NCBI GenBank assembly: GCA_024762975.1
Contig: JANTGJ010000007.1
Location: 1 to 53,189 of the forward strand
Reading direction: 5' to 3'
DNA from: Candidatus Krumholzibacteriia bacterium
Lineage (GTDB): Bacteria > Krumholzibacteriota > Krumholzibacteriia > LZORAL124-64-63
DNA: 53,189 nt
Under the pieces are notes generated by a model that was not told the origin of the DNA, searched no databases, and saw only the letters and a list, made by a program, of their open reading frames with translations. The first letter of the stretch is position 1, and each line of letters starts with the position of its first letter. Both the position numbers and the translations under genes were made by a program. Positions 1 to 53,189 of the stretch are shown here, one piece after another.

Positions 1-98
1 ATCTCGAGACGCCCGCCCCCATCCTGGCGGCGATGGACATGTTCGAGAAGACCATCGATGAGTTCGATGAACTCTGGACCCAGAAGTATGGCAAGTAG
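1..98 (+). CDS. C-terminal end of an unknown protein (partial)
   Basis: Only the last 31 codons are inside the window. The frame starting at base 3 ends with TAG at 96-98 and a terminator hairpin follows at once. The visible tail is acidic and helix-prone (residues such as FEKTIDEFDELW). No family can be named from this fragment. It converges on the flagellin gene. Confidence 0.5.
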   Translation, partial: LETPAPILAAMDMFEKTIDEFDELWTQKYGK

Positions 99-136
99 CG
101 TTTCGCGCGTCAGGCGCTGAACTCGCAACGTCACAA

Positions 137-164
137 GCGCGCCGGATTTTTCCGGCGCGCTTTT
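137..164 (+). terminator. Rho-independent terminator between convergent genes
   Basis: A perfect 9-bp GC-rich stem (137-145 paired with 152-160, arm GCGCGCCGG) with a 6-nt loop is followed by TTTT on the plus strand. It ends the unknown plus-strand gene. Read on the minus strand the same stem is followed by only TTG, so it would be weaker for flagellin. Confidence 0.85.
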
Positions 165-195
165 CATGAACGGAACCTGCAGTCCGCGGGGCTGC

Positions 196-1023
196 CTACT
201 TGAGCAGATTCAGCACATTCGGAGAAAGCCCTCTGCCCTGGGCCATCAACGCAGTACTGGTCTGGGTGAGAATTTGATTCCGGGCCTTTGTTGCTGCCTC
301 GGCCGCCCAATCCAGATCCTGGACCCGGGACTGCGAGGCGTAGGCATTCTCGGCCTGAATGGCGAGATTCCGATGGGCGCTGGTCAATCGATTCGTACCG
401 GCTCCCAGATCAGCGCGCTGCGCCGAAACCTGCGCCATCGCGGCATCGATATCCGCCAGCGCCGAGACGGCCTGACTCCCGTCCGCTCCATCGACCCGGG
501 TCTCGGCCAATCCCAGCGAAGCCGAGTCCGCGCTGGCGCTCAGGTCCAGCGCGATCTCGCTACCGGACTGACCGACCGAAATCTCCACGCTGCCGGCACT
601 TCCGTCCAGCAACTGCTTGCCGTTGAATTCGGTACTGCCGCTGATTCGGTTCACCTCGCTCTGCAAGGCGTCGAATTCCTGTTGCACGGAGGATCGTTGC
701 TGTTCGCTCAGCGTGGCGTTCGAGGCAGTCATCGCCAGTTCGCGCATGCGCCCAAGGTGCTCCTGGACCTGCCCCAGTCCCCCGTCGGCCACCTGGACCA
801 GGGAGTACCCGTCGTCCGCATTGCGCATCCCCTGTTCCAATCCCTTGATCGCCTCGCCCAGCTTGTTGGCCAGTGCAAGCCCCGCAGCATCATCGGCAGC
901 ACGGTTGATCCTCCGGCCGCTGCTGAGCTTCTCCAGGGACCGGTCCATACTTTCCTTGTGCCGGTTCGTCGAGCGCAGAAGATTCTGACCGCCGATCGCC
1001 TGGGAGTTGATGCGCATACTCAT
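196..1023 (-). CDS. Flagellin, minimal D0-D1 form
   Basis: Flagellin, the subunit of the flagellar filament, exported through the flagellar type III apparatus. The 275-aa product has the conserved N-terminal D0/D1 region (INSQA, LEKLSSGRRINRAADDAAGLA, about residues 5-50) and the C-terminal coiled region ending in LSPNVLNLLK. Almost nothing lies between the two conserved ends, so the variable surface domains D2/D3 are missing; many flagellins are 300-500 aa. The ATG at 1021-1023 is chosen because AAAGGA precedes it; an in-frame ATG two codons later also exists. No other flagellar gene is in the window. A sigma-28-type promoter lies about 110 bases upstream, which fits a late flagellar gene. 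Confidence 0.9.
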   Translation of the reverse strand: MSMRINSQAIGGQNLLRSTNRHKESMDRSLEKLSSGRRINRAADDAAGLALANKLGEAIKGLEQGMRNADDGYSLVQVADGGLGQVQEHLGRMRELAMTASNATLSEQQRSSVQQEFDALQSEVNRISGSTEFNGKQLLDGSAGSVEISVGQSGSEIALDLSASADSASLGLAETRVDGADGSQAVSALADIDAAMAQVSAQRADLGAGTNRLTSAHRNLAIQAENAYASQSRVQDLDWAAEAATKARNQILTQTSTALMAQGRGLSPNVLNLLK

Positions 1024-1131
1024 GTCGCCAATCCTTTGTCGCGATCCCGTTGCTCCTTCGTCCGTGGACCGCCGTGCTGCAGCATCCACAGGAACGGGAT
1101 CGAATGAGGCCCACTGCTCCTGATGAATCCC

Positions 1132-1159
1132 TGATCGGCAGAGAGAGAGCAAAACTTGA
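1132..1159 (-). promoter_or_regulatory. Sigma-28 (FliA)-type promoter for flagellin
   Basis: On the minus strand TCAAGTTT (1152-1159), a 12-nt spacer and GCCGATCA (1132-1139) closely match the enterobacterial FliA consensus TAAAGTTT-N11-GCCGATAA. The match, the position upstream of flagellin and the lack of a better sigma-70 site support it. Predicted leader is about 100 nt. Confidence 0.75.
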
Positions 1160-1200
1160 GTGTTTTCTTGAAAAAAATCGGAAGCACTCGGAGACCCGAG

Positions 1201-1280
1201 CCGACGGAACCGGGAAGAATCGGAAAGAATCGGGAAGAACCGGGAAAGATCGTCACCGTTCGGGAAGAATCCGGAGGAAC
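1201..1280. repeat. Tandem 10-bp repeat array, consensus CGGGAAGAAT
   Basis: Eight contiguous decamers in register: five are CGGGAAGAAT or differ by one or two bases, the outer ones are more diverged, and one (1251-1260) is strongly degenerate. The array lies between the 3' end of tRNA-Lys and the flagellin promoter. On the minus strand each unit reads as a pyrimidine-rich TTCTTCCCG-like element. It does not belong to any plausible gene. Confidence 0.8.
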
Positions 1281-1299
1281 CAGCAACGTGCAAGCGGAG

Positions 1300-1375
1300 T
1301 GGTAGGCCGCGCTGGACTCGAACCAGCCACATTCTCCTTAAAAGGGAGATGCTCTACCTGATGAGCTAGCGGCCC
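1300..1375 (-). tRNA. tRNA-Lys (anticodon TTT)
   Basis: A 76-nt cloverleaf with a 7-bp acceptor stem (GGGCCGC with GCGGCCT, one G-U pair), an anticodon stem TCTCC/GGAGA around the loop CTTTTAA with anticodon TTT at 1340-1342, a T-arm containing GGTTCGAGTCC, and an encoded CCA at the 3' end (1300-1302). Its own strong promoter is at 1415-1443. Confidence 0.97.
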
Positions 1376-1383
1376 ACCCCACG

Positions 1384-1405
1384 AAAAAAACGCCTGTGAA
1401 CGGCG
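1384..1405 (-). terminator. Short hairpin with T-run between purA and tRNA-Lys
   Basis: On the minus strand CGCC-(7-nt loop)-GGCG is followed by seven T residues (1384-1390). The 4-bp stem makes it weak. It could stop read-through from purA, but it also sits at the very start of the tRNA-Lys transcript predicted from the 1415-1443 promoter. Confidence 0.4.
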
Positions 1406-1414
1406 AGGAACCGC

Positions 1415-1443
1415 AATATAGAAGAACCCCGCTGGAGTGTCAA
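1415..1443 (-). promoter_or_regulatory. Sigma-70 promoter for tRNA-Lys
   Basis: Minus strand TTGACA (1438-1443), spacer of exactly 17, TATATT (1415-1420). The -35 box is a perfect match and the -10 box matches five of six. The box begins about 20 bases past the purA stop and the tRNA starts about 35 bases after the predicted start point. Confidence 0.8.
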
Positions 1444-1461
1444 AGAAAAGCCCGGAACGGT

Positions 1462-2757
1462 CTAACCACTGACTCCGGTCTCGGTCCAGACCATCGCCTC
1501 ACGATCCCGGCCGACACTGATCCCGACGATCAGCGTCCCCATTCTCTCTTCCAGGAATTCCAGGTACTTGCGCGCGTTGGCGGGCAAATCGGTCAGTCGG
1601 CGACATCCCTCGGTCGACTTTTCCCAGCCCTCGAATTCAGTGAAGAGGGGCTTGCATCGAGGCAGTTGCTCGCTCAAAACCGGGTAGGTATCGAGGGTCT
1701 CGCCATCCATCTCGTAGGCCGTGGCGACCTTGACGCGCGGCAACTTGTCCAGCACGTCCAGCTTGGTGATGATCATCCCGGTCATCCCGTTGATATCCGC
1801 GGCATAGCGGCCGGCAATCAAGTCGAACCAGCCGCACCGCCTCGCCCGTCCCGTCGTCGCGCCGTATTCGCCGCCCGCTTCGCGCAACTGATCTCCGGCT
1901 TCGCCCAGCAGTTCGCTCATGAACGGGCCGTTCCCCACCCGAGTACAGTAGGCCTTGAAAACGCCCACGATCTCACCCAGGGACCGCGGCGGCAATCCGG
2001 TCCCGGTCAATGCGCCGCCGATCGTGCAGTTGCTACTGGTCACGTAGGGATAGGTACCGTGATCGATGTCCAGCAATGTGCCTTGGGCGCCCTCGAAAAG
2101 AGCACTCGCCACACCGTCGCGCACCGCACGCAAAGCATCGTAGGGATTGACGATCATCGGTTTCAGGAACTGGGACAACACGACGATCTCCTCGGCCAGC
2201 ACCTTGGCCGGCAGGGGATCCGCTTCGTAGAACTGGCTGAGAACCTCGTTGGCGCTGAGGATCTTCTCGATCGCCTTGCGTTCGAGGTTTTCGCGCGGCA
2301 GCATCAGGTCGCCCATGCGCATCCCCGTACGCTGCATCTTGTCCAGATAGGCGGGCCCGATGCCACGCCCGGTGGTGCCGATACACTTGCGCTTCAGTCG
2401 GCTCTCACGCAGTTCATCCAGCCGCTTGTGGAAGGGCATGACCAGTTGTGACGTGGCCGACAACTGCAGTCGTTCACGTACGTCGATCCCCTTCTGTTCC
2501 AGGGCCAGGATCTCGTCGCGCAGACTCCACGGATCGATGACCATGCCTCCACCGAGGAAGCACTGCACGCCGTCGTGAAGGATGCCGGAAGGAACCAGGT
2601 GCAGCACGTGCTTCTGGTCCTCGATGTGGATCGTGTGGCCCGCATTCGCTCCGCCCTGGTAGCGAATGACCCAGTCCACATCGCGGCTCAGCGTATCGAC
2701 GATCTTGCCTTTGCCCTCGTCGCCCCACTGGCCTCCGATGATCACACGGTTTTCCAC
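1462..2757 (-). CDS. purA: Adenylosuccinate synthetase
   Basis: Joins IMP and aspartate using GTP to give adenylosuccinate, the first committed step from IMP to AMP, in the cytosol. The 431-aa length is standard. The GTP/IMP-binding signature GDEGKGK starts at about residue 12 and GGANAGHT at about 35, placing the catalytic Asp13 and His41 at the same numbers as in the Escherichia coli enzyme; TTGRGIGPAY and the TKLDVLD guanine-binding stretch are also present. The GTG at 2755-2757 is chosen because GGGAGAG lies just upstream and the protein then begins at the family's usual position (ENRVIIGGQWGDEGKGK). A longer frame to 2811 has no support. Confidence 0.96.
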   Translation of the reverse strand: MENRVIIGGQWGDEGKGKIVDTLSRDVDWVIRYQGGANAGHTIHIEDQKHVLHLVPSGILHDGVQCFLGGGMVIDPWSLRDEILALEQKGIDVRERLQLSATSQLVMPFHKRLDELRESRLKRKCIGTTGRGIGPAYLDKMQRTGMRMGDLMLPRENLERKAIEKILSANEVLSQFYEADPLPAKVLAEEIVVLSQFLKPMIVNPYDALRAVRDGVASALFEGAQGTLLDIDHGTYPYVTSSNCTIGGALTGTGLPPRSLGEIVGVFKAYCTRVGNGPFMSELLGEAGDQLREAGGEYGATTGRARRCGWFDLIAGRYAADINGMTGMIITKLDVLDKLPRVKVATAYEMDGETLDTYPVLSEQLPRCKPLFTEFEGWEKSTEGCRRLTDLPANARKYLEFLEERMGTLIVGISVGRDREAMVWTETGVSG

Positions 2758-2809
2758 GCTACTCTCCCGCGGATGGTGGCGGAATCGAACTCGGGTTCGG
2801 TCCACCCAC

Positions 2810-2830
2810 AAAAAAAGTCGATCCGCATCG
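2810..2830 (-). terminator. Weak terminator after the CxxCH protein gene
   Basis: On the minus strand CGAT-GCGG-ATCG is followed by AC and seven T residues (2810-2816). The stem is only 4 bp, so this is a weak candidate. A nearby inverted repeat (CCGGG-GTGG-CCCGG, about 2840) may help. Confidence 0.3.
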
Positions 2831-2860
2831 GGTCCTCCGGGCCACCCCGGCAGCCCGCCC

Positions 2861-3295
2861 TCAACGGTCGAACATTGCTTTCAGCGCGTCCCAGGTGCGC
2901 TCGTCCACGAGCGAACCGGATCCGCAATTGTCTCGTACGCCGGGATTTCCGGCCTGTTCGGTCACGTTGCCGTCCGCCACGCCGTCCCCGTCGCTGTCGC
3001 CGACCTCGACGCCATTGAGGCAACCGTCCCCATCAGAATCCAGTTGGGCCAGATCCGAATCCCACACCCGGCCGTTCTCCAGGAAATCCAATCCGAACAG
3101 GTTCAATGCCGCGTCCCCGGCCGAAGGAGAATCCAGGACATGGCATGTGGCACACAGGTTCGGCGTCGTGACCGGCAATTCAATCATGTCCTGGGGCGTG
3201 GCGCCAGCGGTTTCGACCCCCAGCAGAACGAGTCCCAGCCCCAGGGCCGCGACGATCATACATTCCACTCTGGATCCGTGCCTCATTTCCGCCAT
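2861..3295 (-). CDS. Exported CxxCH protein with calcium-binding repeat (temptin-like)
   Basis: A 144-aa protein with a signal peptide or signal anchor (about residues 12-32), one CATCH motif (about residues 48-52) that could bind a c-type heme, and a stretch FGLDFLENGRVWDSDL followed by two Asp-rich loops (DSDGDGCLNG, DSDGDGVADG) of the thrombospondin type-3 / EF-like calcium-binding kind. This order resembles bacterial proteins with a temptin-like domain; I know that resemblance by pattern only. Two cysteines besides the CxxCH pair could form a disulfide. The start at 3295 is uncertain: a second ATG lies at 3284-3286. It has its own strong promoter (3406-3435) between engB and purA. Role unknown; likely periplasmic or surface-located. 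Confidence 0.7.
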   Translation of the reverse strand: MAEMRHGSRVECMIVAALGLGLVLLGVETAGATPQDMIELPVTTPNLCATCHVLDSPSAGDAALNLFGLDFLENGRVWDSDLAQLDSDGDGCLNGVEVGDSDGDGVADGNVTEQAGNPGVRDNCGSGSLVDERTWDALKAMFDR

Positions 3296-3405
3296 CCCGC
3301 GGGTCGGTCGACCCGCTACACCCGTACCCGGACCTCTACCTGGACCCGGCTCCGGTCGAATATTCGAGCAGCAGCAGGCGCAGGCGATTTCAGATCTTGG
3401 CGACC

Positions 3406-3435
3406 ATTATACCCCCCACCGGCAGTGGGGGTCAA
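3406..3435 (-). promoter_or_regulatory. Strong sigma-70 promoter with inverted repeat in its spacer
   Basis: Minus strand TTGACC (3430-3435), 18-bp spacer, TATAAT (3406-3411, a perfect -10). The spacer and the end of the -35 box hold a perfect 7-bp inverted repeat, CCCCCAC (minus) pairing with GTGGGGG around a 5-nt centre (3413-3431). The promoter begins one base beyond the engB stop codon and drives the CxxCH protein gene, leaving a leader of about 100 nt. Confidence 0.7.
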
Positions 3436-3436
3436 A

Positions 3437-4030
3437 TCACGCCTCGTTCTGATTCGCAGCCAGCAGCGCATCGATCCATTCATACATCTCGACGCGCCCG
3501 GTCCGATTCTTCGACGAGGTCGGAAAAAAGGGAATATCGGCGGTGACATCCAGGGACTGGATGATCTGCTCGTACCGTTGCGCGCGCGCATTGGTTCCGA
3601 CCTTGTCGATCTTGGTCGCGGCCAGGGCGTAGGGATGCCCCGAGCGCTGCATCCATTGCGAAACTTCGCGATCTTCCACCGACGGTTCATGTCGGGCATC
3701 CAGCAAATGGAAGAGTGCCAGGGGCCGCTCCTGACAAGCGAGAAACGACTCGAACAGTTGCCACCACATTGCCCGCTGATCTTTGCTGACCTTGGCAAAT
3801 CCGTAGCCGGGGAGGTCGACCAGGTAGAAGCGGTCCTCGACCAGGAAATAGTTCATCAGACGCGTCTTGCCCGGTTTGCTACTGGTCTTGGCCATACCCG
3901 AGCGTTCCAGAAAATGATTGATCAGCGAACTCTTGCCGCAGTTGCTGCGCCCCAGAAAGGCGAACTCGGGCAGGATCCGCTCCGGCCGTGACTTCAGATC
4001 CGGCGCGCTGGTAATGAACTCGACCTGCAT
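3437..4030 (-). CDS. engB: Ribosome-biogenesis GTPase EngB/YsxC (YihA)
   Basis: A small GTPase needed for late assembly of the large ribosomal subunit. The 197-aa product carries G1 GRSNCGKSS (residues 27-35), the G2 threonine region (KPGKTR), G3 DLPGYG and G4 TKID, in the order typical of the TrmE-Era-EngA-EngB-Septin-like class. Length is normal. The ATG at 4028-4030 gives the usual N-terminus; an upstream extension to 4066 would overlap lon and is unlikely. It starts 7 bases after the lon stop codon, so it is probably the last gene of the tig-clpP-clpX-lon-engB run. Confidence 0.94.
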   Translation of the reverse strand: MQVEFITSAPDLKSRPERILPEFAFLGRSNCGKSSLINHFLERSGMAKTSSKPGKTRLMNYFLVEDRFYLVDLPGYGFAKVSKDQRAMWWQLFESFLACQERPLALFHLLDARHEPSVEDREVSQWMQRSGHPYALAATKIDKVGTNARAQRYEQIIQSLDVTADIPFFPTSSKNRTGRVEMYEWIDALLAANQNEA

Positions 4031-4037
4031 CGTCTGC

Positions 4038-6467
4038 TCAGTTCCCGGCGCGCGCAGCGCCGCCACTCTTGCGTGATCGACTCGTCGAGCGGTTTCGCGA
4101 GGCCGAGCGCTTGCGCGGAGCCGGAGCGGGCACCAGGGCCAGCTCCAGGACCTCGTCCATGGTCTCGACCAGATGCGCCGTCAACTGCTTGCGAATCACC
4201 GGCGAGAGCTCTTCGAAATCCTTCTCGTTGTCTTTCGGAATGATCAGATGTCGGCTGCCGGCCCGGATCGCCGCGACCGCTTTTTCGGGCAGACCGCCGA
4301 TGGGCAGGACCTTTCCGCGCAGCGTGACTTCTCCAGTCATCGCAACGTCCGACCGAACGGGCTGGTTGCGCAACAGCGAGACCATGCCCGTGGCCATGGC
4401 GATGCCCGCGCTCGGACCGTCCTTGGGGATGGCGCCCTCCGGAACGTGGAGGTGGATCTGATTCTTCTTGAACCAATCGCCGGACGTTTCGCGGCACAAA
4501 CCGCGAGAGTAGCTGAGTGCGGTCTCGGCCGACTCTTTCATCACATCTTTGAGATTGCCGGTGATCGTGATCTTCCCCGTACCGGGCACCTCGGCCACTT
4601 CGATCTCGAGGATCTCGCCACCGACCACGGTCCAGGCCAGCCCCACGACTACCCCGACCTCCGGCTCGCGATCCACCACCCGGCGACGAAATTTCGGGAT
4701 TCCCAGGTACTTCTGCACCGAATGGGAAGTCACCGCGCCGGGAAATTTTCCCTTGCCGGCTTTGATCCGCGCCACCTTGCGGCAGATCCGGGCGATTTCG
4801 CGCTCCAGGTTCCGAACCCCCGCTTCGCGCGTGTACCCGTCGATGATCGTCTGCAGCGCGGAACGGCGGAAGCCCGCCCACTCGGTCACTCCATTGCGCG
4901 CCAACTGGCGCGGAGCCAGGAAGCGACCGGCAATCGTCAGTTTCTCGTGCTCCAGATAGCCCGGCAGGCGGATGATCTCCATCCGATCCTCCAGCGCGGG
5001 CGGGATCGTGTGCAAGCTGTTCGCGGTGGTGATGAACATCACATTGCTCAGATCGAACTCCACCTCGAGGTAGTGGTCGCTGAAGGTGGAATTCTGTTCG
5101 GGGTCCAGCACCTCGAGCAGTGCGCTGGCCGGGTCTCCACGGAAATCCGATCCCATCTTGTCGATCTCATCCAGCAGGAAAACGGGATTGCGCGTTCCGG
5201 CCTTGCGCAACGACTCGATGATGCGCCCGGGCTTGGATCCGATGTAGGTGCGCCGGTGACCCCGGATTTCGGACTCGTCCCGCACGCCCCCCAGACTGAT
5301 GCGCACGAACTTGCGATTCATGCTTTCGGCGATACTGCGACCCAGGCTGGTCTTGCCCACACCGGGAGGTCCCACCAAACACAGGATCGTACCCTGCATC
5401 GTCTTGGTCAGTTTGTAGACCGCAAGGAATTCCAGGATGCGTTCCTTGACCTTTTCCAGCCCATAGTGGTCCTCGTCCAGCCGCTGTTTCACGACCTCGG
5501 TATCGATGCGGTCCCGCGACTTCTTCTTCCAGGGCAGCGACAGCAACGTATCGAGATAGTTGCGCAGCACGGTGGCCTCGGGGCTCATCGGAGACATCCG
5601 TTCCAGCCGGGCCACTTCCCGCTGGGCGATTTCAACAGCCTCCTTGCTCAGATCCGACTTCTCGATTTTCTCCAGGTACTCGTCCAGCTCCGATTCATCG
5701 TCGCCGGTGTAGCCCAGCTCCTTGCGGATCGCGCGCATCTGCTCGTTGAGATAGAATTCGCGCTGGTTGCGCTGAACCTGACTCTGCACCTCGGTGTCGA
5801 TGCGCTGCTCGACCTCGAGAATGTCCAGCTCATTGGCCAGGACCAGATTGATCCGATTCAGTCGTTTCTCGAGACTGGGCTCCTCCAGAAGTTCCTGTTT
5901 CAGGGGTACCTTGCCCAGAATATAGGCGCTGATCGAGTCGCTCATGCGCCCGATTTCCTCGAGATTCAGCACCGAGAGCAGGACTTCGTCCGGCAAGCGC
6001 TTGTTCAGCCGTACGTACTCCTTGAAGCGTTCCTTGATCGAGCGACTCAGGGCCTGGATCTCAGTACCGGTCGCCTCTTCGGGGACCAACGGAGTGACGC
6101 GGACCTCATGGTGGCCGTCGGCCTGAACCATGTCACTGACGTGCACCCGGGCAACACCCTCGATCAGGATCTTCAGCGTCTCGTCCGGGGTGCGGATGAT
6201 CTGCAGCACCTTGATGACGGTACCGACGGTGTAGAGATCCTCGGCACCGGGTTCCTCGGTGGCCGGATCCTTCTGGGCGATCACGCACAGGTACTTGTCG
6301 CGCTCCATGGCCGCATCGACGGCGGACACGGAATGGCTGCGGCCGACCAGCAGCGGCGTGACCATGTAGGGAAAGACGACCACATCACGCAACGGGAGCA
6401 CGGGCAACACGCCCGGGATCAACAGATCCTCACCGTCGCGTTCCATCGAAAAATCGGAAGAACTCAT
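4038..6467 (-). CDS. lon: ATP-dependent Lon protease
   Basis: Cytosolic AAA+ serine protease that degrades misfolded and regulatory proteins. The 809-aa chain has the N-terminal LON substrate domain (about 20-215), a central coiled region, the AAA+ module with Walker A GPPGVGKTS (about 365) and FLLDEIDKM Walker B, and the C-terminal protease domain with the catalytic dyad: Ser in PKDGPSAG (about 685) and Lys in PIGGLPEKA (about 728). A basic, Ser/Arg-rich tail (SASRNRSTSRSRKSG) follows. GGAGTGAA precedes the ATG. It lies about 100 bases downstream of clpX with a long inverted repeat between. Confidence 0.96.
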   Translation of the reverse strand: MSSSDFSMERDGEDLLIPGVLPVLPLRDVVVFPYMVTPLLVGRSHSVSAVDAAMERDKYLCVIAQKDPATEEPGAEDLYTVGTVIKVLQIIRTPDETLKILIEGVARVHVSDMVQADGHHEVRVTPLVPEEATGTEIQALSRSIKERFKEYVRLNKRLPDEVLLSVLNLEEIGRMSDSISAYILGKVPLKQELLEEPSLEKRLNRINLVLANELDILEVEQRIDTEVQSQVQRNQREFYLNEQMRAIRKELGYTGDDESELDEYLEKIEKSDLSKEAVEIAQREVARLERMSPMSPEATVLRNYLDTLLSLPWKKKSRDRIDTEVVKQRLDEDHYGLEKVKERILEFLAVYKLTKTMQGTILCLVGPPGVGKTSLGRSIAESMNRKFVRISLGGVRDESEIRGHRRTYIGSKPGRIIESLRKAGTRNPVFLLDEIDKMGSDFRGDPASALLEVLDPEQNSTFSDHYLEVEFDLSNVMFITTANSLHTIPPALEDRMEIIRLPGYLEHEKLTIAGRFLAPRQLARNGVTEWAGFRRSALQTIIDGYTREAGVRNLEREIARICRKVARIKAGKGKFPGAVTSHSVQKYLGIPKFRRRVVDREPEVGVVVGLAWTVVGGEILEIEVAEVPGTGKITITGNLKDVMKESAETALSYSRGLCRETSGDWFKKNQIHLHVPEGAIPKDGPSAGIAMATGMVSLLRNQPVRSDVAMTGEVTLRGKVLPIGGLPEKAVAAIRAGSRHLIIPKDNEKDFEELSPVIRKQLTAHLVETMDEVLELALVPAPAPRKRSASRNRSTSRSRKSGGAARAGN

Positions 6468-6521
6468 TTCACTCCAGGTATTGCCCCGTCACGCAACCAC
6501 ACCGACGACGCACGAAGCACT

Positions 6522-6558
6522 ACGGCATCCGCGGTCCGGCTCGGTGAAGGAATGCCGT
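6522..6558. other. Inverted repeat in the clpX-lon spacer
   Basis: ACGGCAT at 6522-6528 pairs with ATGCCGT at 6552-6558 around a GC-rich 23-nt interior. No T-run follows on the minus strand, so it is more likely an RNA-stabilising or processing hairpin than a terminator. No sigma-32-like or CIRCE element was seen here. Confidence 0.4.
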
Positions 6559-6565
6559 GATGGGA

Positions 6566-7831
6566 TCAGGCTTCTTTGAGATCGATCGGCGGCGTTCCCA
6601 GGATCACCTCGGGGGCGGCCTGCTTGTTGACCGTATCCCGGGTGATGATCACCTGCCGCACTTCCTCCTGGGAAGGGATCTCGAACATGGTTTGGCGCAT
6701 GATTGCCTCGAGGATCGAGCGCAACCCGCGTGCGCCGGTCTTGCGTTGGATGGCCAGATCAGCGATCGCCTCGAGCGCGTCGGGCTCGAATACGAGTTTG
6801 ACGTCCTCCATGTCCATCAGCTTCTGGTACTGCTTGACCAGACTGTTCCGAGGCTCGGTCAGGATGCGAATCATCGCCGTTCGATCCAACTCGTGCATAC
6901 TCGTCACGACGGGCAGACGGCCGATCAACTCGGGGATGAGCCCGAATTTCATCAGATCCTGCGATTCGACAAGACTGAGAAATTCTTCACGCTCGGTGCT
7001 GGCGGACGAATATTCCCCGTCCCGCGCGAATCCAAGCATGTTCTTGCCGATGCGACGCTCGACGATCTTCTCCAGCCCCTGGAATGCCCCGCCGACGATG
7101 AACAGGATATTCTTCGTATTGACCTCGAGGTATTTCTGCTGAGGATGCTTGCGCCCCCCCTGCGGCGGCACGTTCGCCACCGTACCCTCGAGAATCTTCA
7201 ACAGCGCCTGTTGCACTCCCTCGCCCGAGACATCCCTCGTGATCGAAGGGTTGCCGCTCTTGCGCCCGATCTTGTCGATCTCGTCGACATAGACGATACC
7301 CTGTTCCGCGGCCGGGATGTTGTAGTCCGCCGACTGCAGCAGGCGCACCAGGATGTTTTCGACATCCTCTCCCACATAGCCGGCTTCCGTCAGCGCCGTC
7401 GCATCGGCGATGGCGAACGGCACATTCAGGAACCTGGCCAGAGTCTGGGCGAGCAACGTCTTGCCCGTGCCGGTATTGCCGAGCAGAAGAATGTTGCTCT
7501 TGTCGATCTCGACCCCGTCACTGGATTTGCGCTGGTGGATCCGCTTGAAATGATTGTAGACCGCCACCGAAAGACTGACTTTGGCCTCGTCCTGTCCAAT
7601 GACATATTGGTCCAGATAGTCGCGAATCTCCTGCGGAATCGGGAATTTGGGCGGGGCCAACGAAGCCTCGTCCATCAACTCACCCTCGAGGATATCATTG
7701 CAGAGCTTGATGCATTCGCTGCAGATATAGACGCTGGAAGGTCCGGCGACCAGCTTGGCCACTTCGTCCTGGCCCCGGGCACAGAACGAGCACTTGATCA
7801 TCTGGGGACTGCCGTTCTGGCGTCGCTTCAT
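6566..7831 (-). CDS. clpX: ClpX, ATPase subunit of the ClpXP protease
   Basis: AAA+ unfoldase that selects substrates and threads them into ClpP. The 421-aa product has the N-terminal zinc-binding domain with Cys14, Cys17, Cys37 and Cys40, Walker A GNTGTGKT (about 117-124), Walker [10 protein letters not shown], sensor and arginine-finger regions, and the LIGRLPV stretch near the pore. The ATG at 7829-7831 is preceded by GGGAGAG at good spacing; a TTG five codons upstream is less likely. Follows clpP by about 70 bases on the same strand. Confidence 0.96.
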
Positions 7832-7903
7832 CGTCTCTCCCAACAAATCGGGATCCCGCCCGCTTCAGCGCGATGCGGGATCCAGGGTATCGGATTCGTG
7901 CGG

Positions 7904-8539
7904 CTACGAGTCCTTCTTGCCTTTGTCGTCCTGATCTTTCTGATCATCCGGAACGATCTCGTTGCGGTTTTCGATCACCTTGTCGACCAGACCGTAGGCC
8001 AAAGCCTCCTCGGCGGACATGAAAAAATCACGGTCACTGTCCTGGGCGATCTTTTCCGGCGTCTGGCCGGTATGATGGGCCAGGATGGCGTAGAGCTTGT
8101 CGCGAATGTTGAGGATCTCCTTGGTGTAGATCTCCAACATCGAGGCTTGCCCCTGGCTGCCTCCGAGGGGCTGATGGATCATGACCCGCGAGTTTCGCAA
8201 TGCCGACCGCTTACCGGCCGCACCGGCGGCGAGCAGCACTGCTCCCATACTGGCGGCCTGGCCCATGCAGATCGTAACCACATCATTTGTAATGTATTGA
8301 ATCGTGTCGTAGATCGCAAGACCGGCCGTTACGCTGCCGCCCGGGCTATTGACGTACAAATAGATGTCGCGCTCCGGATCTTCCGCCTGCAGGAAAAGCA
8401 TCTGCGCGATTACCAGATTCGCGATGTTGTCATCCACCGGGGACCCCAGAAAAATGATCCGATCCTTCAGCAGACGCGAATAAATGTCATACGCGCGCTC
8501 GCCGTGACTGGTTTGATCGACTACTACCGGTACCAGCAT
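7904..8539 (-). CDS. clpP: ClpP, ATP-dependent Clp protease proteolytic subunit
   Basis: Tetradecameric serine peptidase that works with ClpX. In the 211-aa chain the catalytic triad is visible: Ser97 in GQAASMG, His122 in VMIHQP and Asp171 in SDRDFF, the same numbers as mature E. coli ClpP. The tail is rich in Asp and Lys. The ATG at 8537-8539 follows AGGAG that overlaps the end of tig, only 4 bases away, so the two are very probably co-transcribed and translationally linked. Confidence 0.97.
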
Positions 8540-8543
8540 TCCG

Positions 8544-9908
8544 TTACTCCTCTTCCTTCAGGATCTCCGTATCCGCGGGGACCGACTCGATTTCGGCCCT
8601 GGACAGCAGGAAGTCATACGTCCTGCGATCCAGCAGATCGTATTCCAAACGCCCTTTTTCGTCGCCACTCTCGATGAATTTCCGGTACTGGTCAACATCG
8701 AAACCGTGTTCGGCGGCGATCTCCTGGATCCTTTCATCGACATCTTCGTCGGTCACCTTGATTTCTTCCTGCTTCTGGATCGACTCCAGCAGCAGCATTC
8801 CCTTCAGCGCGCGCTCCGCGTGGGGACGACCGACCTCCAGGTAGTGCTTTTCCTCGTCCTCGCTGACGGCATTGCCGGTCTGCTGCTGACGCTGCTTCAT
8901 CTCCTCGAGGCCAGCCTGCAGGTACTTCTCCAACATCGATGGCGGTAGGGGAACCTCATTGCGCGCCACGAGTTCCCGCAGAATCTGCTGATCCATTTCG
9001 ACCTTGACCCGTCGTTCTGACTCTTTCAACAGATCCTCACGGATTTCCTGGGTCAGCGATTCCACGGTCTTGCCTTCGCCCATCGATGCGGCGAATTCGT
9101 CATTCAATTCGGGAGTCTTCTTCTCGGCGACCTGCTTGACGGTACAGGCGAAGACCAGCGTCTGTCCCCGCAGCCCCTCGTTGGGATGGTCGTCGGAGTA
9201 GGCGACCTTGATCTCCCGTTCGTCGCCGGCCTGGGCCCCCCGCAGACCTTCATCGAACTCGGGCAGATTGGATTCGGCGCCCAGCACGATCTTCTGGTCC
9301 TGGATCAGCTTTTCCGGATCGACCTCTCCACCTTCATTGCTCGGCAGCAGATCGACCGTCAACTGGTCGCCTTCGGCGGCCTCACGCTCGACGGCCTCGA
9401 AACTGGCTCGGCTTTCCTGCAGGCGCGTCAAGACTTCGCTGACTTCGTCGTCGGAAACTTCGACGGCGCGCTGCCGGATCGGCAGGTTATCGTAATTTTT
9501 CGCCTCGATGTCAGGCTTGATCTCGACCTTCAGGTCGAACTTCAGGGGCCCTTCCTCGCCGAAATCCAGATTCTCCAGTGCCGGGTCGGTGATCGGGGAG
9601 AGCTGGTGCTCGATGACGCCGGTCATCCAGGCCTGCGGCACGAGACCCTCGATGGTTTCCATGCGCAGCGAAGCGCCAACCTGCTTCTCCACCACGGCAC
9701 GGGGAGTCTTGCCCTTGCGAAAGCCGGGCTGCGCGAATCCCTTGACGGCCTTTTTCAGCCTCTTCGTGTACTCCTGATCGAAATGCTCCCGCGAGATCTC
9801 GACCTTGACGATCCGTTGCCAGGCCTCCGGGCTCTCGAGGGTAGTCGCGATCGGCTTTTTCTCTTCTTCCGGACGAGAGGTCCGGGCGTCCACGTTCGAC
9901 TCGGTCAT
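8544..9908 (-). CDS. tig: Trigger factor
   Basis: Ribosome-associated chaperone and peptidyl-prolyl isomerase acting on nascent chains. The 454-aa protein shows the ribosome-binding signature GFRKGKTP (about residues 58-65) in the N-terminal domain, a central FKBP-like isomerase domain (about 160-250) and the helical C-terminal arms. A short extra N-terminus (about 20 residues, [18 protein letters not shown]) precedes the usual beginning. GGAGGAT lies 10 bases before the ATG. First gene of the tig-clpP-clpX-lon-engB group, an order common in bacteria. Confidence 0.95.
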
Positions 9909-9942
9909 CTGGATCGATCCTCCACAGGCTGGGTATCAAGAC

Positions 9943-10027
<85 letters not shown>

Positions 10028-10053
10028 CCGATGGGCCTGGACAACTACACGCA

Positions 10054-10085
10054 ATCGCCCCGAAACCGTGCGGAACCGGGGCGAT
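10054..10085. other. Inverted repeat in the tRNA-Leu leader
   Basis: ATCGCCCCG (10054-10062) is matched by CGGGGCGAT (10077-10085), a perfect 9-bp stem. It lies between the tRNA-Leu promoter and the mature 5' end, so it would fold in the precursor RNA. No T-run follows, so it is not a standard terminator. Confidence 0.5.
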
Positions 10086-10098
10086 ATCGCGGAGCGCC

Positions 10099-10127
10099 AA
10101 TATAACGTCCCCCCGAAAAAGGGTCAA
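10099..10127 (-). promoter_or_regulatory. Sigma-70 promoter for tRNA-Leu
   Basis: Minus strand TTGACC (10122-10127), spacer of 17, TATATT (10099-10104). It begins about a dozen bases after the stop codon of the NtrC-type regulator and has the same -10 box and spacing as the tRNA-Lys promoter. Confidence 0.8.
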
Positions 10128-10139
10128 GCAAAGCGAACG

Positions 10140-11531
10140 CTAGTTCAGTTTGCGGTAGATCGTCCGTGCCGCGATGCCGAGGATGTTGGCCGCGGTTTCC
10201 TTGTCGCCCTCCACACTGTCGAGCGTGGCCTGGATCAACTTCATTTCGGCATCCCGCAGCGAAGTACCGACCGGGATGGTCAACGCATCGAAGCGTTGCT
10301 TGCCCTGCAGCACCGGCCGCGGCAGGGATTCCACATTCACGAACTCGGTCTTGCACAGGACCACCGAGCGCTCGATGGCATTCTCGAGTTCGCGCACATT
10401 GCCCGGCCAGGAGTATTTCTGCATCGCCTCGAGGGCTTCGGAGCTGAACCCCTGCAGCGACTTGCCGTTTTTCTCGTTGTAGACCTGCAGGAAATAGTCC
10501 GCCAGCAGGATTACGTCATCGCCGCGTTCCCGCAGCGAGGGCAGTTCCATATTGATGACATTCAGGCGGTAGAAAAGGTCCTCACGAAACTTGCCTTCGC
10601 GAACCAGTTCTTCCAGATCCGCATTCGTTGCCGCGATGATCCGCACGTCGACCTCGATCGGGTCCGAACCCCCGAGCCGCTCGATGGTACTTTCCTGCAG
10701 CACGCGAAGCAGTTTGACCTGCGTCGTCAGCGACATCTCTCCCACCTCGTCCAGGAAGAGGGTGCCGCGGTGAGCCACTTCAAAGCGGCCCTGGCGACGG
10801 CCGACGGCGCCGGTGAACGCTCCCGGTTCGTAACCGAAGAGCTCGGCCTCGAGCAGAGTTTCCGGCAGCGCGGCGCAACTGACGCGCACCATGCTCTGCT
10901 TGGCGCGATCACTCCAGCGATGAATCGCCGAGGCGAACACTTCCTTCCCCGTCCCGCTCTCCCCCGTCAGCAGGATCGTCGCCGTACTGTCGGCCACCTG
11001 CTGGGCCGTCTCCATGGCCTGCCGCATCACATCGCTGTTGCCGATGATATTGTGCATCCCCTGGATTTCCTCCAGGCGACGGCGCAGATCCTGGTTCTCG
11101 GCCATCAGGTGCTGCTTTTCCAGCGCCTTGCCGACCACCTTCAGCGTGGTTGTGGTCGAAAATGGTTTCTCCACGAAATCGTAGGCACCGACCTTCATCG
11201 CCTCGACGGCGGTCTCGATCGTGCCATGGCCGGTGATGATGACAAACTCGGTTTCGGGGGAAATGACCTGGGCGGCTTTCATCAGATCCAGGCCGCCCAT
11301 CCGGGGCATTTTCAGGTCCGACAGCACCAGGTGAACGGTCTCCTGCCGCAGGATGACCAGCCCTTCTTCACCGTTGCCCGCCGTCAGGACAAAATATCCG
11401 TTGCGCCCCAACAACTTGCTCAGAGCGCGGCACAATTCGGGTTCGTCATCGACGACCAGGATCGTTGCCTTGGCATCGGCCGCAGCCGTTGGGGCCGGTA
11501 AGCGGTCGTTTCGAATCGGGTCCGCCGTCAT
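10140..11531 (-). CDS. NtrC-family sigma-54-dependent response regulator
   Basis: Cytosolic two-component transcription activator of 463 aa. Order: receiver domain (about 25-140) with DDE acidic pocket, phospho-acceptor Asp in LVLSDLKMP and Lys in VEKPF; sigma-54 interaction AAA+ domain (about 165-390) with Walker A GESGTGKE, the GAFTGA loop (EPGAFTGA) that contacts sigma-54, and FLDEVGEM; and a C-terminal Fis-type helix-turn-helix (ETAANILGIAARTIYRKLN) that ends right after the recognition helix. The ATG at 11529-11531 follows GGAGG. No partner kinase gene is adjacent; the nearest kinase gene is about 6.5 kb away and has its own receiver. Target genes unknown; I saw no clear -24/-12 promoter in the window. 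Confidence 0.92.
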   Translation of the reverse strand: MTADPIRNDRLPAPTAAADAKATILVVDDEPELCRALSKLLGRNGYFVLTAGNGEEGLVILRQETVHLVLSDLKMPRMGGLDLMKAAQVISPETEFVIITGHGTIETAVEAMKVGAYDFVEKPFSTTTTLKVVGKALEKQHLMAENQDLRRRLEEIQGMHNIIGNSDVMRQAMETAQQVADSTATILLTGESGTGKEVFASAIHRWSDRAKQSMVRVSCAALPETLLEAELFGYEPGAFTGAVGRRQGRFEVAHRGTLFLDEVGEMSLTTQVKLLRVLQESTIERLGGSDPIEVDVRIIAATNADLEELVREGKFREDLFYRLNVINMELPSLRERGDDVILLADYFLQVYNEKNGKSLQGFSSEALEAMQKYSWPGNVRELENAIERSVVLCKTEFVNVESLPRPVLQGKQRFDALTIPVGTSLRDAEMKLIQATLDSVEGDKETAANILGIAARTIYRKLN

Positions 11532-11563
11532 CACGCCTCCAGGTCCGGATCGGGCTGTTCAAA

Positions 11564-11576
11564 ATGTCTCCGACAT
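11564..11576. promoter_or_regulatory. Small palindrome at the regulator's transcription start
   Basis: ATGTC-TCC-GACAT is a perfect 5-bp-arm inverted repeat placed just downstream of the predicted -10 box (11582-11587) of the NtrC-type regulator gene. Its position would suit autoregulation. Short, so it could be chance. Confidence 0.3.
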
Positions 11577-11581
11577 TGGAC

Positions 11582-11610
11582 AATCTGTCGACGCGCTGAC
11601 GTTTTGTCAA
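11582..11610 (-). promoter_or_regulatory. Candidate promoter for the NtrC-type regulator
   Basis: Minus strand TTGACA (11605-11610, perfect -35), 17-bp spacer, CAGATT (11582-11587, three of six). The TGA stop of the upstream CoA-transferase gene is contained in this -35 box, so the regulator can be expressed on its own from the very end of that gene. Confidence 0.5.
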
Positions 11611-12926
11611 CCCATTCCGGGATAAAGGCGCCCGAAAACTCCTCGTCGATGTGCTGCCTCGAGCAGATTCTCCCGGGAATCCGGATGCGCGATACTGATC
11701 AGGGCCTCGGCACGCTGCCGCACGTTGCGCCCCAGTAGATGAGCGATACCGTATTCGGTGACGACAACGTGCACATCGGCCCGCGTGACCACGACTCCCG
11801 CCCCATGGTCCAGACTGGGCACGATCCGCGAGATCTCACCATCGCTGGTCATGGACGGTAGCGCGATGATCGGCAACCCGCCCTTGCTCATCGCGGCGCC
11901 GCGAATGAAGTCCGCCTGCCCCCCGAAGCCGCTGTAGATTCTCTCGCCGATCGAGTCGGCACAAACCTGTCCCGTCAGGTCGACCTGGATGGCCGAGTTG
12001 ACGGCCACCATGTGGTCGTTGGCCGCAATGTGCAGCGGATGGTTCACGTAATCGGTCGGATGGAATTCCAGCAACGCGTTATCGTGCGCAAAGTCATAGA
12101 CCTCGCGGGTTCCCATGACGAAGCCCGCCACGGCCTTGCCCGGATGGACGTTTTTCGCCTCGCCGGTGACCACGCCGCGCTCGATCAATCCCGGCAGCGC
12201 CTCGGTGAACATCTCGGTGTGGATGCCCAGATCTTTTCGATCGTCCAGGTAGTCCAGCACCGCATTGGGAATCGAGCCGAGGCCCAGTTGCAGACACGCC
12301 CGGTCCTCGATCAGCGTGGCGATGTGGGCACCGATCTGCTTTTCCACCGCGGTCGGCGGCGCTGGGCGGAATTCGTCCAGATCGCAATCCACCTCGACAA
12401 AAGCATCGATCTTCGAGACATGAATGAAGCTATCGCCCAGGGTACGTGGCATCTTGCGGTTGACCTCGGCAACGATGTGGTCGGCCGACAACGCCGCCGG
12501 CTTGGTCACGCCGACCTCGATGCCGAAACTGCAGAAGCCGTGCTCGTCCGGCGGGCTGACGATGATCAACGCCGTATCCAGGGGCAGGACCTTGCGCCGG
12601 AACAGGCGGGCCATTTCGTGCAGATGGACCGGTATGTAGTCGGCCCGTCCCTCATTTACGGCTTCGCGCGTGTTCGCTCCGACGAAGCAGTCGTTCAGGC
12701 GGAAGTGGCCCTTCATCTCGGGGGCCAGATAGGGGGCATCGCCCAACGTCAGGTGATGGATCACCTCGACATCGGTCAGTTCTTCTCCACGATCAGCCAG
12801 AGCCTGGATCAGTGTGTGCGGCACTCCACAACCGCTGCCGAAATAGACGGTGGCTCCGTCCCCGATATCGGCCACCGCTTCCTGCGCCGTCTTGAGACGG
12901 TCCCGAAAGATCTGCATCCAGCTCAC
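11607..12926 (-). CDS. Acetyl-CoA hydrolase / 4-hydroxybutyrate CoA-transferase family protein
   Basis: A family I CoA-transferase-like enzyme of 439 aa that moves CoA between short-chain acids or hydrolyses acyl-CoA. Visible signatures are GLGSIPNAVL (about 212), the HTEMFTE stretch that holds the catalytic glutamate in this family, and the SGFGGQADFIRGA motif near 320, which is typical of the 4-hydroxybutyrate CoA-transferase/Cat2 branch. The GTG at 12924-12926 follows GGAGGTGA and overlaps the stop of alanine dehydrogenase, so translation is coupled. The neighbour suggests conversion of an acyl-CoA made from amino acids into free acid with CoA transfer. Exact substrate cannot be fixed from sequence. 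Confidence 0.87.
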   Translation of the reverse strand: MSWMQIFRDRLKTAQEAVADIGDGATVYFGSGCGVPHTLIQALADRGEELTDVEVIHHLTLGDAPYLAPEMKGHFRLNDCFVGANTREAVNEGRADYIPVHLHEMARLFRRKVLPLDTALIIVSPPDEHGFCSFGIEVGVTKPAALSADHIVAEVNRKMPRTLGDSFIHVSKIDAFVEVDCDLDEFRPAPPTAVEKQIGAHIATLIEDRACLQLGLGSIPNAVLDYLDDRKDLGIHTEMFTEALPGLIERGVVTGEAKNVHPGKAVAGFVMGTREVYDFAHDNALLEFHPTDYVNHPLHIAANDHMVAVNSAIQVDLTGQVCADSIGERIYSGFGGQADFIRGAAMSKGGLPIIALPSMTSDGEISRIVPSLDHGAGVVVTRADVHVVVTEYGIAHLLGRNVRQRAEALISIAHPDSRENLLEAAHRRGVFGRLYPGMG

Positions 12927-14053
12927 GAGTCACCTCCAGCCAACCAGCTCTTCAAATCGCGGCACTCGACGCCCAGACCGGCAGCCAAGCCCGGATGGGT
13001 GATCTCTCCATCCACCAGATGCGCTCCGCGCGCCAGAGCGGAATCCTCGGCAATGGCTTCGCGCACCCCCTGGCGACTCAGGGCACACAGGTACGGCAGC
13101 GTGGCATTGGACATGGCGTAGGACGTCGAGCGGCCGACCAGACTGGTCAGATTCGGCACGCAATAGTGGGTGATCCCGTCGATGACATAGATCGGGTCCG
13201 ACAGACGCGTCGGACGACTGGTCTCGAAGCAGCCTCCGGAATCGACGGAGATATCGATGATCAGACTCTTCTCGCGCAGCAGTCCCACCATCTCCTTGCT
13301 GACCAGGTGCGGAGTGCGCGTGCCCGGGATCTGCACGGCGCCAACGACCACGTCGGCGTAGGCCAGTGCCTTGCGCAACGTGGCTTCATTCGCCAGGAAA
13401 GTCGTCACCTGCCCGGACAGGGCCCAGTCGATTTCCGCGATGCGATCGAAATCCGCATCCATCAGCGTGACCTGGGCCCCGGCGCCCACGCAGGCACGAA
13501 CCGCGTGCCGGCCCACCGTACCGGCCCCGATAACCACGACCTCGGCTGGTGGAACGGCTGGGGCTCCGCCGAGCAGGATCCCCAGTCCCCCGTGGTCGGT
13601 TTGCAGGTACTTGGCCGCGATCTGCGGTACCATGCGCCCCGCAATCTGGGAAACCACACGCAACACCGGCAACGAACCGTTGTCGTCCTGGATGGTGGCA
13701 AAGTCGATCGCAGTGCACCGCCGGGAGCGCAGGATCCCCACCAGTTTCGGGTCGGCGACCGCCAGGTGCAGGAAGCCCATGATCGTCTGACCCTCACGGA
13801 TCAGGTCATACTCCTCAGGAATGGGTCGATTGACCTTGGCGATCAGATCCGCACGCCCATAGACCTCCTGCACGTCATGCACGATGCGGGCCCCGGAATT
13901 CTCATAGACCGAATCCGGGAAACCGGCTTCGTAGCCTGCCTTGCGTTCGACAATGACCTCCGCCCCGGCAGCGGTCAGATTGCGCACCCCACGCGGCGGC
14001 AAGGCAACCCGGTACTCGTCCGTATGTCGCGATCGAGGAATCCCGATGATCAT
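12923..14053 (-). CDS. ald: Alanine dehydrogenase
   Basis: NAD-dependent enzyme (376 aa) that interconverts alanine with pyruvate and ammonium. N-terminal MIIGIPRS...EYRVALPPRGV (residues 1-27) and the substrate lysine region KVNRP (about 72) and FLHLA with the catalytic histidine (about 93) are in place. The Rossmann nucleotide site VVVIGAGTVGRHA is at about 170. The ATG at 14051-14053 is preceded by AAAGGA. The start of the upstream transcription unit is marked by a terminator after the oxidoreductase genes. The pair with the CoA-transferase suggests a role in amino-acid fermentation or redox balance. The closely related lysine-oxidising enzymes are less likely, given the length and motifs. 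Confidence 0.88.
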   Translation of the reverse strand: MIIGIPRSRHTDEYRVALPPRGVRNLTAAGAEVIVERKAGYEAGFPDSVYENSGARIVHDVQEVYGRADLIAKVNRPIPEEYDLIREGQTIMGFLHLAVADPKLVGILRSRRCTAIDFATIQDDNGSLPVLRVVSQIAGRMVPQIAAKYLQTDHGGLGILLGGAPAVPPAEVVVIGAGTVGRHAVRACVGAGAQVTLMDADFDRIAEIDWALSGQVTTFLANEATLRKALAYADVVVGAVQIPGTRTPHLVSKEMVGLLREKSLIIDISVDSGGCFETSRPTRLSDPIYVIDGITHYCVPNLTSLVGRSTSYAMSNATLPYLCALSRQGVREAIAEDSALARGAHLVDGEITHPGLAAGLGVECRDLKSWLAGGDS

Positions 14054-14089
14054 TCGATTTCCTTTCACCGTAGCCGAACTACAGCGGCG

Positions 14090-14124
14090 AAAAAAGTGGC
14101 CGACCCGTTCGACGGGCCGGCCAC
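14090..14124 (-). terminator. Strong Rho-independent terminator after the oxidoreductase operon
   Basis: On the minus strand a 12-bp stem (one G-T pair, 5-nt loop, 14096-14124) is followed by six T residues (14090-14095). A second hairpin (about 14131-14154) precedes it, so the operon ends in two tandem stem-loops. Separates the oxidoreductase genes from ald. Confidence 0.88.
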
Positions 14125-14165
14125 GAAGGTCGTGGTCCGCTCGTCGGAACCACGATGAGCTGCGA

Positions 14166-15587
14166 TCAGCCTTCGTTCTTCACGAAATCGTAGCCGCGGC
14201 AGAACGCATCCATGTTCATATCCACCAGACTCTTCTTCTTGATCACGTTGCGCAGCGTTTCCAGCACGAATTCCTTCTCGAAGCAGTCCGTCGCGGCAAC
14301 CAGTGCCCCCAGAATGACCACATTGGCCACCTTGGGCGTTCCCACTTCGTCGGCGATCTGGCTGGCCGGGATCATGACCGCATTGAGGCGATCGCGATCC
14401 GGGGTACCCTCGACCACCGTCGTATCGACGATGATCGTTCCTCCATCGACCACATCCGACTCGAAGGCGTCCAACGAAGGCTGGTTCATCACCACCAGCA
14501 CGTTCGGATGGTCCACCAGCGGCGTGCCGATCCGCTTGCGCGAGATGTTCACCGAGCAGTTGGCCGTTCCGCCGCGCATCTCCGGGCCGTAGGCCGGGAA
14601 CCAGCTCACTTCCTTCTGGCCGCGCATGCCGATCTGCGACAGGAACAGGCCCAGGGTCAGAATGCCCTGGCCGCCGAAGCCGGCGAACTTGCACTGCAAG
14701 TCGTACGGCATCTCGACGTCCACGGAATCGCCGACCTGGCTCTTCAACTGGTCCAGATAGACGTTCACCTTTTCCGGTTGGTACTCTTCGGAAATCCGGT
14801 CCCAGGCGCCATCATCCATGTTGTCCGACTCGTCCTTGTAGACGCCCAGGGGGAAGATCTTCGTCATTTCCTCGACCAGCCAATCGCGGGCCGAGGGAGC
14901 ATCCATCTTCCACCCCGTCGGGCATGCGGACAGGATCTCGACGAAAGAGTAGCCCTTGCCTTCGGACTGGATCTTCAGCGCCTTGCGGATCGCCTTGCGC
15001 GTCTTCATGATCTGCTTGCTGTTGCCGACCGCGACGCGCTCGATATAGGTCGGGGCCGGCAATGTGGCCAGCATCTCCGCCATGCGGACCGGATTGCCGT
15101 GCTCCAGCGTATGGCGCCCCAGCGGGGTCGTGGTCGAACGCTGTCCGATCATCGTTGTGGGAGCCATCTGCCCCCCGGTCATACCGTAGATCGCATTGTT
15201 GATGAAAAAGACAGTGATGTTCTCACCACGATTGGCCGCGTGGATCGTCTCGGCGGTACCGATGGCGGCCAGATCGCCGTCACCCTGGTAGGAGATGACG
15301 ATCGATTCGGGGTTGGCTCGTTTGACTCCTGTGGCCACGGCCGGCGCCCGTCCATGTGCGGCCTGGAAATTGCCGCAGTCGAAGTAGTAGTACCCGAACA
15401 CCGAGCAACCGACCGGGGAGACGAAAACGGTCTTTTCGGTCAGCCCCATTTCCTCCATGGCCTCGGCGATCATCTTGTGGACATTGCCGTGACCGCAGCC
15501 CGGACAATAGTGGGAGGCCTCCTGGGCCGGGCCCGTCTTGCGCTCGAACACCTCGTAGAAGGCTTTGGATTTTTCAAAGACTTTCAT
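14166..15587 (-). CDS. 2-oxoacid:ferredoxin oxidoreductase, fused TPP (beta) and gamma subunits
   Basis: Part of the complex that oxidatively decarboxylates 2-oxoacids to acyl-CoA and reduces ferredoxin. The 473-aa protein joins two subunits usually encoded apart. Residues about 1-285 are the thiamine-diphosphate beta subunit: CPGCGHG near residue 29, SPVGCSVFGYYYFDC, the TPP/Mg motif GDGDLAAIG and NNAIYGMTGGQ. Residues about 300-473 are the gamma subunit, starting at CKFAGFGGQGILTLG and including PAYGPEMRGGTANCSVNIS. The ATG at 15585-15587 overlaps the stop of the alpha gene (ATGA). The alpha subunit resembles VorB, so branched-chain 2-oxoacids are a likely substrate, but 2-oxoglutarate cannot be excluded. 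Confidence 0.9.
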   Translation of the reverse strand: MKVFEKSKAFYEVFERKTGPAQEASHYCPGCGHGNVHKMIAEAMEEMGLTEKTVFVSPVGCSVFGYYYFDCGNFQAAHGRAPAVATGVKRANPESIVISYQGDGDLAAIGTAETIHAANRGENITVFFINNAIYGMTGGQMAPTTMIGQRSTTTPLGRHTLEHGNPVRMAEMLATLPAPTYIERVAVGNSKQIMKTRKAIRKALKIQSEGKGYSFVEILSACPTGWKMDAPSARDWLVEEMTKIFPLGVYKDESDNMDDGAWDRISEEYQPEKVNVYLDQLKSQVGDSVDVEMPYDLQCKFAGFGGQGILTLGLFLSQIGMRGQKEVSWFPAYGPEMRGGTANCSVNISRKRIGTPLVDHPNVLVVMNQPSLDAFESDVVDGGTIIVDTTVVEGTPDRDRLNAVMIPASQIADEVGTPKVANVVILGALVAATDCFEKEFVLETLRNVIKKKSLVDMNMDAFCRGYDFVKNEG

Positions 15588-16648
15588 GACTCGGTGCCTC
15601 CTTCCAGGATGTTGCGGTACTGCTCTTCGAGTTCCATGCCGCTGGGTACCACGCCACCGCAACGGCCGTAGAAGTGGACCGGCCGGTGGCCCTCGACGGC
15701 CAACCGGACGTCCTCGACCATCTGACCGGTTGACAATTCCACGGCCAGGAAGTGCTTGGCAGTCGGAATGAGACTCCGAATGGCCTCGGTCGGGAAGGGC
15801 CAGATCGTAATGGGCCGCAGCAGCCCGACCTTCATTCCGGCCTCGCGCGCGGCATCCACCGTCGAGTAGACGATTCGACTGACCACACCATAGGCAACCA
15901 CCACCAGATCGGCGTCCTCGGTTTTGTACTTTTCGAACAAGACTTCGTTGGCCTCGATCTCCTTGTACTTGCGATCCATATGCAGGTTGTGCTGTTCCAG
16001 TTCCTCCGGATCCAGCACGATCGAACTGATCAGGTTCTTTCTCGTACCGGGCGTACCGTCGACGCACCAATCACTGTGATCGTGCTTCAACTCGTCGGCC
16101 TCGGGAATCTCGACAACTTCCATCATCTGACCCGTGATTCCGTCCGCCATGATACAAGCCGGATTCCGGTATTTGTCAGCCAGTTCGAAGGCATGCACCG
16201 TCAAATCGCACATTTCCTGTGCCCCGTTGGGCGCGAGTGAAATCAGACGATAGTTTCCGTGGCCGCCGCCCTTGGTGACCTGGAAGTAGTCGGCCTGCTC
16301 GGGAGCGATGTTGCCCAGACCCGGGCCCCCACGGTCGATATTGACGACCACGCAGGGCAATTCGGCACCGGCACAGTAGGACAACCCCTCCTGTTTCAGA
16401 CTGAAGCCGGGGCTCGAGGAGGCGGTCATCGTGCGGATCCCCATACCCGCCGTGCCATACACCATATTGATCGCGGAGACTTCACTCTCGGCCTGGATAA
16501 ATACGCCGCCCAGAGCGGGGAAATGCCGGGCTGCCGCTTGGGCGATCTCGCTGGCAGGGGTGATCGGATACCCGTAGTACGCGCGGCAACCCGCCGCCAG
16601 GGCGCCTACGATGATGGCATCATTTCCCTTCATGAATTGTCTGGCCAT
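15584..16648 (-). CDS. vorB: 2-oxoacid:ferredoxin oxidoreductase alpha subunit, VorB-like
   Basis: Pyrimidine-binding alpha subunit (354 aa) of the ferredoxin-linked 2-oxoacid oxidoreductase. The N-terminus LMKGN-like MKGNDAIIVGALAAGCRAYYGYPITPASEI and the central SSSPGFSLKQEGLSYCAGAELPCVVVN and RGGPGLGNI match the pattern of 3-methyl-2-oxobutanoate:ferredoxin oxidoreductase VorB. KorA of 2-oxoglutarate enzymes is the near alternative. The ATG at 16646-16648 follows GGGAGAACGGCA; a longer frame to 16711 is not supported. Lies between the 4Fe-4S subunit gene and the fused beta-gamma gene, all on the same strand. Confidence 0.88.
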   Translation of the reverse strand: MARQFMKGNDAIIVGALAAGCRAYYGYPITPASEIAQAAARHFPALGGVFIQAESEVSAINMVYGTAGMGIRTMTASSSPGFSLKQEGLSYCAGAELPCVVVNIDRGGPGLGNIAPEQADYFQVTKGGGHGNYRLISLAPNGAQEMCDLTVHAFELADKYRNPACIMADGITGQMMEVVEIPEADELKHDHSDWCVDGTPGTRKNLISSIVLDPEELEQHNLHMDRKYKEIEANEVLFEKYKTEDADLVVVAYGVVSRIVYSTVDAAREAGMKVGLLRPITIWPFPTEAIRSLIPTAKHFLAVELSTGQMVEDVRLAVEGHRPVHFYGRCGGVVPSGMELEEQYRNILEGGTES

Positions 16649-16744
16649 TGCCGTTCTCCCGTTCAGGTTGAAAGCAGCTGGTTCGATTCTGGAGCACGAT
16701 TCGGGAGCCATTGGATAACAACTCCGGAACGGCTCCGGGCCTAG

Positions 16745-16975
16745 CTAGGGCTTCACGACGCGAATCGCGCCGGGCTCGGGGCATGCATAGAAGCAGAGGC
16801 CGCAGCCCGTGCAATCGCTACCCGTATAGAAGGCCGGATGATAGCTGGCACTATTCAGTTTTTCGCTGATGGCGATCACGCTCTTGGGGCAGACCGCCAA
16901 GCACAGTTGGCAGCCCTTGCAGAGCTCACCATTGACCTCCATGAAGGGCGCTTCAACTGCTGTCTGATCGGACAT
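16745..16975 (-). CDS. 2[4Fe-4S] ferredoxin-like delta subunit of the oxidoreductase
   Basis: A 76-aa electron-transfer subunit with two ferredoxin cluster motifs, [13 protein letters not shown] (about 22-34) and [13 protein letters not shown] (about 55-67). It passes electrons from the TPP centre to ferredoxin. The ATG at 16973-16975 follows GAGGTGG; a frame reaching 17101 would run through a leader hairpin and is rejected. First gene of the three-gene set delta-alpha-(beta/gamma). Confidence 0.92.
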
Positions 16976-17038
16976 GGAAACCACCTCGCGCGAAGGGTGA
17001 AATGGGGACTCGTCGAACCCGTCCAATGTAATAGGCGA

Positions 17039-17082
17039 AGCCGCCCCGGAACAAAGAAAACTTCCTGTTTTCCGGTGCGGCT
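17039..17082. other. Long leader hairpin before the oxidoreductase operon
   Basis: Two 13-nt arms (17039-17051 and 17070-17082) pair with a single mismatch, and an inner GAAAAC/GTTTTC stem extends the fold. On the minus strand no T-run follows. A weak -10-like TATTAC lies just beyond on the operon side. It could be a read-through hairpin after the hydratase gene or a regulatory leader structure. Confidence 0.5.
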
Positions 17083-17116
17083 CCCAGGTCTGCCGTGACA
17101 AGAATGAGTACAGTTT

Positions 17117-17899
17117 TCAACTATCACGAAACGAAGGTTTGCGTTTCGCCAGGAAGGCCGCGCACCCCTCATGGGCATCGTTCGAACTGGCACATACTCC
17201 GAAGAGGGCCGCCTCCAATCGGCACCCACTATCCTGGTTCATCTGCAGCCCTTCGCCTACCGCTTTGAGCGCTGCACGGAGCGTCACGCGGGATTTCAAC
17301 GCCAACTTGGCCGCCGTCTTTTGTGCCGCCGGCAACAGCTCCTCATGGGGGTAGACGCGATTGACCAGGCCATAGGCCTTCGCTTCGGCGGCATCGATCA
17401 TGTCGCCCGTGAGGATCAACTCCAGGGCCCGCCCTCGCCCGATCAAACGGGGCATCCTCTGCGTCCCCCCGAACCCGGGAATCAGGCCCAACCCGGTTTC
17501 GGGCAGGCCGAGCTTGGCGGTATCGGCCGCATAGCGGAAGGTACACGCCATGGCCAGTTCACAACCACCGCCGAGCGCAAAGCCACCGATGGCCGCCAGG
17601 ACCGGCTTGCCCAGGTTCTCGATCCGGTTCATCAATTCCTGTCCGCGCGTGGCGACATACTCGGCCTCGCCCGCCGTGAGGTTGGCCAATTCCCCGATGT
17701 CGGCACCGGCCACGAACGCTTTCTCTCCCGCTCCCGTCAGGATCACGCTGCGCACCTCGTCATCCCCCGAAACCTTTTCAAAAACCGCCAGGAGTTCCTC
17801 GATCGTCCGGGTGTTCAACGCATTCAGCTTGTCCGGGCGATTGACCGTCACGGTGGCGACACCGTCAGTAACTTCCAGCAGGACATTCTCGTAACTCAT
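17117..17899 (-). CDS. Enoyl-CoA hydratase (crotonase family)
   Basis: Hydrates 2-enoyl-CoA to 3-hydroxyacyl-CoA. The 260-aa chain has the oxyanion-hole stretch AFVAGADIGEL (about 62-72) and GGFALGGGCELAMAC with the first catalytic glutamate (about 114), and the second in LPETGLGLIPGFGGTQRMPRLIG (about 134). Both glutamates are present, so a true hydratase is likely. GAGGGGGCAGCG precedes the ATG. Lies upstream of the oxidoreductase genes on the same strand and fits the downstream steps of fatty-acid or branched-chain acyl-CoA breakdown. Confidence 0.9.
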   Translation of the reverse strand: MSYENVLLEVTDGVATVTVNRPDKLNALNTRTIEELLAVFEKVSGDDEVRSVILTGAGEKAFVAGADIGELANLTAGEAEYVATRGQELMNRIENLGKPVLAAIGGFALGGGCELAMACTFRYAADTAKLGLPETGLGLIPGFGGTQRMPRLIGRGRALELILTGDMIDAAEAKAYGLVNRVYPHEELLPAAQKTAAKLALKSRVTLRAALKAVGEGLQMNQDSGCRLEAALFGVCASSNDAHEGCAAFLAKRKPSFRDS

Positions 17900-18057
17900 C
17901 GCTGCCCCCTCGGTTGGGTTGATCTACCAAATTTCAATCCGAATTTCTCCCGCCGAGAGTAGCAGACCGGCGCGTGGAGTCCCACCTCGGATTGATCGAG
18001 GTGAGGGTGGATGACCGGAATGTTTTCATCTATACTGAGCTGAGGAGGAACCCGATT

Positions 18058-19503
18058 TTGGATCCAGCTCTGCAACAGTCTTCGAGCGGTTGGCTGCTCG
18101 GCTTGGCGATTCTATGCCTGGTGCTCGTCGGAGCGCTCGTTTTCGGCGCGCGCTTTCTTCGGCGAGCCCGCCGCGAGCTCATCCAATCCCAGCAGACGAT
18201 CGATCACCTCGAAGAACGGTTGAAGCAGGCACAGCGGATGGAGGCGGTCGGGATTCTCGCCGGCAGCATCGTGCACAACCTGAACAATCTGTTGGCCGTG
18301 ATCCTGGGACACGCGCGCATCGCCCGGCGCGAGACACCCGAAGACTCGGGCAAGCGCGAGGACATCACGCAGATCATCAAGGCCGGCACGGTAGCCAGCG
18401 AAATGGTCCGGGAGATTTCGGACTTCTACCGGCAAGCCGACCAGGCGCGCAAGCCGACCGACCTGGTGCCGATCGTGCGCGACACGCTGAAATTCCTGCG
18501 CGATATCGTCCCGCCCAATATCGAGATTCGCGAGGACCTGGACCCGAAGTGCGGACTGGTCCTTGCTACGGCCACCGGCGTGCAACAGGTACTCATGAAC
18601 CTATGCAGCAACTCGATGCAGGCGATGTTTCGCGACCAGGGTCTGATCGAGGTTACGCTGCACCGCGAGGAAGTCGTCGACCCTCAGCGCGCCATTCCGC
18701 GCGACCTGGATCCAGGCACCTACATCAAGCTGACCGTCCGGGACAATGGCCGCGGCCTGAGCCGAAAATCGCTGGATCGGATTTTCGAGTCCTACTTTTC
18801 CGGGAATCGCAAGCGGGGCGGCATGGGCATCGGCCTCAGTACCGTGGCGCGAATCCTGAAAGACCACGATGGATTCTCGGTGCCGCAGGGCCGCGTGGGG
18901 CATGGCGCGAGCTTCGACATCTACTTCCCGATGATCGCCTGGAGTATCGCAGCACCGGCAACCGGACCACGGCCGAATCTGACGGTTCTGGACGGCTCGC
19001 AGGATCTTCCCGATCCCCTCGAAGAGGTTGCCGATGTGCCGGTTCCGGCTGCGGCACCGGCCGATGCCGCAAGGGAAGTCGAAATACCGTCTCTTGGCCC
19101 GGCCGAGCGGATCGAGGATCGGGGTCGCGTGCTACTGGTCGACGACGAGGAGATGGTGCTGCGGGTCACCGCGGCCGGTCTGAAGAAGCTGGGTTTCGAA
19201 GTTTCCGCTCATACGGACGTTCGCCTTGCCCTGGCCGATTTCCTGGAAGCTCCCGACCGCTTTGACGTCGTGGTGACCGACCAGATCATGCCCCACATGT
19301 CGGGCATCCGGCTGACGCGGAAGATCCACGGACTGCGCCCGCAAACCCCGGTCCTGCTCATCACTGGTTTCCGGGACAGCTTCAATGAGCAGCAAGCCAG
19401 GGAGGCAGGTGTACGGGATTTCATCCTCAAGCCCTTCAGCCACCGCGATCTGGCGCAATTGCTGGATCGAATCCTGCTCCGCCGCATGGAAGGCTCCTCC
19501 TGA
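18058..19503 (+). CDS. Membrane-anchored hybrid sensor histidine kinase/response regulator
   Basis: A 481-aa signalling protein: one N-terminal membrane helix (about 12-32), a short coiled linker, dimerisation/phospho-acceptor helix with His73 in SIVHNLNNLL, an ATPase domain (N box QVLMNLCSNSMQAM, DNGRGLS, GGMGIGLS) and a C-terminal receiver (about 360-478) with VDDEE, the Asp in VVVTDQIMP and LKPFS. No large sensor domain. The residue after the histidine is Asn, not the usual Asp or Glu. The start is taken as TTG at 18058-18060 because GAGGAGGA lies 8 bases before it; a GTG frame from 17974 has no such site and adds an unlikely N-terminus. Sits divergently from the enoyl-CoA hydratase and upstream of the carboxylase operon. 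Confidence 0.85.
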   Translation: MDPALQQSSSGWLLGLAILCLVLVGALVFGARFLRRARRELIQSQQTIDHLEERLKQAQRMEAVGILAGSIVHNLNNLLAVILGHARIARRETPEDSGKREDITQIIKAGTVASEMVREISDFYRQADQARKPTDLVPIVRDTLKFLRDIVPPNIEIREDLDPKCGLVLATATGVQQVLMNLCSNSMQAMFRDQGLIEVTLHREEVVDPQRAIPRDLDPGTYIKLTVRDNGRGLSRKSLDRIFESYFSGNRKRGGMGIGLSTVARILKDHDGFSVPQGRVGHGASFDIYFPMIAWSIAAPATGPRPNLTVLDGSQDLPDPLEEVADVPVPAAAPADAAREVEIPSLGPAERIEDRGRVLLVDDEEMVLRVTAAGLKKLGFEVSAHTDVRLALADFLEAPDRFDVVVTDQIMPHMSGIRLTRKIHGLRPQTPVLLITGFRDSFNEQQAREAGVRDFILKPFSHRDLAQLLDRILLRRMEGSS

Positions 19504-19554
19504 ACGCCCCACACATGATTATCTGCAAAAAATCGAACCCTCGAATGTATCGGG

Positions 19555-19583
19555 TTGACGGGTCGCGGGCCCGCCGTTAGACT
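19555..19583 (+). promoter_or_regulatory. Sigma-70 promoter for the carboxylase operon
   Basis: TTGACG (19555-19560), 17-bp spacer, TAGACT (19578-19583). The spacer contains the perfect 10-bp palindrome GCGGGCCCGC (19565-19574). Predicted leader is about 55 nt before the pccB-like start. Confidence 0.65.
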
Positions 19584-19646
19584 CTCGCGCCGGTTGCATT
19601 CGCCCGAATTCGGGTCAGTACTCCACCCCAGCTCCGAGGAACCGAA

Positions 19647-21203
19647 ATGTCCAGCTCTCCCCAGGACAAGCTCGACCGTTTGAACGAACTGCGCCAAGAG
19701 GCTCTCGCCGGCGGTGGCGAAGAAAAGGTCGCCAGGATCCATGAAAAAGGCCGCCTGACCGCGCGCGAACGAATCCACCTGTTGCTGGACGAGGGCAGCT
19801 TCCAGGAAACCGGAGTCTTCGTCCAGCACCGCAGCCACGAAATGGGGATGGACAAGTACCGGCCCGTGGGTGACGGCATGGTGACTGGCGTGGGCCGGAT
19901 CGACGGCCGACAGGTCTACGTATTCGCACAGGATTTTACCGTCTTCGGCGGTTCGATGAGCGAGGCGAACGCGGGCAAGATCTGTCGGCTGATGGATCAG
20001 GCACTCGAAAACGGCTGCCCGGTGATCGGCTTGAACGATAGCGGCGGCGCGCGCATCCAGGAAGGAGTCCGCTCGCTGGCCGGCTACGCGGAGATTTTCT
20101 GGCGCAATACCATGGCTTCGGGTGTGATTCCCCAAATCTCGGCGATCCTCGGCCCCTGTGCCGGCGGCGCCGTCTACTCCCCCGCCATTACCGACTTCAC
20201 GCTGATGACCGACCAGACCAGCTATATGTTCGTCACCGGACCGAACGTGATCAAGATGGTCACGAACGAAGAGGTTTCCTTCGAGGAGTTGGGCGGAGCC
20301 ACGACCCACTCGACCAAGAGCGGTGTGGCCCATTTCCAGGCCGCCACCGACCAGGACTGCCTCCTGATGTCTCGGCGCCTGCTCAGTTTCCTGCCCCAGA
20401 ACAACCTCGAGGATCCTCCGCGTATCGTGCCGAACGATCGACCCGAGCGCCGGGAGGAAAAGCTCAACTCCATCATCCCGGCCGACAACAAGAAGCCCTA
20501 CGACATGCTCGACGTGATCCAGCTCATCGTGGACGAAGGCGACTTCATGGAGGTCCAGCCGAGGCACGCGCAGAATCTGATCTGCGGCTTCGCGCGTTTG
20601 GACGGACAGCCGGTCGGCATCGTCGCCAACCAGCCCCGGGTCCAGGCCGGAGTACTGGATATCGCCTCAAGCATCAAGGGTGCGCGTTTCGTGCGCACCT
20701 GCGACTGTTTCAACGTGCCCCTGGTGGTTTTCGAGGACGTCCCCGGCTTCCTGCCCGGGACGGATCAGGAATTCGGGGGGATCATCAAGCATGGCGCGAA
20801 GCTGCTGTACGCCTTCTGTGAAGCCACGGTCCCGAAACTCACCGTCATCACCCGCAAGGCCTACGGCGGAGCCTATGATGTGATGAACAGCAAACACATT
20901 CGGGCCGACTGGAACGTGGCCTGGCCCTCTGCCGAACTGGCGGTAATGGGATCCGAGGGTGCGGTGAATGTTCTGTACCGCAACCAGATCGCCGAGAGCA
21001 AGGATCCCGAGGCCGAACGCGCCCGCCTGACCGACGAGTACACCCAGACCTATGCCAATCCCTACATCGCTGCGGGGCTCGGTTACCTCGATGATGTGAT
21101 CGAGCCGGCCGACACGCGAGCACAGTTGATTCGGGCACTGGGAAATCTGGCGGGCAAGAAACAGACGCTGCCCCCGAAAAAGCACGGCAACATTCCGCTC
21201 TAG
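19647..21203 (+). CDS. pccB: Acyl-CoA carboxylase carboxyltransferase (propionyl-CoA carboxylase beta type)
   Basis: Carboxyltransferase subunit (518 aa) that transfers CO2 from carboxybiotin to an acyl-CoA, most likely propionyl-CoA to give methylmalonyl-CoA. N-terminal half: KGRLTARERI, NDSGGARIQEGVRSLAGY and GPCAGGAVYSPA (acyl-CoA binding); C-terminal half: PGFLPGTDQEFGGIIKHGAKLLYAF and RKAYGGAYDVM (biotin side). It ends in KKHGNIPL, a common tail of the family. GAGGAACC precedes the ATG. It is followed by a biotin carboxylase and a biotin carrier gene. It is a paralogue of the mmdA product encoded at 27-28.7 kb. Acetyl-CoA or another short acyl-CoA as substrate is possible. Confidence 0.9.
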   Translation: MSSSPQDKLDRLNELRQEALAGGGEEKVARIHEKGRLTARERIHLLLDEGSFQETGVFVQHRSHEMGMDKYRPVGDGMVTGVGRIDGRQVYVFAQDFTVFGGSMSEANAGKICRLMDQALENGCPVIGLNDSGGARIQEGVRSLAGYAEIFWRNTMASGVIPQISAILGPCAGGAVYSPAITDFTLMTDQTSYMFVTGPNVIKMVTNEEVSFEELGGATTHSTKSGVAHFQAATDQDCLLMSRRLLSFLPQNNLEDPPRIVPNDRPERREEKLNSIIPADNKKPYDMLDVIQLIVDEGDFMEVQPRHAQNLICGFARLDGQPVGIVANQPRVQAGVLDIASSIKGARFVRTCDCFNVPLVVFEDVPGFLPGTDQEFGGIIKHGAKLLYAFCEATVPKLTVITRKAYGGAYDVMNSKHIRADWNVAWPSAELAVMGSEGAVNVLYRNQIAESKDPEAERARLTDEYTQTYANPYIAAGLGYLDDVIEPADTRAQLIRALGNLAGKKQTLPPKKHGNIPL

Positions 21204-21240
21204 CATCCACTCTGGAGTCCGCTCCAGCAGGAGATCCGAC

Positions 21241-22764
<1,524 letters not shown>

Positions 22765-22787
22765 TCAAGAGGGATAGGGTACTGACC

Positions 22788-23318
22788 GTGTGGATGAAGA
22801 AAAAATACTCGCTTCGCTTCGAAGACGAACAGCACAACGCGGTCGTGGCCCGGCAGGGTGACGAGACCGCCGTCCAATCGTGCAACGACTGTGAACTCGA
22901 GCGGGTCGGCTGTCGTTCAGTTCTGGGCGGCAAGGCCCTCTCGTTGCGCATCGGCAATCGCTGGCATCTGGTCCATGTCACCGGACTGGACCACAACGGA
23001 AACCTGGCGCTGACCCTCGGGGGGCGCAACCTGCAGGTACATGTGATGGACGAGTTGAAGGCGCAGGCGCTCGCAAGCCTGGGTGACGGTACGGCCGGGG
23101 GCACGATCTGTGCCGATATCCCCGGGCTCGTCGTGGAGATCCGGGTAGCCGCGGGCGACACGGTCGAAGCGGGCCAACCGGTCATCGTAGTCGAAGCCAT
23201 GAAGATGCAGAACGAGTTGTCCACTTCGGTCGCCGGTACCGTACGCGAAATTCCGGTGGAAGAAGGACAGGCCGTCAATCCGGGAGATGTCCTGATCGAA
23301 ATCGAGCCGGAGCAGTAG
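22788..23318 (+). CDS. Biotin carboxyl carrier protein with N-terminal linker domain
   Basis: A 176-aa biotinyl protein. The C-terminal 75 residues are a biotinyl/lipoyl domain with the biotin-accepting lysine at about 139 in EAMKMQN, and GTICADIPGLVVEIRVAAGDTV before it. The first 100 residues look like the BT-type linker that joins the carboxylase to the carrier in fused alpha subunits, so this gene plus the preceding one correspond to a split propionyl-CoA carboxylase alpha chain. Two cysteine pairs (SCNDCELERVGC) sit in the linker. The start could be GTG 22788 or ATG 22794; GAGGGATAGGG lies upstream. Confidence 0.88.
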   Translation: MWMKKKYSLRFEDEQHNAVVARQGDETAVQSCNDCELERVGCRSVLGGKALSLRIGNRWHLVHVTGLDHNGNLALTLGGRNLQVHVMDELKAQALASLGDGTAGGTICADIPGLVVEIRVAAGDTVEAGQPVIVVEAMKMQNELSTSVAGTVREIPVEEGQAVNPGDVLIEIEPEQ

Positions 23319-23347
23319 CACCGGCTCCCTCCCCCTTTTGTTGCCCA

Positions 23348-23375
23348 TGTAACCATCCGGTCGCGCGTGCGTCTG
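23348..23375 (+). promoter_or_regulatory. ECF-type promoter, probably autoregulated
   Basis: TGTAAC (23348-23353), 16-bp spacer and CGTCTG (23370-23375) match the -35 'AAC' and -10 'CGTC' pattern of promoters read by extracytoplasmic-function sigma factors. It lies 10 bases before the start codon of an ECF sigma factor gene, so the leader would be very short and no clear ribosome-binding site is seen. Confidence 0.65.
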
Positions 23376-23385
23376 TACCGGTATC

Positions 23386-23919
23386 ATGGACCCACAATAC
23401 CTGCAGCATCACCTGACCGAACAGCGGGACCGCCTCTACAGCGCGGCCCTCTATGTCCTGCGCAACGAGCAGGACGCCGAAGACGTGATCCAGGAAGCCT
23501 TCCTGCGCCTGTGGAAATTTCCCGGCCGGATCGAGTCCGGGAAAATTCCAGCCTGGTTGCGACGGGTCGTCCACAACCTTTGTATCGATCAGACCCGGCG
23601 ACGCAAGACCCAGGCGAAACACCTGGGCCGTCCGGACCCGTACGCGCTGGAATGCCTGGCCGCTGGTCCCGAGCGCCGCCCCGACGAATTGAGTGCCGAG
23701 CAGGACGAGCTACTCGCCGCGATGGAAGCCCTGGCCCCGGAAACACGATCCATCCTGGTGATGCACTACTTCCAGGGAATGAAACTGGTCGAGATTGCCG
23801 AAGTGCTGGATTTGAATCCGAGCACGGTGAAGGTGCGCATCCATCGCGCCCGCCGCTCGCTGCGACGGGAACTGGAACCGCAGCCCGAAGCGTTCGCCGC
23901 CCGACAGGAGACAGGATGA
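23386..23919 (+). CDS. RNA polymerase sigma factor, ECF (sigma-70 family)
   Basis: A 177-aa extracytoplasmic-function sigma factor. Region 2 (about 12-75) includes DAEDVIQEAFLRLWKF and PAWLRRVVHNLCIDQTRRRK; region 4 (about 115-165) includes LAPETRSILVMHYFQGMKLVEIAEVLDLNPSTVKVRIHRARRSLRREL with the helix-turn-helix for the -35 box. No region 3, as usual. The stop overlaps the next start (ATGA), coupling it to its anti-sigma factor. The preceding ECF-type promoter suggests it reads its own operon. Confidence 0.94.
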   Translation: MDPQYLQHHLTEQRDRLYSAALYVLRNEQDAEDVIQEAFLRLWKFPGRIESGKIPAWLRRVVHNLCIDQTRRRKTQAKHLGRPDPYALECLAAGPERRPDELSAEQDELLAAMEALAPETRSILVMHYFQGMKLVEIAEVLDLNPSTVKVRIHRARRSLRRELEPQPEAFAARQETG

Positions 23920-24473
23920 AATCCCCGTGCCATGACATGGAACTGCTGCTGACGGAATACGCGGCCGGCGAACTGCCGGCGCCGGATCGCGATACCGTTG
24001 CGGAGCACCTGGCGATCTGCGCCAATTGCCGGTCTGAACTGCAGCGGGAATTGACGCTGCGGGACCTGCTCGGCTCCCTGCCGTTGCAGCAGGCGAGTCC
24101 ACCGGTCCAACCCGGGGCGTACCCGGCGAATCACCGGACGGCTACGCCGGCGAGCCGACTGCAACGCTGGCTGTCCGCGTCGGCAGGGATCGCGGCCGTG
24201 CTGGTGCTGGTACTGCTCGCCGGCCGTTTTTCCCCGGGAACACCGGGCGCGGTCGAGCCCGCAACGCGAAGCGCGGCACCGACCGCCGAATGGACCGCCG
24301 AAGAGATCGAGGAAGCCCAACAGGAGATCGCCTATTCCCTGCAACTGACGGCCCGACTGCTGAAAAAGGGCGAGCGGACCGGATTCCACCAGGTTTTCGG
24401 GGAAAAATTGCCCCGTGTGCTATCGGATTCCCTGCGTAAGTCGTTCCACACCAATCAAGGAGATCAAGGATGA
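23916..24473 (+). CDS. Anti-sigma factor with zinc-finger domain
   Basis: Single-pass inner-membrane protein of 185 aa. The N-terminal cytoplasmic part has CHDMELLLTEYAAGELP and the zinc motif HLAICANC (H-x3-C-x2-C) typical of anti-sigma domains that hold an ECF sigma factor. One membrane helix follows at about 86-103 (AGIAAVLVLVLLAGRF), then a periplasmic part with a helical EEIEEAQQEIAYSLQLTARLL segment. The start is fixed by the overlap with the sigma gene (ATG 23916, TGA 23917-23919), and its own stop overlaps the next gene in the same way. Confidence 0.9.
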   Translation: MKSPCHDMELLLTEYAAGELPAPDRDTVAEHLAICANCRSELQRELTLRDLLGSLPLQQASPPVQPGAYPANHRTATPASRLQRWLSASAGIAAVLVLVLLAGRFSPGTPGAVEPATRSAAPTAEWTAEEIEEAQQEIAYSLQLTARLLKKGERTGFHQVFGEKLPRVLSDSLRKSFHTNQGDQG

Positions 24474-25054
24474 ACCGCACCCACCGCACAAGTCTCGGAC
24501 TGCTGCTTGGATTGCTGCTCGCCGGAGTGATCGTTTCGGCCCCGGCACTGGCCGAAAACCTCAAGAAAATGCCCGGCTACATCGACCTGAGTTGGATCGA
24601 GATCCCGGACGATGCCGAAGTGATCCAGGACATCGACCTGAGCACCGTGCTGATCGGGGTTGCCGCCGATGCCGAGGAGGCCGGAGACAAGGAATTGGCC
24701 ACGGCCCTGTCCATGATCAAGTCCATTCGCGTCAAGGCCTTCTCCACCGAGCATAGCTCCGAGGGCGAGATCGACAGCATGATCCAGGAAGTGCGTGCCC
24801 AGCTGAAAAAGAACGACTGGGAACGCCTCGTCTACGTGAAAGACGACCAGGAGACACTTACGGTCAACACCAAGTACCGGGACGGAAACATGGTAGGCCT
24901 GATGGTCGTCACCCACGAGGCCGGTGAGGAAGTCGCCTTCGTCAATGTCGTCGGCGATCTGGATCTGGCCACACTGATGAAGCTGGGCCTCAGCATGGAC
25001 GAACTGGATCTCGATGAACTGATGGACAGCCTCGATCAGCACGAATCACACTAG
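24470..25054 (+). CDS. Exported DUF4252-like protein
   Basis: A 194-aa protein with a cleavable signal peptide (about 1-28, ending SAPALA). The mature part starts GYIDLSWIEIPDDAEV, has a helix-rich middle and ends with VNVVGDLDLATLMKLGLSMDELDLDEL, the pattern of DUF4252 proteins, which often sit next to ECF sigma/anti-sigma pairs. The ATG overlaps the anti-sigma stop (ATGA). Its role is not known; by position it may be an output or a sensor of this sigma system in the periplasm. Family assignment is from memory of the pattern. Confidence 0.75.
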   Translation: MNRTHRTSLGLLLGLLLAGVIVSAPALAENLKKMPGYIDLSWIEIPDDAEVIQDIDLSTVLIGVAADAEEAGDKELATALSMIKSIRVKAFSTEHSSEGEIDSMIQEVRAQLKKNDWERLVYVKDDQETLTVNTKYRDGNMVGLMVVTHEAGEEVAFVNVVGDLDLATLMKLGLSMDELDLDELMDSLDQHESH

Positions 25055-25099
25055 CGTCGATATCCGCGGGCGGACATCCCACGGTTTGCCCCCACGAAA

Positions 25100-25135
25100 A
25101 GGCCCGGCCCCTTGGATCGGGACCGGGCCTATTCT
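25100..25135. terminator. Bidirectional terminator between convergent operons
   Basis: The arms AGGCCCGG and CCGGGCCT (plus a further CCC/GGG) form a strong stem at 25100-25130. The minus strand continues with TTTT and the plus strand with ATTCT. It ends the sigma operon from the left and the mmd operon from the right. Confidence 0.8.
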
Positions 25136-25153
25136 CACTGCATCCTGTCGGAA

Positions 25154-26281
25154 CTAGAAGACGAAGCGCGCCAGGAACACACCTGCGGCCACCGCCGACC
25201 CGATTACGCCCGCCACATTCGGAGCCATGGCGTGCATGATCAGGAAATTTTGCGGATCCTCTTTCGCACCGACCATCTGGCAAACGCGGGCACTGTCCGG
25301 CACGGCCGACACTCCCGCAGCGCCGATGATCGGATTGATCTTGTCCTTCGAAAGCACATTCATCAGCTTGGCGAACAACACGCCCGAGGCCGTCGCCACG
25401 CAAAAGCTGGCCGCCCCCAAGGCCGCGATCTTGACCGAGGCCGGGGTCAGGAACCGGCTGGCGTCGGTCGAGGCTCCGACACACAGCCCCAGCAGGATCG
25501 TCACCGAATCGATCAACGGCCCCCGCGCGGTCTTGGCCAAACGCTCGGTCACTCCACTTTCCTTCAGCAGATTGCCGAAGAACAGGAAACCGATCAGCGA
25601 AATCGCACCGGGGGCGATCGCCGCGCAAAGCACGAACGCGACCACCGGGAAGAGGATTCGCACGCGTTTGCTGACCGGCGGCGAAGGTTTCATGCGAATC
25701 AGGCGCTCATTCCGGGTCGTCAGCAACTTGATGATCGGCGGCTGAATGACCGGCACCAGGGCCATGTAGCTGTAGGCGGCCACGGCGATCGCACCCAGCA
25801 GATGGGGAGCCAGTTGCGAGGACAGAAAGATCGCCGTCGGTCCATCGGCGCCGCCGATGATACCGATCGCAGCAGCATCGGTTTCGCTGAAGCCCAATAG
25901 CAGGGATCCGGCGAACGTCAGGAAAATGCCGGCCTGGGCCGCGGCGCCCAACAGGATCAGCCGTGGGTTCGCCAGCATCGACGAGAAATCGGTCATCGCC
26001 CCGATCCCGAGAAAGATCAGGGACGGGTACCACCCCTGCGTCACGCCGCTGTACAGCACATTCAGCACCGAGCCCTGCTCGTAGATACCCACGTTCATGC
26101 CCGACGAAAGCGGGATATTTCCCACCATCATCCCGAATCCGATCGGTACCAGCAACAGGGGCTCGTAATCCTTGGCAATGCCCAGATAGATGAATGCGCC
26201 ACCGATGGCCAGCATGGCCATGTTGCCCCAGCTGAAATTGCCGACGATGCCGACCTGGAGAAAATCGAGGAGAATATCCAT
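25154..26281 (-). CDS. mmdB: Na+-translocating decarboxylase beta subunit (MmdB/OadB type)
   Basis: Membrane subunit of 375 aa that releases CO2 from carboxybiotin and moves Na+ out across the inner membrane. About nine to eleven hydrophobic helices are visible. Signature stretches include GIGAMTDFSSMLANPRLILLGAAAQAGIF, GIIGGADGPTAIF (the conserved Asp of the Na+ path is in this loop) and NPIIGAAGVSAVPDSARVCQ. Length and motifs match OadB/GcdB/MmdB. The ATG at 26279-26281 lies just after the biotin carrier gene. Last gene of mmdA-D-C-B. Confidence 0.94.
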   Translation of the reverse strand: MDILLDFLQVGIVGNFSWGNMAMLAIGGAFIYLGIAKDYEPLLLVPIGFGMMVGNIPLSSGMNVGIYEQGSVLNVLYSGVTQGWYPSLIFLGIGAMTDFSSMLANPRLILLGAAAQAGIFLTFAGSLLLGFSETDAAAIGIIGGADGPTAIFLSSQLAPHLLGAIAVAAYSYMALVPVIQPPIIKLLTTRNERLIRMKPSPPVSKRVRILFPVVAFVLCAAIAPGAISLIGFLFFGNLLKESGVTERLAKTARGPLIDSVTILLGLCVGASTDASRFLTPASVKIAALGAASFCVATASGVLFAKLMNVLSKDKINPIIGAAGVSAVPDSARVCQMVGAKEDPQNFLIMHAMAPNVAGVIGSAVAAGVFLARFVF

Positions 26282-26284
26282 GGG

Positions 26285-26698
26285 CTACTCGAACTCCACC
26301 AGCATCTGGTTTTCGCGAACGGCATCTCCCGGCGCAACCTGGACCGCCTTGACCTTGCCGGCATTGGGTGCAGAGATTTCCGTTTCCATCTTCATGGCCT
26401 CGATGACCAGAAGTACCTGTCCAGCGCTCACGGCATCCCCGGCCTTGCACTTGGTTTCCAGCACAGTGCCTGCGATGGGCGAGACCACACCCTCGGTGGC
26501 ACCGCCGGCGGCAGGCACCGGAGCGACTCCAGCGCCCGGCGCAACCGGAGCGACCGGCGCGGCAGCAGCGGCGGCGGGTGCTGCCGGAGCGGCCGGACGC
26601 GGCAACGGGGAACCGGAATCGAACATCTCGTCCTTCGCGTCGAGGACTTCCACATCAACCTCGTAGGCGACTCCGTGGACGGTGATCTTCAGCTTCAT
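26285..26698 (-). CDS. mmdC: Biotin carrier subunit of the decarboxylase
   Basis: A 137-aa biotinyl protein: a short N-terminal domain (about 1-28), a Pro/Ala hinge (about 35-70, runs of PAAPAAPAA) and a C-terminal biotinyl domain with the acceptor Lys103 in EAMKMET. The hinge lets biotin travel between the soluble alpha subunit and the membrane beta subunit. The ATG at 26696-26698 follows AGGAGC. Two bases separate it from mmdB. Confidence 0.93.
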   Translation of the reverse strand: MKLKITVHGVAYEVDVEVLDAKDEMFDSGSPLPRPAAPAAPAAAAAAPVAPVAPGAGVAPVPAAGGATEGVVSPIAGTVLETKCKAGDAVSAGQVLLVIEAMKMETEISAPNAGKVKAVQVAPGDAVRENQMLVEFE

Positions 26699-26756
26699 GA
26701 ATCGTGCTCCTGTCTGCGGGACCACCGGGTGCTCCCGTTGTCATGCGAGGCCAACG

Positions 26757-27107
26757 CTAGCCGCGCTTCTTGGTGATCACATGGGAACCCTGCAGCTGTG
26801 CCCGGCCCTGGGCGGACCACGGCGTTCGCTTGGTTCGAATCGGCAGCAGTCGGCGAATCCGACGCACGCGGAACCGTCCCGCCACGACGGTCGCCGCTGC
26901 CGCCGAGATCAGCAGCAGCGTCGTGTCATCGATCGTCTGCGTCCGTTCGGTTGCGGATTCGGCGAGCTTCGCCTCATGGGCCTGCCAACGCTGGTCCAGG
27001 CGCTTGAAGATCGAAACCACCGTCGCGATCAGGGCCAGCACCCCGAATACGATCGCGATTCCCACCAGCGCCAGGGCGCCCATTTCGTTGCTAATCTGTC
27101 CGGGCAT
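26757..27107 (-). CDS. mmdD: OadG/MmdD-type small membrane subunit
   Basis: A 116-aa protein with one strong membrane helix near the N-terminus (about 10-32, GALALVGIAIVFGVLALIATVVSIF), then a helical linker and a basic C-terminal tail (RFRVRRIRRLLPIRTKRT). This is the layout of the gamma/delta subunit that ties the carboxyltransferase to the membrane pump. A second hydrophobic stretch (TLLLISAAAATVVAG) is shorter. The ATG at 27105-27107 follows AGAGG; a TTG two codons earlier is less likely. Assignment rests on position in the mmd operon as much as on sequence. Confidence 0.75.
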   Translation of the reverse strand: MPGQISNEMGALALVGIAIVFGVLALIATVVSIFKRLDQRWQAHEAKLAESATERTQTIDDTTLLLISAAAATVVAGRFRVRRIRRLLPIRTKRTPWSAQGRAQLQGSHVITKKRG

Positions 27108-27117
27108 CTGCAAACCT

Positions 27118-28668
27118 CTAGAGGGGAATCAGTCCGTGCTTTTTCTCCGGACGCAGCTCGCGCTTCGAGCGCAGAACTTCCAGGGAAAGCGCAATATAGG
27201 CCCGCGTGTCGGCGGGCTCGATGACATCGTCCACCATGCCCTTGGCGGCGGCCGCATAGGGATTGGAGAATTTCTCGGCGTACTCTTCGAGCAATTTCTT
27301 GCGCAGATTGTCTGCATCCTCGGACTCGCTCAATTCCTTGCGGTACAGAACATTCACCGCGCCGTCGCCCCCCATCACGGCAATTTCGGCCGTCGGCCAG
27401 GCCGCCACGCGGTCCGCCCCCATCGAGCGCCCGCACATCGCCAGATAGGCCCCACCGTACGCCTTGCGCACAATGATGGTCACCTTCGGCACGGTGGCCG
27501 CGCCATAGGCGAACAGCATCTTGGCCCCGTGGCGAATGATTCCGCCATATTCCTGTTGTACGCCCGGCATGAATCCCGGCACGTCGACGAACGTGACCAG
27601 GGGAATATTGAAGGCGTTGCAGAAGCGGACGAACCGCGCGCCCTTGGTGGAGCTGTCGATGTCCAACACGCCGGCCTTCTTGGTCGGATTGTTGGCGATG
27701 ATCCCGATCGTCGAGCCCTCCATGCGAGCGAATCCGACGATCAGATTCGGCGCGTAGTGCTCCTGCACCTCCATGAAATCGCCCCGATCAACGACCTTGG
27801 CGATGATGTCGTGCATGTCATAGGGAACGCGGGCGTTCTCGGGCACGATCGTGTCCAGGCTCTCGTCCGGCCCCACGATCTCCTCGTGCAGCTCTTCGAA
27901 CAGGGGCGGATCATCGGTATTGTTCGAGGGCAGGAAGCTCAGCAGGCGCTGTGCGATCTCGATCCCCTCGCCCCCGCTTTCGGCCACGAAATGCACCACT
28001 CCCGAGTAGTGGGAATGACTCTCCACTCCCCCGAGCTGCTCGGCCGTCACCTCTTCGCCGGTGACCTGCTTGATCACGCTGGGACCGGTGATGTACATCT
28101 GACCTTCGTGACGCACCTGGATGATGAAATCGGTCAGCGCCGGCGAGTAGGCCGCGCCCCCGGCACAGGGACCACTGATGATGCTGATCTGCGGCACCAC
28201 ACCCGAAGCTCGGATATTCCGGTAGAAGATATCGCCGTAGCCCGCCAGGGAGCCTACGCCCTCCTGGATTCGGGCGCCACCGCTGTCGTTGATGAAGATG
28301 ATCGGGTCACCGGTCTTCATCGCGTCATCCTGCAATTCGCTGATCTTGGCCGCGGTGGCTTCCCCCACGGCGCCGCCGGCCACCGTGAAATCCTGGCTGA
28401 CAGCGTAGATCGGCCGACCATCCACCAGGCCGTAGCCGGTCACGACACCCTCGCCGGGCAATTCCTTGCCCTGCATTCCGAAATCCACACAGCGGTGCTT
28501 CATGAATGGGTGCGTTTCCTGGAAAGAATCGGGATCGAAGAGCTGTCCGAGCCTCTCGCGGGCCGTCCGCTTGCCCGCGGCGTGCTGCTTGGCGATGCGC
28601 TTCTCGCCACCGCCCAGATACAGTCGCTTTTTCCGTTCCCGCAGGTCCTCGATACGCTTCGACGTCAT
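27118..28668 (-). CDS. mmdA: Methylmalonyl-CoA decarboxylase carboxyltransferase subunit
   Basis: Alpha subunit (516 aa) of a sodium-pumping decarboxylase. It moves the carboxyl group from methylmalonyl-CoA to biotin. Both halves of the carboxyltransferase fold are intact: NDSGGARIQEGVGSLAGYGDIFYRN, GPCAGGAAYSPALTDF, and PGFMPGVQQEYGGIIRHGAKMLFAY with RKAYGGAYLAM. Although it resembles PccB, its operon (biotin carrier, OadG-like and OadB-like subunits, no biotin carboxylase) shows it works in a Na+ pump. The order mmdA-D-C-B parallels that known from Veillonella (mmdADECB). Glutaconyl-CoA decarboxylase is less likely because its alpha subunit is a different, longer type. GAGGG precedes the ATG. 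Confidence 0.9.
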   Translation of the reverse strand: MTSKRIEDLRERKKRLYLGGGEKRIAKQHAAGKRTARERLGQLFDPDSFQETHPFMKHRCVDFGMQGKELPGEGVVTGYGLVDGRPIYAVSQDFTVAGGAVGEATAAKISELQDDAMKTGDPIIFINDSGGARIQEGVGSLAGYGDIFYRNIRASGVVPQISIISGPCAGGAAYSPALTDFIIQVRHEGQMYITGPSVIKQVTGEEVTAEQLGGVESHSHYSGVVHFVAESGGEGIEIAQRLLSFLPSNNTDDPPLFEELHEEIVGPDESLDTIVPENARVPYDMHDIIAKVVDRGDFMEVQEHYAPNLIVGFARMEGSTIGIIANNPTKKAGVLDIDSSTKGARFVRFCNAFNIPLVTFVDVPGFMPGVQQEYGGIIRHGAKMLFAYGAATVPKVTIIVRKAYGGAYLAMCGRSMGADRVAAWPTAEIAVMGGDGAVNVLYRKELSESEDADNLRKKLLEEYAEKFSNPYAAAAKGMVDDVIEPADTRAYIALSLEVLRSKRELRPEKKHGLIPL

Positions 28669-28760
28669 GGCACTATCCCTCTTTGACTCCGCATCGCCTC
28701 CCGCCCCGACGGCGGGGGCGCGGCAGTCCTGTTTCGCGAATAGGTAATACTTCACGGCCT

Positions 28761-28780
28761 GTTGTCAAATATTTGACAAC
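28761..28780. promoter_or_regulatory. Perfect 20-bp palindrome upstream of mmdA (operator candidate)
   Basis: The 20-bp sequence is exactly self-complementary (core TTGTCAA-ATAT-TTGACAA) and lies about 95 bases before the mmdA start codon in an AT-richer leader. It has the size and symmetry of an operator for a dimeric helix-turn-helix repressor. The layout recalls Rex boxes (TTGTGAA-N4-TTCACAA) but differs at a conserved base in each half. A TTGACA -35 box is part of it, yet I find no convincing -10 box. Confidence 0.6.
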
Positions 28781-28849
28781 CATTTGCTCCGAGAAATCCA
28801 GGAAACGATAGCCATCGAGTAACTCCATTTATTTTAACAGGTTACGATG

Positions 28850-28876
28850 AAAAAGGGGGCCGCATTGCGTCCCCCC
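28850..28876 (-). terminator. Terminator after the outer-membrane protein gene
   Basis: On the minus strand GGGGG and CCCCC enclose a CGC/GCG inner stem with an AAT loop (28855-28876), followed by five T residues (28850-28854). It separates the barrel-protein gene from the mmd operon, so mmdA must have its own promoter. Confidence 0.75.
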
Positions 28877-28927
28877 GATCGCTTCCGTCACGAATTATTT
28901 TTGCTCCACACTCCGCGGGGCGGTCCT

Positions 28928-29614
28928 CTACCACCAGAAGATGAAGCCGAGAGACGAGATTCCTTCCCAGCCGAAATCCTGAAAACGGTTTCCCGTTCCG
29001 CTCGCAGCACTGCTATCGGGCGCCTCGACGCCGGCCCAGGTCCAGGTTGCGCTCTGGTCCCACTGCTGCCATACATACCGCAGGCCGAAGCTGAATTCCA
29101 GCCCCAACCAATTCGTCACCTGCCACACCGGCCGAAGCCCGGCCTCCAGAATCCAGAAATCGGTGAATCGATCCAGTTCAAAGGTATCGTAGTCACCGAC
29201 CAGCGGGTCCAGTTCCAGTTGCCGTTCCTGATGATCCACCCACTCGTAGGTCAAGCCGGCAAAGGCTGTCAATGACAACGAATCGCGCTGGCGAAGAATG
29301 CGCCCCGCGCGCATCCGGACCCATCCATGTTCCTCCCGCTCATCCACCGGCACTTCGAGCCGTCCCTGCACCGGTTCGGGATGGGTGGCGATCGCATTCC
29401 AGCGTTCTTCCTTGATCAGGTAGTCATCAGGACCGGCGGAGAGGTCCAATTCCCAGGGACCGGGCCGGAAGCGGAGCGTCAGTCCGTCGGACCACCCCAG
29501 ACCCCAGTCCAGATCCTGCTCGACCTGCTGTCCGACAGCCCCTGCCGCCGTCGTGCCCAGTAGAAAAACCAGGACCAGCCCCGGCAACGCTCTCCAACCA
29601 TCCCGTCGCGTCAT
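28928..29614 (-). CDS. Predicted outer-membrane beta-barrel protein
   Basis: A 228-aa exported protein with a signal peptide (about 1-28) followed by alternating aromatic/hydrophobic strands (for example LTLRFRPGPWELDLSAG, LSLTAFAGLTYEWVD, LGLEFSFGLRYVWQQW) and a C-terminal strand ending in Trp (LGFIFWW), as expected for a barrel recognised by the BAM machinery. No specific family recognised. GAGAGGGA precedes the ATG. Just downstream of the M29 aminopeptidase gene on the same strand. Confidence 0.7.
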   Translation of the reverse strand: MTRRDGWRALPGLVLVFLLGTTAAGAVGQQVEQDLDWGLGWSDGLTLRFRPGPWELDLSAGPDDYLIKEERWNAIATHPEPVQGRLEVPVDEREEHGWVRMRAGRILRQRDSLSLTAFAGLTYEWVDHQERQLELDPLVGDYDTFELDRFTDFWILEAGLRPVWQVTNWLGLEFSFGLRYVWQQWDQSATWTWAGVEAPDSSAASGTGNRFQDFGWEGISSLGFIFWW

Positions 29615-29680
29615 TCCCTCTCCCTCAGCAATGATTCAGACGTCCATCCCGCCGCTCCCGCCCGGTGCAAGCGGAAGCTC

Positions 29681-30796
29681 CTACTTCAAATTCTCGGGAT
29701 TCAGCCCTTCCAGATCCGGCAACACGAAGAGGCCATCCTTGCGAATCAGTACATCGTCGAAGTAGATCTCGCCGCCCCCCCATTCCGGCGTCTGGATGCA
29801 TACGATATCCCAATGCAGCGCCGACTTGTTGCCGTTGTTGGCCTGCGCGTAGGCGTTGCCAGGCGTCAGGTGGAAGCTGCCTCCGATCTTTTCGTCAAAA
29901 AGGGTGTCGAGCATCGGCGTGGTGATGTACGGATTGACGCCCAGAGCAAATTCCCCGAAATACCGCGCGCCCTCGTCGATATCCAGCGCCTCGTTCAACT
30001 TGGTGATATCGCCATCGCAACTGGCCTCCACGATTTTTCCATCCTGGACCTCGAAGCGGACGTTCTCCAGTTTCTGCCCCCCGCGCATGGTCGCCGCATT
30101 GTACTGGATCACGCCGTTCATGCTGTCGCGAACGGGCGCGGTGTAGACCTCTCCATCGGGAATGTTTCGGCCCCCGTCGCACTTGACCGCCGGCAGGCCC
30201 TGGATCGAAAAAGCCAGGTCCGTACCCGGGCCCTTGATCGCGACCCGGTCGGTCTTGTTGATCAGTTCCGCCAACGGATCCATCGCGCGGCTCATCTTGG
30301 CATAGTCCAGGGTGCAGACGCGGAAATAGAATTCCGCGAAATCCTCGGTCGAGCGGTATGCCAGCTGGGCCATCGAGGGATTGGGATAGCGAAGCACGCA
30401 CCACTTCTTCTTCAAGCGGATCGGGATATGCACCTGGCCCCAATAGGCCTCGTCGTGCCACTTCATGCGGTCAGCGTCCACATCGGCCAGATCGTAGGGA
30501 TTCGTCGCGCCGCGCACTCCGATGTACGCATCGACTTCCTCCATGATCGCGGCGTGGAAACCGCCCCACGCCTTGAACTGGTCCTCTCCGGCGTTCTTGA
30601 TGAAGCCGCGACTGAGAGTTTCATCGTTGTAGTACCAGAACGGCACTCCGCCGGCTTCGGTCGCCGCCCGGACCAGCTCCTTGCCCAATTCCAGGGCTTC
30701 CAGGCCCTTGATCTCCAGATAGATCTTCTCTCCCGGCTGCAGTTTCACGCTGTAGCTGATCAGCTGGTCGGCCAGTTTACGATTCCGCGGATCCAT
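29681..30796 (-). CDS. Aminopeptidase, M29 family
   Basis: Cytosolic metal-dependent aminopeptidase (371 aa) related to AmpS and aminopeptidase T. It starts at DPRNRKLADQLISYSVKLQPGEKIYLE, the usual opening of the family. Candidate metal ligands are visible: Glu in GEFALGVNP, His in GSFHLTPGNAY and the His-x-Asp pair in SALHWDIV near the C-terminus. The ATG at 30794-30796 follows AGGAGG; frames reaching 31201 are artefacts. Divergent from the epimerase gene. Probably acts in peptide turnover together with PepA and the M1 enzyme. Confidence 0.9.
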   Translation of the reverse strand: MDPRNRKLADQLISYSVKLQPGEKIYLEIKGLEALELGKELVRAATEAGGVPFWYYNDETLSRGFIKNAGEDQFKAWGGFHAAIMEEVDAYIGVRGATNPYDLADVDADRMKWHDEAYWGQVHIPIRLKKKWCVLRYPNPSMAQLAYRSTEDFAEFYFRVCTLDYAKMSRAMDPLAELINKTDRVAIKGPGTDLAFSIQGLPAVKCDGGRNIPDGEVYTAPVRDSMNGVIQYNAATMRGGQKLENVRFEVQDGKIVEASCDGDITKLNEALDIDEGARYFGEFALGVNPYITTPMLDTLFDEKIGGSFHLTPGNAYAQANNGNKSALHWDIVCIQTPEWGGGEIYFDDVLIRKDGLFVLPDLEGLNPENLK

Positions 30797-30927
30797 ATCA
30801 TCCTCCTGGTCAGGCGGGGCGTTGATTTGCGTACCCGTGATGATAGCGCGCCCCACCCCACCGGCAAACCCATTCTTGCCGAAAACCGAGAACGGGGTTT
30901 CCCCGACTGCAATATTGTCTATCTTTC

Positions 30928-30955
30928 GGCCAAGACGACCCGACGTATCTTGGCC
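30928..30955. promoter_or_regulatory. Inverted repeat between M29 aminopeptidase and epimerase genes
   Basis: GGCCAAGA (30928-30935) and TCTTGGCC (30948-30955) form a perfect 8-bp inverted repeat with a 12-bp centre, about 20 bases before the epimerase start codon and in the shared divergent region. It could be a protein-binding site or an RNA hairpin in the epimerase leader. Confidence 0.45.
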
Positions 30956-30975
30956 TCTGCAGAGTGAGGAATCGG

Positions 30976-31434
30976 ATGAACCAGGAATCGAACCACCGGG
31001 CAGGACTGCCGGCCGGCACCGCCGGATTCGTCGACCATGTGGGCATCGCCGTGCGCAACCTGGACGAGGCCCTGGTCCTGTACCGGGACCTGTTGGGCCT
31101 CGAGGTGGAGCGGATCGAAGAAGTGCCCTCCGAGAAGGTGAAAGTGGCCTTCCTGAAGCTGGCCCGCAGCGGGTGCGCCGGTCATATCGAACTCCTCGCA
31201 CCGATGTCGGAAAACTGCAACATCGCGAAATTCATCGCGAAGAAGGGTCCGGGCCTGCACCATCTGGCCATTGCGGCGGAGAATATCGAGACGGTCATGC
31301 AGCGATGCCGCGAGGCGGGTATACAACTGCTGGACGAGACTCCGCGCACCGGCGCCGGCGGCAAACAGATCGTGTTCCTGCATCCCAAAAGCGGTGGCGG
31401 CGTGCTATTGGAAGTCTGCTCCGGCGATCATTGA
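30976..31434 (+). CDS. mce: Methylmalonyl-CoA epimerase
   Basis: A 152-aa vicinal-oxygen-chelate enzyme that interconverts the (S) and (R) forms of methylmalonyl-CoA. Two VOC modules are visible, with metal-binding residues at His21 (FVDHVGIAV), His in GLHHLAIA (about 96) and Glu in LLEVC near the end. DLLGLEVE and HPKSGGGVLLE are typical. The ATG at 30976 is chosen because GAGTGAGGA lies just before it; an upstream GTG is also in frame. Together with the carboxylase and decarboxylase operons it completes the methylmalonyl-CoA part of propionate metabolism; the mutase is not in the window. Confidence 0.92.
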   Translation: MNQESNHRAGLPAGTAGFVDHVGIAVRNLDEALVLYRDLLGLEVERIEEVPSEKVKVAFLKLARSGCAGHIELLAPMSENCNIAKFIAKKGPGLHHLAIAAENIETVMQRCREAGIQLLDETPRTGAGGKQIVFLHPKSGGGVLLEVCSGDH

Positions 31435-31452
31435 CCCTGCGGTCCCACCCGA

Positions 31453-31475
31453 GAGCGCCGCGGCTAGCGGCGCTC
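31453..31475. terminator. Hairpin at the convergent mce / exported protein junction
   Basis: GAGCGCCGC (31453-31461) pairs perfectly with GCGGCGCTC (31467-31475); the 5-nt loop holds the TAG stop codon of the minus-strand gene. No T-run follows in either direction, so termination would be weak or the structure may protect the 3' ends. Confidence 0.45.
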
Positions 31476-32132
31476 GAACACTCCCACGTCTTCGAAGGTG
31501 CAATTCCCGTGCACCGGTGTGGTGTCGATCTCCCCGGTCGGATTCAGATAGGCCGGCACATAACCGGCACCGAAGAAGCAGGTCAGCTGCTCGCTGCCTT
31601 CGACTCCGATATACAACGCCGGCGAACCGCATTCCGCACAACCGGCGACCGTCTTACAGGAATGGCCGGGCTCTTTGCGTAACCGGAATACCACGTCCTC
31701 GGGTTTGCCCTGGAACATCACACTCCACTGTGCGAGTAGCACGCGCCCGTTCATCAGGGTCAACCCGGGGTTCAGTCCCACGATCAGGGACTCGTTCGTC
31801 TTGCCCATGTCCAGATGGTCGATCGGCACACTCTTGCCGGTCACGTAGGCACGGGCGCCCTCGACCTCCAGTTCGAATTCAAAACCGCCGGTGGACAGGA
31901 AGGCGTCACCGTCCCGCTTGACCGGGACAACGTCGGTCAACCATGCGTAGACAGTCAGCTGCACCACTCCGTTCTCCGGTTCGACCTGCGCCAGCGAGAC
32001 GATCGAATCGCCTTCGGAAAACGAGAATCGGATGACGCCGTTCTCGCCACACCACTGTGCCGCGGCCGGCCCGCTCAGCATCGCCATCAGCGCCAGAACG
32101 GCTAGCATCGAAATCTTTCGCGAATATTTCAT
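31464..32132 (-). CDS. Exported Cys-rich protein of unknown function
   Basis: A 222-aa protein with a signal peptide (about 1-23, ending GPAAA) and a mature part of mostly beta strands. Several cysteines (one near the mature N-terminus in QWCGENG, then CKTVAGCAECG, TCFFG and NCTF near the C-terminus) suggest disulfides in the periplasm or outside the cell. No family recognised. The ATG at 32130-32132 follows GGGGAGA; longer starts would overlap the ABC permease. It lies 14 bases after that permease, so it may be co-transcribed with the exporter. Confidence 0.65.
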   Translation of the reverse strand: MKYSRKISMLAVLALMAMLSGPAAAQWCGENGVIRFSFSEGDSIVSLAQVEPENGVVQLTVYAWLTDVVPVKRDGDAFLSTGGFEFELEVEGARAYVTGKSVPIDHLDMGKTNESLIVGLNPGLTLMNGRVLLAQWSVMFQGKPEDVVFRLRKEPGHSCKTVAGCAECGSPALYIGVEGSEQLTCFFGAGYVPAYLNPTGEIDTTPVHGNCTFEDVGVFERR

Positions 32133-32146
32133 GGTCTCCCCTCGGG

Positions 32147-32980
32147 CTAGCTGCCCGTACTCGAGTAGTTGCGCACTCCGCGCGACCAGATCAAAACCGC
32201 GCCACCGAAAACGATTCCACCGACCAGCGGTGTGAAGTAGGCCCAACGGGCGAATTCCGGACTGCCGATGAACCAGGTCGCCGGGTAGAAAGCCACCCAG
32301 GCGAACGGCAGCACGAAGGTCAAAAAGAATCGGACCGGCGCACCGAATATCGTGATCGGATAGCGGCTGAACCGGATCACATTGTACACCGGAGGCGCCA
32401 ATCCCATACGATCTTCCTGCCAGAACGAAACCGAAGTGATCGCCAGGAACACCCCCGAATAGACCAGTGATGATGAGATGGCGAGCACCATCAGCGCCAG
32501 GATCTCTTCAATGCCCCAGCTCAGCGAAAGTTTCCGCCCGGCGTAGATCATCAGTGCCAGCCCCAACCCCATCTCGTTGAAGGCCGAGATGTTGAAGCTT
32601 TCGAGCAACACCTGCGCCAGTGTGTTCAACGGCCGCAGCAGAACCCGATCGAAGCGCCCCTCGATGATGAAGGCATCGGCAAAGCGGTACAGATTCACGG
32701 CACACAGGTTGAACAGTCCGAGGGGCACCAACGAGAAGCCATAGATGAACAGGACCTGCTCGAAGCTCCAGCCCTTCAACGCCTCGACCTTGTTGAAGAG
32801 CGTCAGCAACACCGCCAACTGCACCAGGGCACTGAACATGACGGCCAGCGCATCAATAACGAAATCGGTACGGTAGGCCAGACGCATCTTGACGAACTGC
32901 GCGAAATACCAGACGAAGATCCGGCCCTGGCGGATGGTTTCGCCGAAAAAACCACGATCCCGGGTGGAGGCATCGGACAT
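32147..32980 (-). CDS. ABC-2 type transporter permease (second)
   Basis: A 277-aa inner-membrane protein with about six helices, of the ABC-2/DUF990-like permease type (VWYFAQFVKMRLAYRTDFVIDALAVMFSALVQL at the start; FNISAFNEMGLGLAL; FPITIFGAPVRFFLTFVLPFAWVAFYPA-like region). It pairs with the permease and ATPase just upstream. Three ATG codons in a row overlap the stop of the first permease; the third (32978-32980) has the best spacing to AGGGAGG and is used here. Substrate unknown. Confidence 0.85.
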   Translation of the reverse strand: MSDASTRDRGFFGETIRQGRIFVWYFAQFVKMRLAYRTDFVIDALAVMFSALVQLAVLLTLFNKVEALKGWSFEQVLFIYGFSLVPLGLFNLCAVNLYRFADAFIIEGRFDRVLLRPLNTLAQVLLESFNISAFNEMGLGLALMIYAGRKLSLSWGIEEILALMVLAISSSLVYSGVFLAITSVSFWQEDRMGLAPPVYNVIRFSRYPITIFGAPVRFFLTFVLPFAWVAFYPATWFIGSPEFARWAYFTPLVGGIVFGGAVLIWSRGVRNYSSTGS

Positions 32981-32982
32981 CA

Positions 32983-33849
32983 TCATCCTCCCTGCACGGT
33001 GACGCGTCGTACCGAGAACGCGTACAACCAACGCGCGGTCAACCACAAGCCCACCGCCCAGGCCAACTGCAACACCAAGGCTTCGGCCAGCGCGTCCCCG
33101 CTACGTTTGCCCAGGTAGATCGTCACCGGCACATAGCTGATGTACTGGAACGGCAGCCAGGAGACGACCGTCTGGAACCATTCGGGAAAAAAGCTGAAGG
33201 GCAGAATCACACCGGTCAGAAAATCGAACGCGACCATCTTGGCGCGCATCACGCCCTGGATATTCTTCAGGTAGAAGGCCAGCAGCCCGATCAGAAAATT
33301 GAACTGGCTGTAGATGACCAAGGCCAGGCAGAAACTGACAAAGGTCCACAACAGAAGCAATGGATCCGGCGGAGCCTGGATCCCGAACACGGGCACGACG
33401 ACGACCATAATCGGCAACGAGAACATGATCAGACGGAAACCCGCCTCGCCGACGGCCTCGAACATCATCACGTTCTGTACGTGGTAGGGTTTGATCAACT
33501 GCAGCGAAATCGAACCGTCCTCGATCATCCGGCTCAGATCGCGGTGGATGTTGTTGAAATAAAAGCTGCGGCCGATCCAGCTGACGGCAACGTAGGTGAT
33601 CATCTCCTGCAGTGTCAGACCGCCGATCTTCTCGAGACCGGTTTCGGACATCCGTGAAGCGAAGAGTGCGCCGTACAGGTAGTAGTGACCGGCCACGAAA
33701 ATCGTGTAACTGATCACCCCGGTGTAGTAGCGCAGGCGATAGGCCAGGAACTTCAGGAACGCCAGACGGATGAAGTGTCCGTACAACCCCACCGTGGCCA
33801 ACGCCGTGCGGCGCCAGGGGCGCAGTGCTACTGCCTCACCGCTCCTCAT
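32983..33849 (-). CDS. ABC-2 type transporter permease (first)
   Basis: A 288-aa inner-membrane protein with about six helices. FLKFLAYRLRYYTGVISYTIF, the loop with RDLSRMIEDGSISLQLIKPYHVQ, and LPFSFFPEWFQTVVSWLPFQYISYVPVTIYLG are characteristic of the ABC-2 permeases that work as a pair with a DrrA/Nod-like ATPase. The ATG at 33847-33849 overlaps the ATPase stop (ATGA) and GGAGAGCGA precedes it. Forms one exporter with its neighbours. Confidence 0.87.
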   Translation of the reverse strand: MRSGEAVALRPWRRTALATVGLYGHFIRLAFLKFLAYRLRYYTGVISYTIFVAGHYYLYGALFASRMSETGLEKIGGLTLQEMITYVAVSWIGRSFYFNNIHRDLSRMIEDGSISLQLIKPYHVQNVMMFEAVGEAGFRLIMFSLPIMVVVVPVFGIQAPPDPLLLLWTFVSFCLALVIYSQFNFLIGLLAFYLKNIQGVMRAKMVAFDFLTGVILPFSFFPEWFQTVVSWLPFQYISYVPVTIYLGKRSGDALAEALVLQLAWAVGLWLTARWLYAFSVRRVTVQGG

Positions 33850-34910
33850 TCGCTCTCCTTGCCCGGATCCCGATAGATGCTCGCCACGATTTCGTCGATG
33901 GCGGGCTCAGCCAGGTGCAGATCCGAAACCTTACAGCCGTTGACCAGGGTCTCGATCACCTGGGCGCCGCTGACATCCTGCCGACGAAATTCCGCCACGT
34001 GTTGCAGACCCTCGGCCTCCTGCCACCGAACCGGGAGTTGGGCAGTGACCTCGGCCAATCGGGCGCTGGCCACGGGATCACGCAGCTCGACGCTCAGGCG
34101 GACGGGACTGCCGGTGCGCAAGCGCAGGGCTTCGAGGTCACCGTCGAAGTGCACCTTGCCCTTGTCGATGATGATCACCCGGCGGCACAACTTTTCGATA
34201 TCACCCAGATCGTGGGTTGTCAGGATCACGGTCACACCGGCGCGATCCCGGATCTCGCGGAGGAACTCGCGGACATTCTCCTTGCCGACCACATCCAGGC
34301 CGATCGTCGGCTCGTCCAGGAACAGGACCCGCGGACGATGCAACAACGCCGCCGCCAGATCACACCTCATCCGCTGGCCCAGCGAGAGCTTGCGCACGGG
34401 TTGATGCAGGAACTCGTCGATGGAGAGCAGGTCATTGAAGGTTTTCATCTGCGCGGCGAAGACGTCGTCGGGGACTTCGTAGATCTTCTTCAGCAAACCG
34501 AACGATTCGACCACTGCCAGGTCCCACCACAGCTGCGTGCGCTGTCCGAATACCACACCGACATTGCGCGTGTACTGTTGGCGCTTCTTCCACGGCACCA
34601 GTCCGCCGACGGAAACCTCACCGGCGGTCGGGGTCAGGATGCCGGTCAGCATCTTGATGGTCGTGGATTTCCCGGCGCCGTTGGCTCCGATATAGCCCAC
34701 CATCTCGCCCGGCGCGATATCGAAGCTGACGTCATCGACCGCCCGCAGGGTGTGCTTGCGGGGACGAACCAGATCGATCAGCCCGCCGGCAACACCTTCA
34801 CGCTTCTTGATCAGCCGGTAGTCGCGCGTCAGTCCGCGCACGCGAATCAGGGATTCACCACCGGGTGGGTCGTTGCGTTCGCCGCTTCGTTCACTGTTTG
34901 ATCCGGTCAC
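33846..34910 (-). CDS. ABC-2 type transporter ATP-binding protein
   Basis: A 354-aa ATPase: Walker A GANGAGKST (about 75-83), Q loop (FGQRTQLWW), signature LSLGQRMR, Walker B VLFLDEPT and the switch histidine in TTHD. The KREGVAGGLIDLVRPRKHTLRAVDDVSF lead-in is common in exporters of this class. Roughly 75 extra C-terminal residues follow. The GTG at 34908-34910 overlaps the xseB stop (GTGA), so the export genes are joined to the exonuclease VII operon. Confidence 0.92.
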   Translation of the reverse strand: MTGSNSERSGERNDPPGGESLIRVRGLTRDYRLIKKREGVAGGLIDLVRPRKHTLRAVDDVSFDIAPGEMVGYIGANGAGKSTTIKMLTGILTPTAGEVSVGGLVPWKKRQQYTRNVGVVFGQRTQLWWDLAVVESFGLLKKIYEVPDDVFAAQMKTFNDLLSIDEFLHQPVRKLSLGQRMRCDLAAALLHRPRVLFLDEPTIGLDVVGKENVREFLREIRDRAGVTVILTTHDLGDIEKLCRRVIIIDKGKVHFDGDLEALRLRTGSPVRLSVELRDPVASARLAEVTAQLPVRWQEAEGLQHVAEFRRQDVSGAQVIETLVNGCKVSDLHLAEPAIDEIVASIYRDPGKESE

Positions 34911-35143
34911 TCGTCACCTTCCGGTTCGCTCTCTTCTCCGGAAAGCCCCGATACCAGATCGCGGACCTCGGCATCGGTCTTTTCGAGTTTCTCCCGACAG
35001 ACGCGAATCAGTTCGACCGCGCGCTTGACCTGTTGACCGAGTTCGTCGATGTCCACTTCATCGGCTTCCAGGCCGGCAAGGATCTGTTCGACCTCGGTGA
35101 CGGCATCACCGAAAGAGAGTTTCTTCGCGTCCTTCTTCGCCAT
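34907..35143 (-). CDS. xseB: Exodeoxyribonuclease VII small subunit
   Basis: A 78-aa helical protein; several copies bind the large subunit to form exonuclease VII, which degrades single-stranded DNA. LSFGDAVTEVEQILAGLEADEVDIDELGQQVKRAVELI is the hallmark (LS-F/E-A-L-L-E-I pattern). It has an acidic tail. The ATG at 35141-35143 has proper spacing to GGGAG; the ATG two codons earlier is too close. The large subunit gene lies upstream on the same strand, separated by one small gene. Confidence 0.92.
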   Translation of the reverse strand: MAKKDAKKLSFGDAVTEVEQILAGLEADEVDIDELGQQVKRAVELIRVCREKLEKTDAEVRDLVSGLSGEESEPEGDE

Positions 35144-35166
35144 TCGCATCTCCCGTCGAGCAGGTC

Positions 35167-35637
35167 CTACTCCTGCCCCGTGTCCAGGGTACCGTTATAG
35201 TGGAAAACCGTCTGCGAGAGGTCTTCCTTTGCACTCGCCACCGAAACGATTGCGCCCAGAACCAGGGCAACCGAGCCCGCGAACAATCCCTTCGAGGTCT
35301 GGTTGCTGCGGCTCCACGGTTCGTGCGCCATACCCGCCGCGGTCATCGAGGCAAAAGAGCCGAGGAACAGCCACCGGCTGGCAATCTGCTTCGAGCGGTA
35401 GGATCGAAAACGACGCCCGATCTCATCTTCGCGCCGGCTGAGGAAATCGATATCCCCTCCGAACATTCCGATGTCGCCCAGCTTCTCGCCGTCCACCCCC
35501 CGGACGACCGTCGTACTGAAGAAACCGGATCGGACGCGAAGCGCCTTCCTCGAAAATTCCGTGTCCGGTACCTCTTGCGCCCCGAGGTCCGGCGCGCCCA
35601 TCAGGGCCGCCACCATCATCCACAACGCGACTCGCAT
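35167..35637 (-). CDS. Small exported or membrane protein of unknown function
   Basis: A 156-aa protein with an N-terminal signal sequence (about 1-24, ending LGAQ) and two later hydrophobic segments (about 92-110 and 120-140). Between them is a stretch rich in Arg and Asp (DFLSRREDEIGRRFRSYRSK). No known family. The ATG at 35635-35637 follows GGAGGGAAAA. It sits between xseA and xseB on the same strand. Confidence 0.6.
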   Translation of the reverse strand: MRVALWMMVAALMGAPDLGAQEVPDTEFSRKALRVRSGFFSTTVVRGVDGEKLGDIGMFGGDIDFLSRREDEIGRRFRSYRSKQIASRWLFLGSFASMTAAGMAHEPWSRSNQTSKGLFAGSVALVLGAIVSVASAKEDLSQTVFHYNGTLDTGQE

Positions 35638-35672
35638 TTTTCCCTCCACGACGAGTCGGGCAACCAGGAGGT

Positions 35673-37148
35673 CTAGAACAAGGCCTCCTGTCCCGGATTA
35701 TCCCCCTTGATCTTCTTCTTGCGCCGCGCAACGGGCGCGGACCCGGTTTCAGACCTTTGCGGCTGGACGATGCTGAGCAATTCGCCCTGTGCCAGTCGCG
35801 TCCTGATCCGCTCGCCCGGAGGAGCGTCGGCCGCATCCTTGAGGAGATGCCCGCTCGCGTCGAGCGTCAGCGAATAGCCTCGTGCCAGGAGCCGCTCGGG
35901 GTCCAACAGACGGACCTGCGCGGCGTAGTTCACCAGCCGTTCCTCTCTCGTCCGCAGGATGCGCGGGACCTCCCGGCCCATGCCGGCGGCCAGGTCCGAC
36001 AGGCGATGGACGGTGCGCTCGGTCACCGTCCGGATCGCCGAGGTCAGCCGCATCCCCCGGCGAACCAGTTGTTCCTTCTCACCGGCCACGCGGCCCGCCT
36101 GGCTGCGTTGCAGGGACGAGGCGGTCGATTGCACCCACAGGCGCGCGCGCAACTGACGCGACTGGGCGGCCCGCACGACGCGTGGTTCCAGATCAATCCG
36201 GCGCCGTGCCTGCGCAAGCCGTTCCCCGGCGATTCCCGCCAGCCGCTGAGCGGCATTCTCGAGTCGAAAGGCAGCCTCGTCGATGCGCTCGACCAGGAAC
36301 TCGGCTGCTGCCGTCGGTGTCTTGCACGAAGCGTGCGCCACCTCGTCGGCAATCGAACGATCGATCTCGTGGCCGATCGCGGTGATGACCGGCAGCGGAC
36401 TGCGAGCGATTCGTTCGGCCAATTCCTGCTGATCGAACCAGGAAAGATCGGCACGCGAGCCGCCTCCGCGCGTGATCACGATGACATCCAGGGGCAGCGA
36501 TTGCAGAGCTTCGAGTGCGCGGACCACTTCGGTCTGCAGCGCCTCGCCCTGCATCCTGGCGCCACGCATTTCGACCGTGAACGTCCACGGGCTGTCCTCC
36601 AGCCCGGTCCGGAAATCCTGCTCGGCAGCGCTGCCCGGAGACGTGATCAACCCCACCCGCAGCGGCAGATCCGGCAAATGCAGCTCCTGCTGCCTCCCCA
36701 ACAGACCCTGCTGCGTCAGGTACTGCATGGTGCGACGCCGCTGCGCCTCGAGCTTGCCCAGGGAGAAGGCCGGATCCACGCCGACAACCTTCAGGCTGAG
36801 CTTGCCGAATTTGGCGTAGAAATCGACGCGGCACTCCAGGCAGACCTCGAGTTGATTGGCGATCTGCAGATCCGGATCCGTTCCATCGAAGTAGCGGGAC
36901 AAGCCGAACTTCTGGCGGTCCCAGCCCATCAGCGAAACACTGGCCTGGTATTCGGCAGCGCCGCTACCGCCGGTTTCGTGGAGTTCGAAATACACATGTT
37001 GGCGGCGCGCAGCATCGTGCGGCAGGCGCTGCACCTCCCCCCGCACCCAGATCGTTGCCGGAAAGGCACGGGCTACCGCGTTCGAGATTTCCTCGTTCAG
37101 TTGACGAACAGTCAGTACCTGTCGGTCATGACCCTGCTCAGGAAACAA
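35673..37148 (-). CDS. xseA: Exodeoxyribonuclease VII large subunit
   Basis: Large catalytic subunit of exonuclease VII. An OB-fold nucleic-acid-binding domain comes first (LTVRQLNEEISNAVARAFPATIWVRGEVQR), then the nuclease domain with GLITSPGSAAEQDF, VITRGGGSRADLSWFDQQELAERIARSPLPVITAIGHEIDRSIADEVAHASCKTPTAAAEFL, a coiled-coil arm (about 330-410) and a C-terminal piece with LARGYSL. Start is uncertain: there is no ATG or GTG in frame at the family's usual place. TTG at 37146-37148, overlapping the end of pepA by 11 bases, gives 491 aa and is used here; a non-standard codon just inside would also fit. Confidence 0.88.
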   Translation of the reverse strand: MFPEQGHDRQVLTVRQLNEEISNAVARAFPATIWVRGEVQRLPHDAARRQHVYFELHETGGSGAAEYQASVSLMGWDRQKFGLSRYFDGTDPDLQIANQLEVCLECRVDFYAKFGKLSLKVVGVDPAFSLGKLEAQRRRTMQYLTQQGLLGRQQELHLPDLPLRVGLITSPGSAAEQDFRTGLEDSPWTFTVEMRGARMQGEALQTEVVRALEALQSLPLDVIVITRGGGSRADLSWFDQQELAERIARSPLPVITAIGHEIDRSIADEVAHASCKTPTAAAEFLVERIDEAAFRLENAAQRLAGIAGERLAQARRRIDLEPRVVRAAQSRQLRARLWVQSTASSLQRSQAGRVAGEKEQLVRRGMRLTSAIRTVTERTVHRLSDLAAGMGREVPRILRTREERLVNYAAQVRLLDPERLLARGYSLTLDASGHLLKDAADAPPGERIRTRLAQGELLSIVQPQRSETGSAPVARRKKKIKGDNPGQEALF

Positions 37149-38646
37149 GGATCTGCACCGCCCGGGCCAACAAACGCGCTCCGAAACCGCTGCCGCCCTT
37201 GGGACAGATCGCCGTGGGCTTGGCCGGTATGGCCGGTCCGGCGATATCCACATGAGCCCAGGCCCGGTCCTCGTTGACAAACTCGCTCAGGAAGGCTGCC
37301 GCCGTCAGAGCACCACCCCAGCGACCGCCCGCGATATTCTGCAGATCCGACCAGGTTCCCTTGATCTGTTCACGATGCTCGTCCACCAGAGGCAGATGCC
37401 AAACACGTTCGAAGGTCTCGCCTCCCGCCTGGCGCAGGACCTCGATCAGTTCGCCATCGGTGCCCATCAGTCCTGCGAACTCCATGCCCAGGGCCACCAC
37501 ACAGGCGCCGGTGAGTGTCGCGGCGTCGATTACGAAATCGGGCTTCCGTCGCTCGGCATAGCAAAGGGCGTCGGCCAGGATCAGCCGTCCCTCCGCATCC
37601 GTGTTCAGCACCTCGACGGTCTTGCCGTTGGCCATGGTCAGTACATCGGCAGGCTTGATCGCGCCGCCGTCCGGCATGTTCTCGGCCGAAGGCACCAGGA
37701 CTTGCAAATTCACGGGCAGCTTCAGGCGAGCAATGGTCAGGGCCGCACCGAGCACTGCCGCGGCGCCGCCCATATCCGCCTTCATCTCATCCATGCCCTG
37801 ACCGGGCTTGAGCGAGATGCCCCCCGAATCGAAAGTGACGCCCTTACCCACGAGCGTGATCTTCTTCGCGCCGGGCCGGCCCCGATACTCGAGTGAAATC
37901 AGGCGCGGCGGATTCGAACTGCCCTGCCCAACACCCAGGATGCCGCCCATCTTCAACTTTCTCATCTCGGGCACGCCCAGCACCTTGATTTTCAATCCCT
38001 CGTTGCTGGCCAGTTTGCGGGCCTGTTTGGCCATGTCTTCCGGTGTCAGATAATTCGGCGGCAGGTTCACCAGCTCGCGCGCGAAAAGACAACCGGCTGC
38101 ATAGGCCTCCCCTTCGCCGATACCCCGCTTCATCGGCGCCGCCTGACGCCCCTTGCCCAGCAGCGTCCAGGACTGCGGGACCTCGTCCTTCTTCTTCTCG
38201 CTTTTGAGTACGCCGGTCGGCGACAGGGCCATCTCGGCGCCCTCGACCCAGCAGCGAGCGAAGGTTTCGTCATCGAAGGGCAGTTCGTCGGCATCCGGTA
38301 CATGCACCAATACTTTCCCGGCCTTCTTCCGACGCGCTTCCGAGGCGGACTTTCCCGCCGCGGTCCGGATCCCGTTCAAGTCGGTTTTGGCGCTCTCTCC
38401 CATGCCGACCAACAACAGCCAACCGGCCTTGCTGTTGGAACAGAAAACCGTCTGGAGCGTACCGGTGGCCGCCGTAAAACCGGAAGCCTTGATCTTCTCT
38501 TCGATCGAAATCGGCGGCTTCCGTTTCCCCTTCGCGAATTCGATCAGAGGCTGAAGATCGGCCTTTTCCTTCGTTTGGAATACCGGAAAGACCAGCAGGT
38601 CACCCGCAACGGAATTGGCGGCGGTACGGGACAGTGTCCAGCGCAT
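37138..38646 (-). CDS. pepA: Leucyl aminopeptidase (M17, PepA)
   Basis: Hexameric two-metal aminopeptidase of 502 aa in the cytosol. The C-terminal catalytic domain has the metal and active-site signatures KGVTFDSGGISLKPGQGMDEMKADMGGAAAV and the family motif NTDAEGRL with the bicarbonate/metal ligands, followed by DAATLTGACVVALG. The N-terminal domain (about 1-165) is the usual substrate- or DNA-binding half. AAGGAG precedes the ATG at good spacing. Divergent from the M1 peptidase gene. Confidence 0.95.
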   Translation of the reverse strand: MRWTLSRTAANSVAGDLLVFPVFQTKEKADLQPLIEFAKGKRKPPISIEEKIKASGFTAATGTLQTVFCSNSKAGWLLLVGMGESAKTDLNGIRTAAGKSASEARRKKAGKVLVHVPDADELPFDDETFARCWVEGAEMALSPTGVLKSEKKKDEVPQSWTLLGKGRQAAPMKRGIGEGEAYAAGCLFARELVNLPPNYLTPEDMAKQARKLASNEGLKIKVLGVPEMRKLKMGGILGVGQGSSNPPRLISLEYRGRPGAKKITLVGKGVTFDSGGISLKPGQGMDEMKADMGGAAAVLGAALTIARLKLPVNLQVLVPSAENMPDGGAIKPADVLTMANGKTVEVLNTDAEGRLILADALCYAERRKPDFVIDAATLTGACVVALGMEFAGLMGTDGELIEVLRQAGGETFERVWHLPLVDEHREQIKGTWSDLQNIAGGRWGGALTAAAFLSEFVNEDRAWAHVDIAGPAIPAKPTAICPKGGSGFGARLLARAVQILVS

Positions 38647-38710
38647 GTTTTGACTCCTTGGAAATCGGGAAGATCGGTGGGATCACCGGTTTTCTCACTG
38701 CATGGAGCAC

Positions 38711-38738
38711 ATCTTAACATCCTGTGGCAAGAAAGCAA
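38711..38738 (-). promoter_or_regulatory. Candidate promoter for pepA
   Basis: Minus strand TTGCTT (38733-38738), 16-bp spacer and TAAGAT (38711-38716) preceded by TG at the extended -10 position. Moderate match. Leader would be about 60 nt. Confidence 0.4.
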
Positions 38739-38900
38739 TGCGCGTCACGGATCGGATCCGCCCGCGCCCCGGCACGGCCCGGTGGACCAGTCGCTGGATC
38801 TCGTCTCCGGGTATCCGTACATTCAAGGGTTCAACATCGAGCCGCCGGCCCCCCATTCCCGATCGCCGCGTGGGTATTTTTGATCGAAACCGGAGTCCGA

Positions 38901-41624
38901 ATGCCGTTCCGCAATCCAATCCCGTTTTCTTCGCACCTGCTTTTGCTCATGGTGCTGTGCGTGTGGCTCCTACCGGTCGTGGCGGCTCCCGGCGAGAACC
39001 GGCACGAGAACGGAAACGATCCGATTGAACACCGCCGGCGCGAGGCGGAACTGAAGGAGCATCAGGCGAAAGAATGGCTCCAGGCACGAGTCGCTGCGAC
39101 GGTCAACCAGGAACAATACGATGTCCACTACTACGACCTCGACCTGACGCTGGATCCGGCAGCGAAGATACTGACCGGGACCGTGACCCTCGTGCTCGAA
39201 GTCGTCGACGGGCCGATGGGTTCCATCGATCTCGATCTGCAATCGGCCCTGACGGTGACCGGGGCTTCCCTCGGAGTTCCCGGAGGAGATCTGCCCAACC
39301 ACCAACATACCGGTGATGTGGTGACGGTCGTGCTGGACCACGCCTACAACACCGGTGATGCGATCCATCTGACGCTCGAGTACACCGGCAATCCGGCCGG
39401 ACGATCGTTCGACTGGGGCAGCGCCTATGGCCAGACGGCGATCTGGACGCTCAGCGAACCGTTCGGCGCGCGCGAGTGGTGGCCCTGCAAGGACCTGAAC
39501 AGCGACAAGGCCGACTCGGTGAGTATTCGCTGCACCGTCCCGAGCGACCTGATCGCCGCCAGCAACGGCCTCCTGGTTTCAGATGTCACGCAGAATGGGT
39601 GGCGTACCTTCCACTGGAAGACGAACTATCCGATCGCCACCTATCTCGTTTCCCTCGCGGTGCACCCCTTCCACCGCTATTCGCACTGGTATACGCCCCG
39701 CAACGGCGGCGACCCGATGGAGGTGCAATACTACGTCTTCAACGATCCGGCGCACATCGCACTGGTGGAGAGCCTGTATCCATACACCGTGCCGATGATC
39801 GACCTTTTCGCGAATCATTTCGGTGAATATCCGTTCGTGAACGAGAAGTACGGCCACGCGGACATCCCGGTCGGAGCCGCGATGGAACACCAGACCCTGT
39901 CCTCGATGGGAGGTTGGTCCATGGACGTGATTTCGCACGAGTTGGGCCATCAATGGTGGGGCGACATGATCACCTGCGATGACTTCCGGCACATCTGGCT
40001 GAACGAGGGGTTCGCGACCTGGTGCGAAGCGTACTGGGCGGAGCAGGAATTCGGACGATCGACGTACGATGAATACATGGACAGTGCCGCCTACTGGGGC
40101 GCCGGTACGATTTTTGTCGAGCATCCGGAAACAGACAATATCTTCGACGTGAACCTGAGTTACAACAAGGGCAGCTGGGTCGTCCACATGCTGCGTGGTG
40201 TCCTGGGCGACGACGATTTCTTTGCCGGCATCGCCGAGTACCGAACACGGCACCAGTACGGATCGGCCACAACCGAGGAACTGCGCGATGCACTCGAGGA
40301 CGTCAGCGGGATCGACCTGGACGCGTTTTTCCAACAGTGGATCTACGGAGAATTCTTTCCCGTATACCGCTACTCCTGGCGCCCCGTCGCCGGCCGCGAC
40401 GAGATCGAAGTCACGATCGATCAGATCCAGGAAAACACCGGCCTGTTCGAGATGCCCATTCAGCTACGGATCGAAACGGAGAACGGGACGTTCGTCTCCA
40501 CGGTGCAGAATTCCGCTTCCCACCAGGTCTATCCCATTCCGGTGTCCGGAGAAGTCTCCGATGTCCAACTGGATCCGGAACGGTGGATCCTGTGCGGGAT
40601 CGAGAAGGCCGTCGGCAACGCCCCGCTGGATCAGGGGGTTCTGCTGGTCAACGCCGTACCCTGGAGTACGGCCTCCCTGGCGCTCGAATCTGCCTATCAG
40701 GACAGTACATTCCGGGGCAACTTCGAAATCACCTTCTGGGACACGGACAGCGAACCCGCATCCGGCTATCCGCCCAGTCTGCCGACGCCGCTCGGTCACG
40801 GCCCGGTGCCGAGCGACGTGATCGCAGACTACTCGACCGTGATCTGGGTAGGCAGCAACCAATATGCTTGGGAGGCGACTCCGATTCACTCCTACCTGGA
40901 ATCCGGCGGCAATGTCCTACTGTGCTCGAATGATGGCAGCACGCTGTTGGACCCCTACCTCACCGACTATCTGGGAGTCACCTGGGAAGAAACCGACGCC
41001 ACGCTGATCCATTGTCTGGCGGAGGGACCCGGCTTGGTCGACATCCCTTTTATCGGCCCCCAGAATGGGAACGACGTGTATCGCACGGCGGTCGATCCGG
41101 GCTCCTTGCTGCTGCGTTGCGACTACGGATTTTCCCAGCCACGCGGATTGGGCGCCTGGGTTGCGCCGCCCGGCGGTGGCATCTGGCGACCTGACGGTGC
41201 GCGTCTGGTCCATCTCGGAGGACGCCCCTACTACCTGGATCACGAGGCACTGCGCAGCAACATCCAGTACATCCTGGAGAACTGTCTGCTGGAGCCCTAC
41301 GCCCCGGCCTCGGCCACCCCGCAAACGCCCCCCCACCGGGAAACCGCCGCGGTACTGGGCACCAACTTCCCCAATCCATTCAATCCGCAGACGATCATCC
41401 CGTTCAGCATCGCCCGTGGTACGCGGATCCAACTCGGGATCTACGACGCCCGCGGGCGCCGGGTGCGGCGCTTGATCGACGAAGCACTTCCCGCAGGCGA
41501 CCATCAGGTCCGCTGGGACGGCAAGAGCGACGCCGGCCGGAATCTGGCTTCGGGCACCTACTTCGCGCGCCTGCGAACTGCCGGGGGGACGGTGCGCACC
41601 CGCAGTCTGGTGCTGCTGCGTTGA
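38901..41624 (+). CDS. Secreted M1-family aminopeptidase with C-terminal FlgD-like module
   Basis: A 907-aa exported zinc peptidase. A signal peptide (about 1-29) leads to the N-terminal beta domain (about 65-240), then the catalytic domain with VGAAMEHQTL (the GAMEN-equivalent substrate loop) and HELGH at 346-350 with Glu369 as third zinc ligand (HEXXH-18x-E). After the peptidase domain (to about 580) comes a Rossmann-like region of unknown role (about 590-810). The last 85 residues (NFPNPFNPQTIIPFSIARGTRIQLGIYDARGRRVRRLI...SGTYFARLRT) form a FlgD Ig-like/type IX-style tail used for surface attachment in FCB bacteria. The ATG at 38901 follows GGAG. Confidence 0.9.
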   Translation: MPFRNPIPFSSHLLLLMVLCVWLLPVVAAPGENRHENGNDPIEHRRREAELKEHQAKEWLQARVAATVNQEQYDVHYYDLDLTLDPAAKILTGTVTLVLEVVDGPMGSIDLDLQSALTVTGASLGVPGGDLPNHQHTGDVVTVVLDHAYNTGDAIHLTLEYTGNPAGRSFDWGSAYGQTAIWTLSEPFGAREWWPCKDLNSDKADSVSIRCTVPSDLIAASNGLLVSDVTQNGWRTFHWKTNYPIATYLVSLAVHPFHRYSHWYTPRNGGDPMEVQYYVFNDPAHIALVESLYPYTVPMIDLFANHFGEYPFVNEKYGHADIPVGAAMEHQTLSSMGGWSMDVISHELGHQWWGDMITCDDFRHIWLNEGFATWCEAYWAEQEFGRSTYDEYMDSAAYWGAGTIFVEHPETDNIFDVNLSYNKGSWVVHMLRGVLGDDDFFAGIAEYRTRHQYGSATTEELRDALEDVSGIDLDAFFQQWIYGEFFPVYRYSWRPVAGRDEIEVTIDQIQENTGLFEMPIQLRIETENGTFVSTVQNSASHQVYPIPVSGEVSDVQLDPERWILCGIEKAVGNAPLDQGVLLVNAVPWSTASLALESAYQDSTFRGNFEITFWDTDSEPASGYPPSLPTPLGHGPVPSDVIADYSTVIWVGSNQYAWEATPIHSYLESGGNVLLCSNDGSTLLDPYLTDYLGVTWEETDATLIHCLAEGPGLVDIPFIGPQNGNDVYRTAVDPGSLLLRCDYGFSQPRGLGAWVAPPGGGIWRPDGARLVHLGGRPYYLDHEALRSNIQYILENCLLEPYAPASATPQTPPHRETAAVLGTNFPNPFNPQTIIPFSIARGTRIQLGIYDARGRRVRRLIDEALPAGDHQVRWDGKSDAGRNLASGTYFARLRTAGGTVRTRSLVLLR

Positions 41625-41672
41625 GCACGGCGACCCTGACGTCACCCGGGCATTCGGATCCGAACCGGATCC

Positions 41673-41692
41673 AGCACCGCGATCGCGGTGCT
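41673..41692. other. Perfect palindrome abutting the symporter promoter
   Basis: AGCACCGCG (41673-41681) and CGCGGTGCT (41684-41692) form a 20-bp perfect inverted repeat that touches the -35 box of the next promoter. It may be the end hairpin of the M1 peptidase transcript (no T-run) or an operator. Confidence 0.5.
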
Positions 41693-41720
41693 TGAGGAGC
41701 GGCGCCTCGGCAGGTAGAAT
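41692..41720 (+). promoter_or_regulatory. Sigma-70 promoter for the symporter gene
   Basis: TTGAGG (41692-41697), 17-bp spacer, TAGAAT (41715-41720; five of six). About 32 nt leader to the ATG at 41759. Confidence 0.65.
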
Positions 41721-41758
41721 CCTGGTGCAGACACGAACTCCTCGACGAATGGAATCCC

Positions 41759-43039
41759 ATGCCGCGCAAGATCGATCTCCACTGGCAGATTTTGGCAGCA
41801 CTGGCCCTGGGCGTCGGTCTCGGGCTATGGGCTGGAACCGAAAGCGTACTGCCCGGCGGAGTACGCCCCTTCGACATTTTCGACTTTCTCGGCTCGACCT
41901 TCCTGCGTGCCCTGAAGATGGTGATCGTCCCCTTGATCATCGGCTCCATCATTTCCGGAATCGCGGGCGTCGGCGCCGGACGCGGTCTGGGACGCCTGTT
42001 CGGAAAGACCTTTGCCTGGTACATCACGACCAGCCTGCTGGCGATCCTGGTCGGACTGTTCCTGGTCAACCTGATCCAGCCCGGAATCGTACGGCAGGAG
42101 CCTGTCGGCCCGCGATTGGGATTGACGGTTTCGGGTACCGAGCTGCAGGAGCAATTCGGCCAGCGCGACTCGGGCGATCTGGTCGGTATCGTCCAGCGGA
42201 TGATCCCCCCCAATCCGGTGGCGGCGGCAGCGGACGGTCAGATGCTCCCGCTCATTTTCTTCTGCATGCTGTTCGGCATCGCCATCGCCGGACTCCCGGA
42301 GGAAAAGCGCATCGCACAGTTGGGCTTCTGGGAGTCGTTGTTCGCGGCCATGATGCGTCTGACCGGTTGGGTCATCAAGGCCACACCGATCGGTGCGTTC
42401 GGCCTCATCGCCAAGGTCACCGCCGCCAGTGGATTCGCCGCATTCGCCCCGCTGGCCAAGTACGGAATCACGGTAACGGCCGCGCTGGCGATCCACGCCC
42501 TGATCACTCTTCCCCTCCTGTTGCGCTTCGTGGGAGGTCTCTCGCCCGTGCGACAGGCCCAGGTCATGGCCCCCGCGCTGATGACCGCATTCTCCACGCG
42601 TAGCAGCTCGGCCACCCTGCCGCTGACCCTGGACCGGGTCGAGAACGGAGCGAAGGTCAGCAACCGCGTCACCAGTTTCGTCCTGCCGCTCGGCGCGACC
42701 GTGAATATGGACGGCACCGCGCTGTACGAGTGTGTCGCCGCGTTGTTCATCGCGCAGGCCTACGGCGTGGAGTTGGGCCTCGGCGCCCAGGTTGTCGTGG
42801 TCCTGACCGCGCTGTTGGCAAGCATCGGAGCGGCGGGAATCCCCTCGGCGGGTCTGGTCATGATCTCGATCATTCTCGATGCGGTCGGATTGCCGCTCGA
42901 AGGGGTCGGGCTGATTCTGGCGATCGACCCGATCCTGGACATGGGGCGCACGATGGTCAACATCTGGAGCGATAGTTGCGGCGCCGTCGTCGTGGCCCGC
43001 AGCGAGGGCGAAACCGAAGTCCTGGCGCGGGATCCCTAG
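41759..43039 (+). CDS. Dicarboxylate/amino acid:cation symporter (DAACS, SDF family)
   Basis: Inner-membrane carrier of 426 aa that brings in aspartate, glutamate or C4-dicarboxylates with Na+ or H+. Family signatures: ALKMVIVPLIIGSIISGI in an early helix, the first hairpin serine-rich STRSSSATLPLTLD (about 280), NMDGTALYE (about 318) and DPILDMGRTMVNIWSDSCGAVV (about 390-411), which hold the substrate and cation sites. Arg and Asp in the last motif suggest an acidic amino acid or dicarboxylate. Length is normal. Own promoter just upstream; the Shine-Dalgarno is weak (TGGAA). Confidence 0.93.
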   Translation: MPRKIDLHWQILAALALGVGLGLWAGTESVLPGGVRPFDIFDFLGSTFLRALKMVIVPLIIGSIISGIAGVGAGRGLGRLFGKTFAWYITTSLLAILVGLFLVNLIQPGIVRQEPVGPRLGLTVSGTELQEQFGQRDSGDLVGIVQRMIPPNPVAAAADGQMLPLIFFCMLFGIAIAGLPEEKRIAQLGFWESLFAAMMRLTGWVIKATPIGAFGLIAKVTAASGFAAFAPLAKYGITVTAALAIHALITLPLLLRFVGGLSPVRQAQVMAPALMTAFSTRSSSATLPLTLDRVENGAKVSNRVTSFVLPLGATVNMDGTALYECVAALFIAQAYGVELGLGAQVVVVLTALLASIGAAGIPSAGLVMISIILDAVGLPLEGVGLILAIDPILDMGRTMVNIWSDSCGAVVVARSEGETEVLARDP

Positions 43040-43174
43040 CAGCCCGGACTTGTCGCCCGTCCAACTCTGTGGCACTCTGTCACGGTCAAGAAAGATGAAA
43101 CGTAAGATCCGAATGTACGTAGTGGCTTGCGGCACGACTCTTTGCGAATCGAGCAGCGAGGATGGGAACACGGC

Positions 43175-43894
43175 TTGAGCGACTCCTACGACAACATGAA
43201 TGGTTACGAGCCAGGCGAACCTGATTCTGCCGGATTCGGCGGCAAAGAGGGGCCCGGCGGTCCGGACACGCGCGAAGGACTGCGCCTGCCCCCCTGGGAA
43301 CGACGGGAGCGTTTTGGATTTCTCAATGGCCTGTACCTGACGGTCAAGGACGTCCTATTGACTCCGGGGCAGTTTTTCCACCGGATGCCCAGCCGCGTCG
43401 GATTGCTGCAGCCCTTGTTTTTCGCCGTAGTACTGGGCTTGATCGCATCCTTTTTCGGCTGGTTGTGGTCCCTCGCCGGCAGCTCGCTGCAATTGATGGT
43501 CGCCGAGGACATGGGCGAGATCGGGGAGATCCTGCAGGGGCCCTGGTGGTCGTTTGTACTCTTCCTGTTCAGTCCGGTGGTGGTCGCGATCGGAATCCTG
43601 GTCAAGGCAGCACTCATCCACCTGCTGCTGATGCTGCTGGGTGGCAACAAGCTGGGTTTCGAGGCCACCTTCCGCGTGGCTGCCTATGGCGAGGCCACCA
43701 GCATTCTCGGGCTGATTCCTTTCTGCGGAAACGTGCTGGGGATGGTGTGGGGCCTGGTCGTGCTGATTATCGGCCTGTACAGTATCCACGAGACCGATCC
43801 CTGGCGTGCGGTCCTGGCGGTCCTGGCGCCGATGCTGTTCTGCCTGTCGGTGGTCGGCGGCAGTATCGTCCTGTTGATCGCCGGATTGTCCTAG
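43175..43894 (+). CDS. Yip1-domain membrane protein
   Basis: A 239-aa protein with a hydrophilic Gly/Asp/Glu-rich N-terminus (about 1-50) and four to five membrane helices after it. VKDVLLTPGQFFHRMP followed by paired helices and GFEATFRVAAYGEATSILGLIPFCGNVLGMVWGLVVLIIGLYSIHE matches the bacterial Yip1-like pattern. Function unknown. Start uncertain: TTG at 43175 is preceded by GAGGATGGG at a long spacing; ATG at 43196 would shorten it by seven residues. Followed by a DUF2752 gene. Confidence 0.75.
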   Translation: MSDSYDNMNGYEPGEPDSAGFGGKEGPGGPDTREGLRLPPWERRERFGFLNGLYLTVKDVLLTPGQFFHRMPSRVGLLQPLFFAVVLGLIASFFGWLWSLAGSSLQLMVAEDMGEIGEILQGPWWSFVLFLFSPVVVAIGILVKAALIHLLLMLLGGNKLGFEATFRVAAYGEATSILGLIPFCGNVLGMVWGLVVLIIGLYSIHETDPWRAVLAVLAPMLFCLSVVGGSIVLLIAGLS

Positions 43895-43908
43895 GCCCGG
43901 TAGCGGTC

Positions 43909-44313
43909 GTGCGTTTGCGACCCGAGTCCTCCCCCTTCCCGCGACTTCTGGTGTGGCCCCTGCTGGCACTCGGCGTGTTTGCCTGTTTCTGGCTGCGCTG
44001 GAAACCCGAACTCATTCTGCGGGCTGCGCATTGTCCCCTGCTGGACACTTTCGGAGTCCCCTGCCCGACCTGCGGCGGTACGCGTGCGGCGATCTTGATG
44101 GCCCGGTGGGATCTGGGCGGCGCCTGGATGGCCAACCCGCTCGTGACGATGGCCGCGATCGTGGGGGGAGTCTGGACGATCTGGGCGTTGGTGGCCACCT
44201 GGACCGGTCACGGGCGTGTACGGATCGAGGGGTCCGACAACGAGAAAAAGGCCGCCCGGATCGGGGCGGCCGTTCTTCTGATCGCCGGTTGGTGGTGGCA
44301 GATCGTGCATTGA
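43909..44313 (+). CDS. DUF2752 membrane protein
   Basis: A 134-aa protein with about three membrane helices and the family motif CPTCGGTRAAILMARWDLGGAWMANP (C-P-x-C-G-x-T-R). Function unknown. It begins 14 bases after the Yip1-like gene, starting at GTG 43909 (a TTG two codons later is possible). Its last codons double as a strong terminator for the convergent acyl-CoA dehydrogenase gene on the other strand, which fixes part of its C-terminal sequence (EKKAARIGAAVL). Confidence 0.82.
   Translation: MRLRPESSPFPRLLVWPLLALGVFACFWLRWKPELILRAAHCPLLDTFGVPCPTCGGTRAAILMARWDLGGAWMANPLVTMAAIVGGVWTIWALVATWTGHGRVRIEGSDNEKKAARIGAAVLLIAGWWWQIVH
44245..44271 (-). terminator. Terminator of the acyl-CoA dehydrogenase gene, inside DUF2752
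   Basis: On the minus strand a perfect 8-bp stem (GGCCGCCC/GGGCGGCC, 44250-44271, 6-nt loop) is followed by TTTTT (44245-44249). It lies about 60 bases past the stop of the minus-strand dehydrogenase gene but within the coding end of the plus-strand DUF2752 gene. Confidence 0.85.
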
Positions 44314-44331
44314 AGCTGCGATCCGGGTCGA

Positions 44332-45471
44332 TCAATCTCGGGTCAGGTGCCGCGCGATCACCATCCGCTGGATTTCGCTGGTTCCTTCGTAGATGCGCGT
44401 GACCCGCACGTCCCGGTAGTAGCGCTCGACCGGATATTCCCGGCAGAAGCCGTAACCACCATGGATCTGGACGGCGCGATCGGCAGCGCGCCAAGCGGCC
44501 TCGCTGGCGGCGACCTTGGCCATGGCGGCCTCCTTGGTATACGGTCGGCCGGCATCCTTCAACCAGGCGGCACGATAGCCCATCAGGCGCGCCCCCTCCA
44601 TCTCCGTTCCCATATCCGCGATCATGTTGGCAATCACCGGCTGATGCAGCAGCGGCTTGCCGAATTGTTCGCGCACCTTGGCGTACTTGACCGCCTCGTC
44701 CAGACACGCCTTGCCGATGCCCAGGGCCTGGAATGCGATTCCGATGCGTCCCCCGTCCAGGGCGCTCATGGCGACCTTGAAACCGTCGCCTTCCTGGCCC
44801 AGCAGGTGGGTCGCCGGAACTTCGACGTCCTCCAGATCGATGGCCACGGTGTCGCTGGCGCGCAGGCCCATCTTGTCTTCCTTCTTCGCCACGGAAACTC
44901 CCGGAAGATCTTTTTCGACCAGGAAGGCGTGGATGTCCTTGTGCCCGGTCGTACCCGGTGTTCGGGCCAGGACGACCAGGAACTGGGCACGTGCTCCGTT
45001 GGTGACAAAGATCTTGCCCCCGTTGAGGATGTACTTGTCGCCCTCCTTGCGCGCCGTTGCGGTCAGGGCCGCGGCGTCCGAACCGGCCCCCGGTTCGGTC
45101 ACGCAGAAAGCGGCGATCTCGCCGGCTGCCATGCGGGGCAGGTACTTCTGTTTGATTTCCTCGCTGCCGTACATGGCCAACGGGTACGAGCCCACACTGT
45201 TGTGCACGCAGATCATCACCGAGACCCCGGCGCTGGCTTTGGACAACTCCTCGACGACCAGCGCGTAGGTGGTCGTGTCGACTCCCATACCGCCATACTG
45301 CTCGGGGAAGGTCAGTCCGAAGAATCCGGCCTCGCGCATCTTGTCGACCAGGGTCTCGGGCATGGTGCCCTCTTCATCCATCTGCTGGGCGATGGGAGCG
45401 ATCTCCTGGCGGGCGAAATCGCGCACCATATCACGGAACATGGTCTGATTTTCGGTAAAGTCGAAGTTCAT
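44332..45471 (-). CDS. Acyl-CoA dehydrogenase (short-chain type, first copy)
   Basis: FAD enzyme (379 aa) that oxidises acyl-CoA to 2-enoyl-CoA. It has FCVTEPGAGSDAAAL and KIFVTNGARA (FAD/substrate binding), FGKPLLHQPVI, and the catalytic base Glu362 in RIYEGTSEIQ. The position of this Glu is that of short-chain and butyryl-CoA dehydrogenases. GGAGAGCCC precedes the ATG at 45469-45471. It stands alone, with an upstream spacer of 185 bases holding a TTACC-N7-GGTAA inverted repeat (45591-45607). EtfAB is not in the window. Confidence 0.93.
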   Translation of the reverse strand: MNFDFTENQTMFRDMVRDFARQEIAPIAQQMDEEGTMPETLVDKMREAGFFGLTFPEQYGGMGVDTTTYALVVEELSKASAGVSVMICVHNSVGSYPLAMYGSEEIKQKYLPRMAAGEIAAFCVTEPGAGSDAAALTATARKEGDKYILNGGKIFVTNGARAQFLVVLARTPGTTGHKDIHAFLVEKDLPGVSVAKKEDKMGLRASDTVAIDLEDVEVPATHLLGQEGDGFKVAMSALDGGRIGIAFQALGIGKACLDEAVKYAKVREQFGKPLLHQPVIANMIADMGTEMEGARLMGYRAAWLKDAGRPYTKEAAMAKVAASEAAWRAADRAVQIHGGYGFCREYPVERYYRDVRVTRIYEGTSEIQRMVIARHLTRD

Positions 45472-45656
45472 GGGCTCTCCGGGGTTGTCGGGTTCAGGGG
45501 CGGGGCGGAGCAGACGACGGATCACGGCGCGGTGCATCCTGCGGGACGCGGAGTTCCCTATCGACTACTTCCCGAAATTCGAAGCTATGATTACCTCACC
45601 ACGGTAACATATTCGCTCCCGTTGGGAAACAGTCTACGGTCCTAGCGATCTCGTTT

Positions 45657-47012
45657 CTACTCGGGATCCGGGATCGCAAAGGTTCCGTACATCGCTGCCT
45701 GCAGAGAGCGGGACAGCACCTCGCGCACGGCAGCTTCATCCATGGCCGGTGCCGGCGCGAGAGGTTCCGGCGCCGATGCCGGGCCGACCGCTACCGTGTC
45801 GGCCACGGAGGGCGACCGGGCGTCGGCTGTTTCGGCACGGGCGATCCGGGTCTCCGACTCGACCGGGGGCCTGTGCCGGATCGCACCACCGGCCGGTTGT
45901 TGCTCCAGCTCGGCGATCACCGGCTGTAGCTCGAAGAGGATCCGTTCCTGGCACTTCCGCGCTCGCGCGGCGTAACCCAACTCTGCAAACAGGTGTCCGG
46001 CCTGCAGGGTGTATTCGGGCCGACCGGGATCCAGACGCTGAGCCGCAAGGGTCAATCCCAGCGGGACGATGCGCAAACCTTCCTGGGCCAGTCGATCTGC
46101 GCTATGGTCCAGCTGGGTAGCCACCAGCGCCGGATTGCCGGCGACCGGCAGCAAGCACAGCACACACAGCAGCGCCATCGCCGTCCGGTCCGCGCGCCCC
46201 GGGGTCGAACGGCCCGCCAACTTCAGCCCCTGCCGCAGACCCTCCAGGGCCTGGACGATCCAACCCAGCACAGAGACAGCCACTGCCGCGCCCGCCAACA
46301 ACAGCAACCATTCGACGTGCGGCGGTTGCAGCGCGCCGGCAGCCGGGCCGTTCGCGATCTTCCACAGCCACCCGCCATGAGCCAACACCACCGCCGCCAG
46401 TACGCCGATCGAAAGCAGCCACAGGGTCAGCGCGGCATGCTTGTACCGGCCGGCCAGCAACAGGCCAGCCCCCGGGCCGAGGCTACCCAGCACTCCCAAT
46501 ACCCAGGGCCTCCGCAACCAGGTCGGCAACGACTTTTGATTCGTTTGGCGGCGCGTGCGATCCTCCGCACGGGTCAGGTAGATCGCTCGCGCCCAGGCAC
46601 TGAAACCGGTGCCGATCACTACGGCAGCCAGGGCTGCCAATCCCATCGCGGCCCATCCCGCACCGACTCCCGCCAGCAGCGACTCCCGCCCCAGGATCAT
46701 GGCCAGACCAGCGGCACCGGCAGCACTGCCCAGGAGCGCCGCCGAACGATCCCGGCGACCCGCCGGTGTCAGCCACATTGCAAAGGGGCCCAGCAGATAG
46801 GTTAGCAGGAGCAGGTGGGCATATTGCAAGCGATGACGCCTCGGCGCCGCAGGTTCGATTCGCGGTTGCGGACGCGGCGGAGGCGGTGCCGATTCAGCGG
46901 GTGTCCGCGGAGTCACGGGGCGGAGTACCGCGGTTTGCGGTTTCGCTTCGGTTCTCTTGATGTCCAGATCATCCGTGATTCCGATGACCCAGGTCTTGTT
47001 CGAATCTGACAT
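45657..47012 (-). CDS. Multi-pass membrane protein of unknown function
   Basis: A 451-aa protein. The N-terminal 60 residues are cytosolic and Pro-rich (SAPPPPRPQPRIEPAAP); about seven membrane segments follow between residues 64 and 300; the C-terminal part (about 300-375) looks like a helical repeat (QRLDPGRPEYTLQAGHLFAELGYAARARKCQERILFEL), then a long Ala/Pro/Glu-rich linker and a short helix (DEAAVREVLSRSLQAAM). No known family. Codon use resembles the neighbours. The ATG at 47010-47012 has only a weak ribosome site. Stands between the M48 lipoprotein and an acyl-CoA dehydrogenase gene. Confidence 0.65.
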   Translation of the reverse strand: MSDSNKTWVIGITDDLDIKRTEAKPQTAVLRPVTPRTPAESAPPPPRPQPRIEPAAPRRHRLQYAHLLLLTYLLGPFAMWLTPAGRRDRSAALLGSAAGAAGLAMILGRESLLAGVGAGWAAMGLAALAAVVIGTGFSAWARAIYLTRAEDRTRRQTNQKSLPTWLRRPWVLGVLGSLGPGAGLLLAGRYKHAALTLWLLSIGVLAAVVLAHGGWLWKIANGPAAGALQPPHVEWLLLLAGAAVAVSVLGWIVQALEGLRQGLKLAGRSTPGRADRTAMALLCVLCLLPVAGNPALVATQLDHSADRLAQEGLRIVPLGLTLAAQRLDPGRPEYTLQAGHLFAELGYAARARKCQERILFELQPVIAELEQQPAGGAIRHRPPVESETRIARAETADARSPSVADTVAVGPASAPEPLAPAPAMDEAAVREVLSRSLQAAMYGTFAIPDPE

Positions 47013-47128
47013 GGCGTCTGCTCATCCCGGTGACGATCCTTGCGGATCCCCTTGCCTTTCGCAACCTCGAAAGCTGCTCCTGGCGGGGAATCGGCAAGGA
47101 CCGTACCGAGGATGATCCATCGGCCGGT

Positions 47129-47935
47129 CTACGGGCGGTAGTACTCCATCGCCTCGGCCATGTGGGCGTTCAGATCGCGGATACGTGTCTCGTCCGAGGG
47201 ATGGGTACTCATGAACTCCGGCACGCCGGCGCCACCCTGCGCGGCCATCCTCTCCCACAGTCGGGGTGCTTCGTGGGGATCGAACCCGGCCATGGCCATG
47301 AAAATCAGGCCCATGTGATCGGCTTCGCTCTCGTGCTTGCGGCTGAACGGGAGCATGGCACCGTACTGGGCGCCCAGGCCGAAGGCGCCCATATACAGGG
47401 CCTGAGTTTCAGCCGGCTTGTCCTTGATCGCCTCCCCCAGGGCCATTCCGCCCATCTGCAACAGCAGGCCCTGGCTCATCCGCTCATTGCCGTGCTCGGC
47501 GATGGCATGCGCGATCTCGTGCCCCATGACCACGGCCACACCGGCCTGGCCCTGGCAGACCGGCAGAATGCCGGTATAGAAGGCGACCTTGCCGCCGGGC
47601 ATGCACCACGCGTTGACCTGCTCGCTTTCCAGCAGATTGAACTCCCAGGCGTATCCGTCGAGCGCAGAGGACAGGCCCTGCTGGGCGAAGTAGCGTTCGA
47701 CGGCATCCTGGATGCGCAAGCCGACCTGCCGGACCATGGCCGTGGCTTCGGCATCCTGGCTCAGCTGCGCGTCGGCCAGCACCTGGTCATACTGTGAGAA
47801 GCTCATCGCACGCATCTCGCCGCCAGGAATGATCGTCAACTGGCGGCGGCCCGTGATCGGCACTGTCGCGCAACCAGCCAGCACACTCAGCAGCAGGGAC
47901 AGGGTGAGAAGACGGCAAAAGGTCCTCTTCGTCAT
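47129..47935 (-). CDS. M48-family metalloprotease lipoprotein
   Basis: A 268-aa predicted lipoprotein: signal peptide with lipobox LAGC (Cys about 22), then a Zn-peptidase domain with HEIAHAIAEHG (HEXXH, about 135-145) and the third ligand Glu in RKHESEADHMG (about 195). The layout matches LoiP/YcaL-type or BepA-like periplasmic quality-control proteases but without TPR repeats. The short length and the STHPSDETRIRDLNAHM end favour the LoiP-type. The ATG at 47933-47935 follows GGGGAGTG. Probably works on outer-membrane proteins. Confidence 0.9.
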   Translation of the reverse strand: MTKRTFCRLLTLSLLLSVLAGCATVPITGRRQLTIIPGGEMRAMSFSQYDQVLADAQLSQDAEATAMVRQVGLRIQDAVERYFAQQGLSSALDGYAWEFNLLESEQVNAWCMPGGKVAFYTGILPVCQGQAGVAVVMGHEIAHAIAEHGNERMSQGLLLQMGGMALGEAIKDKPAETQALYMGAFGLGAQYGAMLPFSRKHESEADHMGLIFMAMAGFDPHEAPRLWERMAAQGGAGVPEFMSTHPSDETRIRDLNAHMAEAMEYYRP

Positions 47936-48013
47936 CGAAATCCACTCCCCGGATTGGTAGCCACACGTTGGTATGTTCGTCGGCAGAATAGCACGCTCGC
48001 TCCGGGTACGCAA

Positions 48014-48044
48014 AGGCCCGGGCGGCATGCAACCGCCCGGGCCT
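48014..48044 (-). terminator. Terminator after the OmpA-like barrel gene
   Basis: A perfect 12-bp stem (AGGCCCGGGCGG, 48014-48025, with 48033-48044) and a 7-nt loop, followed on the minus strand by TTTG. A strong stem with a short T-run. Its lower stem is the same AGGCCCGG sequence as the terminator at 25100. Confidence 0.75.
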
Positions 48045-48063
48045 ATTCTCGAATTCGGCGATC

Positions 48064-48630
48064 CTAGAACGCGTAGGTTCCGTGCACCGACATGTAACTC
48101 GCATTGCTGATCACGTGATAACGGCCCTCGATCGAGATCTGCTCGTTGACTTCATAGCCGCCACCCAGCGTCAAAGTGAATTCGGTCGAATTCGCGTCGA
48201 TGCTGCCGGAACCGGCCGGAGTAAAGGCTGTGGCAGGATAGCTGTAGTCGTAGCTCGCCTTGAGCATCGTGAAGCCGACGCCGCCGAGCAGGAAGTACGG
48301 ATCCTCCACCTTCATCTTGTACTCGCCGAGAGCGACGATCGGGATCATCGAGTAGCTCCACTTCTGGGTGCCGACGCCCAGGCCACCGTCAAAATCCTTG
48401 CCGCCAAACATGATGTAACCCGCTTCGGCGCGGAAGTTGAGCAATTCGCTATAGGGCACGGTCATACCCACGCCGCCACCGAAGCCGGTTCCCGCGAAAT
48501 CGCCGAGATCGCCGGTCGGCAGGGAAACGATGCCCTGCGCGTAGAACGACTTGGCATCCATATCCAGTTGAGCCATGGCGGTGCCGGCTACGGCCAGCAT
48601 CAGGAACACAGAAATTACTACCTTGCGCAT
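48064..48630 (-). CDS. OmpA-like / porin-family outer-membrane beta-barrel protein
   Basis: A 188-aa exported barrel: signal peptide (about 1-20, ending AMAQ), then eight likely strands with alternating aromatics (FYAQGIVSLPTGD, GFGGGVGMTVPYSE, FRAEAGYIMFGG, YFLLGGVGFTML, FTLTLGGGYEVNE, ISIEGRYHVISN) and a last strand ending in Phe (VHGTYAF), as needed for BAM recognition. Small eight-stranded barrels of the outer-membrane-protein beta-barrel family have this size. GGAGG precedes the ATG. It has its own candidate promoter and terminator, so it is probably well expressed. Confidence 0.82.
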   Translation of the reverse strand: MRKVVISVFLMLAVAGTAMAQLDMDAKSFYAQGIVSLPTGDLGDFAGTGFGGGVGMTVPYSELLNFRAEAGYIMFGGKDFDGGLGVGTQKWSYSMIPIVALGEYKMKVEDPYFLLGGVGFTMLKASYDYSYPATAFTPAGSGSIDANSTEFTLTLGGGYEVNEQISIEGRYHVISNASYMSVHGTYAF

Positions 48631-48670
48631 GAATAAAACCTCCGTTGTTTGCGTGCAGGTGTCGAATCGA

Positions 48671-48696
48671 CTCCCCGATTCGTTGTCCACGGGGAG
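48671..48696. promoter_or_regulatory. Inverted repeat at the start point of the barrel gene
   Basis: CTCCCCG (48671-48677) and CGGGGAG (48690-48696) form a perfect 7-bp inverted repeat with a 12-bp centre. It overlaps the end of the predicted -10 box and start point, so it could be an operator or a 5' RNA hairpin. Confidence 0.4.
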
Positions 48697-48723
48697 TTAA
48701 ACTGCGGATCGGATCGCGTGCAA
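48696..48723 (-). promoter_or_regulatory. Candidate promoter for the OmpA-like barrel gene
   Basis: Minus strand TTGCAC (48718-48723), 16-bp spacer, TTTAAC (48696-48701; four of six). Leader of about 60 nt. A run of T residues lies just upstream of the -35 box and may act as an UP-like element. Confidence 0.4.
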
Positions 48724-48770
48724 GCAAAAAAACGGCCAACCGTGGTACTGATTTTTTTGGGGCACCAACG

Positions 48771-48810
48771 ACAAAGCAGGCAACGGGAAACGGGTGTTCC
48801 CGCCGCCTGC
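48771..48810 (-). terminator. Rho-independent terminator of the beta-oxidation operon
   Basis: On the minus strand a 14-bp stem (with two G-T pairs, 48776-48789 with 48797-48810) is followed by TTTGT. It lies about 70 bases beyond the stop of the second acyl-CoA dehydrogenase gene. A smaller perfect hairpin (48844-48861, CTTGCCG/CGGCAAG) lies between. Confidence 0.75.
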
Positions 48811-48879
48811 GATCATTTCCGCCCTCGACAGCATGCGGCAAGACTTGCCGGATGCGGCAAGAGGGCCCGTCGCCGCCGG

Positions 48880-50022
48880 CTATTTCCTCAACTCCAGGGA
48901 CGAGATCACCAGACGCTGGGCCTCGCTGGTTCCTTCGTAGATCTCGGTGATCTTCGCATCGCGGAAGTGGCGCTCGACCGGGTACTCCTTCGAGTAGCCG
49001 TTGCCTCCGTAGATCTGCACCGCCTCGTTGGTAATGTAATGACTGGCCTCACTGGCAAAGAGCTTGGCCATGGCCGATTCCTCGCTGTAACGGCCTCCCT
49101 GGTCTTTGGCCCAGGCGGCGCGGTAGGTCAACAACTGGGCTGCCTGCAGACGCGTGGCCATCTCGGCGATCTTCCATTGGATCGCCTGGAACTTGGCGAT
49201 CGGCTTGCCGAACTGCTCGCGCTGGTTGGCGTAGACACGGGCCGCCTCGTAGGCAGCGCCCGAGATGCCGAGAGCCTGGGCAGCGATCCCGATCCGGCCA
49301 CCATCCAGGGTGCTCATCGCCACCCGGAAGCCGCTTCCTTCCTCGCCCAGTACCTGGTCGGCCGGCACGCGTACATTGTCGAACGCGAGTTGCGCCGTAT
49401 CCGAAGCACGGATCCCCATCTTCTCTTCTTTGCGGATGACCGAGAACCCATCCGTGGCCGTCTCGACGATGAAGGCGCGAATGCCCTTGTGCCTGGCCGC
49501 CGGATCGGTCTGGGCGAACACGATCAGGGTATCGGCGTGAGCGCCATTGGTGATGAAATTCTTCATCCCGTTGATGACCCACTCGTCACCATCCTGCTTT
49601 GCGGTGGTAGCCTGGGCTGCGGCATCGGTGCCTGCGCCCGGCTCGCTCAAACAGTAGGCCCCCAGCTTCTCGCCACGGGCCAGAGGAGTCAGGAACCTCT
49701 GCTTCTGCTCCTCGGTACCGTATCGTTCGAGAGGCCAACAGACGAGACTGTTGTTTACCGACATGATCACGCCGCAGGAAGCGCAGGCCCTGCTGACCTC
49801 TTCCATCGCCAGGACGTAACAGAGACTGTCCAGGCCCGCGCCGCCATACTCCTCAGCCACGTTCATCCCCAGGAAACCTAGTTCAGCCATCTGCCGGACG
49901 ACCTCGGCCGGAAAACGTTCCTCGCGATCAATCTCGGCGGCGATCGGGACGATCTCGCGGGCAGCAAAGTCGCGAGCCATGTCGCGGATCATCCGCTGCT
50001 GCTCAGAAAATTCGAATTGCAC
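48880..50022 (-). CDS. Acyl-CoA dehydrogenase (second copy)
   Basis: FAD-linked dehydrogenase of 380 aa. YCLSEPGAGTDAAAQ, NFITNGAHADT and FGKPIAKFQAIQWKIAEMA are the family blocks and Glu363 in EIYEGTSEAQ is the catalytic base. Last gene of a run thiolase, 3-hydroxyacyl-CoA dehydrogenase, acyl-CoA dehydrogenase on the minus strand, so a short-chain (butyryl-CoA) substrate is likely. GTG at 50020-50022 follows GAGGGAG. Confidence 0.93.
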   Translation of the reverse strand: MQFEFSEQQRMIRDMARDFAAREIVPIAAEIDREERFPAEVVRQMAELGFLGMNVAEEYGGAGLDSLCYVLAMEEVSRACASCGVIMSVNNSLVCWPLERYGTEEQKQRFLTPLARGEKLGAYCLSEPGAGTDAAAQATTAKQDGDEWVINGMKNFITNGAHADTLIVFAQTDPAARHKGIRAFIVETATDGFSVIRKEEKMGIRASDTAQLAFDNVRVPADQVLGEEGSGFRVAMSTLDGGRIGIAAQALGISGAAYEAARVYANQREQFGKPIAKFQAIQWKIAEMATRLQAAQLLTYRAAWAKDQGGRYSEESAMAKLFASEASHYITNEAVQIYGGNGYSKEYPVERHFRDAKITEIYEGTSEAQRLVISSLELRK

Positions 50023-50058
50023 GGTCCACTCCCTCGGGAAGGGTTGGTAGTGATTGTA

Positions 50059-50901
50059 TCAGGAGTAGTCGTAGAAGCCGCGACCGCTCTTGCGGCCCAG
50101 GTAACCGGCGTCCACCATGCGCCGCAGCAGCGGACACGGACGATACTTGCTGTCGCCGAATCCGTCGTACAGCACTTCCATGATGTCCAGACAGATATCC
50201 AGTCCGATGAAATCGGCCAACTGCAGCGGTCCCATCGGGTGGGCCATGCCCAGCTTCATGACCGTATCGATGGCTTCTTCCTCGGCGACGCCCTCCATCA
50301 GGCAGTAGACCGCTTCGTTGATCATCGGCATCAGAACGCGATTGGAGATGAATCCCGGATAGTCCTGCACCGTGACCGGCACCTTGCCCAGATCCTTGGC
50401 AACCTGCGTGATCCGTTCCAGGGTGGACTCGCTGGTGGCCTGGCCGCAGATGACCTCGACCAGTTTCATCATCGGAACCGGATTCATGAAATGCATGCCG
50501 ATGACCTGATCGGCGCGATTCGTCACGCCCGCGATCTTGGTCAACGAAATGCTCGAGGTATTGCTGGCCAGGATGGTTTCCGGATCACAGATCTCATCCA
50601 GCTGGGTGAAGATCTCTTTTTTGACCTCGAAACTCTCGAATACCGCCTCGATGACCAATTCGCTGTCGGCGGCTGCCTTCAGCTCGGTCGTCGGATTCAG
50701 GCGCCCCAGGGCTGCCTTCGCATCGTCCTCGCTGATCTTCTCTTTCTTGACCAATCGGCCGAGATTCTTTTCCACGGTTGCCATGGCCCGGTCCAGGTTC
50801 TCCCGGCTCAGGTCGATCAGGTTGACTTCATGGCCGTTCTGCGCGAAGACGTGGGCGATACCGTTGCCCATCGTGCCACAGCCGATGACAGATACTTTCA
50901 T
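50059..50901 (-). CDS. 3-hydroxybutyryl-CoA dehydrogenase
   Basis: NAD(P)-dependent enzyme (280 aa) that interconverts acetoacetyl-CoA and 3-hydroxybutyryl-CoA. The Rossmann motif VIGCGTMGNGIA starts at residue 5, and IGMHFMNPVPMMKLVEVI holds the catalytic histidine (about 139); the C-terminal domain has PGFISNRVLMPMINEAV and GMAHPMGPLQLADFIGLD. Length is that of the single-function Hbd enzyme, not the FadB fusion. AAAGGA precedes the ATG. Confidence 0.94.
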   Translation of the reverse strand: MKVSVIGCGTMGNGIAHVFAQNGHEVNLIDLSRENLDRAMATVEKNLGRLVKKEKISEDDAKAALGRLNPTTELKAAADSELVIEAVFESFEVKKEIFTQLDEICDPETILASNTSSISLTKIAGVTNRADQVIGMHFMNPVPMMKLVEVICGQATSESTLERITQVAKDLGKVPVTVQDYPGFISNRVLMPMINEAVYCLMEGVAEEEAIDTVMKLGMAHPMGPLQLADFIGLDICLDIMEVLYDGFGDSKYRPCPLLRRMVDAGYLGRKSGRGFYDYS

Positions 50902-50955
50902 TGCTCGTTCCTTTCGGTGCACGGACCGCGCCGGTCCGTGCCTCGGGTCCAACCG

Positions 50956-52143
50956 TTAGGGGAGTGAGATCGCCATGCTCACGGCGTCGCCGCCGCCCAG
51001 ACACAGGCTCGCCAGGCCGTCCTGGACGCCCCGGTCCTCCATCGCATGCAGCAGCGTGACCAGGATGCGCGCGCCCGAACAACCGATCGGGTGTCCGAGG
51101 GAGACGCCGCCTCCGTTGACGTTGACCTTCTCCTCGTCCAATTCGAGCTGCCGAACGACCGCGACACTCTGCGCGGCGAAGGCTTCGTTCAATTCGATCA
51201 GGCCGTAGTCGGCAACCGTCTTGCCGGTCTTGGCCAGTAGATTCCGGACGCTGGTCACCGGAGCCATCATGACCTGGTTCGGTTCGACGGCGCCGGTGGC
51301 CGTGCCTTCGATGTAGGCCCGGATGGTCAGACCGTTCTCTTGCGCGAATTTCTCACTGCAGACCAGCAGCGCCGCAGCTCCGTCGTTGATCGACGAGGAA
51401 TTGCCCGCGGTGACCGTGCCTCCATCCCGCTGGAAGGCGGGGCGCAGTTTGGCCATCCCGGCGACGCTGGCGTCTGCGCGAGGCCCTTCGTCCCGGTCGA
51501 CGACGATCGGATCCTTCTTGCGCTGCGGAACTTCGACGGGCACGACTTCCCGGGTGAATTTTCCGGCTTCCCAGGCGGCGATCGCCCGCGCGTGGCTGCG
51601 GGCAGCGAAGGCGTCCTGATCCTCACGCGAGACCTGATAGGTGTCGACAACCCACTCGGCAGTCATGCCCATGTGGTAATTGTTGTAGATATCCCACAGG
51701 CCGTCATGGACCAGCAGGTCGGTGACCTTGCCGTCGCCCAGGCGCAGACCGTCGCGGGCCTTCAGCAGCGCGTAGGGAATCTGGCTCATGTTTTCCATGC
51801 CACCGGCTACGACGCAGTGCTTGTCTCCGGCGCGGATCGCCTGGTCAGCCAGGGCGACGGACTTCAGTCCCGAGCCGCAGACTTTGTTGATGGTCATGGC
51901 CGAAACACTGCTCGGAATGCCACCGAAAATGGCCGCCTGACGGGCGGGATTCTGATGCAAACCCGCCTGGCAGACGCAGCCCATGATCACCTCGTCGACC
52001 TGGGCCGGGTCGAGATCCACACGCGACAGGATGGCCCGAACGCAGGCAGCGCCCAACTCGGGCGAACGGACCGAAGCCAGGCCTCCCTGGAAGCGGCCGA
52101 TCGGGGTCCGGACGGCCTCACAGATCACGGATCGTATATTCAC
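50956..52143 (-). CDS. Acetyl-CoA acetyltransferase (thiolase)
   Basis: Condenses or cleaves acetyl-CoA/acetoacetyl-CoA (395 aa). The active-site Cys89 is in [10 protein letters not shown], His351 in SLGHPIG and the second cysteine (about 381) in SLCLGGGDA, where most thiolases have [32 protein letters not shown] and LNEAFAAQ are also typical. The GTG at 52141-52143 follows AAAGGAG; frames beginning earlier lack a site. Biosynthetic and degradative forms cannot be told apart from sequence, but the setting with Hbd and acyl-CoA dehydrogenases suits short-chain acyl-CoA interconversion. Confidence 0.95.
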
Positions 52144-52222
52144 GTTGGCTCCTTTCGAGCCGGACATCGGAGTCCGGATCGGGTCTCCGGCCCCCAGCAG
52201 CCGGTTCAGTCAAAACTTCAAT

Positions 52223-53189
52223 TCAAGAATTCAACTCATTGCGTCCAATTACCATACGCTGAATTTCGCTAGTCCCCTCGCCGATCGTGCACAGCTTCGC
52301 GTCGCGATACATGCGCTCGACCGGGTATTCCCGGGTGTAGCCGTAGCCGCCCAGGATCTGGATGGCCTTGTCGGTCACGAACATGGCCGTTTCCGAAGCG
52401 TGCAACTTGGCCATGGCGGCCATCTGCCCGTAGGGCTCGCCCTGATCCTTCAGGCGGCAGGCTTCGTACGTCAACTGGCGCGAGGCCTGGATCTGCGTAG
52501 CCATGTCCGCGAGCATGAATTCGATGGCCTGGAAGCTGGAGATCGGACGGCCGAACTGATGCCGTTCCTTCGAATACTCCAGAGCTGTCTCATAGGCACC
52601 GACGGCCAGACCGAGAGCCACCGCCGCGATCGAGATGCGGCCACCGTCCAGGGTCATCATGAAGTACTTGAAGCCTTCGCATTGTTCGCCCAGCAACAGA
52701 TCCGCCGGGACGCGCACGTCTTCCAGTGTCAGGGGCGCCGTATCGGAGCCGCGCATTCCCAGCTTGTCTTCCTTTTTCTCGACGGTGAAGCCCGGGGTGT
52801 CGGTCGGAACGATGAAGGCACTGATGCCGTGGCTCCCCTGGGCGTCGGGATTGGTCTTGGCAGTAATCACGATCGCGCCCGCATAGTGGCTGTTCGTGAT
52901 CCACATCTTGGTTCCGTTCAGAATCCAGTCGTTGCCGTCACGAACAGCGGTGGTGCGGGTGCCGCCGGCATCGGATCCGGCGCCGGCTTCGGTCAGGCCG
53001 AAGCTCAGCAGCGTTTCCCCCGTTGCCGCGGGTGGCAAGAAGCGTTCTTTCTGGGCCTGCGTGCCCAGCGCCACGATCGGCCAACAGCCCAGGCTGTTGT
53101 GGGCCGCCACGGTCAACCCATGGCTGCCGCACACGCGGCTGATCTCCTCGACGACCACCGCATAGCTGGTGATGTCGGCCCCCACGCCG
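52223..53189 (-). CDS. Acyl-CoA dehydrogenase (third copy, N-terminus outside the window)
   Basis: The 322 codons inside the window cover most of an acyl-CoA dehydrogenase: [16 protein letters not shown] and [10 protein letters not shown] (FAD and substrate binding), [19 protein letters not shown], and the catalytic Glu in [15 protein letters not shown] near the end. The frame stays open past the window edge and should begin about 60 residues further on. It precedes the thiolase gene on the same strand and may open the operon. The residue pattern around the base (GEGTSEI) differs slightly from the YEGTSEI of the other two copies. Confidence 0.9.

Follow-up and report, generated by a model that had tools for sequence, protein, structure and literature searches.

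In the E. coli tyrT operon, 178-bp repeats lie downstream of the tRNA genes and termination is Rho-dependent. The locus described here resembles tyrT in arrangement, since in both a tRNA transcript ends in a 3' trailer that contains repeats, but here the repeats are decamers. A by-product RNA of tyrT is mentioned in part of one report (PMC2965389). As set out in excerpts of its description (PMC6407284), RhoTermPredict applies to Rho utilisation (rut) sites a rule of cytosines every 11-13 nt. Our array shares with rut sites so modelled a length of about 80 nt, C above G, weak structure and an apparently untranslated position, but it has a period of 10 instead of 11-13, does not pass the spacing rule and is known here from sequence alone. 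Another published descriptor of Rho sites, given in part of PMC9160355, counts YC dimers 9-13 nt apart. Short intergenic minisatellites of prokaryotes, as portrayed in excerpts of PMC6749651, resemble the array in being short head-to-tail repeats that are rare in the genome and not spread elsewhere; the array differs in being small (80 bp), partly decayed and known here from one genome. Our literature searches turned up no paper on arrays of decamers in the trailers of tRNAs, although such papers may exist.

The array and its setting

The window, a stretch of 53,189 nucleotides from a Candidatus Krumholzibacteriia bacterium (genome G000), carries on its minus strand, in 5' to 3' order, a tRNA promoter, tRNA-Lys, the array, a bulged hairpin with a T7 tract, a sigma-28-type promoter and a flagellin gene (Table 1). 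FliA and Rho are both encoded in the genome. An earlier note on this DNA had described eight decamers in register between the tRNA end (1300) and the sigma-28-type promoter (1159). Both register and placement were confirmed, although only five of the eight rows are good copies (8-10 of 10 matches to the plus-strand consensus CGGGAAGAAT; the transcribed, minus-strand unit is GATTCTTCCC) and three are decayed (7, 5 and 4). Row by row from 1201 to 1280 the matches number 5, 10, 9, 9, 8, 4, 10 and 7, while the rows flanking the array reach 2-5. At lag 10 the array matches itself at 46/70 positions, where the window averages 17.4 (sd 3.8); no lag from 4 to 60 gives a higher value anywhere in the window, and this is also its strongest period-10 signal. 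TRF reported period 10 at 1207-1249. When the trailer was resampled 100 times with a first-order Markov model, the period-10 value was always lower than the one observed. The array thus consists of head-to-tail copies, in register and above chance, as expected of a minisatellite.

Table 1. Features of the tRNA-Lys/flagellin locus (window coordinates)
Feature	Position	Strand	Evidence or remark
Sigma-70-type promoter of tRNA-Lys, TTGACA-17-TATATT	1415..1443	-	11/12 consensus matches
tRNA-Lys (TTT), CCA encoded	1300..1375	-	ARAGORN; Rfam tRNA, 64 bits
Decamer array, 5 good + 3 decayed copies	1201..1280	-	TRF, lag self-match, resampling, row-by-row consensus
Bulged hairpin, 4 + 5 bp stems	1178..1204	-	-11.1 kcal/mol; 9/60 first-order resamples at or below -11.1, weak by itself
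T7 tract, U-tract of candidate terminator	1171..1177	-	12-18 nt upstream of -35 box
Sigma-28-type promoter, TCAAGTTT-N12-GCCGATCA	1132..1159	-	15/16 matches
Flagellin, 275 aa	199..1023	-	Pfam Flagellin_N and Flagellin_C above cut-off

Rfam matches at E values up to 1 consisted of the tRNA alone, with no other RNA family, and the predicted fold of the trailer was no better than that of its shuffles (z +1.04), on which ground a folded RNA element was rejected. On the other side of the tRNA, the leader holds a small CGCC-GGCG hairpin followed by T7 (1405-1384, minus strand), and longer leader hairpins were seen by eye in many relatives. We also considered a coding reading of the array, since long frames do cross it, and rejected it: the spacers of relatives lack the array, and orthologues differ in the length of the frame that is open ahead of flagellin (292-386 aa without the cut-off locus L009; 285 aa in G060). 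The array does not, then, lie in a coding frame conserved in relatives, a situation that the earlier note had envisaged.

The spacer in related genomes

Flagellin was searched for in 58 genomes, 40 of which gave a match at E up to 0.001, and in the 38 genomes of the family, 10 of which gave a match at E up to 1e-60. The tRNA-Lys gene lies just upstream of flagellin in nine of the ten family loci, the tenth (G032) being cut by a contig end, and the order tRNA-Lys, sigma-28 promoter, flagellin is kept in nine family genomes. Promoter matches in the other seven orthologous loci (L002-L008) number 14-16, and the tRNA promoter boxes have similar counterparts in G001, the one congener in the comparison. 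Between these conserved flanks the spacer is free to vary in length, with 170-291 nt from tRNA to start codon in eight loci. Comparison of the array across related genomes, a check proposed in the earlier note, gave no copies to count: with one genome compared per species, the array is absent from the same spacer in all eight other species' loci (the seven orthologues and G060). Because it is absent from the relatives' spacers, it is not part of a conserved gene, again as expected of a minisatellite.

The decamer was also sought at other sites. Pattern searching revealed no second array in G000, the only neighbouring hits being those at the tRNA-Lys/flagellin locus, and TRF gave no period-10 row in a 400-kb sample of this genome (two in 400 kb of G001). 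A dispersed repeat was rejected, as pattern hits in G000 away from this locus carry two or three mismatches and those in the family one or two, with a single one-mismatch hit in G017; the hit contexts inspected by eye (7 + 16) contained no arrays.

The bulged hairpin (-11.1 kcal/mol) and T7 just downstream of the array form the best candidate for an intrinsic terminator in the G000 spacer, although the consensus terminator scan did not list this hairpin. Relatives have terminators of -12.9 kcal/mol or below in the same spacer in G021, G034, G018, G026 and G060 and a weak one (-3.3) in G012; in G009 the hairpin was counted by eye, as the scan misses a hairpin followed by TTCC ahead of the T-run. 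The hairpin here is thus weaker than in five of the eight relatives. The very short spacer of the congener G001 contains neither an intrinsic terminator, by the hairpin scan, nor an array. Since four of the seven tRNA/tmRNA trailers examined in G000 gave no hairpin by the same scan, the lack of a strong hairpin behind a tRNA is not special in this genome.

In the 35 nt before the -35 box, a T-run of at least five was found at 12 of 13 tRNA-linked sigma-28 promoters (seven of the eight orthologous flagellins L001-L008 and all five further tRNA-linked loci) versus 2 of 12 unlinked flagellin promoters. In these counts, nine of 21 unlinked loci were excluded because their promoter matched poorly (below 13), the tRNA-linked L107 was kept with a match of 12/16, and the tRNA-linked L098 was left out, as no good promoter was found there. 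From this contrast, the T7 in G000 may well be a terminator or what remains of one, set directly against the sigma-28 promoter. In most loci the tRNA-Lys terminator has its U-tract about 10-20 nt ahead of the -35 box (for example, window 1177-1132), and this tract could double as an A/T-rich promoter element.

Origin and possible functions of the array

The array is in our view probably a short minisatellite, specific to this species and in decay, that lies in the 3' trailer of the tRNA; any contribution of Rho would be at most incidental. Of the readings offered in the earlier note, a slippage-prone minisatellite fits best, given five good and three decayed units, no second array, and absence from the relatives' spacers. 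The array would have arisen by slippage or duplication, through tandem copying of a local stretch of the untranslated DNA that separates tRNA-Lys from the flagellin promoter, and it would then be transcribed within the pre-tRNA 3' trailer and trimmed off. Transcription from the tRNA promoter probably ends in part at the weak hairpin and T7 just downstream, like the hairpins at the same place in relatives. We infer that the array has no selected function. In favor of the minisatellite, the T-run characteristic of tRNA-linked loci has been kept downstream of the array. Against it, the composition of the array is extreme for the genome, in the top 0.06-0.08% for pyrimidines and YC dimers. Should the array do no more than take up room, it would be a minor case of fast spacer turnover next to a conserved tRNA.

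That composition favors the proposal that the trailer loads Rho and halts the tRNA-Lys transcript ahead of flagellin, offsetting a weakened intrinsic terminator, a proposal that we consider unlikely but the strongest of the alternatives. The earlier note had pointed to pyrimidine-C pairs every 10 nt and few G, resembling a rut site. The YC-richness was borne out: compared with 45152 80-nt windows from both strands of a 453-kb genome sample (all sampled DNA, mostly coding), the array 80-mer has 26 YC dimers (reached by 0.08% of windows) and 56 pyrimidines (0.06%). The scarcity of G is moderate (C/G 1.65, as high in 3.4% of windows). Its predicted fold is weak (MFE -14.8, where 400 random windows average -25.1) and the excess of C over G extends from about 1324 to 1114, so that C lies above G in a weakly structured stretch of about 78 nt, as in modelled rut sites. 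The spacing fared less well. No 78-nt window in 1166-1299 passes the 11-13 nt cytosine rule, which 32% of background windows pass, and while YC chains with N9-13, the spacing of the published descriptor (PMC9160355, in part), place the array in the top 0.3-1% of 22576 windows, they are reached by 3-11% of 1000 shuffles of the array's own letters. The spacing of the YC dimers thus goes little beyond what the letters of the array would give by themselves: its composition would allow Rho to load, with little gained from the ten-base period. The trailer of G009, moreover, is equally YC-rich (27) without an array, intrinsic hairpins occupy the spacer in most relatives, and the congener does without either feature there. 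The weaker local hairpin and the presence of Rho agree with a Rho-loading trailer; G000 and G001 each have two rho-like genes, of which one passes the curated Rho cut-off and the other falls short of it (G000:C35:14785-15867 and G000:C79/C94; G001:C16 and C29), the better one in G000 being apparently split over two contigs. A more specific history, that the genus lost its strong intrinsic terminator and that in this species a slippage-made pyrimidine decamer repeat replaced it as a Rho-loading insulator, seems to us less likely still. If the array does load Rho, it would illustrate how a terminator that separates a constitutive tRNA from a regulated flagellin gene can come from a short tandem duplication.

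The congener raises a different question. Its tRNA-Lys leader contains three decamers, GATCTTCGCT/GATCTTCTCT/GATCTTCGCG (GATCTTCKCT), which have the core TCTTC in common with the G000 trailer array and have exact matches in that leader only; this leader array is one of the two TRF rows in G001. Among 30 tRNA-Lys loci, 29 with a readable trailer, the G001 leader and the G000 trailer alone gave period-10 signals that were reached in 0 of 100 resamples. The trailer of L105 gave a period-10 signal at 2/100, and L116 gave 0/100 at period 9, inside a GC-rich hairpin. Decamers recurring beside the same tRNA in a congener are the one feature that the minisatellite reading leaves unexplained: with period-10 arrays rare elsewhere, two of them with a TCTTC core by one tRNA in one genus are a coincidence poorly explained by pure slippage. 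A shared genus trait for pre-tRNA processing or stability, in the leader of one species and the trailer of the other, could account for the restriction of the motif and for signals that no resample attained, but the arrays are on opposite sides of the tRNA, differ in sequence and come from two genomes only, and the G000 trailer is predicted to fold no better than its shuffles; we judge such a trait improbable. On the minisatellite reading, by contrast, a second decamer array of another sequence on the opposite flank of this tRNA gene is what one would expect of a site prone to local duplication.

The earlier note had also suggested helically phased sites for a flagellar regulator, to which a DNA-bending regulator may be added. 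A period of 10 bp, about one turn of the helix, and the position upstream of the sigma-28 promoter are suited to this, but none of the eight orthologous spacers has the array, and it has no hit on the contigs that carry the other close flagellin genes of G000. Sigma-28 promoters are not generally known to need an activator. We consider phased regulator sites very improbable.

Flagellin-like frames after tRNA-Lys

At L103, L104, L106 and L107 (genus g10), a low-complexity protein of 121-131 aa stands in the place of flagellin, after tRNA-Lys and a sigma-28-like promoter. Its ends are flagellin-like (start MSxxIPG, end NLVxATVLNLL), no Pfam family was found in it above the cut-off, and it may be a shrunken flagellin. 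At L098 (G059), tRNA-Lys is followed by a 108-aa mini-flagellin-like frame that matches Pfam Flagellin_C at an E value of 5e-4 (20.7 bits, below the cut-off of 23).
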